From positions 1-31,932 of IMG/VR virus record IMGVR_UViG_3300007734_000573: a stretch of 31,932 nucleotides of DNA; one strand, 5' to 3'. Positions 1 through 31,932 of the stretch are shown here, piece by piece. Positions within the stretch are counted from its first letter, which is position 1, and each line of letters opens with the position of its first letter. Under the pieces are notes generated by a model. It ran no database searches and had not been told where the DNA came from. It saw only the letters and a list, made by a program, of their open reading frames with translations. The stretch is from a virus. A program made the translations under genes and the position numbers.

Positions 1-281
1 TCTGGTTTGGGGTTGATTGCGTCATCGGTGGTGCGTCCAGCGGTGGTGCCGTGAGGCCCTTGTGCTGCGCCCTAGCGAATCTGCTGTTCCAGCTTGGCAA
101 GTGCCAACTGGCGCTCACGAACGGAGAGAGGTACGAGCCGATCATCGGCTGCCTCTGGCTCCGTTGTAGTCTCAGGTTCAGGCCGCAGATCAGGACTGAC
201 CTTGCGGATTGCGAGATCGAGCGTTGCGGCTGAATCCGCATCGGGTGCTCCCGCGAGGAGTGAGTCAAAGGCACGCATCAG
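1..281. repeat. Left copy of 281-bp terminal direct repeat (circular contig overlap)
   Basis: Bases 1-281 are identical to 31652-31932. Both copies lie in and just after the 3' part of the prohead protease gene, which is not a place where a phage would keep a physical terminus. The simplest reading is that a circular or circularly permuted genome was linearised with an overlap. The unit genome is then 31,651 bp. A true terminal repeat is possible but less likely. Confidence 0.95.
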
Positions 282-1934
282 GGTTGAGGCGTCAATCTCG
301 GTGCGCTCAGAGAGCGAGCGGACTGCGCCCAAGCCGATGGTGGCTGGATAGGCTGGCTGGTTGCCGGTCAGGAGGCTGACCTCGTGCAAGCGGATGTTCC
401 GCAGCTCACGAACGCCATTGTCGTCGTACATATCGCCCTTGTTTGGCACGGAGAACCCGAAGGACATCCCCATCGCCGCACCGTCTCGGCGCAGCATTGC
501 GGCGAGGTCGGAGGCGAAGGTCACCTCTGGGTTCAGGGAGACGCGCACCTTGAGGCCGCGATCATCCTCTTCAAGATCTAGCGTGCCCGTCTTGGTTGAG
601 CCGAGGAAGTACTTCGGATCGTGATCCTGAAGCGCCTTGACCTCCCAATCGCCACGCTCGGCGGCAGCCACGCTCTTACTGAACGCGCCTGGCTTGATGA
701 TCTCCCGCGTGCTCAGCCCTTCGGCTTCGGAGTTGAAGATGGCGGCATAACCCGTGAAGGTGTGCCCGTCCTCGCCTTCCGCGCGGATCTCCGTCTGGAA
801 CTGTCGGTACTCGATTGCCATCTTCGGTTTCTCCTTACGCTCGGCGTTCTCGACAATGTTGTCGGCCCACCGCTTACCCGCGTCGCCGCCCCAAAGCGCC
901 CACGCGATCCTGCCAGCGGACGGATAGCCGTCTTCGCTGGGGTTGAATCCTTGACCTTGCTTGTCTACTTCGTGTCGTGCAAAGAACGAGCGCGTTCGCA
1001 TCACCGTGTCAAACGGTAGGTTCCGCCCGTTGATGATGTCGCGTGCGCGAGCGACGCCGACGAGCGTGCCGCCGCGTCCGAACTCAGCGCGCCAGTCTAG
1101 GCCGCGCTTCGCCTCTGCCTGCATCGCCTCGGTCGGCTTGTAGCCGTCTGGGTTGATCGGCGCGCGCTCCTCGTTGCGGTAGCGCGGGTGGTCTGAGTGA
1201 AGAAGATCGTTGTCGCCGACATACGCGGAGTTCTTCGGCGCGCCTGTGCGTGCGAGGAAGAGGAAGGCGTTGACCCTCGCCATTGACCATTGCGCTCGTC
1301 CGATGCCTGGGCGATGGCTGGCTGAGTATGCGCCAGAGCCTCGGCGGTACACGGAGCGCAGCGCTCCGACGCGCACCCTCGTCCAGTTCGGGCGATCTGC
1401 CTTGTTCATCTCCTCGTTGTGTGTGTCGGCTTTGTTCTGGAGCGCAGTCTCCGTCGCGTCAGTCAGCTCGATGTCGCCCGTCTTGTCACCGGCAGAGCCT
1501 GGCTTGTTCTCGTCGCTGCCTGTGATCTGATCTTTGGGTGGCGCTGGCGCATCGGCTCGGTCTTGGTAGTCTTCTTCGTCGTAGCCGTAGCCGTCATTCC
1601 CTTCAGCGGGCTGCCAGGCGTTGCAGTAATACGCACCGCTGACATAGGCATCCCACTTCTCGCACCACGCCTTGTCGCCCTGAACATCTTCCTCGTTGTA
1701 GAAGAGGCAGTTGCCGCAGGCGCGACCTTCCGGCACATCGGGAGCGAGTGCGGGTCGGTAGTTATCTGGCAAGGCGCGCTCGCCGCCTGGCTCAATGCCT
1801 TCAGCCTGCGAGATCGCGACCATCTGAGAGATAGCGTCCTCTTTGGTGGTGTGGCAGCCCATCACTTCGCCGTCCTGCTTGACGACCGCCCAGCCGCTGC
1901 ACTGCTCGCTCTCATCGGTGATGAAGTACGGCAT
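72..1934 (-). CDS. Prohead (capsid maturation) protease, HK97 family, with long N-terminal extension
   Basis: A 620-aa protein whose C-terminal part (about residues 372-550) is an HK97-type prohead serine protease. It contains a likely catalytic His438 in QDHDP, Ser491 in MGMSFGF, and a conserved RLHEVSLL segment near 515-522. It should cleave the capsid delta domain inside the prohead. The 370 residues before it are unusual. They hold a four-Cys cluster (Cys73, 76, 91, 104; CxxC-x14-C-x12-C), an acidic linker (111-180), a segment with SMARVNAFLFLARTG (217-231), and a segment with LDWRAEFGRGGT and GYPSAGRIAWALWGGD (279-351). Met372 begins the protease part and follows a purine-rich stretch, so an internal start giving protease alone is possible. 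The family is usually about 200 aa, so this is a fusion. The major capsid gene follows across the contig join. Function of the extension is unknown. Confidence 0.9.
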   Translation of the reverse strand: MPYFITDESEQCSGWAVVKQDGEVMGCHTTKEDAISQMVAISQAEGIEPGGERALPDNYRPALAPDVPEGRACGNCLFYNEEDVQGDKAWCEKWDAYVSGAYYCNAWQPAEGNDGYGYDEEDYQDRADAPAPPKDQITGSDENKPGSAGDKTGDIELTDATETALQNKADTHNEEMNKADRPNWTRVRVGALRSVYRRGSGAYSASHRPGIGRAQWSMARVNAFLFLARTGAPKNSAYVGDNDLLHSDHPRYRNEERAPINPDGYKPTEAMQAEAKRGLDWRAEFGRGGTLVGVARARDIINGRNLPFDTVMRTRSFFARHEVDKQGQGFNPSEDGYPSAGRIAWALWGGDAGKRWADNIVENAERKEKPKMAIEYRQFQTEIRAEGEDGHTFTGYAAIFNSEAEGLSTREIIKPGAFSKSVAAAERGDWEVKALQDHDPKYFLGSTKTGTLDLEEDDRGLKVRVSLNPEVTFASDLAAMLRRDGAAMGMSFGFSVPNKGDMYDDNGVRELRNIRLHEVSLLTGNQPAYPATIGLGAVRSLSERTEIDASTLMRAFDSLLAGAPDADSAATLDLAIRKVSPDLRPEPETTTEPEAADDRLVPLSVRERQLALAKLEQQIR

Positions 1935-1938
1935 CAGT

Positions 1939-2508
1939 TCACCTCAGGTTGAGCACGAGGGTATCTTCCTCGCGCTGGCGTTCTTCGTGTGTGCGGCCCC
2001 AGCCCCTGACCCGCAGTTCTTTGGTGTGGCTCGCCGCCTTGATGCGCCCTGCGTAGCCCCACGCGGAGCGTGTGGCGCGACCCTCGGTCGTGAGCGGTGC
2101 GCTGATTGCGCGACCCGCGAAGCCCTGAGCGCCGCGAGCTGCGCCGCGACCAAAGGTGTAGGCGAAGACCTCGCCCTTGAAGGCGATTGGCTGCGGCTTG
2201 AAGGCTGGCACTGGGCGCTGCGGGTAGTAGCCTGGGCGCGATCCCGCGCCTGGCTTGGTGCCCTGCGCCGTGCCCGTGCTTGTTGTGACGCCGCTGATCG
2301 AGGCTGCGATACCCAGCGCGCCGAGCACGCTTGCCGTGCTCGTGGTGATGCCGGTGATGACGCCTCGGTCGCCCTCGCGTCCGCTCGCTGAGCCTGCGCT
2401 GGTTGTGACGCCAGCGACGCTGCCGACCTCCTCAGGCCCAAGCCCCCAGTCAAACGCGTCCCAGATTACGCCCTTCGTGGCGCTTGGTTGCCAACGGCCC
2501 GTCGCCAT
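1939..2508 (-). CDS. Hypothetical structural-module protein with TTS repeats
   Basis: A 189-aa protein with no confident family match. Residues about 30-85 are Gly/Ser/Thr-rich and carry three similar segments: GVTTSAGSASG, GITTSTASVLG and GVTTSTGTAQG. The rest is basic and Gly/Ala-rich, with clusters such as FGRGAARGAQGFAGRA. It lies between the 117-aa protein and the prohead protease, starts 3 nt after the upstream stop and ends 4 nt before the protease start. It is therefore in the head operon and probably translated by coupling, because no strong Shine-Dalgarno precedes its ATG. The repeated Thr/Ser segments suggest a virion surface or decoration protein, which is only inference. Confidence 0.6.
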   Translation of the reverse strand: MATGRWQPSATKGVIWDAFDWGLGPEEVGSVAGVTTSAGSASGREGDRGVITGITTSTASVLGALGIAASISGVTTSTGTAQGTKPGAGSRPGYYPQRPVPAFKPQPIAFKGEVFAYTFGRGAARGAQGFAGRAISAPLTTEGRATRSAWGYAGRIKAASHTKELRVRGWGRTHEERQREEDTLVLNLR

Positions 2509-2511
2509 TGG

Positions 2512-2865
2512 TTAGGTCAGGGATTCGGTGATGTTCCCGCTGCTGAGCGTGTAGGTTCCCGCCGTGGCGTAGGTCTGCGATGCATCCAGCGAGCGGCTGC
2601 CGTAGAAGGTGCCTGCCGTAGATGCTGACCAATAGCCGATGTGCGTGATCGTCGTGGAGCCTGGCACATCAAAGACAACCTCAGCGCTTGACGCTGCGGT
2701 GCCGCCTGAAGCCGCTGCCCACGATGCCGCCTCGCGGGTGTAGGGCGAGCCTGTGACCTCTGCGGTGCCAGCGCTGCCTGGGTCAGCCGTGTGCAGGCTG
2801 AAGTGCGTGACATTGCTCGTGATCGTGCCGAGCATCGTGTTGCGTGTTGTTGGGGTCAGTGCCAT
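2512..2865 (-). CDS. Small phage structural protein (tail-fibre/decoration-like)
   Basis: A 117-aa protein with the pattern MALTPTTRNTMLGTI near the N-terminus followed by HFSLHTADPGSAGTAEVTG (residues about 21-39). This pattern recurs in many small phage proteins annotated as tail fibre or minor structural components. The remainder is Ser/Thr/Ala-rich beta-type sequence ending SSGNITESLT. The ATG follows a GAGGAG ribosome site whose bases overlap the end of the portal gene. Its place between portal and protease is more typical of a head-associated or decoration protein than of a fibre, so the exact role is uncertain. Confidence 0.65.
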   Translation of the reverse strand: MALTPTTRNTMLGTITSNVTHFSLHTADPGSAGTAEVTGSPYTREAASWAAASGGTAASSAEVVFDVPGSTTITHIGYWSASTAGTFYGSRSLDASQTYATAGTYTLSSGNITESLT

Positions 2866-2869
2866 CGGT

Positions 2870-4327
2870 CTACTCCTCTACGATTGCGGTGATATTGCCG
2901 CTCTCGTCGCGCTCTACTCGGCGCGTACGCGCCTCAGGCGTCGGAACGGTGACATTGATGATCGGCTGGACAATCTCGCGCTTTTCGCTTTCGTCGTCTG
3001 GCGCGCTCATTTGCTGCACGGTGACCGGCGCTGCGCCGCTGTGCCCGACCTTGATTCCGACAAGGCGCGCCGCCTGCTCTGGCAGGAAGCCCGCCTGCAC
3101 GAGTTTCGCCACGATGTCCACCTTCGTGGACAGCATTGCGGTCTCTGCATCGGCTTCGTTGAGCGGCATTCGGTAGGAATCCCCTGAGTCAATCGGACTG
3201 AAGTCCTCAAACTTTCGGATGTCGTTCACATTGAGCCAACCTTCTTGCAGGCCGACGCGATAGGTGTCGTAGCGATCCTTCGTCGTACCGCGCAGGATGG
3301 AGTCCATTGAGAACTTGACGAAGGCGTCTGGCAAGAGGATCAGCGTGCTTAGCGGTCGCTCGATCATCTCCACGAGCGGGCGCAGCGTGTATTGCACGAA
3401 CGCGAGGTTCTGTTGCTCCACGCTGTTGTAGGACATCGCGCCTGGCGTCGTGACCTGCAAGAGATTTGGCGGGATGCGGAAGATGCGGGCGATCTCCTCA
3501 ACCGTGAACTGGCGTGAGGCAAGAAGCTGCGCGTCTTCAGGTCGGAAGGTAAGCGCCTTGAAGGTCGCGCCGCCCGTGAGCACGCCTGGCGTGTGAATAT
3601 TCTGCCCGCTGTGGTGGCGTGCCCAGCCCGCCTTCAGTTGCTCGCCCTGCTCTTTGGTCAGATCAGTCGGCACCTCGATGATGCCTGTTGGCGTTGAGCC
3701 AGTGCGGAAGAACGAACTGGCGTAGTCCTCAAGCGTCAAGCCGAGCGCGAGGGAGACGCGGAGTTGGTGGATCGGGTTGATGCCGCGCAGCTCGCCTGGC
3801 ATCGCGATGAGCGGGATATGCAGGATCGTCTCCTGACCGTAGACCGCTGTCGGCTGATTCTGCCCCTGATGAATCTTGTATTTGATTTCGCGGCCTTCGC
3901 GGTAGATCTCCACGCGCCGCGGGTCAATGGCGCGCACTTCAAGCACCTCACCGCGCTCATCGCGCGGCGCGTAGATGAAGGCGTTGCCGTCCGTGTAGAG
4001 AGACACCGTGATCTCGCTGATGAGTTGGTTGATCGTGTAGGTAGGCTCGTCAGGGATCGGCGTGAGCATCCACGACGGCTTCGCGCCCGCTGGACGATAC
4101 GGTCGTCGGATGCCATTGTCGCGGCGGTAGGCGTCCAGCGGAAAACTACTAACCACATCGGCCAGCAGCCTGATGCTGGCGTAGGCCGCCGTAAGTCCAA
4201 GCGCCGCCTTCTGGTCAACCTCGCGGTTGCCGAGGAAGGGCACCTTGTCAAAGGCAAGCGGCGTAAGGTTTTGCAGCGTCAATGATCGCTGCTCGGATGA
4301 GGTGAAGACGCGACGCAGGATGCTCAT
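2870..4327 (-). CDS. Portal protein, HK97 family
   Basis: A 485-aa protein of the size and composition of HK97-type portals. It forms the dodecameric ring at one capsid vertex through which DNA is packaged and to which the tail connector attaches. Family-like features include the N-terminal AYASIRLLADVVSSFPLDAY (residues about 49-68), the central GINPIHQLRVSLALGLTLEDYASSFF region, and the FTVEEIARIFRIPPNLL segment with a following YNSVEQQNLAFVQYTLRP stretch typical of the family. The C-terminus is charged and probably disordered. Its ATG directly abuts the stop codon of the 43-aa upstream gene, with GGAGGG as ribosome site. The order terminase, portal, protease, capsid supports the call. Confidence 0.95.
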   Translation of the reverse strand: MSILRRVFTSSEQRSLTLQNLTPLAFDKVPFLGNREVDQKAALGLTAAYASIRLLADVVSSFPLDAYRRDNGIRRPYRPAGAKPSWMLTPIPDEPTYTINQLISEITVSLYTDGNAFIYAPRDERGEVLEVRAIDPRRVEIYREGREIKYKIHQGQNQPTAVYGQETILHIPLIAMPGELRGINPIHQLRVSLALGLTLEDYASSFFRTGSTPTGIIEVPTDLTKEQGEQLKAGWARHHSGQNIHTPGVLTGGATFKALTFRPEDAQLLASRQFTVEEIARIFRIPPNLLQVTTPGAMSYNSVEQQNLAFVQYTLRPLVEMIERPLSTLILLPDAFVKFSMDSILRGTTKDRYDTYRVGLQEGWLNVNDIRKFEDFSPIDSGDSYRMPLNEADAETAMLSTKVDIVAKLVQAGFLPEQAARLVGIKVGHSGAAPVTVQQMSAPDDESEKREIVQPIINVTVPTPEARTRRVERDESGNITAIVEE

Positions 4328-4459
4328 TTAGTCCCTCCAGGTATAGCCGAGAGCGACAAGGACGGCACCCGTTGCAGCGATCAGGCTCAGCGGCTCAATG
4401 AGCCAGAGACCTGCGATGACAAGGACGATGCCCGACAACTCTAGGGTGGTTGATTTCAT
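4328..4459 (-). CDS. Small membrane protein between terminase and portal
   Basis: A 43-aa reading frame, MKSTTLELSGIVLVIAG followed by a hydrophobic segment with two stretches (about residues 7-20 and 23-38) and a WRD end. It could span the membrane once or as a short hairpin. Two boundary facts support it. Its ATG overlaps the terminase stop as ATGA, and its TAA directly precedes the portal ATG, so it fills the space exactly. Its last codons (tggagggac) also supply the portal ribosome site. It is not recognised as a family member. Candidate roles are a small membrane protein acting late, or a coupling peptide that keeps ribosomes on the message. Confidence 0.65.
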   Translation of the reverse strand: MKSTTLELSGIVLVIAGLWLIEPLSLIAATGAVLVALGYTWRD

Positions 4460-5955
4460 AGGGTGATGAACTCCGCTGCTTTAGGTGCCGCCGGCGCTTG
4501 TGCGTGGTAGCGGGCACGATCATACGCCATCACCGCGCACACGGCGAGGTCAATCTTTCGCGGGGAGCCTCGGTGCTCCTTGACGATACGAGGGCCGAAG
4601 CGGTCAATCTTGACCGAGCAGTTGTCTAGGTGGCGGCTCATCGCCGCGTCACCGCCGTGGCTCACGGTCTCCTGCGTGACCGCCTCGTAGAAGGCGGCAC
4701 AGGCGGGAACCATTCGGGCTGGACTCTGCGGGTAGAGCACGACAGGCAACCCGTCCGTCTCCCACTTTTGCAGGGTTCTTGCCCATCGGTAGGGGTCGGC
4801 GCTGATCTCGCGCACTTGGTATTTCTTGCAGAGCTCGTACATTCGCGCCTCGACCTCATCCATCGGCACCTGCCAATGCGGGTCGTCTAGCGGGCGCTCC
4901 CAGAGCGCGAGCGGCTGGATGAAGCCATCCTTCGTGCAGCCGACCATCGCCGTGCAGTCGCCGCTGAACGAGCCGTCAAAGCCGATGACGATCTCCTCGC
5001 CATCAAGGATCTGGCGCTCGCCTGCGAGCCGATCCCAGGCGCCGCCTGGTAGCCAGCCGGTTGCCGCCGTGACCCACTGGTTCATTCGCTTGGTGCGGAA
5101 CTCTGCCTCAGGGATGCTCAGCACCGCCGACTCAAAGTCAGACGGGTGGAGGAAGTCGCCGAAGGCGGGGTTGGCTTCGGCCCAGACCTTCGGGTCAAGG
5201 TGATTCGCTCCGTCAGGAGCGCCGTGCCAACGGAAGAAGAAGGAGGGGTCGGCGATCTCGCCTGCCTTGAGACGCATCCCGTATTGCCAGAGCTTGAAGC
5301 ATACGGTGTCCTGCCCACGGCTATCCGTGCGACTGCCAGCCGTCGTGATGCCCACGATCAACGGCTGCTTTCGTGTACCAGAGCCGAGGTTCATCGTGTT
5401 CCAGAGCCTGTCGTCAGGCTGGATATGCACCTCGTCAAAGACCACCGTGCTCGGGTTGAGACCCTCGGCGCGGGAGGCGTCGGCTGAGAGGACGCGGAAG
5501 ACCGAGCCGGTTGACGGCATCTCGATCACATCGCGCATCACGCGGAGGCGCTGCGAGAGGATCGGGTCTAGTTCTACCATCCGAGCCGCCTCGCGGAAGA
5601 CGATCCGCGCCTGGGCGCGGTCGCCTGCGACGGCATAGACCTCGGCTCCGACCTCATCCACGACAAGGCCGAAGAGGGCGATGCCAGCCCCGAGGAGTGA
5701 CTTGGAGTTCTTACGGGGCAGCCCGATGAGGGCGCGCCGGTGTTTCCGTAGCCCGTTCTCGTCCAGCTCGTAGAGGTCGTTGAGGATCTGTTTCTGCCAC
5801 GGGCGCAGAGTGATCTGCTTGCCAGCGTCATCGCCTTTGGTCAGTCGGCAGAAGTTCTCAATGAAGTCCGAGACCTGGCTGCCCTGGCTATTTGGGTTTG
5901 CGGGCTGCCGAGATGAGGGCATCGAGTTTGGCTGCCGCCGAGTTCGCTTGGGCAT
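4456..5955 (-). CDS. terL: Terminase large subunit
   Basis: A 499-aa packaging motor and nuclease. The ATPase part has a Walker A-like GLPRKNSKS (residues 78-86) and a Walker B VVFDEVH (171-177, Asp174/Glu175), followed by a coupling-like ITTAGS at 203-208. The RNase H-like nuclease part has acidic residues Asp327 (GFDGS), Asp387 (SADPYR) and Asp469 (RKIDLAVC). It pumps DNA into the prohead through the portal and cuts concatemers. The ATG at 5955 overlaps the small subunit by 68 nt but has AGGAGA at good spacing, which supports this start over Met12. It ends in an ATGA overlap with the small membrane gene. Confidence 0.96.
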   Translation of the reverse strand: MPKRTRRQPNSMPSSRQPANPNSQGSQVSDFIENFCRLTKGDDAGKQITLRPWQKQILNDLYELDENGLRKHRRALIGLPRKNSKSLLGAGIALFGLVVDEVGAEVYAVAGDRAQARIVFREAARMVELDPILSQRLRVMRDVIEMPSTGSVFRVLSADASRAEGLNPSTVVFDEVHIQPDDRLWNTMNLGSGTRKQPLIVGITTAGSRTDSRGQDTVCFKLWQYGMRLKAGEIADPSFFFRWHGAPDGANHLDPKVWAEANPAFGDFLHPSDFESAVLSIPEAEFRTKRMNQWVTAATGWLPGGAWDRLAGERQILDGEEIVIGFDGSFSGDCTAMVGCTKDGFIQPLALWERPLDDPHWQVPMDEVEARMYELCKKYQVREISADPYRWARTLQKWETDGLPVVLYPQSPARMVPACAAFYEAVTQETVSHGGDAAMSRHLDNCSVKIDRFGPRIVKEHRGSPRKIDLAVCAVMAYDRARYHAQAPAAPKAAEFITL

Positions 5956-6376
5956 CTAGGTCTCCTGTCAGGCCGCTTCTCGCAGCCGGTGTGAGGCCCA
6001 GTTTGCCAGCGAGCTGGAGCATCAGCGTCGCGTTATCGCGGACGATCTGATGTAAAGGATTCTTTACCAACTCGCCACCCTGTCCCCTTGATAGAGGGCC
6101 AGTCTCGGCATAGAGTCGGTCAGCCTCCCGATAGCGCACCGCTGCCTCGCAATAGAGGCGAAGCGTGTGCAGGTCTGCGGCAGTCAACATTCCCGTATGG
6201 GCGACCGCCTCGACCACCTCGTTCCAAACTTGGCGGGCCTCCGCGTTCAGTTCGGCTGGAGGGCTGAAGTCTGTGCGAGCCGGAAGTGGCTCGGAATAGT
6301 TGACTCGGCTAGGGCGCGTTTCACCGCGCAGCAACTTCAACCGAGTCGGCTGAGGTGCTGGACCACGCTGTCCCAT
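5888..6376 (-). CDS. terS: Terminase small subunit, P27 family
   Basis: A 162-aa protein with the P27-type signature. It has an N-terminal RGPAPQPTRLKLLRG, a helical middle with ADLHTLRLYCEAAVRYREAD, and a C-terminal segment NPLHQIVRDNATLMLQLAGK followed by LGLTPAAR. It recognises the packaging site and loads DNA onto the large subunit. The ATG at 6376 is preferred over an upstream TTG at 6382 because GGAG lies 6 nt before it. It follows the HNH gene after a 109-nt spacer and overlaps the large subunit, the usual HNH-TerS-TerL order of cos-type HK97-like phages. Confidence 0.93.
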   Translation of the reverse strand: MGQRGPAPQPTRLKLLRGETRPSRVNYSEPLPARTDFSPPAELNAEARQVWNEVVEAVAHTGMLTAADLHTLRLYCEAAVRYREADRLYAETGPLSRGQGGELVKNPLHQIVRDNATLMLQLAGKLGLTPAARSGLTGDLDAQANSAAAKLDALISAARKPK

Positions 6377-6485
6377 CGTCAACTCCGATCTGTTTTTGTT
6401 ACTAATCTAAAGCCTGAAACCCGCCCTCGCACGCGCAGGCTGGGGCGCGCGGGTGCTATATACGCAGCCTCTCAGAATAAATACC
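6377..6485 (-). other. HNH-terS intergenic region with inverted repeat, candidate cos site
   Basis: This 109-nt spacer lies directly upstream of the small terminase gene. It contains an inverted repeat, aggctg at 6437-6442 and cagcct at 6465-6470. A very GC-rich core (gcgcgcggg) and an AT patch (ctatata) lie between the arms. In HNH-associated phages the cohesive-end site is commonly found next to these genes, so this is a candidate terminase binding or cutting site. No cos sequence is recognised directly. Confidence 0.3.
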
Positions 6486-6809
6486 CTACCCCAGTATGCG
6501 GGGCCGCCTCTTGGTTGCGCCGAAGCGATTGTGGCAATCAAGGCAGAGAACGCGCAGGTTGCCCGCGCTGTTGTCGCCGCCAAGTGATTGCGGAATGATG
6601 TGGTCAACGGTCAGGCGCATCTGGCTGCTCCCGCAGTTCTCGCACCACGGTCGAGCGGCGCGGATCTTGCTGCTCAGTCGCTGCCACGCTGCGTCGTATC
6701 CCCGCGCTTGTCTGCTCGGTCGCCCAGGGCGATCCAGCTTGGGCAGGGTGTGCGCCTCGCAGCGGGTGGCCCTTGTTGGAATCCCGCAAGTCAAACAAGG
6801 TTTGAGCAC
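6486..6809 (-). CDS. HNH endonuclease (packaging-associated)
   Basis: A 107-aa HNH nuclease. It has a first zinc-type pair CLTCG near the N-terminus, then CENCGS, the catalytic LTVDHIIPQSLGGD segment, an NLRVLCLDCHNR segment, and a basic tail. The two CxxC pairs should hold a zinc that supports the beta-beta-alpha metal fold. Such nucleases sit beside terminase genes and take part in specific cleavage during packaging. A TTG at 6827 would add 6 residues. The GTG at 6809 is preferred because GGAGG lies 8 nt upstream. The gene stands at the end of a long structured leader. Confidence 0.9.
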   Translation of the reverse strand: MLKPCLTCGIPTRATRCEAHTLPKLDRPGRPSRQARGYDAAWQRLSSKIRAARPWCENCGSSQMRLTVDHIIPQSLGGDNSAGNLRVLCLDCHNRFGATKRRPRILG

Positions 6810-6853
6810 GGGGTCAACCTCCGTCAAGGTGATCTCACGGTGCCGTGCCGCCG

Positions 6854-6872
6854 ACTAGCGTGAGGCGCTAGT
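6854..6872 (-). repeat. Perfect hairpin, 7-bp stem, 5-nt loop
   Basis: On the minus strand the arms are ACTAGCG and CGCTAGT around CCTCA. It is the hairpin nearest to the HNH start and may influence its translation or mark a packaging element. Confidence 0.6.
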
Positions 6873-6916
6873 GCCTAACCGCGTGAACCGACGCCTGTCC
6901 CGCGATGTCGCAATAG

Positions 6917-6937
6917 GCGAGCCGATAGACGGCTCGC
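6917..6937 (-). repeat. Perfect hairpin, 8-bp stem, 5-nt loop
   Basis: On the minus strand GCGAGCCG pairs with CGGCTCGC around TCTAT. No U-rich tract follows, so it does not look like a canonical intrinsic terminator. Confidence 0.65.
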
Positions 6938-7001
6938 GGGCAAGTTGTATTTCAGGGCGACTCCACTTGCCGAGTCTTGATGCCCAGCGCGTGCGTCGTG
7001 C

Positions 7002-7020
7002 GTCGCGCCTTGTGCGCGAC
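7002..7020 (-). repeat. Perfect hairpin, 7-bp stem, 5-nt loop
   Basis: On the minus strand GTCGCGC pairs with GCGCGAC around ACAAG. It lies immediately downstream of the TATAGT box and would be at the very 5' end of a transcript started there. Confidence 0.6.
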
Positions 7021-7049
7021 TATACAGCAGGTTGCGATCCGTTTATCAG
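7019..7049 (-). promoter_or_regulatory. Candidate promoter for the packaging/head operon
   Basis: TATAGT (7019-7024, minus strand) matches the -10 consensus at five of six bases. CTGATA (7044-7049) matches the -35 at four of six. The spacer is 19 nt, longer than optimal. It sits directly after the metallopeptidase gene and upstream of the structured leader, a sensible place for a late promoter. Confidence 0.35.
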
Positions 7050-7068
7050 ATCTGTGCCACATCTTGTG

Positions 7069-7476
7069 TTAGAGGTTTGGCAAGTCCACCTGCGGTGCAA
7101 GGATCTCAGCCATCGCATCGGTTGCGCGCTCGTAAACATCCTCGTAGACGGCGGCCCACGGTGCCCACGCAGCCGAGCCGAGCACCGGCTCAAGCCGATC
7201 TACGGTCTGATCGAGGCGGCAGAGGTGCAGATGAATCAGCTCGTGCACGATGGTCAGGCGCTGCTCCTCAGGCTTCTGCGCCCAGAACAGGTTGCCAACA
7301 CGAAGGCTCGCGGTCTGTGCCTGGTCGTTCGGCTCAATGTCGGCGTATCTGTCTTCAGGTGCGACATCGGTCAGGATCGTCACCTTCCAGTTGCTGAGGT
7401 TCAGCGCAGGGAGGCACGCCGCCACATACGCCTCCAGCGCGGCGTACTTGTCAGGCTTGGTTGGATGCTTGGGCAT
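7069..7476 (-). CDS. Putative zinc metallopeptidase (HExxH)
   Basis: A 135-aa protein with HELIH at residues 78-82, the zinc-binding and catalytic motif of gluzincin-type metallopeptidases. It is followed about 30 residues later by YEDVYERATDAMAEIL, whose Glu residues can supply the third ligand. The N-terminal half (NWKVTILTDVAPEDRYADI) is compatible with a small alpha/beta substrate-binding lobe. There is no signal peptide, so it should act in the cytoplasm, on an unknown target. Its ATG overlaps the end of the upstream 180-aa gene by 26 nt and has GAGGTG close by. It is the last gene before the packaging leader. Confidence 0.7.
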   Translation of the reverse strand: MPKHPTKPDKYAALEAYVAACLPALNLSNWKVTILTDVAPEDRYADIEPNDQAQTASLRVGNLFWAQKPEEQRLTIVHELIHLHLCRLDQTVDRLEPVLGSAAWAPWAAVYEDVYERATDAMAEILAPQVDLPNL

Positions 7477-7993
7477 CGGTCACCTCAGCGTTCAGTTGGC
7501 TATCGGACTTGCCGCGCACGATAGCACGCGGCGTCTCGGTGTACCGCTCGTGCAGGAGGTGCAAGGTGCGCTCGGCTGCCTCAAGCCAGATGTCGCGGTG
7601 CAGCATCAGCGGGTACTTCCGCATCAGCCACTCCTGCGAGGCCGTCAGGCTGCCTCGTGTGGCGATCAGGGCGATCCCGATCTCGTGCGGCTTCGGCTCT
7701 CCCTGCTTGGCGCGGCAGCGCTTCAGGGTGTGCAGGGCTGAATGCATCGGGTACTTGTAGCGCTGGATGGTCACGCGAAGCAGGGTTGCCTGCTCTGCCG
7801 CCGTGCCGTCGTGCACCTTACGCTCCTCGGTCTCTGCGAAGGTCGCGTGAGCTGCGTGGTCGAGGTAGGTGGCGAACTCGCCTGTCCAGGCTGGCACGCC
7901 GCCGTCGTCCATATGGTTGAGCCGGTGGATGACGATGGGTAGGCTGTCTTGGTGCTCGTTGAACCAGGCGAGCAGGCTGTCTAGGCGCATCAT
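7451..7993 (-). CDS. Hypothetical protein
   Basis: A 180-aa protein starting MMRLDSLLAWFNEHQ. It is not recognised. It is rich in His, Arg, Glu and aromatic residues and looks like an all-helical soluble protein, with segments such as EEQ-like helices at 60-110 and LMRKYPLMLHRDIWLEAAERT near 135-155. The reading frame opens further upstream, but the ATG at 7993 overlaps the preceding stop as ATGATG and has a GAGGGG site, so it is the likely start. It sits between a helix-turn-helix protein and a metallopeptidase in the DNA-metabolism operon. Confidence 0.6.
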   Translation of the reverse strand: MMRLDSLLAWFNEHQDSLPIVIHRLNHMDDGGVPAWTGEFATYLDHAAHATFAETEERKVHDGTAAEQATLLRVTIQRYKYPMHSALHTLKRCRAKQGEPKPHEIGIALIATRGSLTASQEWLMRKYPLMLHRDIWLEAAERTLHLLHERYTETPRAIVRGKSDSQLNAEVTDAQASNQA

Positions 7994-8547
7994 CGTGCCC
8001 CTCGCCAGAGGTTGTTGGAGCCGCAGAATGCCCGCCACGCGAAGCCGTTGACCTCACGCAGCCCAGCGTCAATCGCCACGATCATCCCGCAGCGTCGGCA
8101 TTCAGCGACAAGATCAAGCGGCTTGCCGTCCACATCCAGCATCTCAGGGTGACCGACCCACTCGCCCATCGTGTGCCCGTGCAGCTTGTCGGCAACCGCC
8201 GTGACGCTGGCCTGGGCGATCTCCGTCCAGTTGGCATCGGCGCTGACCTCCAGGTCAATCGCCTGCGCTTCAGGGAGGCGCGGATCGGGTGGCGGTGTGA
8301 TCGTGTGCGGCTTGAGCGACTCAACGATGCGCCAGCCGCTCTGCGGGATCTCGCCCCAGAGGTTGATGATCCGCTCCTCAACATACTCAGGCACGCGGCG
8401 CTCCTCTTGAATGTAGGCGTAGAGCGTGCGCTTGCTGATGCCAAGTGCGCGCGCCATCTGCGGGATCGCAACGGCGTAGACCGACGGATAGTTCAGGCTG
8501 AGCACGCGCTTTAGGTGCGCCCCGTTTACGCTGCGGATCTGGATCAC
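7990..8547 (-). CDS. Helix-turn-helix protein with C-terminal Cys motif
   Basis: A 185-aa protein. Residues about 28-50 (PQMARALGISKRTLYAYIQE) form a helix-turn-helix typical of phage regulators. The following VPEYVEERIINLWGE helix packs against such domains. The C-terminal part has AECRRCGMIVAID (Cys150, Cys153) plus Cys175 and may bind zinc. A Pro-rich linker (about 80-95) separates the halves. It could regulate the early-late switch or act in replication. The GTG start has GGGAGG 5 nt upstream. It is followed by an ATGA overlap. Confidence 0.65.
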   Translation of the reverse strand: MIQIRSVNGAHLKRVLSLNYPSVYAVAIPQMARALGISKRTLYAYIQEERRVPEYVEERIINLWGEIPQSGWRIVESLKPHTITPPPDPRLPEAQAIDLEVSADANWTEIAQASVTAVADKLHGHTMGEWVGHPEMLDVDGKPLDLVAECRRCGMIVAIDAGLREVNGFAWRAFCGSNNLWRGAR

Positions 8548-8565
8548 GAACGCCTCCCTCTCCTG

Positions 8566-9036
8566 CTATGGCAGGACTGTGACTCTAACTCTCTGCACTC
8601 CATTTCCGAGCGGTACGCCGAGCGCGACGAACGCGGCGGGCGATAGATCCACCAGTTTCTCGTTGCCTGTCTGTCCTCGGCATTGACACCAATCCACTAC
8701 CCACGCCACGATCGCCTTGCCGTTCTTGAGGTTCTCCACGATGATGCGATACGGCTGCTTGCCCCACCTGAAGTCCTTGAGTGCGCGCAGGGCTGGCCCC
8801 GCCGCTGCGTAGAAGAGCGTCGGCTTGTCGCCTAGCGTGTACCACGCATTGTTCTTCGTCGCGTCGTACCAGGTTGCCTTGCCCTTCAAGGAGAGTATGA
8901 GCGGCGTTGCGACCGGCGTAGGCTCTGGCTTCAACGAATCGCCGAGCTGCGGTGCGCTCGGTGCGGTCGGGAATGCAAGGATGATGGCAGCGGTGATGAG
9001 CAGCGTGAGCGCCCAGAGCCACACCGCTTGTCTCAC
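8566..9036 (-). CDS. RlpA-like double-psi beta-barrel protein, membrane-anchored or secreted
   Basis: A 156-aa protein with an N-terminal hydrophobic helix (residues 4-22), a Pro-rich linker (28-46) and a barrel domain. The barrel starts KGKATWYDAT (51-60), has RIIVENLKNGKAIVAWVVDW (97-116), and ends KLVDLSPAAFVALGVPLGNG (127-146) and VQRVRVTVL. The order GxATWYD, VxVxVxD, DLSxxAF matches RlpA/expansin barrels, with Asp115 as the likely catalytic Asp. The domain binds or cuts peptidoglycan in known relatives. It lies in the DNA operon, far from endolysin and holin. The GTG start overlaps the upstream stop as GTGA. Confidence 0.75.
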   Translation of the reverse strand: MRQAVWLWALTLLITAAIILAFPTAPSAPQLGDSLKPEPTPVATPLILSLKGKATWYDATKNNAWYTLGDKPTLFYAAAGPALRALKDFRWGKQPYRIIVENLKNGKAIVAWVVDWCQCRGQTGNEKLVDLSPAAFVALGVPLGNGVQRVRVTVLP

Positions 9037-9236
9037 TGCTCGCGGGTCTCAATCTTTGTCGTCAGGATCGCCTTCTCAATCGGCCCAAGCCCGCTGACGA
9101 TCTGGATCGCCTTCGTCACGCCATCGAGGTAGCCGATGGCGTACTCCGTGTCGCCGAGGATGCCGAGCACCTGCGAGCGATGCACGATCAGCGAAAGGAC
9201 GCGATCCTCAATCCGATCTGGCTTCTTCTTTGCCAT
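9033..9236 (-). CDS. Hypothetical small protein
   Basis: A 67-aa protein beginning MAKKKPDRIEDRVLSLIVHR, with a basic N-terminus and a helical body (ILGDTEYAIGYLDGVTKAIQIVS). It is not recognised. The ATG at 9236 is chosen over a TTG at 9251 because AAGGAG lies 5 nt before it. Its start overlaps the end of the resolvase-like gene and its stop overlaps the RlpA-like start as GTGA, so it is within a translationally coupled chain. Confidence 0.6.
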   Translation of the reverse strand: MAKKKPDRIEDRVLSLIVHRSQVLGILGDTEYAIGYLDGVTKAIQIVSGLGPIEKAILTTKIETREQ

Positions 9237-9594
9237 TGTGCTCCTTCCCAAACCACGCGATGAAGTCGTCCAAGTCTAGGACAATCATCGTCCTACGCCT
9301 AGCCCCCGCGCCAGGGGAATCTCCAACCACGAGGGCTGCGATCTGATCGCTCTTGACAGGCACGCTGCGAAGCCAGCCGTCCAGCCGTTCAGGGTAGGAC
9401 TTGCCCACCTTGCACTGCACGGCGATCCAGTCGTTCGCGACATCCTGCTTGCCGCCGAACTGTCCGACGCGAGCTGCGCCGAGTCGCTTGGCGACCTCAC
9501 GCTCAAAGGCGTTGCCTCGTGCGCGTGCCGTGCGGCCTCGGCGACTGCGCTCAGCGTTCTGACGGTCAATGTCCAACTCGCTGTGTTTGCTCAC
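9208..9594 (-). CDS. PD-(D/E)XK nuclease, Holliday-junction-resolvase-like
   Basis: A 128-aa protein with an Hjc-like arrangement. ARGNAFEREVAKRLGAARV (Glu31) comes first, then GKQDVANDWIAVQCKVGK (Asp51 or Asp55, Gln60-x-Lys62), and then a helix/strand with KSDQIAALVVGDSP. This gives the E-D-(Q/E)xK metal site of the PD-(D/E)XK fold. A role in resolving branched recombination or packaging intermediates is likely. The frame is open to a GTG at 9618, but the GTG at 9594 overlaps the upstream stop as GTGA and removes an unlikely N-terminal tail. It belongs with the exonuclease and annealase upstream. Confidence 0.7.
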   Translation of the reverse strand: MSKHSELDIDRQNAERSRRGRTARARGNAFEREVAKRLGAARVGQFGGKQDVANDWIAVQCKVGKSYPERLDGWLRSVPVKSDQIAALVVGDSPGAGARRRTMIVLDLDDFIAWFGKEHNGKEEARSD

Positions 9595-9779
9595 TTCCAG
9601 CACCCACGGTGCGCCCACGAGTAGGACTTGCCGCCACCGGCATAGTCCACGCGCCGCACGCGGAGCGACTGCTTGAGTTCCGCGATCATCCCTGAGCAGA
9701 GGTAGCAGGGCACGGCTGCCCAGCGCCCTGTGTTGCCCTTAGTTGCCGCAATCTTCGCAGGTGCCTTCTTTGCCGCCAT
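9591..9779 (-). CDS. Small zinc-binding protein
   Basis: A 62-aa basic protein. The N-terminus is Ala/Lys-rich (MAAKKAPAKIAATKG). It has Cys25-x2-Cys28 (CYLC) and His57-x2-Cys60 (HRGC), a treble-clef or zinc-ribbon-like set of ligands. Strong basic charge suggests nucleic acid binding. An AGGGGG site precedes the ATG, which lies inside the upstream gene by 41 nt. Function is unknown. Confidence 0.55.
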   Translation of the reverse strand: MAAKKAPAKIAATKGNTGRWAAVPCYLCSGMIAELKQSLRVRRVDYAGGGKSYSWAHRGCWK

Positions 9780-9981
9780 TGTGTTGTCCCCCTTCCAGCA
9801 TTGCGCTCAGCCGGTGGATCATACCCTTCACGGCATCCTCCAGCGTATCTGCTTCGCAGGTGATCTCGCCACCATCGCGGTCAGCGATCACGACCACCCA
9901 GGTCTCCTGCTCGGTCTTGAGCAGCTCTTTGTATTCGTAGCCGCACATCACGGCCCATTGGTTCAGGTCGGTCAATGTCAT
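9739..9981 (-). CDS. Hypothetical acidic protein
   Basis: An 80-aa protein, MTLTDLNQWAVMCGYEYKEL at the N-terminus, then an ETWVVVIADRDGGEITCEA strand region and a helical DTLEDAVKGMIHRLSAML. It ends with a CEDCGN pair. The pattern of a beta hairpin plus helix is common in small phage proteins of unknown function. Its ATG follows the upstream stop by 1 nt, with AAGGGGG as ribosome site. Confidence 0.55.
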   Translation of the reverse strand: MTLTDLNQWAVMCGYEYKELLKTEQETWVVVIADRDGGEITCEADTLEDAVKGMIHRLSAMLEGGQHNGGKEGTCEDCGN

Positions 9982-9982
9982 C

Positions 9983-10186
9983 TCACATCCCCCTTATGCG
10001 GTAGCCACGCGCTACCCTCTCGCGCTTGTCAATCTTGCCACTATCCGCAAGATCTTGAAGCAGCCTCTGGGCCGTGCCGTGCCCAATGTCCATCAGCTCG
10101 GCGATCTCACGCACGGTCGGCGCATAGCCGTGCTCCTTGACGAAGGCGCGGATCACCTCGATCAGCTCGATCTGCGCCCCTGTCAT
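9983..10186 (-). CDS. LexA-type winged helix DNA-binding protein
   Basis: A 67-aa protein that corresponds to the DNA-binding domain of LexA alone. ELIEVIRAFVKEHGYAPTVR is followed by EIAELMDIGHGTAQRLLQDL and a wing DSGKIDKRERVARGYRI. It lacks the LexA peptidase domain, so it should not self-cleave. It may compete at host SOS-like operators or regulate the phage's own promoters (inference). The ATG overlaps the upstream stop as ATGA. Confidence 0.8.
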   Translation of the reverse strand: MTGAQIELIEVIRAFVKEHGYAPTVREIAELMDIGHGTAQRLLQDLADSGKIDKRERVARGYRIRGM

Positions 10187-10587
10187 CCGAGCACCCGTGC
10201 TTCGGAGATCGGCAGGAAGCCGACCACCTTCGCGATCTCCTCGGTGTGCTCAAACGCCGTGGTTGCTGGGAGCATCTTGGGCGTCCAGATCGGCTCCTTC
10301 ACGCGGTAGAGATCCCAAGCGAAGATGCCCGCTGGCGTGCTGTTGATGTACGCAGGGCGCCCTGAGCGCCGCCCAGCCTCCTCGATCAGCCAGTCGTACT
10401 TCGCCTGCTCAATGAGCATCTCGGAGTAGTGGGCCTCTCGGCACTTGAGTTCCAGTACGAAGTCCACCCTGCCCACCGGCGTGTCGTACCAGGCAAGACA
10501 ATCCCAGTTGCTGAAGCCGTACTCCATCAGCTCAATGTTCTCAATGGTCGTCATTTTCAGGTAGTCAAAGAGTTCTTTCTCTGTCAT
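10183..10587 (-). CDS. Putative PD-(D/E)XK nuclease-like protein
   Basis: A 134-aa protein. Residues 38-50 read VGRVDFVLELKCR, giving Asp42 and Glu46-x-Lys48, the core D-ExK metal-binding pair of PD-(D/E)XK nucleases. Upstream helix residues (TTIENIELMEYG) could provide the first acidic residue. Downstream is QAKYDWLIEEAGRRSGRPAY, a helix also typical of the fold. It could be a nuclease in recombination or host DNA attack. It overlaps both neighbours as ATGA, and its ribosome site is GAGGAGG. Confidence 0.6.
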   Translation of the reverse strand: MTEKELFDYLKMTTIENIELMEYGFSNWDCLAWYDTPVGRVDFVLELKCREAHYSEMLIEQAKYDWLIEEAGRRSGRPAYINSTPAGIFAWDLYRVKEPIWTPKMLPATTAFEHTEEIAKVVGFLPISEARVLG

Positions 10588-11042
10588 TTCTTGCCTCCTC
10601 GTGCCAGAATCTCGCCAATACTCGCCATTCCGCTCTTAGAGTAAGAGAGTCTATTCTCTATCTGTTCTGTTCTATTCTTCTCTAGAGCGTTCTGATTTCG
10701 TTCCAAGTCCGTTCCGTGTGCGTTCTTGAAGCGTTCTTTTCTTGCTGCCGCCGTAGGGTCAGCTTGATGCTTTCCCCAGTTCGTCACGATGATCGAGCCG
10801 CCCTCGCCTCTCGTGAGCAGTCCGAGGGCCAAGAGCCGCTTCAGGTGCTTGATGTCTGCTACGCCGGCGACGCACGCCTTGAGGTGCGCCTCATTCGCGA
10901 ACTCGCCCTTCGGGGTCTGATGGTACGCCTCAAAGAGCGCCGCATCCCAGAGCACATAGGCTTCCGCGCCCTTTGCCTGGGCGAGCAGCTCCACGATCTT
11001 CGGGTCTTTCAGTGTCCGAGTGTCCTTCTTGATCCACGCCAT
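10584..11042 (-). CDS. Putative replication-associated protein (helical, DnaD/replisome-organizer-like N-terminus)
   Basis: A 152-aa protein starting MAWIKKDTRTLKDPKIVELL, with AYVLWDAALFEAYHQTPKGEF and HLKRLLALGLLTRGEGGSII. This arrangement resembles the N-terminal winged-helix domain of phage replisome organizers, which usually begin with a similar Trp/Lys/Asp motif. The C-terminal 60 residues are charged, Asn/Arg-rich and probably disordered, and they hold local A/T-rich codons (around 10640-10740) unlike the rest of the genome. If correct it could bind the origin and recruit the host helicase. Confidence in the exact role is low. Confidence 0.5.
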   Translation of the reverse strand: MAWIKKDTRTLKDPKIVELLAQAKGAEAYVLWDAALFEAYHQTPKGEFANEAHLKACVAGVADIKHLKRLLALGLLTRGEGGSIIVTNWGKHQADPTAAARKERFKNAHGTDLERNQNALEKNRTEQIENRLSYSKSGMASIGEILARGGKK

Positions 11043-11061
11043 TTGTGCCTCCGTCTGTTGT

Positions 11062-11094
11062 GGCGGGCTGAGCGAGACAGTCGCCCAACCCGCC
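11062..11094 (-). terminator. 14-bp GC-rich hairpin after the Rad52-like gene, U-less
   Basis: On the minus strand the 5' arm runs GGCGGGTTGGGCGA and the 3' arm TCGCTCAGCCCGCC around CTGTC. It forms 14 pairs including two G-U. It begins 8 nt after the Rad52-like stop, in the only sizeable spacer nearby, and no T-run follows. It may be a U-less terminator, an attenuator or a processing site. Confidence 0.5.
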
Positions 11095-11102
11095 GTAGAT
11101 GT

Positions 11103-11819
11103 CTAGAACGGCAAGTCGCTGAGGTCTTCCTCAGGCACGAGCGCTGGCTTCGGCGCAGGAGCGCTTCGCGAGGCGACCCACTGCTGGCTTGGCTTGTCCT
11201 TGCAGAACGAGCCGTCAGGCGCCTTGTGGCTTGCAGCCCAGAATGCGTTGTACGGCTTGCCGCTCGCCTTACTCACGCCGCCTGGCTTGAGTTGCCACGC
11301 CTCGCCGTGCGAGCAGGCATCATCGGTCACGCCCTGCGCGAAGAGCATCGCTGCCTTCGCCGCGAGGATCTGGTCATCCGTCGCACCTGTGAACCCTTCG
11401 GATTTCGGTGCTGGAGCCACGGAGACGGGCGCTGCCGCGCGTGCTGGGGCTTGACCCCTCTCTGGGCTATAGAGGCTCCTGCCGATGCCGAGTGCGGCGG
11501 CTGCCCTCCTGCGACTATCGGTCACGCTTGACTTCAGTGGCTCCTCATCACGACCGGCAGCATTCGGATACCCAGCCTCCTCGATTGTCTTCGTCTGACC
11601 CTCATAGCTGACGATGAGCCGACCACGAACGACCGCATTCGCCGCGTCAACGACATCCCACGAGAATGACCATCCCATCGTGCCGAAGACCTCATCGAGC
11701 CTCGTGTCAATGGCCCGTACATCCGCGTAGGTGTAGGTCATCCCTGACCGCCCAGGGCGTGTCTTGAGATCCTTTGCGTCAAATGGCGCTGCCAGCGCCG
11801 CTGCGATTTGCTTGCTCAC
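11103..11819 (-). CDS. Rad52-like single-strand annealing protein
   Basis: A 238-aa protein beginning with a GTG codon (VSKQIAAALAAPFD). It shows the Rad52/Rad22-type core: AKDLKTRPGRSGMTYTYADV, then DEVFGTMGWSFSWDVVD, VVRGRLIVSY, EEAGYPNAAGRDEEPLKSSV and TDSRRRAAAALGIGRSLY. Such proteins anneal complementary single strands during phage recombination-dependent replication. The Ala/Pro-rich C-terminus ends with an acidic EEDLSDLPF tail that resembles an SSB-type protein-interaction tip. The frame is open to 11948, but GTG at 11819 has AAGGAGG 6 nt upstream and a GTGA overlap. It works with the upstream exonuclease. Confidence 0.85.
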   Translation of the reverse strand: MSKQIAAALAAPFDAKDLKTRPGRSGMTYTYADVRAIDTRLDEVFGTMGWSFSWDVVDAANAVVRGRLIVSYEGQTKTIEEAGYPNAAGRDEEPLKSSVTDSRRRAAAALGIGRSLYSPERGQAPARAAAPVSVAPAPKSEGFTGATDDQILAAKAAMLFAQGVTDDACSHGEAWQLKPGGVSKASGKPYNAFWAASHKAPDGSFCKDKPSQQWVASRSAPAPKPALVPEEDLSDLPF

Positions 11820-12307
11820 GATCTTCCTCCTTCTTGATTCGCTTGATGCCTTGCTAGGTACTTGCCGGCCCACGAGATTGATAGTTCGTAACCTCCGAGG
11901 CTTGTGTTGTGCTTGCTGCAAAGCGCGCCCCTCACGCATCTTCCACAACTGCGATTACCAGCACAGCACGAATGATTGTGATCAATGTTGATTGGGCCAG
12001 AGCAGCGGTCACCAGACCTCAGGACTTTCGCCATACAGCCAGCCGCAAGCAAGGCTTGATGTTCTTCAACGGCGAGTCCGTAAACGTTGGCCTTCCTACG
12101 CGCGCTGTTCTCTTCTTGTCCGTAGTATTCAACCATATAGGCCCTTCTTCTCGCTTTGACCTCTGGCCGTGTGCAGTATTCAGCCCAATGAGCCTTCCTT
12201 TGCGCCCTTATCCGCGCCTTGACCTCTGGTCGCGCGCGGTACTCAGCCTGCCGCGCCCTTATCCGCGCCTTGTTCTCTTCTGGCGGCATCGGATTCCAAC
12301 GGCTCAC
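11816..12307 (-). CDS. Recombination endonuclease VII (HNH/His-Me)
   Basis: A 163-aa endonuclease VII family protein, which cuts branched DNA before packaging. The C-terminal part has NVYGLAVEEHQALLAAGC (74-91), the catalytic IDHNH (108-112) and VRGALCSKHNTSLG (125-138). Between the catalytic motif and VRGALC is an extra Cys-rich insertion (Cys114, 115, 121, 124), a variant I associate with actinobacterial phages. His133 stands where a second zinc Cys is usual. The N-terminus carries about three imperfect 19-residue repeats around RPEVKAR. The GTG at 12307 has GAGGAGG 7 nt upstream and a GTGA overlap. Confidence 0.88.
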   Translation of the reverse strand: MSRWNPMPPEENKARIRARQAEYRARPEVKARIRAQRKAHWAEYCTRPEVKARRRAYMVEYYGQEENSARRKANVYGLAVEEHQALLAAGCMAKVLRSGDRCSGPINIDHNHSCCAGNRSCGRCVRGALCSKHNTSLGGYELSISWAGKYLARHQANQEGGRS

Positions 12308-13266
12308 TTGTCCACCTCCTCTGTCTTGAACCTGAAGACCCGTGCCCCAGGCTTTTCTACGGTGTGCGTCTTGAGCGCCAACTCGTAGGTTTCTGGCGCG
12401 ACCGCCTTCGCGACCTCTGCCACCGCCTCCCAATCCGTCTTGACGGTCGGCTTGTTCTGCTTCCAAGTCGCCTGCCAGCCCTCGCCGTAGACGCCTGCCT
12501 TCTCGCCAATCGCCTCCTTGAGCGAGATGGCGAGGTTCTGCAACTCCTGATCCAGCAACTTGGACTCGTACTGCTTCTCGGCGTAGAGCGCAGCCACGCG
12601 CTCGATGCCATCGTTCGCCTGCGCCAACTCATCCAGTCCGTTCCACGGCGTGACCGATGCCAGCGCGTCGCTGTCCTCGCCCTGCAAGGGTGGCGGCGTC
12701 TGGGTTGCGATCAGGCTGCGGAACTCCACCGCCTTGCGGTACAGGCTCGTCTGCATCTCTAGGCTCGCCTCAACCCGCTCGATGCGGAACACCAAGCCGC
12801 CGAGCAGCACCGCGACATCTACCCACGGTGCTTGCGTCACGAACATCTGCCACTGCACCTGCGCGACCACCTCTGGCGGCACAGGGTGCAGGCTCCAGCG
12901 CGGTGAGGTGCTGGTCTTGATCTCCACCAAGCCGTCCTCGCCGACGATGGTGCGATCCAGCGACGCCATCGCCCACGGGATGTCCTTGATCCGAACGATG
13001 CCGTTGCTGCGCTTCAACTTCTTGCCAGTCTCCATCTCGTAGAAGGTGGCGACTGTTGATTCAAGGAGCAGCCCACGCACTGCGGCTGCGCCGACCGGCT
13101 CTGGCTGGTAGCGACCGATCTTCTCTGCCCACAGTTGATAGGGAGTTTTGTACGGCGAGAGACCGGCGATGACCGCCGCCTCCGTCGCCGTGATGCCGTC
13201 CTTTCTGAGTGCGAACCACTCAGGACTGCGCTGCTCTGCCTTGACGAACTCCCATTGCTTGCTCAC
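12304..13266 (-). CDS. YqaJ/lambda-type recombination exonuclease
   Basis: A 320-aa protein of the YqaJ viral recombinase family. It starts near EQRSPEWFALRKDGITATEA and AVIAGLSPYKTPYQLWAEK, the typical N-terminal pattern. It also has LLLES (Glu69) and the catalytic region MASLDRTIVGEDGLVEIKTS (Asp104, Glu115, Lys117). It resects double-stranded ends 5' to 3' and hands the single strand to the Rad52-like protein. The C-terminal region is longer than lambda Exo and helical. A GTG start with AGGAGG overlaps the preceding stop. Confidence 0.92.
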   Translation of the reverse strand: MSKQWEFVKAEQRSPEWFALRKDGITATEAAVIAGLSPYKTPYQLWAEKIGRYQPEPVGAAAVRGLLLESTVATFYEMETGKKLKRSNGIVRIKDIPWAMASLDRTIVGEDGLVEIKTSTSPRWSLHPVPPEVVAQVQWQMFVTQAPWVDVAVLLGGLVFRIERVEASLEMQTSLYRKAVEFRSLIATQTPPPLQGEDSDALASVTPWNGLDELAQANDGIERVAALYAEKQYESKLLDQELQNLAISLKEAIGEKAGVYGEGWQATWKQNKPTVKTDWEAVAEVAKAVAPETYELALKTHTVEKPGARVFRFKTEEVDK

Positions 13267-13457
13267 TTTGCCTCCTCCTTAGCTGCTTTCAGCAGGCCCC
13301 TCGCCTCTTCAAGTCTGAAGCCACCCAGCGGCTTATAGATCGCAACGAGCGTCGTGTAGTGCCGAACCTTGCACGGCTTGCACAGCCGCTGAATCAGCGG
13401 TGGCTTGACCTCTGTCTCCACCTTTTTCCAGCAAAGGCTGCACTCCCACTTGATCAT
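13263..13457 (-). CDS. Small zinc-ribbon protein
   Basis: A 64-aa protein, MIKWECSLCWKKVETEVKPP, with Cys6-x2-Cys9 and Cys26-x2-Cys29, followed by a basic helical tail rich in Lys, Leu and Ala. The four Cys form a zinc ribbon, suggesting nucleic acid or protein binding. The ATG overlaps the FmdB-like stop as ATGA and has GGAGGG upstream. The frame extends 5' but without a better start. Confidence 0.65.
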   Translation of the reverse strand: MIKWECSLCWKKVETEVKPPLIQRLCKPCKVRHYTTLVAIYKPLGGFRLEEARGLLKAAKEEAK

Positions 13458-13645
13458 TTGCCCTCCTTCTTTTGCCGGTCTTTCTTTGCCCAGCCCTCTC
13501 CAATGAACACCGCTGCGGCTGGCGTGTAGAGCAACTGCATCCAGCGGCCGCACTTCTCACAGCGCGGCGTGTAGGAGTTGTTGATCGAGTGCGTGTGTTC
13601 TTCACGCGCACCACATTCACCGCAGCGATACTCGTAGACAGGCAT
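13454..13645 (-). CDS. FmdB-like zinc ribbon protein
   Basis: A 63-aa protein starting MPVYEYRCGECGAREE, the hallmark of the FmdB/CxxC regulatory family, with Cys8-x2-Cys11 and Cys29-x2-Cys32 (PRCEKCG). The rest (MQLLYTPAAAVFIGEGWAKK) also matches the family's short C-terminus. Its function in phages is unclear. It starts at the TGATG overlap with the 55-aa membrane gene. The longer frame upstream of this ATG is an unlikely reading because it overlaps that gene fully. Confidence 0.8.
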   Translation of the reverse strand: MPVYEYRCGECGAREEHTHSINNSYTPRCEKCGRWMQLLYTPAAAVFIGEGWAKKDRQKKEGK

Positions 13646-13812
13646 CAGCCGATGACCAAGAACAGGAACACCACGAACCCCAAGCCGTACGCGATCAACA
13701 CGACATCGCGCAGCAGGGCATCCTGCTCTTCGCGCTGGCGTGCAACATCGGTCGGCGACTTGAGTGCCACTCGCGTGTAGACCAGTGGCTGCGTCTTTCG
13801 GTTCAGTTTCAC
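13645..13812 (-). CDS. Small single-span membrane protein
   Basis: A 55-aa frame, starting with GTG (MKLNRKTQPLVYTRVALKSP), with a charged middle (VARQREEQDALLRD) and a C-terminal hydrophobic segment of about 19 residues (VVLIAYGLGFVVFLFLVIG). This predicts one membrane span with the N-terminus inside. AAGGAGG precedes it, its start overlaps the upstream stop as GTGA and its TGA overlaps the FmdB-like ATG as TGATG. Function is unknown. Confidence 0.7.
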   Translation of the reverse strand: MKLNRKTQPLVYTRVALKSPTDVARQREEQDALLRDVVLIAYGLGFVVFLFLVIG

Positions 13813-13964
13813 TTTGCCTCCTTCTTTGTCTTGCGCTTGACGCGCGGCTTGTATGGCCCATCCGACTCGTTGGCGATCTTGGCGACGAGTGCCTTCTTGA
13901 TCTTTGCGTTCGTCTTGGCGTCCCTGCCGATCACCACAAAGAGATCATCAAACTCTGCGCTCAC
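13809..13964 (-). CDS. Small basic protein
   Basis: A 51-aa protein starting with GTG (MSAEFDDLFVVIGRDAKTNA), then KIKKALVAKIANESDGPYKP and a strongly basic end VKRKTKKEAK. It is not recognised. The basic tail suggests nucleic acid binding. The GTG at 13964 overlaps the 32-aa gene's stop as GTGA, which decides the start over the TTG at 13991. Confidence 0.55.
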   Translation of the reverse strand: MSAEFDDLFVVIGRDAKTNAKIKKALVAKIANESDGPYKPRVKRKTKKEAK

Positions 13965-14059
13965 TTGGTCACCTCCATCGCTACCATCCAACCCAGCGCT
14001 GCATAGAACGCCAGGATTCCCACGAGTGCGAACTTGCTGTTCCAGAATCGGTCAAGCAT
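13961..14059 (-). CDS. 32-aa membrane microprotein
   Basis: A very short frame, MLDRFWNSKFALVGILAFYA followed by ALGWMVAMEVTK. It has a central hydrophobic stretch of about 19 residues, enough for one membrane span. Its ATG overlaps the upstream stop as TGATG and its TGA overlaps the downstream GTG as GTGA, so it is flanked by coupling sites at both ends. Its shortness makes it less certain than its neighbours. Confidence 0.55.
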   Translation of the reverse strand: MLDRFWNSKFALVGILAFYAALGWMVAMEVTK

Positions 14060-14268
14060 CAGCGCACCGCCTGCGGCATCTCATTTAGAACGACACGCTC
14101 TGCAAAGTCCACGAGCGCCGACGCGCCGCAGGAGTTGCAGACATAGCGCAGGTCGTTCTTGAACCTCGGCTCCAGCGTGTCAAAGCCTGAGTCCATCACA
14201 TCGTTGCCGCAGGTGCAACTCAACGATTCGCTGGTCTTGCTCTCAAACTTGATCGTTCCCTTGTTCAC
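14059..14268 (-). CDS. Small zinc-binding protein, first gene of the DNA-metabolism operon
   Basis: A 69-aa protein starting with GTG (MNKGTIKFESKTSESLSCTC), with Cys18-x-Cys20 and Cys44-x2-Cys47 (CNSCG). These are zinc-ribbon-like ligands around an acidic/aromatic middle. It ends in a helical ALVDFAERVVLNEM. AGGAGG precedes the start by about 6 nt. It is the first gene downstream of the TTGACA promoter candidate and may be the earliest expressed gene of the operon. Confidence 0.65.
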   Translation of the reverse strand: MNKGTIKFESKTSESLSCTCGNDVMDSGFDTLEPRFKNDLRYVCNSCGASALVDFAERVVLNEMPQAVR

Positions 14269-14317
14269 TTGAACCTCCTAGAACTTCGGGAGGGCTGTCT
14301 TCCCTCCTCGTGGGGTA

Positions 14318-14347
14318 AAGATACGCCTGTACCCTCCCCGCTGTCAA
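14318..14347 (-). promoter_or_regulatory. Candidate sigma70-type promoter for the DNA-metabolism operon
   Basis: TTGACA (14342-14347) is a perfect -35 element. TATCTT (14318-14323) matches four of six -10 bases, and the spacer is 18 nt. It lies 50 nt upstream of the first gene of the operon, in the largest gap in this part of the genome. Confidence 0.6.
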
Positions 14348-14366
14348 CACCCCTACACAGGGGTGT
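14347..14366 (-). repeat. 8-bp hairpin touching the -35 element
   Basis: ACACCCCT and AGGGGTGT enclose a 4-nt loop. It overlaps the -35 by one base, so it may be an operator for a regulator or the last of a set of terminating hairpins. Confidence 0.6.
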
Positions 14367-14369
14367 GGC

Positions 14370-14421
14370 GGGCTGGAGGAGGTCAGGCAGCGGGAGGCTC
14401 GCGCCCAGCCACCTCCAGCCC
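14370..14421 (-). repeat. 10-bp perfect inverted repeat with 32-nt spacer
   Basis: GGGCTGGAGG (14370-14379) and CCTCCAGCCC (14412-14421) are perfect complements. The spacer is itself GC-rich and could fold. In RNA this would form a long-armed stem between two smaller hairpins. Confidence 0.6.
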
Positions 14422-14425
14422 TAGA

Positions 14426-14445
14426 CCCCTGCCCGAAGGCAGAGG
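14426..14445 (-). terminator. UUCG-loop hairpin after the 67-aa gene
   Basis: On the minus strand CCTCTGCC and GGCAGGGG close a TTCG loop with the stable C(UUCG)G closing pair. It has 8 pairs, one of them G-U. It lies 6 nt beyond the stop codon of the upstream gene. There is no T-run, so it would be a U-less terminator. Confidence 0.55.
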
Positions 14446-14450
14446 CGTAG

Positions 14451-14654
14451 TCAATCGGGAGGGATCTGATCGTGGAGCACGAGGTCAATCAAGACCTGGA
14501 GGCAGCCAGAGCAGATGCAGTGCTCGTTGACGATCTGATCACCGGTGCGGAGGTCGAGTCCGAGGATCAGCTCGCCGAAGGCGTAGACCTTTTCGGACGG
14601 CTCCTCGCAGACATCGCAGGTCTGCGGATCACGGCGCTTTGCGACTGTGACCAT
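14451..14654 (-). CDS. Small Cys-rich protein
   Basis: A 67-aa protein, MVTVAKRRDPQTCDVCEEPS, with Cys13-x2-Cys16 and a CICSGC set (Cys46, 48, 51), likely a zinc ribbon. The middle (YAFGELILGLDLRTGDQIV) is beta-rich. The ATG at 14654 lies 26 nt inside the metallophosphoesterase gene. No strong ribosome site is seen, so the start is less sure. It is the last gene before the terminator-like hairpins. Confidence 0.5.
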   Translation of the reverse strand: MVTVAKRRDPQTCDVCEEPSEKVYAFGELILGLDLRTGDQIVNEHCICSGCLQVLIDLVLHDQIPPD

Positions 14655-15672
14655 CAAGCCGCACCAGATACTCAGCCGTCGGGCCGTCCTTGCCGAAGAA
14701 GATAGCCCACTGCGCTGGCGTGCCAGATGCTGCGAGCCACTCCTGCGCGTAGCGATTGGACGACTCAATGCTGGCGTTGCCCCATACCGTGTGCGCGCCG
14801 TCGCTCAAGACGAGTCGCGCTGGCGTGTGCCAGTGTCCGTAGAACAGGAAGTCAAATGGCTGAACGCTCAGGTTCCAGCCCTGTGAGCGCTTGGCGATGG
14901 CGTAGTACGGCAGACCGAATGCGCCACCTCGGAACTGATCGCCGTGGACGAGCATCGCTGTCTTGCCGCCTGGCAGTGTCATCGTGTCGTACCAGTGGCG
15001 ACCGCCCATCGTGAGCGACTCTTTCCACTCAATCCGCTTCTCTGCCTTCACGAGATCCTTCGCCACGCGATACAGGATCGCGTCAGCGTTGCTCTCGTTG
15101 CTGTGATCGCCGAAGCGTCCGAGCCGACCGTGGTTGCCAATGGCACCGCGAACGATGACCTTCGGCGCGAGCGCCGACATCGCGCGCACGAACTGCGCGA
15201 GCATAGATGCGCCCTCAAAGATCTGGACATACAGGCCGCCCTGCTCCACCTCGTAGGCTTGGCTTGGGAAGATGTTGCCGTCGGACTCCACGAAGTCGCC
15301 GAGCAGCGCGCATTGGATCTCGTTGACCGGCACGCCGTGCAACTCAATGAGCCGCGCGACTTTCTGGGCGAGCAGGTCAATGCGCTGCTTCGCCACCTCG
15401 ATGTTGTAGGTCTCTGAGTTCTTGCCGAGCTGCCAGTCGCCGAGCAGGATCGTCAGGGTCTCCGCGACGCCCTTCTTGCCAGACGGCTTCGGGGTCGGCA
15501 CGGCGGGGATCTTCATCCCCAGTGCGGCATCCTTCGCGGCGCGGTAGACCGCGTCCACGAGTTCAGCCTGATCGTTGTCGCGCTTGGAGAGGCTGCGGAG
15601 CGCACGGTTGTGCGCCGCTCGCAGCTCTTCGTATGCCTGCGTCTCGGTGAGGGCTTTCTCTAGGTCGCTCAT
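14629..15672 (-). CDS. Metallophosphoesterase (calcineurin-like)
   Basis: A 347-aa protein with the metal-site motifs in order: GDWQLG (Asp79, Gln replacing the usual His), LLGDFVESDG (Asp126), GAIGNHGR (Asn180-His181), LVHGDQF (His243) and FYGHWHTPA (His280, His282). The N-terminal 65 residues are helical and precede the catalytic domain. It probably hydrolyses phosphodiesters in nucleic acids or nucleotides, as DNA-repair phosphoesterases do. The ATG at 15672 overlaps the helix-turn-helix gene stop as ATGA. The pairing with a small helix-turn-helix gene is common in actinophages. Confidence 0.88.
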   Translation of the reverse strand: MSDLEKALTETQAYEELRAAHNRALRSLSKRDNDQAELVDAVYRAAKDAALGMKIPAVPTPKPSGKKGVAETLTILLGDWQLGKNSETYNIEVAKQRIDLLAQKVARLIELHGVPVNEIQCALLGDFVESDGNIFPSQAYEVEQGGLYVQIFEGASMLAQFVRAMSALAPKVIVRGAIGNHGRLGRFGDHSNESNADAILYRVAKDLVKAEKRIEWKESLTMGGRHWYDTMTLPGGKTAMLVHGDQFRGGAFGLPYYAIAKRSQGWNLSVQPFDFLFYGHWHTPARLVLSDGAHTVWGNASIESSNRYAQEWLAASGTPAQWAIFFGKDGPTAEYLVRLDGHSRKAP

Positions 15673-15911
15673 CGTGGGCACTTACAGTGGCGTCGCATAT
15701 GCCGCGCCAGCGTCTCCTGGGCGATCTCTACGCGGTAGGCGCTCCTGATCGCTTCGGAGAGGACGCGCCGGTTGCGTGTCGGATCTGCAAGCGCTGCCAC
15801 CAGCGCGCTTCGCTCGCCTTGATCCACACGGGAGAGAAGCGCAGCGACTGAGCACTGCGGCCCCTTCTTCGTTGCTGAGACTGCTTCAAGAGCAGCCGCG
15901 AGTTTAGACAC
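15669..15911 (-). CDS. Small helix-turn-helix DNA-binding protein
   Basis: An 80-aa protein starting with GTG (MSKLAAALEAVSATKKGPQC), then VAALLSRVDQGERSALVAAL and RVLSEAIRSAYRVEIAQETL followed by ARHMRRHCKCPR. The last part looks like a recognition helix with the Arg/His-rich, Cys-containing ending of small phage DNA-binding proteins next to metallophosphoesterases. AAGGAGG lies 8 nt upstream, within a predicted RNA fold. Confidence 0.6.
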   Translation of the reverse strand: MSKLAAALEAVSATKKGPQCSVAALLSRVDQGERSALVAALADPTRNRRVLSEAIRSAYRVEIAQETLARHMRRHCKCPR

Positions 15912-15953
15912 GGTGATTGCCTCCTTCCACGAGCGGCTTGTGCCGCGATCACC
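15912..15953 (-). promoter_or_regulatory. Possible translational operator before the helix-turn-helix gene
   Basis: On the minus strand GGTGAT (15948-15953) can pair with ATCACC (15912-15917), which ends next to the GTG codon. A 5-bp hairpin (GCGGC/GCCGC, 15933-15946) lies inside. The AAGGAGG site falls in the single-stranded interval, so pairing could hide or present it. Confidence 0.3.
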
Positions 15954-15987
15954 AACATACAGCCTTACCTATGCCAAGTGTCTGGCA

Positions 15988-16233
15988 CTACTTCTTGGGC
16001 TTCGTCGTGAGACCGTAGCGGTCGTTGGACGGGTCAAGGTAGGTCTGGAGCACCTGAAGCCCTGCGGCGAGCGCGGCGCTGAGCACCGTGCGGAAGTCGC
16101 CGCCAGAGATGTCGAGGAGCGGGATGCCCAAGCCGAGGCTCACGGCGATTGCCGTGCTCAAGCCGGTGCGGAGGAAGTCAACGATCGCCTCGTCTACCGA
16201 GGTCGTTGCGAGGAATGCTGTGAACTTGCTCAT
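15988..16233 (-). CDS. Holin
   Basis: An 81-aa protein with two hydrophobic stretches, about residues 22-43 (TGLSTAIAVSLGLGIPLLDI) and 48-66 (RTVLSAALAAGLQVLQTYL), and a charged C-terminal tail (SNDRYGLTTKPKK). Size, topology and position directly after the endolysin fit a phage holin, which permeabilises the membrane to release or activate the endolysin. An AAGGAG site and an ATGA overlap couple it to the endolysin. Confidence 0.75.
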   Translation of the reverse strand: MSKFTAFLATTSVDEAIVDFLRTGLSTAIAVSLGLGIPLLDISGGDFRTVLSAALAAGLQVLQTYLDPSNDRYGLTTKPKK

Positions 16234-16856
16234 AGGTTCTCCTTCTTCGTCACGATGACGATATGCGATGCGGGCGAGCCTGGCTTGCCCGATGCGATGG
16301 CCTTGAGGTCAGCCTCCGTGATCGGCACGGCGAACTGCTCCTTTGGATTCTTGTCGTCAAAGGTAGGGTCGGCGAACTGGAAGGTCTTGGCGTCAGCATC
16401 GTAGGATGCCGAGGTCATATGCCCGTAGCCTGCGGCGATCACCTTCGGGTCTTTCTTTTGCCAGTACGACGCCCAGTTGCGGTGCCACTTAGAGAGCGCC
16501 TGCTTCGGGTAGCCGATTGGTGCCTGCACCCAGACGATCAGGGCTGCGCCCGCCTTAGCCGCCTCCACCGCCTCGGCGAAGGTATCGGCTGGGCGCGCCT
16601 TGCCGCCTAGCTCGCGCACGGTCTTCATCAAGTCAGCGAGGCTGGAGCCGTTGTCGCTCACGCCCTGCTTCTCTACGAAGCCGGTGGCACGCGCCTTCGC
16701 TGCTACGCCGTCGGATGCCTGGAGGTCAGGGCTGTAGCCGTTGACATAGGCGACCGCCGCAGCCGCGCTGCTCGGGCCGCAGTCATCGAGCACCGCGCCA
16801 GTCTTCTTCTGCGCCTCGGCGTCTGAGTAGAGCTGCGACTTGATCCGCATCTTCAC
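16230..16856 (-). CDS. Endolysin with C39-like peptidase domain
   Basis: A 208-aa protein. DDCGPSSAAAAVAYVNGYSP (Cys26) and YGHMTSASYDADAKTFQFAD (His146, Asp163) give the Cys-His-Asp order of papain-like C39-type peptidases. These cut peptide cross-links in the wall. There is no signal peptide, so release through the holin is expected. No separate wall-binding domain is obvious; the C-terminal 40 residues are short. The GTG at 16856 overlaps the previous stop as GTGA, while an ATG two codons later is an alternative start. Confidence 0.82.
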   Translation of the reverse strand: MKMRIKSQLYSDAEAQKKTGAVLDDCGPSSAAAAVAYVNGYSPDLQASDGVAAKARATGFVEKQGVSDNGSSLADLMKTVRELGGKARPADTFAEAVEAAKAGAALIVWVQAPIGYPKQALSKWHRNWASYWQKKDPKVIAAGYGHMTSASYDADAKTFQFADPTFDDKNPKEQFAVPITEADLKAIASGKPGSPASHIVIVTKKENL

Positions 16857-17110
16857 GCGGGATTCTCTGCCTTCACGATCACGGCGACGGCACGAGCCGC
16901 CTCTTCAAAGCCCAGCGCGGCGCTGACAGGATGCCCCGCCGTGCAGCCTTCGCTGTAGTCAATGCCATCCTCGGAGCGCTTCCAGAGCGTGCCGCCGAAG
17001 GCGCTGTTGTCCTCATTCGGAACGAGGGCAACCCATTCGTTTGGCGCTGTCTCCACGCGAGTCCAGCCCTGCTCGTGGATGTCGTCAATGTGATCTTCGG
17101 TGCGTGCCAT
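16853..17110 (-). CDS. Hypothetical small protein of the lysis region
   Basis: An 85-aa acidic protein, MARTEDHIDDIHEQGWTRVE, then a beta-rich segment NEWVALVPNEDNSAFGGTLW and a C-terminal helix (VSAALGFEEAARAVAVIVKA). It is not recognised. The ATG at 17110 overlaps the upstream stop as TAATG and has GGAGGG. The layout suggests a soluble partner of the lysis proteins or of the secreted protein upstream. Confidence 0.6.
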   Translation of the reverse strand: MARTEDHIDDIHEQGWTRVETAPNEWVALVPNEDNSAFGGTLWKRSEDGIDYSEGCTAGHPVSAALGFEEAARAVAVIVKAENPA

Positions 17111-17280
17111 TAGTCCCTCCATCGTAGTGGCCCTGTGGCAATCCACGCGATTGTCAACAGGATGAATAGTGCCGCCATCGTGCTCTGGGTCTGACCCTCT
17201 GGGAGCACGACCACGGCGAAGAGGAGTCCTAGAATCGTCCAGGCTCCTCCGATTAGGTCAAGGATGATGTTCTTGATCAT
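17110..17280 (-). CDS. 56-aa protein with two membrane segments
   Basis: A short frame, [20 protein letters not shown] and a following FAVVVLPEG, then MAALFILLTIAWIATGPLRW. This gives two hydrophobic segments (about 5-26 and 35-50) around a polar turn (PEGQTQST), a small hairpin membrane topology like class II holins. It starts at a TAATG overlap with the secreted-protein stop and ends at a TAATG overlap with the next gene. It could be a second holin or an antiholin. Confidence 0.65.
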   Translation of the reverse strand: MIKNIILDLIGGAWTILGLLFAVVVLPEGQTQSTMAALFILLTIAWIATGPLRWRD

Positions 17281-18464
17281 TAGCGGCGACCCTTTCTGCT
17301 ACGCGCTCCCTTGCTCTCGCCGCCTCCACCGCCACCACCTCCGCCGCTTGATCCGCCAGTCGTGCTGCGTGCGGCATTGGCTGCCGCAGCTGCGACGCTG
17401 GCGATCTGGCTGGAGATGACGGCGACCGCCATCGGTTGCGCTTCTTCTTTTTCAGTTGCGTCGAGGTCTTTGCCGATCTCGCCGATTGCGGCGATGTCGC
17501 CCAGTCCATCCGCGAGGGCTTGCACGCTCTCGCCTGCAGCCTCAAAGACGGCCCCTACCGCCTCAGCGACCGCTTCGGCAACCTCGCCTAGGTCTGGCAG
17601 AACGGATTCGGGTTCAGGACTAGGTACATCAGTGGGATCAGGAGAGGGATCAGGAGAGTCTTCAGGCTCTTCCGTGGGTTCGGGCGACGGGCTGGGTTCG
17701 GCAGACGGCTCTGCCGTTGGATCAGGTGTTGGTTCATTTGTTGGCTCCTCGCTTGGCGCTGGCGTCAGCTCTGGGGTCGGCTCTGGCGTTGGCTCAGGCG
17801 ACGGCTCCGGCGACGGCTCAGGTGTTGGCTGCGGGGTTGGCTCTGGCGTAGGTTCTGGCGTTGGCTCAGGGGTAGGGCTAGGCTCGGGCGTAGGTGCCTC
17901 TGTAGGCGACGGAGACGGCTCTACGCTCGGTTCTGGCGTAGGTGTCGGGGTCGGCTCAGGGGTCGGCGTAGGAGACGGCGCAGGGCTGCCTACGACCCAG
18001 GTCGTATTGTTGATCTGCAAGAAGCCCGCCCCGCAACAAGAGTCCACGCTCAGGATGCGGAATCCGAAGATGCCGCCTGCGGTGACATAGACCTCTTGGG
18101 TGCCGCTCTGTTGCTTGGGGTCGTAGCCGCCCTGATTCCAGATCGCAAGGTCAACCCAACTCTCGTTGAGCAGCATCTGCGCTTGATCGTAGTAGGCGCC
18201 ATCGGTCGTCCAGTACGCCCAGCCGAAAGAGACCGTCTCGCCAATAGAAGAATCGGTCGTCAAGCCGGTCACCGTGTTCTGCCACGGATAGCCAGGGCCA
18301 GCATTGTTGCTGCCTTGAATCAGGATCGTGCCCTCGGTCAGCGTGATCGTGCCGTTGGAATCAACCTGTTGATCCCACTCGTCGGCGCTGTCGAGCGCGT
18401 AGACAGAGGCGAACGGCAAGAAAACCGCCGCCGCCGCAACCAGTGCGACAAGACGGCGGTTCAC
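17280..18464 (-). CDS. Secreted or virion-surface protein with long Pro/Glu/Thr linker
   Basis: A 394-aa protein. Residues 1-23 form a signal peptide ([21 protein letters not shown], likely cleaved after VYA). Residues about 24-158 are a beta-type domain with [15 protein letters not shown], a SVDSCCG pair and INNTTWVVG. Residues about 160-290 are a Pro-rich linker of PTPEP, PEPSP and similar units. About 291-370 is Ala/Glu-rich and helical, followed by a nine-Gly run and a basic end ([11 protein letters not shown]). The layout recalls an anchored extracellular protein. It lies between the XhlA-like gene and the 56-aa membrane gene. Role unknown; envelope modification or lysis accessory is possible. 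Confidence 0.7.
17600..17990 (-). repeat. Pro/Glu/Thr coding repeat
   Basis: Short in-frame repeats of the type CCN-ACN-CCN-GAG encode the linker of the secreted protein. On the plus strand they read as ggctcaggcgttgg-like units. This stretch is prone to length variation by slippage. Confidence 0.75.
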
Positions 18465-18643
18465 TTGCTATTAGATAGCCAGGCTGTCAGGCCTCCCAGC
18501 CCGCTCAATCCGAGGAGCGCGATGACGAACTTCGCCAATCGGTAGGCTCCTCGTGTCTCTGCCATCTCAACGCGCACGCAGGCAAGGTCGGCTTCAATCC
18601 GATCAAGCCGTTCTAGGATCGCGTCAACTTGGCTCTTGGTCAC
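18461..18643 (-). CDS. XhlA-like membrane-associated protein
   Basis: A 60-aa protein starting with GTG ([20 protein letters not shown]), an N-terminal coiled coil (about 1-32) followed by [20 protein letters not shown] as a single membrane span. This matches the layout of XhlA-type haemolysin/holin-associated proteins that act with holin and endolysin. It follows the fibre-associated gene and overlaps the secreted-protein start as GTGA. Confidence 0.7.
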
Positions 18644-18644
18644 C

Positions 18645-18926
18645 TTACGCTCCGAGGAGCGCGGTGATCTCGTCTTCAGTCAGACCAAGCGCAGCGAGTT
18701 TGGCTCGTGCGCTGACCTTGTTCGGGTCTTCAGGTTCTGGCTCTGGAAGTGCGGGAGGTTCTGGAGCGATCCAGTTGCTGCCGCTCTTTGTCCAGCCAAT
18801 GTTGATTGGAACATCATCTGGCGCGATTTGTACGGTCGTGCCTTCAGGCGCAGCCCAGTCGGACTCGCCGTCCCAAAGAACCGTGTTGATGACCGTGTTG
18901 TCTTTGATTACAAGATAGGTGTTCAT
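18645..18926 (-). CDS. Tail-fibre-associated small protein
   Basis: A 93-aa protein, MNTYLVIKDNTVINTVLWDG at the N-terminus, then beta segments (VQIAPDDVPINIGWTKSG) and a Pro/Glu-rich stretch. The C-terminal helix is KVSARAKLAALGLTEDEITA. This form is common just downstream of fibre genes in phages and is often called a fibre assembly or attachment protein. AAGGAG precedes the ATG. The exact role is not proven. Confidence 0.6.
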   Translation of the reverse strand: MNTYLVIKDNTVINTVLWDGESDWAAPEGTTVQIAPDDVPINIGWTKSGSNWIAPEPPALPEPEPEDPNKVSARAKLAALGLTEDEITALLGA

Positions 18927-18935
18927 TGGTTCTCC

Positions 18936-20081
18936 TTACACTGAGATGACGAGCATATAGCCGCCGCCGCCGGCGCCGCCGTTGCCAGCGCGGACAGAGC
19001 GTGTATTTCCGTGTGCAGCACCGCCGCCACCACCGCCGCCGCCGCCAAGATAGCCGTTGCCGCCAGTGCCAGCCGTGCCGCCACCAGTATCACTTTTCCC
19101 GCCGCCGCCAGCGCCGCCGTTGCCGATGCCAACAGTCCCGCCGTTTTCTCCTACGCCACCTGGAGTAATATTTCCTGTGCCGCCAGCGGCGGCAGGTACC
19201 AAGCGGATGCCGAAGCCTCTACCCGCAGCGCCGCCGTGTTGGTTGCTACTCCCATTGCTGCCGCCGCCACCGCCACCAGCAGTCCCCCAGAATGTATCAA
19301 GGCTTGCCCGCCCTTTACCAATGCCACCGATATTTCCCGTGATCTGCAAACCGTAGTTTGCAGCCGTCGCAGTGTACGGAGAAACGGTAGCGACGGAAGT
19401 TCCAGCAGCAGATGTTTGTGAGGATTGCTGCGCTCCCCAGACGGTTGGTGAGCCTGTTGGAATGTATTGCTTGAGGTTGCTACCTTCAACATTCGGGTCG
19501 TTTGGGTAGCCACCATAGCCCCCTGTCGCAACCACGGCTGTCCCGAGGCTTGTCTGACCTCCAGTTGCGCCCTCTACTCCGGTGCGATCAAAACTGCTGC
19601 TTGCCGCCAAAGAAGTACCGCCTGCGCCGCCAGCGCCGATTGTCACGGCGACTGTTCCAGCAAGAGATGAGGCGAGGATCCAACGGGCAACGGTGTTGCC
19701 GCCGTTGCCGCCAACCCCACCTTCAGCAGTGGTCTGTGCACAGTTGCCAGACGCACCGCCGCCACCACCGCCAATGGCAAGCACATAGACTGCAGTCTTA
19801 CCCGCAGGCTTGACCCACGAGCCGCTCGTCGTGAACTCCTGCACATCCGCACCAGCGGCTGCAAGTGCCAAGAACGATGCGCCGCCTGAGCCGTCAGCCG
19901 TCAAGACCGCGTTGAGCGCAGCCGTGCCAGACGAGACGCCAGTCGCTGCGACCTTCGCGCCGTTCTCGGACGCGCCAGTATGCGTGTGCCCTGTCGTGAT
20001 GTTGAGCACATCGTCGCGAAGATTGTTGTATTGGGAGGCCAGCGCTGCGCTGCCTGCCGTGACCGTACCGCTGTTTGCCAT
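18936..20081 (-). CDS. Tail fibre / receptor-binding protein, glycine-rich
   Basis: A 381-aa protein. The N-terminal 60 residues (QYNNLRDDVLNITTGHTHTG and NGAKVAATGV) fit a fibre with a metal-binding HxH motif. About residues 85-105 (FTTSGSWVKPAGKTAVYVLA) are the typical start of a glycine-rich adhesin domain. The rest contains many Gly runs, for example GGGGGGASG, GGAGGG and [13 protein letters not shown]. This composition resembles polyglycine sandwich adhesin tips that determine host range. AGGAGG precedes the ATG. It stands at the end of the tail operon, as receptor-binding genes usually do. Confidence 0.82.
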   Translation of the reverse strand: MANSGTVTAGSAALASQYNNLRDDVLNITTGHTHTGASENGAKVAATGVSSGTAALNAVLTADGSGGASFLALAAAGADVQEFTTSGSWVKPAGKTAVYVLAIGGGGGGASGNCAQTTAEGGVGGNGGNTVARWILASSLAGTVAVTIGAGGAGGTSLAASSSFDRTGVEGATGGQTSLGTAVVATGGYGGYPNDPNVEGSNLKQYIPTGSPTVWGAQQSSQTSAAGTSVATVSPYTATAANYGLQITGNIGGIGKGRASLDTFWGTAGGGGGGSNGSSNQHGGAAGRGFGIRLVPAAAGGTGNITPGGVGENGGTVGIGNGGAGGGGKSDTGGGTAGTGGNGYLGGGGGGGGGAAHGNTRSVRAGNGGAGGGGYMLVISV

Positions 20082-20092
20082 CTAAGCCTCCT

Positions 20093-21019
20093 TTAGGCTG
20101 TTGTGGTCAGCGCCCAACTGACCGTGAGGATGCTGTTAGGTTCCTTGTAGATTCCTGATCCAGCCCCGTACCCCGTGATCGCGAGCAGATTCGTGCCGTG
20201 ATCCCGAAGTCCGAAGATGTAGAAGGTCTCGCCGACCGCCGTGTTCAGCCCCCAGGTTGCCGTGGAGGTGACCGTGCGGGTGACGCGGCTTGCCGTCACC
20301 GTCTGCGTGTCGTAGACCGCAGGGACGGATGAGGCTGACGCCGTGATGTCGTTGTTGCCGTTGACCACGAAGGCGTTGTCGATGTACGCGGTCGCGGTGC
20401 CAGCCGTGCCAGCCACGAGGTTCAGGCCGATGCCGGTGACGGCGTTGAAGGACGGTGCGCCGCCCGTGATATTGAAGGACGAGATCGGGATGCGGCAGAC
20501 CTTCCAGGTCGCGTCGGCGAATGCGCCGAGCGCAGACTCGATGCTTGTCACGCTGATCCCGTAGTAGTTAGACGAGTTGCCGCCCGTGAAGATCCGCAGC
20601 TCGGTGCTCGGCTTGTTCACATTGGCGAGCGTCGTGAAGCGCAGGCTGACCTCAATGGACGAGCCTGAGACCGCCGTGGACGAGGTGACCGTGGTGGCGT
20701 CGTAGACATACTGCGTGCCAGAGGCCGCAGCCTCGATCTTGAACGCGCCAGCACCCTGCCGGTAGATCGTCGTCTCAAGCGTCGCTGTGCCGCTGAAGCC
20801 AGCGGTGGAGTCAAAGTCGTAGATCCTCGTGCCGCCAGAGGAGGATTGGATGTCGGTGGAGGTCAGCGTGCCAGCCTCGCCAGCGAGCTTCGCCGCGATG
20901 CGGGTTGCCCCCGCGAGCGTGAAGGTGTTCGGCTGCACCTGCTCGGTGATCAACGAGCCGTCGGCTCGCGTCAGTCGTACCGTCACGACCCCTGTTGGCT
21001 TCCAAATAGAATCAAACAT
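20093..21019 (-). CDS. Minor tail protein with beta-sandwich domain
   Basis: A 308-aa protein. The N-terminal GVVTVRLTRADGSLITEQVQ is followed by a domain from about residue 60 to 225 (YDFDSTAGFSGTATL, GAGAFKIEAAASGTQYVYDA, YYGISVTS, WKVCRIPISSF, YIDNAFVV). Its pattern is that of a jelly-roll, carbohydrate-binding type fold. The C-terminus is Thr/Ala-rich and beta. A sugar-binding role at the tail tip is inferred. The start lies just after the upstream stop, with only a weak ribosome site. Confidence 0.65.
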   Translation of the reverse strand: MFDSIWKPTGVVTVRLTRADGSLITEQVQPNTFTLAGATRIAAKLAGEAGTLTSTDIQSSSGGTRIYDFDSTAGFSGTATLETTIYRQGAGAFKIEAAASGTQYVYDATTVTSSTAVSGSSIEVSLRFTTLANVNKPSTELRIFTGGNSSNYYGISVTSIESALGAFADATWKVCRIPISSFNITGGAPSFNAVTGIGLNLVAGTAGTATAYIDNAFVVNGNNDITASASSVPAVYDTQTVTASRVTRTVTSTATWGLNTAVGETFYIFGLRDHGTNLLAITGYGAGSGIYKEPNSILTVSWALTTTA

Positions 21020-21022
21020 TTA

Positions 21023-22822
21023 TCAACCCCACGGATTCACATCCCAATACCCAGAGTTCCAGGTAAGGACTTGGACTACGCTTGTCGTGATTGTATCAGT
21101 GACGGCTCCCACTGCATCACCAACTGGCGTCGGCGATGACAATGGCCCCCACAGGCTGTTGTCCCAAGTGAGCGCGCTATCTCCTGCACCCGCTGGCGCC
21201 CAGTACCACGGCCCTTCGTTGAGTGCCGTCGTGATGACATCGGTCGGCGTTGCAATGACATCGCCGAGCTGTAGTTGCAGCGGCCCTGGCAGCGCGGGCA
21301 AGCCCTCGATGCTGCACTCGTAGCCGCTCTGCGCGTTGAAACTCCAGTTGATCGTCGCCACTTGCTGCAAGAAGCTCTTGCTCTTGGTCGCATCCAGCAC
21401 GCCGAAGACCTCGCCCGCCTTGAGCGGTACGCCTGGCGCAGAGTCCAACGAAATGCGGATGCGGCGGACGCTGCGAAAGTAGAGCAGATCAAGCGCCCGC
21501 GTGTACGCCTTGTCCGTGCTCGGAAGATACGGATTCTTCAGGCTGAGCGGCAAGACCTGACCGCCGAGCAGCTCCTGCCCGTCAATGTCATCTGCCTGCG
21601 TCGCGTAGAGCGAGGAGAGTCGCGCTGGCTTGCCGATCAGCGTGAAAGTCTGCACATAGATCGCGGTCGCCGCCGCCATATTCTTGAAGGTCACGCTGGC
21701 GCGGTTGCCGTCGCCGGTTGCCGTGCCGCCGACCGTGAGTTCGTAGTAGAGGTTGCCGTCTAGCGAGACGAGGCTAGGAGGGTCGCCCTGCACCATCGGG
21801 ATCACTGTCCCGCCTGTGGGCGCAGAGGCCGCCGTAGCAGCACTGGGGTTATTCCCCCCAGCCGTTCCAACCGACGCCCAAGTGACGGGCGTGTAGTCAA
21901 TCCAGCGCGTCTTGTCCTGCGCCTCAATGCTCAGGGTGAGCTCGCCAGGCACGAAGAAGCCATTGGCAGAGCCTGCGGCTGGGATCGTGATCGGCGTCGT
22001 GATCTGAAAGACCGTCTCATCGCTGACCGCCGAGGCGCGATCCTCGTACTCGAGCAGCGCGCGGTTGATCGCCGTCTCGGTGTTGCGGAGGATGCTGATC
22101 TCAAACGGATAGGAATCCTTATCCAGCGTGATGAGCGGTGCTTGAAGCGCAGCCTGGTGGGTCGTGCGATCGTTGAAGGTCAGCACGCCGTCCTCGTTGA
22201 CGAAAACGCGCCCGCCCTCGGCGATAGCAAGCAGTCCGAGTTCAGCGCCTAGTGGTTCGCCAGTCGCCGCTGCGAACTGCGCGGTGCCGAAGGCGGTGCC
22301 AACGGCTGCGTAGGATGCCGTGCCAAGCCCCGCCTTGTCTGCGAACGCGGTGAAGACCGTGCTCAGCGACACATTGGCACGAGGGCCGTAGTAGGTTGGC
22401 ACGGTGGCGAACCGCGCGGAGATGTCAAGCAGGCGCATCTGCGCCACTCGCGCCTGCTCACGCGGCACGACAGAGCGCACGATGTAGGTGCCGAGCGTGC
22501 GCGTCTGCGCTGCGCCGTTGTAGAAGTAGCCGAGGCTGACCTTCGCCTTCGTGGTCAGGAATGCACCCTGAAGGTAGGCGTAGATCGGGCTGTTCTCGTT
22601 CTCAGCGCTGAAGCGCTGATTGAGATTGTCCAGCGTCAGGTTGCATTCGCCTGGCTGGAGCGAGCCTGTGTCGGGGTCAAAGGACTCAATGCCAACCGCG
22701 TCAAGCACATAGCCGGTCTCGTCGTCAAAGACGCCATCGCCGTCCCAGTCAATCTCCAGCTTGATGACTGGACGATGCTGCTTGTCGGCAATCGCGGCGA
22801 TCAGGTTTGCGCTTAGTGCCAC
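21023..22822 (-). CDS. Tail-tip (baseplate hub-like) minor tail protein
   Basis: A 599-aa protein beginning with a GTG, with PVIKLEIDWDGDGVFDDETG near residues 18-37. The DxDxDGxxxD element (Asp25-Asp33) resembles a calcium-binding loop. It then shows YVLDAVGIESFDPDTGSLQP, GECNLTLDN and LGTYIVRSVVPREQARVAQM, a pattern seen in siphophage tail-tip and hub proteins. The middle (LAIAEGGRVFVNEDGVLTFN) is also typical. It follows the distal-tail-like protein and precedes the beta-sandwich protein. Confidence 0.75.
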   Translation of the reverse strand: MALSANLIAAIADKQHRPVIKLEIDWDGDGVFDDETGYVLDAVGIESFDPDTGSLQPGECNLTLDNLNQRFSAENENSPIYAYLQGAFLTTKAKVSLGYFYNGAAQTRTLGTYIVRSVVPREQARVAQMRLLDISARFATVPTYYGPRANVSLSTVFTAFADKAGLGTASYAAVGTAFGTAQFAAATGEPLGAELGLLAIAEGGRVFVNEDGVLTFNDRTTHQAALQAPLITLDKDSYPFEISILRNTETAINRALLEYEDRASAVSDETVFQITTPITIPAAGSANGFFVPGELTLSIEAQDKTRWIDYTPVTWASVGTAGGNNPSAATAASAPTGGTVIPMVQGDPPSLVSLDGNLYYELTVGGTATGDGNRASVTFKNMAAATAIYVQTFTLIGKPARLSSLYATQADDIDGQELLGGQVLPLSLKNPYLPSTDKAYTRALDLLYFRSVRRIRISLDSAPGVPLKAGEVFGVLDATKSKSFLQQVATINWSFNAQSGYECSIEGLPALPGPLQLQLGDVIATPTDVITTALNEGPWYWAPAGAGDSALTWDNSLWGPLSSPTPVGDAVGAVTDTITTSVVQVLTWNSGYWDVNPWG

Positions 22823-22831
22823 GATGCCTCC

Positions 22832-23236
22832 TTAGGTTGTGCGGGCGTCAACCTCAACGAGCGTAATCTGGTAATCGCCCTTCGTCACATCGGGGTAGAC
22901 GGTCACCAGATCGCTGATTGAGTCAATGCGGACGGTGACCCCAGGTTGTGCTGGCGTGAACGGGCCGCCCGTCCAAGTGAAGGTCGTGGTGGTCTGGTTG
23001 CTGACATTCGCCCAGTAAAGCGCGACGAGCGCGTCGTAGGTCGTGACATCCTCGTACTCAAAGGCGAGCGAGTAGGAGAAACGATATCCGACCGACCAAG
23101 TACGGATTGAACCGTTGACGGTGAGGCGGCTGCCGCCGACCGTGCTGTATTCCAGCTTGACCGCGTTGGTGCGGACAGGGTACGGCAGGGTGATCGTCGT
23201 CGCGCCAGAGGATAGGGTGGGCTGGCTGACGCTCAT
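22832..23236 (-). CDS. Tail protein (distal-tail-like)
   Basis: A 134-aa beta-rich protein, with ATTITLPYPVRTNAVKLEYS, SVGYRFSYSLAFEYEDVTTY and WTGGPFTPAQPGVTVRIDSI. The length and the position right after the tape measure gene suit a small distal tail or tip component. It starts in an ATGA overlap with the tape measure stop. No precise family is recognised. Confidence 0.65.
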   Translation of the reverse strand: MSVSQPTLSSGATTITLPYPVRTNAVKLEYSTVGGSRLTVNGSIRTWSVGYRFSYSLAFEYEDVTTYDALVALYWANVSNQTTTTFTWTGGPFTPAQPGVTVRIDSISDLVTVYPDVTKGDYQITLVEVDARTT

Positions 23237-24945
23237 CGAGCACCTCCGAGTACCGTGCCTCGGCGCTTGGCTTCGTCATTCAGCGCGCCGTAGATGCGGC
23301 GAGCGAACTCGCGGGCATCGTCGGAGGAGCCGAGGAAGGCACCAGCCTGGACGGTCACATTGATCTGACCACCGAGGGAGTTGTTTGGCACGATGCTGCC
23401 TGACTGATTCGGCACGAAGAGTTCAGGCCCTCGCTCGCCGACCATATATTGCTGACCGCCGGTGACGGGGCCGCCCGCAGCTCGCCCAGTCTCGCGCTTG
23501 GTGCGCGTGCCTTGGGCTGGCAAGAAGCCTCCGATGAACGGCAGATTGTTGGCAAGGTTGAGCAGCGTCTGCACGACGCGGATCGCGCCCTCGACTAGTC
23601 CGATGAAGAATCGGATCGGCGTGGTGATGATCTCAAAGACCTTGCCGATGGCGTTGAGCGCGACCGCGAGCGGGCCGTTGCCATCGTCCCAGAGGACTTT
23701 GGCGAGTTCGCTAACGACGCTAATGGCAAGCCCGAAGGCTCGGACGATGATCGTGCCGATCAGGAGACCAAGGTCTGCAAGAACCTTCAGCACTGGCTGG
23801 ATTGCCTTGAAGATGGCGTTCACAACATTTCGGAACTCTTCGCTTGAGTTGTAGGCGATAATGAGACCAGCCACGAGCGCGGCGATTAGCGCGATGGCGA
23901 CCACGATTGGGCCGCCAAAGTCCTTCATCGTCAGGTTGACCAGCGCCATAACAACTGCATAGGCTCGCATCGCAATCGCGGCGATATTGACCACGAGAGT
24001 AAAGGCGGTGTACGCACCCGCGAGCGTCAACACCAAGCCGATATTGTCGCCAATGAACTTGCCAACCTCGGTGAGCGCTTTGACGAGCGTACCGATGATG
24101 GCACCGCCGACGGCGATGATGGCAGGCAAGACCTGCGTGACCATCGTGGTGATAAATGGTCGCAGCTTGTCAATCGCCTGCGTGAAGGCGTTGGCGAAGG
24201 CGATGCCGAACTCCTTGATGCGCGGCATAATCTCGTCGCGGAAGGTGGTCAGCACCTCTGCCAAGATCGGCAGCACGACGCGCCCAATAGCTTCCACGAT
24301 GTTGTCAATGGAGATCTGGATGCTCTCAAGCGCACCCTGCGTGGTCTGCCCGTAGGCTTCGGCTTGTCCGGCTGCGGCCTTCTGGATCATCGCCAGAGCC
24401 TGCGTCGCCGTCGTGCCCTTCTCTACCGTGAACCCGTAGCGGCTTAGGATGGAGGTGTTGCCGCTAAAGACCTTGCCGACGAGATCGGATGCCGTGCTGA
24501 GGTCAATCTCGCGCAGGCGAGCGAAGTCCATCGCAATCGCCTGAAGTTCAATCGCTTTGCTGACATCCTTCGTGCGCGGCACGAGGCGGGAGAGCGAATC
24601 ACGAAGGGCGTCATCACTGAAGGCAAGATTCTGACGCGACTCAATCGCCGCATCCATCTGCTTCGCCTGCTCATCGGTGAGCTTGGTGTTGGCGGTAATC
24701 GCGGCGTTGAGCCGCGCGATTGAGGCGTCCTCTTCGGCGGCGGCTTTCGCCGCTGCAAACATTGCGCCGCCTACGGCGATAGCGGCTGCCGCTGCAATGG
24801 CAAAGCCCTTCGCGGCTGCGGCGAATGGTGCGTTTAGCGTGCCAGCGGTCTTTTCAAGAGAGCGTGCCGTCTTATTGAGACTTCGCATCCCTTTGGATGC
24901 TGAATCCTTGAGAATAAAGGCGAGTGTCGTCGTTCGTTCAGCCAC
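23233..24945 (-). CDS. Tape measure protein
   Basis: A 570-aa protein. A helical N-terminus with an Ala-rich hydrophobic stretch (about 41-70) leads into long helical parts, several hydrophobic segments (about 265-410), and a C-terminus with GGPVTGGQQYMVGERGPELF and VPNQSGSIVP, a recurrent tape-measure motif. By the usual 1.5 angstrom per residue rule it would specify a tail of about 85 nm. It follows the chaperone genes and starts with GTG, 8 nt inside the frameshifted chaperone. Confidence 0.93.
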   Translation of the reverse strand: MAERTTTLAFILKDSASKGMRSLNKTARSLEKTAGTLNAPFAAAAKGFAIAAAAAIAVGGAMFAAAKAAAEEDASIARLNAAITANTKLTDEQAKQMDAAIESRQNLAFSDDALRDSLSRLVPRTKDVSKAIELQAIAMDFARLREIDLSTASDLVGKVFSGNTSILSRYGFTVEKGTTATQALAMIQKAAAGQAEAYGQTTQGALESIQISIDNIVEAIGRVVLPILAEVLTTFRDEIMPRIKEFGIAFANAFTQAIDKLRPFITTMVTQVLPAIIAVGGAIIGTLVKALTEVGKFIGDNIGLVLTLAGAYTAFTLVVNIAAIAMRAYAVVMALVNLTMKDFGGPIVVAIALIAALVAGLIIAYNSSEEFRNVVNAIFKAIQPVLKVLADLGLLIGTIIVRAFGLAISVVSELAKVLWDDGNGPLAVALNAIGKVFEIITTPIRFFIGLVEGAIRVVQTLLNLANNLPFIGGFLPAQGTRTKRETGRAAGGPVTGGQQYMVGERGPELFVPNQSGSIVPNNSLGGQINVTVQAGAFLGSSDDAREFARRIYGALNDEAKRRGTVLGGAR

Positions 24946-25159
24946 GCTTACCCGCCTTTCTCGTCGTCACCGACGATTCAATCCGCATAAACTCCAAGCC
25001 ACGCAGCACCCACTCGCCAGGAGCCTCTTCCAGTTCCCACGGCGCGACGCCCCACCGCTGAGCCAGCGCATCGAGCGCGTACTCCAGCGGCACCGGCGCT
25101 TTCGCGTTTGGGTTTATTGCTGTTCTGGCGAGGGCTGTGCGGAGTTGCTGCCCTGCTCT
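24938..25159 (-). CDS. -1 frameshift extension of the tail assembly chaperone (gpT-like)
   Basis: Slippage at CCCAAAA (25159-25165) puts ribosomes in a frame that is open for 73 codons to TGA at 24938-24940. The extension begins RAGQQLRTALARTAIN and holds LEYALDALAQRWGVAPWELE and EWVLRGLEFMRIES, the pattern of the second chaperone part in long-tailed phages. The fusion would be 87 plus 73 residues, 160 aa in all. It ends 8 nt inside the tape measure gene. This matches the lambda G-GT arrangement. Confidence 0.82.
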   Translation of the reverse strand, partial: RAGQQLRTALARTAINPNAKAPVPLEYALDALAQRWGVAPWELEEAPGEWVLRGLEFMRIESSVTTRKAGKRG

Positions 25160-25419
25160 TTTGGGAGTGTAAGTTCCTCAATCCAGTCGCGCATCTTAGA
25201 CGCAATCAAGGTCATCGCGCTGAGCGGGAGGTCGTCAAGACTACCCACGCCAAGATTGTGCGAGGAGATCAGGGCAAGCATCTTGTCCATACTCTCTTCT
25301 TCGCTCAGGTCTGCGGCGCGGATAGCCTTGATCTCGCCCCAAGTAAACTCTCTGACCTCAACCCAGTGACCAGCGAGATCGCCAGTCAACTCAAGTTTGG
25401 TCGTCTTTGCCTTTAGCAT
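25114..25419 (-). CDS. Tail assembly chaperone (gpG-like)
   Basis: A 101-aa protein, MLKAKTTKLELTGDLAGHWV followed by VREFTWGEIKAIRAADLSEE, and ISSHNLGVGSLDDLPLSAMT. Size and position between major tail protein and tape measure suit gpG, the unshifted product that coats the tape measure before tail tube assembly. The last 14 codons lie downstream of the CCCAAAA slippery site, so the two products share the first 87 residues. Confidence 0.85.
   Translation of the reverse strand: MLKAKTTKLELTGDLAGHWVEVREFTWGEIKAIRAADLSEEESMDKMLALISSHNLGVGSLDDLPLSAMTLIASKMRDWIEELTLPKEQGSNSAQPSPEQQ
25159..25165 (-). promoter_or_regulatory. Slippery heptamer CCCAAAA for -1 ribosomal frameshift
   Basis: The zero-frame codons are CCA (Pro86) and AAA (Lys87), preceded by C, so the site fits X-XXY-YYZ exactly. 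Four bases downstream AGGGC and GCCCT can pair around a 14-nt loop as a possible stimulator. The new frame continues in a chaperone-like sequence. Confidence 0.82.
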
Positions 25420-25437
25420 TCTGCCTCCTTGTCCTGC

Positions 25438-26421
25438 TTAGGAAATTGTTGCGAGGTTGTTCTTTACCACAATGGAGAAGTCCGTTGAAGCGGACGAGTC
25501 CACAATGCCGCGATAGGTGATGTTCGCCACGATGACGCCATCAACTTCCGCGATCTCGTGCGTGTCTGCCACACCGTAGAAGTCCAACTGGAACCCGTAG
25601 GTGCCCAGGCCGAGCGTTGGCCCTGTCACATCAATGCGAATCTTTCGCTCGCTCTTGAGCAGGAACTTATCAAGCTCGTTGCGGTTCGTGAAGTATCGGA
25701 CGATCTCAAGTCGCGCTTGTCGCGCAACCGGAGCCACCGTATCCACGGCTGCTGAGGTGCCATCAAGCACTTCGCGTCGGACAAGTCCGCGCGTGAGCGT
25801 AAAGGTCGCCTCTTGCACCGAGGTGTCCTGGGTTGAGCCGATCGTCGTCGCGTCAATGTAGACGGCTGCGCCTACGCCAAGCACGCTGATCTGCGTCGTA
25901 TCGGCTGGGCTTGCGCTGAACGCCGTGCCGAGCGTCACCGTGCCTGCGGCGATGGTCGTCGCCGAGAAGGTGACGGCTTCGTCCTTGACATAGGAGATGC
26001 TCAGCTCGGTGGTCGAGCAACCAGGCAACTTGTAGGTTGGGATGACGGTGCCGCCATCTTGCCAGCCCCACTCAGCCGTGAAGGTCTTCGGCGCGTTCGC
26101 CGTGCCGCTGTTTGGACTGTAAGTCCAGGTGTATGGAGCCACGGTGCCGGACGGCGTGACGCCGCCCTTGACGCTGCCCTCAAGCCAGAACGGAACTTGG
26201 CTGTAGAGGACTGGCCCTGAGATGTTCAAGCCGTTGCGCTCAACGCCAGGGTTGATCTCGTGGGTCTCAAAGAAGGTGCCACGAAGCGTCGTGGTAGCGA
26301 TGCTCGTGATCTCCTGCGATGGAGTCGCCTCGTTGATGTAGAGGACGCGAGTTGCGGAGGCAGCCGAACCAGCCGTTGATTCAAGCGCTCCAACGAGTTT
26401 GTATAGCTGATTGACTGCCAT
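25438..26421 (-). CDS. Major tail protein
   Basis: A 327-aa beta-rich protein, MAVNQLYKLVGALESTAGSA at the start. It lies immediately upstream of the chaperones in the expected major tail protein position. Segments such as LEGSVKGGVTPSGTVAPYTW and TFTAEWGWQDGGTVIPTYKL and the C-terminal LGTYGFQLDFYGVADTHEIA are compatible with tail tube proteins that carry a conserved beta barrel. It forms the tube through which DNA passes. It is longer than minimal tube proteins, so it may carry an extra surface domain. Confidence 0.82.
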   Translation of the reverse strand: MAVNQLYKLVGALESTAGSAASATRVLYINEATPSQEITSIATTTLRGTFFETHEINPGVERNGLNISGPVLYSQVPFWLEGSVKGGVTPSGTVAPYTWTYSPNSGTANAPKTFTAEWGWQDGGTVIPTYKLPGCSTTELSISYVKDEAVTFSATTIAAGTVTLGTAFSASPADTTQISVLGVGAAVYIDATTIGSTQDTSVQEATFTLTRGLVRREVLDGTSAAVDTVAPVARQARLEIVRYFTNRNELDKFLLKSERKIRIDVTGPTLGLGTYGFQLDFYGVADTHEIAEVDGVIVANITYRGIVDSSASTDFSIVVKNNLATIS

Positions 26422-26431
26422 TCGGAACTCC

Positions 26432-26938
26432 TTATGCTGCTTCTACCGAGGACAGGGCATTTGCCCGCTCGATGTATTTGCCTAGAACATCATCAGCCGC
26501 TTGCTGACCTGCTTCCTGTGCCGTGCCTGTTGACGGCGTGACGAACGGTTTGGCCTGCGCGCCAGAGTGCTCAACCAGTTGGGCATAGCCCAGCCCGATC
26601 TTCAGGAGGTTCTGCCCGCGCGGTCTGATGAGGTGGCCCTTTGTGCCGTACTCAATCAGGTGGCGGTGATTGCTGCCCTTGCCCATTGCCGCCGCGATGA
26701 CGCCAATGGTGCCAGCCTGCCTGCGAATCTTCTTCGCGTTGATGGACTTGTAGAGGTTGCCGGTCTTTCGTCCGACGCCACTCGTGATGTAGAACTGTTG
26801 AATGACGGCGCGCATTGCCTTACCAGCGGCGTCGCGCATCTCCTCAAGCAGGCTGTTCACAGGCCCTTCGTAGAACTGCGAGGCGTAGCGCTCGGTGAAC
26901 TCGGTCTCGTACTTGAGGCTGAACGATGTCTGTGCCAT
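26432..26938 (-). CDS. HK97 gp10-like head-tail/neck protein
   Basis: A 168-aa protein, MAQTSFSLKYETEFTERYAS then AMRAVIQQFYITSGVGRKTG and NLYKSINAKKIRR, with HRHLIEYGTKGHLIRPRGQ. The HxHLIEYGTK...R sequence is the signature of the gp10-like family, which completes the neck between head and tail. The ATG at 26938 overlaps the upstream stop as TAATG, which decides the start over a longer frame that runs to 27124. Confidence 0.82.
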   Translation of the reverse strand: MAQTSFSLKYETEFTERYASQFYEGPVNSLLEEMRDAAGKAMRAVIQQFYITSGVGRKTGNLYKSINAKKIRRQAGTIGVIAAAMGKGSNHRHLIEYGTKGHLIRPRGQNLLKIGLGYAQLVEHSGAQAKPFVTPSTGTAQEAGQQAADDVLGKYIERANALSSVEAA

Positions 26939-27396
26939 TACGGGGCGATGGCGCTCAGCACTTCGCGAGTCGTCACTTCCACCTGCATCTCGATCACGGC
27001 GAACATCTCGCCGCCGTACTCGGATTCTCCCATACGGATATCCGGCACGAGTGCCTTCACCACGACATTCGGCAAGCCGAGCTGCATATTGCTGACCACG
27101 CCATCTACGAGCACATCGCGCCACGCATAGAGCGCCTTGACCGCGCGATCCGTGCCCATTCCCTTCGCCACATAGAAGCGCACAGGGAAGCGGTGGATCT
27201 GTCGCACGAGACGATTCGGGCCGTACTCTGCCGTCGTAGAAGGCGGGAAGACGACCACGGATGGGAAGACCGAGATCATATCTGGCGGGTTGGCTGTTGC
27301 CAGGCGCACCTCGTCGTAGCCCGCCGGAGGCGTCGTGTTGGCGGCAGAGAACCTCGCGGCAAGCGCCGTGCCGATGGCGTAGGTGTCCAGCGCCAT
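26938..27396 (-). CDS. Tail terminator / minor neck protein
   Basis: A 152-aa protein, MALDTYAIGTALAARFSAAN with PPDMISVFPSVVVFPPSTTA and YGPNRLVRQIHRFPVRFYVA. The middle resembles tail terminator proteins in this position of HK97-like operons, which cap the tail tube at the neck. Its start lies directly after the connector's TAA, and its end overlaps the gp10-like ATG. The family assignment rests on position and general sequence pattern. Confidence 0.65.
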   Translation of the reverse strand: MALDTYAIGTALAARFSAANTTPPAGYDEVRLATANPPDMISVFPSVVVFPPSTTAEYGPNRLVRQIHRFPVRFYVAKGMGTDRAVKALYAWRDVLVDGVVSNMQLGLPNVVVKALVPDIRMGESEYGGEMFAVIEMQVEVTTREVLSAIAP

Positions 27397-27999
27397 TTAG
27401 ACCGCCTGGGCTGCGACGCGGTAGGCGCGCAGCATCTGCTCCACATCTGGGTCAAGGCGCGCGAGCAGACGCATCTGGCCCACTTCAGGCGCCGATGCGA
27501 TGCCGAACGGGGTGTTGCGTCGGTTGAAGATACGCCCGCTCTGGATGATGCAGCTCATCTCAATCGGTCGTGGCACGGCGGGCCAGCCGCGTGTGCCAAC
27601 GATCTTGACCGCCTTGACGATCTCCACAGGAAAGGTGTTTGCGCCTTCGGTGAGCGCGATGACCTCGGTGAATGGTCGCCCAGTCGTGGATGCGTTGAAT
27701 GGCGCGAGCGCGCAGTCAGTGTTGATGACCCACGAGGTGCTGTAGGTGCCATTGGCATCGCCATCCGTGGTGATCGCGGAGACAGAGGCGAAGTCGTCAA
27801 TCGGCTGCACAAGGTAGTCCTGCGCCGTGTAGAAGGCGGTGCTCGCAGCGGACTGATAGAAGAAGCGCCCGCAGTAGTCGTCAATCAGTCGGCTGACCGA
27901 CTCGATCACAAGTTCCAACTCGGTGTCCGAAGTGGCGTCAATGATGCCGAGGGCCTGCTTGACTGCGCTCCCAGTGGTGTAGCCGTTCGTGATTGCCAT
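27397..27999 (-). CDS. Head-tail connector protein (gp6-like)
   Basis: A 200-aa protein, MAITNGYTTGSAVKQALGII, then DTELELVIESVSRLIDDYCG and RFFYQSAASTAFYTAQ. The helical N-terminus LVIESVSRLIDDYCGR is the signature of phage gp6-like connectors, which attach to the portal ring. The C-terminal IQSGRIFNRRNTPFGIASAP is also typical. Its start overlaps the nucleotidyltransferase stop as TGATG, so the sugar cassette is cotranslated with the neck genes. Confidence 0.82.
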   Translation of the reverse strand: MAITNGYTTGSAVKQALGIIDATSDTELELVIESVSRLIDDYCGRFFYQSAASTAFYTAQDYLVQPIDDFASVSAITTDGDANGTYSTSWVINTDCALAPFNASTTGRPFTEVIALTEGANTFPVEIVKAVKIVGTRGWPAVPRPIEMSCIIQSGRIFNRRNTPFGIASAPEVGQMRLLARLDPDVEQMLRAYRVAAQAV

Positions 28000-28622
28000 C
28001 AGGTCTCCTTGATTGGTTGGACGCGCTTGAGCGCGTCAGGGTCGCCAGCATCCTGCCAGCCGGTCACGATAAGTTCGGTGAGCGGCTGGTGAGGTGCGTA
28101 TGACCTCAGAACATCAGCCATATGCACTTCATTGGTTGAGCCGAGCTTGAGGTCATAGCAGATATCGTTGAGCAGCTCGCGGTTCGTGAAGCGGTAGATG
28201 CCGCAGCATACAAGCACTTCGGGCACGCCTCGCGTCCAGCCGCCTTCCGTGGAAGCGTCGTAGTAGTCCCAGATTCGCCACGGCGCTGTTGCCACGCCAA
28301 CCCAGTCGCCCTCCTGCGTCGGCACCTGCGGGAGCAGGGTATCGGCGAAGAGCACCGTGAGCGCACCCTCTGGAAGCGCCGTAGAGGCACTCAGGAGCGC
28401 CCCAGACGGGCCGTCTGCCTCATCGTGGGGAATCACCCCAGCCAGCCAGGGAGCGGCGCTGAGCACCGCTTTCTCGTCGTCTGGCCTCACCACCGCGTAG
28501 GTCGGCTGTTTGCCAGCCGCGCGCCTGTGCCACTCGTGCACCGGCAGCCCCGCCGCCTCAACGAGCAGTTTGTTCGTGCCGCCTAGCCGTGATGCCTTGC
28601 CAGCGGCGAGGATGACGATCAC
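27999..28622 (-). CDS. Nucleotidyltransferase (NTP-transferase/MobA-like fold)
   Basis: A 207-aa protein starting with a GTG, VIVILAAGKASRLGGTNKLL, the nucleotide-binding loop of the GT-A-like nucleotidyltransferase family. VVRPDDEKAV, SGALLSASTALPEGALTVLF and FADTLLP follow, with Asp in FAD as a likely metal ligand. It could activate a sugar-1-phosphate or similar for the two glycosyltransferases upstream. The frame is open to 28667, but the GTG at 28622 overlaps the previous stop as GTGA and gives the typical family N-terminus. It is not usual in a head operon. Confidence 0.8.
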   Translation of the reverse strand: MIVILAAGKASRLGGTNKLLVEAAGLPVHEWHRRAAGKQPTYAVVRPDDEKAVLSAAPWLAGVIPHDEADGPSGALLSASTALPEGALTVLFADTLLPQVPTQEGDWVGVATAPWRIWDYYDASTEGGWTRGVPEVLVCCGIYRFTNRELLNDICYDLKLGSTNEVHMADVLRSYAPHQPLTELIVTGWQDAGDPDALKRVQPIKET

Positions 28623-29146
28623 GGTTGGCTCTCGTGCTTCCATTCGCTGTTGAGATCGTAGAACCAAGTCGCCTCTTGCACGAGCGTAAACTTCGCGCCG
28701 TGGTCAAGCGCCTTGACCCAGAAGTGCCAGTCATAGCCCTTGATGAGATCAAAGCCACCCAACTCCTTGAAGAGCGCGGTGCGAACGATGGCGTTGTGGC
28801 TGACGATGCTGCCAGATCGCAGCGCGCTCGGCTCAAAGCCGACGCGGTACATCCTTGCACCGTCATCGTAGGAGTAGGCGATGTCAGAACCGTCACGCTC
28901 CGCAGCCTCAACGAGCGACGATAGGTGATTGGGATAGAGGTAGTCATCATCGTCTAGCAGCGCGATCCACTTGGTCTGCGCGGCGAAGCAGAGGTCATTC
29001 TTCATCGCGGCGCCACCACGCCTGTGGTAGTCGGTGCCGATAAGGTGCGCCTGCGGTAGCAAGGTCTGCAAGCGCACTGAGGTCACTGCTCGGTGCAACA
29101 ACTCCTCCCGCTCAGGCAGCGTTGCCGTGACAACCGTGACGCTCAT
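28619..29146 (-). CDS. Family 2-type glycosyltransferase (GT-A)
   Basis: A 175-aa protein, MSVTVVTATLPEREELLHRA and VTSVRLQTLL, the usual nucleotide-sugar binding start of family 2 enzymes. LLDDDDYLYPNHLSSL (Asp65-Asp68) is the metal-binding DxD region, and the AFKELGGFD-like TALFKELGGFDLIKGYDWHF near 123-142 is the acceptor-side pattern. It transfers sugars, possibly to the capsid. It overlaps the upstream glycosyltransferase stop as ATGA. It is shorter than typical members but has both key parts. Confidence 0.87.
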   Translation of the reverse strand: MSVTVVTATLPEREELLHRAVTSVRLQTLLPQAHLIGTDYHRRGGAAMKNDLCFAAQTKWIALLDDDDYLYPNHLSSLVEAAERDGSDIAYSYDDGARMYRVGFEPSALRSGSIVSHNAIVRTALFKELGGFDLIKGYDWHFWVKALDHGAKFTLVQEATWFYDLNSEWKHESQP

Positions 29147-30378
29147 CCGCGCTTGGCGGCTCGCCGCTGTTCGCGGTTCAGGCCGCTCGCCTTCGGAATC
29201 TCAGACTCAATCTGCTTGAGGATCGGGCGCCAGTTCTCGGCGTAGACCTTCTCGGTGCTGTAGTTAGATGCAAAGGCAACCGCCGCCTCGGACGCAGCCT
29301 TCGCCTTCTCCGTGTCTGCCTTGAGCGCGTACGACTGCTCCAGCGCATCTACAATCTCGTCCACATTCGGGGTCATCCACCAGCCGGTCTGCAACTCATC
29401 CCACTCAGGCTGACCGCCGACCTTCCAGCCGACGCCCACAAGTTCGGGCATTGCCGTCCAGTTCGTGACAATCACTCCTGGGGTTGAGCAGGCTTGGGCC
29501 TCCAGAACTGGGAGTCCGAAGCCCTCCCCTCGGCTAGGCTGCAAAAGAACATCCGAGGCCGTGTAGCACTTCGCGAGCACCGCCTGATCCAGCCCCTGCC
29601 GGTAGGCGAACTGCGGAACAGTGCGGATGCGATCCATCGGAGCATTGACCGCCTTGAGCAGCCGCTCCAACTTGACGCCGTTGGCGAGACCGAACATCTC
29701 AGTGTGGAGGTAGAGCCAGGCATCTTTGTGCCGATTGGCAAAGGTCGCCCAAGCGAGGAGAAGTTCCGGCCAGGCCTTACGAATAGGTGATAGGCCCTTG
29801 TTCGCCTGTGGGCAGATCGTTAGGTGCGCGTCAGCCGGAATACCGAGGTCGGCGCGGATGTTAGATGGCGTTGGCTTGAAGATATTTAGGTCAATGCTGT
29901 GAGGCGCGTAGAAAACCCTATCGCGGTCAACGCCAGCATCGAGCAGCTCGCGCTCGCCGAAGCGACTCATCGCGATGGCCCACTTGCCTTTGCCTCTGCG
30001 GTTGAACCACGCTTTGACCTCTTCGGGTACGACGCTGTGGTCAACGGGCGTCCACGATGCCATCGGGATCTCGTCCCATTGCTGCGACTTGTAGACCCAG
30101 ACATCGTAGAGAGAGATGCCCAGCCCTGCGCCATCCTCGGTCGTCTGGTTGATCCAGTTGCCGATCTGCGCGGGCGTGAGGTCATTGCTGTAGGCGTCCA
30201 GCCCTTGCCCCATCACGGGGATGCCAGGTCGCCACTCCATCGTGGAGCCAGCGAAGCCGTAGTTCGCCATTATCGCGACCTTGTGCCCATCGGCTGCAAG
30301 GCGCGGGACGATCTCGTTCGTCTGTGTTCCGTATCCCGTGGGCGCCCACGGCGCGTTAGATGTCCAACCGATTCTCAC
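29143..30378 (-). CDS. GT-B glycosyltransferase (family 4-type)
   Basis: A 411-aa protein of GT-B fold. The N-terminal lobe begins MRIGWTSNAPWAPTGYGTQT (with a Gly-rich loop). The C-terminal lobe has AHLTICPQANKGLSPIRKAW, ASDVLLQPSRGEGFGLPVLE and AQACSTPGVIVTN. Glu285 and Glu293 (EGFGLPVLE) form the E-x7-E nucleotide-sugar motif. It ends in NREQRRAAKR, a basic tail also found on other phage proteins. A GTG start with AGGAGG lies downstream of the UUCG hairpin after the capsid gene. Confidence 0.9.
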   Translation of the reverse strand: MRIGWTSNAPWAPTGYGTQTNEIVPRLAADGHKVAIMANYGFAGSTMEWRPGIPVMGQGLDAYSNDLTPAQIGNWINQTTEDGAGLGISLYDVWVYKSQQWDEIPMASWTPVDHSVVPEEVKAWFNRRGKGKWAIAMSRFGERELLDAGVDRDRVFYAPHSIDLNIFKPTPSNIRADLGIPADAHLTICPQANKGLSPIRKAWPELLLAWATFANRHKDAWLYLHTEMFGLANGVKLERLLKAVNAPMDRIRTVPQFAYRQGLDQAVLAKCYTASDVLLQPSRGEGFGLPVLEAQACSTPGVIVTNWTAMPELVGVGWKVGGQPEWDELQTGWWMTPNVDEIVDALEQSYALKADTEKAKAASEAAVAFASNYSTEKVYAENWRPILKQIESEIPKASGLNREQRRAAKRG

Positions 30379-30403
30379 GGTGCTGCCTCCTCCTGTTGTT
30401 TGT

Positions 30404-30433
30404 CCTCCCGCCGAGCCGAAGCCCGACGGGAGG
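30404..30433 (-). terminator. 13-bp UUCG hairpin after the major capsid gene
   Basis: On the minus strand CCTCCCGTCGGGC pairs with GCTCGGCGGGAGG around TTCG, with two G-U pairs and the highly stable C(UUCG)G loop. It lies 23 nt after the capsid stop. A smaller GGTTT/AAACC repeat precedes it. There is no T-run, so it may terminate part of the transcripts or stabilise the capsid message. Confidence 0.65.
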
Positions 30434-30455
30434 GTTTGATCTAAACCGTTAGATC

Positions 30456-31631
30456 TTAGGTGGTCGCCGAGACGAGCACCTTGACTGCGTTCAGGTCTGG
30501 GATGTTGCCGTCAACACCGTACAGAGTGCGAAGCGCAGTCTGATTGGTATTGAACAGGTAATCCTGGCTTGAAGCGACTTCAATCGGGAGTTCTCGTACA
30601 TAGTACGAAGGCTCGTGAATGATCGCAACTGACTTGGACGCCGAAGCGACCGCAGCCATATGCACATTCTCCTTGAGGCGGTATCCCATAAGGGTGTCAG
30701 GCTGCCCAGCGGCAAGAGCCGGCTGGAAGACGAACTGCCCGTTGAGATCCTGCAACTTGCGGAGTTTGCTCACTGCCGTCGTGCTCGCGTGCCAAACAGT
30801 GTTGGTGTTGCGGTACGAAGGATTGAGCGCGTACAGAACGGTCGTCAGGTCAAGCGCATCAAAGAAGGTCGCCGTGACGGTGCCTCCCTTTACTGCCGTG
30901 CTCAAGCCCGTTGCCGCAGAGACGAAGCCCTGTGGAAGAACCGTGCCGGTGCCGAGGGTCATTGCTGAACCAGCGACGAAGGCGATCTGTGCCCCCGCCT
31001 GGCGACCAACTGTCCCAAGAATGTCAAAGCCCGCGTCACGAACAAGTTCGTTTGACAAAAGCGTCAACGAAGCGATCTTGTTTGCGTAGAGGGTGATTGA
31101 CGAGATCGTTGGGTCGGCTGGTGAAATGCTTGAACCCTCTGTTACGAATCCAGCGGTCTGGTTCGCCGTCACGCGTGGCAGAGTGATCTGCTCGCCCGTG
31201 GTCGTGCGAAGTTTCGTCGCCCCGTCGTAGATCGGGTTGCCCTCAGTCAACGCGACGACAACGAAGTCGGCGAATGTGACTGGGACGGTTGCGGTTGCTG
31301 ATGCGAGGGCGCGGATCTCAAACTGAGCGCGGCGCTTCTCACCCGTGGCGATTGCCCGAAGGACATCGCCGTCGTTGTCAGCCTTGACTGCATTCTCAAC
31401 CTTGAGTGCGCGCTCTGCGAGTGCGCCGATCTTCTCACTGCGCTCTTCAGCGGCAGCAACCTGATCCATCTTGGCCTTGCGTGCGGTCATTGAATCGTTC
31501 AGGCTCGTCCATCGAGCCTCTTCCTCTGCGGAAAGTTCGCGCTTCGCGTCAGCTGCGCCGGCGAGGAGAGACTTAGCCTCTTCCCAGTCGTTGCGGTACT
31601 GCTCGTGAAGCGTCTTGGTGATGTCAGACAT
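30456..31631 (-). CDS. Major capsid protein, HK97 fold
   Basis: A 391-aa protein. The N-terminal about 105 residues are charged and helical (KTLHEQYRNDWEEAKSLLAG, RARWTSLNDS-like helices), the delta/scaffold domain that the prohead protease removes. The shell part has TVPVTFADFVVVALTEGNPI, LPRVTANQTAGFVTEGSSIS, ITLYANKIASLTLLSNELVR and the C-terminal RLKENVHMAAVASASKSVAI. These fit HK97-type capsids (E-loop, P-domain and A-domain parts). AAGGAG lies 8 nt before the ATG. It follows the protease once the circle is closed. Confidence 0.95.
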   Translation of the reverse strand: MSDITKTLHEQYRNDWEEAKSLLAGAADAKRELSAEEEARWTSLNDSMTARKAKMDQVAAAEERSEKIGALAERALKVENAVKADNDGDVLRAIATGEKRRAQFEIRALASATATVPVTFADFVVVALTEGNPIYDGATKLRTTTGEQITLPRVTANQTAGFVTEGSSISPADPTISSITLYANKIASLTLLSNELVRDAGFDILGTVGRQAGAQIAFVAGSAMTLGTGTVLPQGFVSAATGLSTAVKGGTVTATFFDALDLTTVLYALNPSYRNTNTVWHASTTAVSKLRKLQDLNGQFVFQPALAAGQPDTLMGYRLKENVHMAAVASASKSVAIIHEPSYYVRELPIEVASSQDYLFNTNQTALRTLYGVDGNIPDLNAVKVLVSATT

Positions 31632-31651
31632 TGGTCTAACTCCTTACGCTA

Positions 31652-31932
31652 TCTGGTTTGGGGTTGATTGCGTCATCGGTGGTGCGTCCAGCGGTGGTGC
31701 CGTGAGGCCCTTGTGCTGCGCCCTAGCGAATCTGCTGTTCCAGCTTGGCAAGTGCCAACTGGCGCTCACGAACGGAGAGAGGTACGAGCCGATCATCGGC
31801 TGCCTCTGGCTCCGTTGTAGTCTCAGGTTCAGGCCGCAGATCAGGACTGACCTTGCGGATTGCGAGATCGAGCGTTGCGGCTGAATCCGCATCGGGTGCT
31901 CCCGCGAGGAGTGAGTCAAAGGCACGCATCAG
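31652..31932. repeat. Right copy of 281-bp terminal direct repeat
   Basis: This copy repeats bases 1-281 exactly. Its last 210 bases encode the same end of the prohead protease, and the first 71 are the protease-capsid intergenic space. It confirms that the contig closes on itself. Confidence 0.95.
31723..31932 (-). CDS. Prohead protease, C-terminal part (duplicate of the first gene, truncated by the window end)
   Basis: The frame encodes the last 68 to 70 residues of the prohead protease, LMRAFDSLLAGAPDADSAAT to the stop, the same bases as 72-281. It is not a separate gene. The full gene is the 620-aa entry at the left end. Confidence 0.9.
   Translation of the reverse strand: MMRAFDSLLAGAPDADSAATLDLAIRKVSPDLRPEPETTTEPEAADDRLVPLSVRERQLALAKLEQQIR

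Follow-up and report, generated by a model that had tools for sequence, protein, structure and literature searches.

Glycosyltransferase genes of environmental phages are usually ascribed to DNA protection or to a change of the host surface. The virus record IMGVR_UViG_3300007734_000573 raises the question of what such genes do when two of them, together with a nucleotidyltransferase gene, lie between the genes for the major capsid protein and the head-tail connector. The window analysed here is the entire record, a stretch of 31,932 nt whose terminal 281 bases are identical at both ends, so that the genome is probably complete and circularly permuted, with a length of 31,651 bp. IMG/VR labels the record linear despite these ends. 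No integrase or lysogeny genes were found in the 31,651-bp genome, some very small open reading frames lying outside the scan, and no base-modifying gene (hydroxymethylase, thymidylate-synthase-like or other) was present among the frames scanned.

Three enzymes between capsid and connector

The genes on the minus strand follow the order terminase, portal, protease, capsid, GT-B glycosyltransferase, GT-A glycosyltransferase, nucleotidyltransferase (NT), connector and tail genes. The block studied opens with an HK97-type major capsid protein (30456..31631, minus strand; PF05065, E-value 6e-44; TIGR01554, 1.4e-57), followed on the same strand by a GT-B fold, GT4-type glycosyltransferase of 411 aa with a GTG start (29143..30378; PF00534, 1.6e-10; phrog_2170, 1.7e-39), a small GT-A fold, GT2-type glycosyltransferase of 175 aa (28619..29146; PF00535, 4e-9), a sugar-1-phosphate-type nucleotidyltransferase of 207 aa, also with a GTG start (27999..28622; PF12804, 7e-12), and a gp6-like head-tail connector (27397..27999; phrog_442, 3e-15); a tail tube protein is encoded at 25438..26421, again on the minus strand (PF18906, 1.4e-9). 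The Pfam and PHROG profiles bear out the three enzyme classes of the original prediction, and the overlaps it described are all present: ATGA between GT-B and GT-A, GTGA between GT-A and NT, and TGATG between NT and connector. At 61.5% GC, a frame of 411 codons would stay open by chance with a probability of about 4e-6, one of 175 codons with about 5e-3 and one of 207 codons with about 2e-3. The predicted placement between capsid and connector genes stands as well; the coupling stops short of the capsid gene, which a 77-nt gap containing a hairpin separates from GT-B.

GT-B shows the sequence and fold features of family GT4, namely a PF00534 match above cut-off, an E-x7-E motif (EGFGLPVLE, residues 285-293) in which both glutamates are invariant in the alignment, and two Rossmann domains in an AF2 model (pLDDT 88.6) whose Foldseek neighbours are MshA, GlgM, the glycosyltransferase of chlorovirus NY2A, and PimA. 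Its C-terminal tail is basic (NREQRRAAKRG), and an NRxQRR tail recurs in 60 of 181 GT-Bs; a C-terminal tag common to GT-B and structural proteins was considered and rejected, NRxQRR occurring on no credible frame besides the GT-Bs. GT-A likewise has the marks of family GT2: its PF00535 match is above cut-off and a DxD-type motif lies in the N-terminal, nucleotide-binding half (DDDD at 65-68, with D66-D68 invariant), accompanied by GYDW near 137. Its profile matches are GT2 enzymes in the PDB, headed by the PglI-type GalNAc5-diNAcBac-PP-undecaprenol glucosyltransferase, and by these sequence features it is classified as a putative minimal GT2 enzyme.

NT carries the signature LAAGKASRLGG..K at residues 5-18, together with D94 and W189-x-D191, and G8, R12, K18, D94 and D191, which include both metal-binding aspartates, are invariant in 17 homologues. 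The AF2 model (pLDDT 88), with a single Rossmann-like domain, finds RmlA, MurU and the inositol-1-phosphate cytidylyltransferase IPCT by Foldseek (E-values of 1e-10 to 1e-11), the last two being nearly equal to NT in size, and signature and predicted fold together place NT in the sugar-1-phosphate nucleotidyltransferase type. A MobA-like identity was rejected: the best PDB matches by sequence are to MobA (E-value 0.006), but the protein scores 18.7 bits against the TIGR02665 cut-off of 151.85, and the fold and the C-terminal W-x-D favour the sugar-1-phosphate enzymes. No match to NT was found in 50,697 phage records, and a search of 84,980 species genomes gave a single match, partial and weak. 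Under a strict threshold, none of 395 Actinomycetes genomes yielded a close capsid, a result that says nothing about the host. The catalytic motifs of all three cassette enzymes are intact and dN/dS within allele classes is 0.04-0.14 (0.04-0.09 for GT-B), which indicates purifying selection and hence that all three genes are kept as working enzymes.

A core glycosyltransferase and a variable cargo

The cassette is common to relatives, the same frames in the same order recurring in 28 further distinct loci, so that a lone insertion in a single phage can be rejected. The position of GT-B was examined with a capsid-only scan, which does not select for GT-B and counted distinct loci whose downstream sequence reached 1.2 kb or more. 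Among the matches listed, 82 of the 84 loci have a GT-B that follows the capsid gene at a distance of 7-139 bp; because the capsid queries were taken from GT-B-bearing phages and the loci share ancestry, this proportion describes the lineage, not phages at large. The two exceptions among these matches, L376 and L377, are mutually near-identical relatives without the cassette, with an empty site in which the connector follows the capsid gene after about 317 bp; no GT4 match was found in L376 across 32.8 kb. In the reciprocal, GT-B-selected scan, which listed matches in 110 distinct loci with a capsid gene on the contig, the distance between the two genes is below 200 bp in 103 of the loci, 0.5-1.05 kb in six, and in one GT-B is elsewhere. 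GT-B is thus a core gene and a near-constant neighbour of the capsid gene in this lineage, a position that may in part reflect common descent. For this reason "inserted", the word originally chosen for the whole triple, does not suit GT-B and applies at most to GT-A and NT; the picture is not of a one-off triple insertion but of a lineage core gene followed by one of several cargos.

None of nine annotated, distantly related HK97-type phages has such an enzyme annotated between the capsid and the neck or tail genes, which makes the site unusual outside this lineage and agrees with the expectation that HK97-like phages normally lack these enzymes here. Phages whose capsid is different (L055-L058) also carry the trio, as a GTB-GTA-NT block located behind the connector, and L016 and L029 carry an 84% identical GT-B among tail-fibre and lysis-side genes, so that the capsid is not necessarily the acceptor.

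Within 42 distinct close loci, a set chosen to contain GT-B, GT-A and NT are both present in 29 and both absent in 13, and seven GT-B-only records tested (contigs of 23-37 kb) contain no GT2 or NTP_transf_3 match contig-wide. The gap from GT-B to the connector is 0-3.3 kb among the matches listed, and in relatives it holds nothing, GT-A plus NT, or other glycan genes. Pfam searches of 95 cargo frames gave 16 GT2, eight epimerase/GDP-mannose dehydratase, seven Methyltransf_24, five GT17, five MptE-like and three CTP_transf_like matches, and a few tail-fibre and collagen-like genes are also among them. By its domain annotation, the cargo appears to resemble a glycan-assembly island, of which GT-A plus NT is one among several alternative contents. 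A 90.8-kb phage record contains the GT-A-NT pair without GT-B; there the pair adjoins one gene for GDP-mannose 4,6-dehydratase (above cut-off) and another that is GDP-fucose synthase-like. This and the intact trio of L055-L058 indicate that GT-A and NT probably function as a unit. Most likely NT feeds GT-A, and the suggestion that NT could make the activated donor gains support from its predicted sugar-1-phosphate nucleotidyltransferase fold and from its co-occurrence with GT-A.

Exchange of glycosyltransferase alleles

Alleles were compared across 21 close haplotypes with capsids 88-100% identical. Two classes can be told apart in GT-B (83-100% identity within, 71-76% between) and two in GT-A (79-100% and 63-71%), and the haplotypes seen are I-A, I-B and II-B, never II-A. 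Phages L012 and L039 have capsids that are 99% and GT-As that are 96% identical with GT-Bs at 76%, and L009 and L015 have 99% identical capsids, GT-Bs and NTs each at 97%, and GT-As at 67%; nucleotide identity falls and recovers at the gene borders or close by. Distances correlate for capsid and connector (0.70), NT and connector (0.73) and capsid and NT (0.59), as against 0.10 for capsid and GT-B, -0.05 for capsid and GT-A, and 0.00 for GT-A and NT. We conclude that GT-B and GT-A have been swapped, while capsid, NT and connector were inherited together. The tail-completion (neck) gene n1 is likewise allelic and decoupled from the capsid, so that the glycosyltransferases are not alone in exchanging alleles, and no covariation of glycosyltransferase class with capsid or n1 was found. 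The C-terminal half of GT-A enzymes is the acceptor side, and 36 of the 43 class-diagnostic GT-A positions fall there, a bias that would fit a constant donor, supplied by the same NT, and an altered first sugar.

A conserved hairpin behind the capsid gene

Between the capsid stop and the GT-B start lies a GC-rich hairpin (30404..30433, minus strand) with a 13-bp stem and a 4-nt loop, at z -4.8 against shuffles. Across 13 variants, with pairs counted on centred hairpins, 169 of 169 cells are paired and double changes occur at 13 of 13 positions. These patterns suggest a terminator-like or processing element, here lacking a T tract, that probably sets the dosage of the glycosyltransferases below that of the capsid. 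A regulator specific to the cassette was rejected, a like hairpin being present also behind the capsid gene of L377, which has no such enzymes.

Comparison with known systems

The closest functional parallel is in mycobacteriophages. Virion glycosylation is reported for Che8, Corndog and Myrna (PMC12363180, PMC12619734, both citing Freeman et al. 2023); these papers describe Che8 gp110 and Corndog gp38 as essential for the modification (PMC12363180) and place the glycans at the C-termini of capsid and tail tube (PMC12619734). As in our phage, the glycosyltransferases of Che8 are phage-encoded, and they reportedly modify capsid and tail tube proteins. The genes for gp108, gp109 and gp110 also share 4-bp overlaps, but they sit at the end of the genome that is remote from the capsid gene. 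Che8 gp110 has no significant similarity to any of the three cassette genes, the match to the cassette GT-A profile is confined to the GT-A half of gp108 (E-value 2e-23), and, unlike the cassette, gp108-gp110 include neither a GT4 enzyme nor a nucleotidyltransferase.

The gene arrangement has closer counterparts elsewhere. Pontimonas phage phiPsal1 (MG835450), the nearest named relative (capsid 37% and GT-B 36% identical), has the order capsid, group 1 glycosyltransferase, GT2 and neck gene, with an opposite-strand methyltransferase in place of the nucleotidyltransferase; the phage was lost after sequencing, and its paper does not discuss the function of the glycosyltransferases (PMC6106888). 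Microcystis phage Mae-JY09 (PP395641) has a 38% identical GT-B that separates the capsid gene from the head-tail adaptor gene and precedes an epimerase gene, but its capsid is not matched by that of our phage and the record contains no NTP_transf_3 match. Chloroviruses encode their own capsid glycosylation. The glycosyltransferase of one of them, NY2A (PDB 3oy2), is among the folds closest to GT-B (TM 0.72-0.75), although this is a eukaryotic virus with a different capsid and the enzymes are 16% identical. PHROG family 2170 (glycosyltransferase) is filed as moron, whereas its member here is a near-constant capsid neighbour, and no description of a capsid linkage of such an enzyme was found in the literature searched, which left out most subscription journals. 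The cassette is thus known in kind, as phage virion glycosylation, if our reading is right, and new in anatomy.

What the enzymes may modify

We propose, at a probability of roughly 0.6, that the phage encodes the glycosylation of its own virion. The head operon, cassette included, would be transcribed late, with the hairpin presumably lowering the dosage of the glycosyltransferases. GT-B would place a first sugar, drawn from a host nucleotide-sugar, on the capsid protein or the assembled head; NT would activate a sugar-1-phosphate or alditol phosphate, and GT-A would add this second sugar onto the first to yield a short glycan. Acceptor, sugar, order of action and benefit are the elements of this proposal that we infer. 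The reading is favoured by a complete-looking genome without an integrase, by the capsid-adjacent site (82 of 84 loci listed) and by a cargo of glycan chemistry.

By position, the major capsid protein is the most likely acceptor, and the tail tube protein, which ends in ...NLATIS, is a second candidate. A serine or threonine within the last two residues, as would suit a Che8-like acceptor site, is found in 142 of 173 capsids and in four of nine controls without adjacent glycosyltransferases; it is common but not specific, and was set aside as an acceptor mark. The L377 capsid retains its C-terminal serine, and since this phage keeps the hairpin too, no capsid feature yet separates phages with the enzymes from those without.

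The original prediction had left open whether capsid or tail or the host surface is glycosylated, and of these the virion is the better supported. Late modification of a teichoic acid or other wall glycan, which would block superinfection or keep released phage from sticking to debris and let alleles track host serotypes, seems to us unlikely. It would resemble the O-antigen conversion that temperate phages carry out, but no integrase was found here; wall and polymer synthases are among the GT-A profile matches, yet no lipid-carrier enzyme was seen and the structural neighbours of GT-B are mostly soluble or peripheral enzymes. Host variation would fit allele swapping too, and for freshwater actinophage glycosyltransferases either DNA protection or a role in superinfection exclusion has been proposed (PMC10202952), but the site here stays beside the capsid gene and not with lysis or early genes. 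Less probable still is a division of labour in which GT-B alone acts on the virion and GT-A plus NT form a separate moron for the host surface or a small molecule at a permissive site: the 13 loci with GT-B and no pair, and the larger phage with the pair and no GT-B, would be explained, whereas the ATGA overlap that joins GT-B to GT-A, the trio kept as a block at another place in L055-L058 and the missing combination of GT-B class II with GT-A class A speak against it. Glycosylation of phage DNA for escape from nucleases, the most frequent role known among phage glycosyltransferases and one proposed for freshwater actinophages E7 and F5 (PMC10202952), is very improbable here, with no base-modifying gene among the scanned frames, the genes in the head-neck block away from replication genes, and a GT-B similar to GT4 enzymes whose substrates are small molecules, lipids and glycans. 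Capsid linkage and the lack of integrase and base-modifying genes thus weigh against the host-surface and DNA alternatives.

Under virion glycosylation, related phages that swap glycosyltransferase alleles would display different glycans on particles with nearly the same capsid, and this variation would probably alter how the particles appear to grazers, to lectins of host or competitors, or to receptors. More tentatively, we suggest that throughout a large phage lineage a capsid glycosyltransferase may be as much a core component as the connector, the stretch behind it being a hot spot for the exchange of glycan genes and glycosyltransferase alleles. The close linkage to the capsid gene, the glycan-type cargo and the exchange of alleles suggest that the particle itself is modified. 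Should this hold, a large phage lineage would glycosylate its virions as a standing trait, with serotype-like variation of its own, in which capsid "serotypes" switch through allele swaps on a nearly constant capsid.

Hairpin behind the capsid gene

Behind the capsid gene, at the edge of the glycosyltransferase cassette, lies a hairpin (window 30404–30433, minus strand) in which the structure is kept and the sequence is not: among 13 variants, 169 of 169 cells are paired, and double changes are found at all 13 of 13 positions. Stems of at least 10 bp occur behind 103 of 171 capsid genes, as against 6 of 171 control stretches.

Settings of the cassette genes

The loci L376 and L377, from related phage records, present a natural empty site, in which the order 3' of the capsid gene is a small conserved ORF followed by the connector gene; the GT4 gene is absent from both contigs. 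Homologues of the window GT-B, with 83–84% identity to it, are found in two further phage loci (L016, 1385–2614; L029, 1–969) amid tail-fibre, Gly-rich and lysis-side genes, on a contig too short to show or exclude a capsid-side copy, and the genes around them are homologous to window 16–20 kb. The window's GT-B ends in the C-terminal tail NREQRRAAKRG (29143–29180, minus strand); tails of the NRxQRR type are carried by 60 of 181 distinct GT-Bs and by none of the other credible ORFs of the loci. A GT-A–NT pair is also encoded in a 90.8-kb phage record (L246, 3317–6612), where it adjoins genes for GDP-mannose 4,6-dehydratase and for a protein resembling GDP-fucose synthase.

Other genes and genome form

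The tail-completion/neck gene (26432–26935, minus strand) falls into three deep allele classes (53–69% between classes), which are uncoupled from the capsid. Also on the minus strand are a stand-alone LexA-type winged-helix domain of 67 aa (9983–10186; PF01726, 1.1e-11) and the prohead protease (72–1934), whose long N-terminal extension includes DUF5824; compared with the protein of Pontimonas phage phiPsal1, its first 111 aa are 62% identical and the protease part 36%. The contig ends carry an exact 281-bp repeat (1–281 = 31652–31932). The record, classed as linear in IMG/VR, probably represents a circular assembly that is complete at 31,651 bp.
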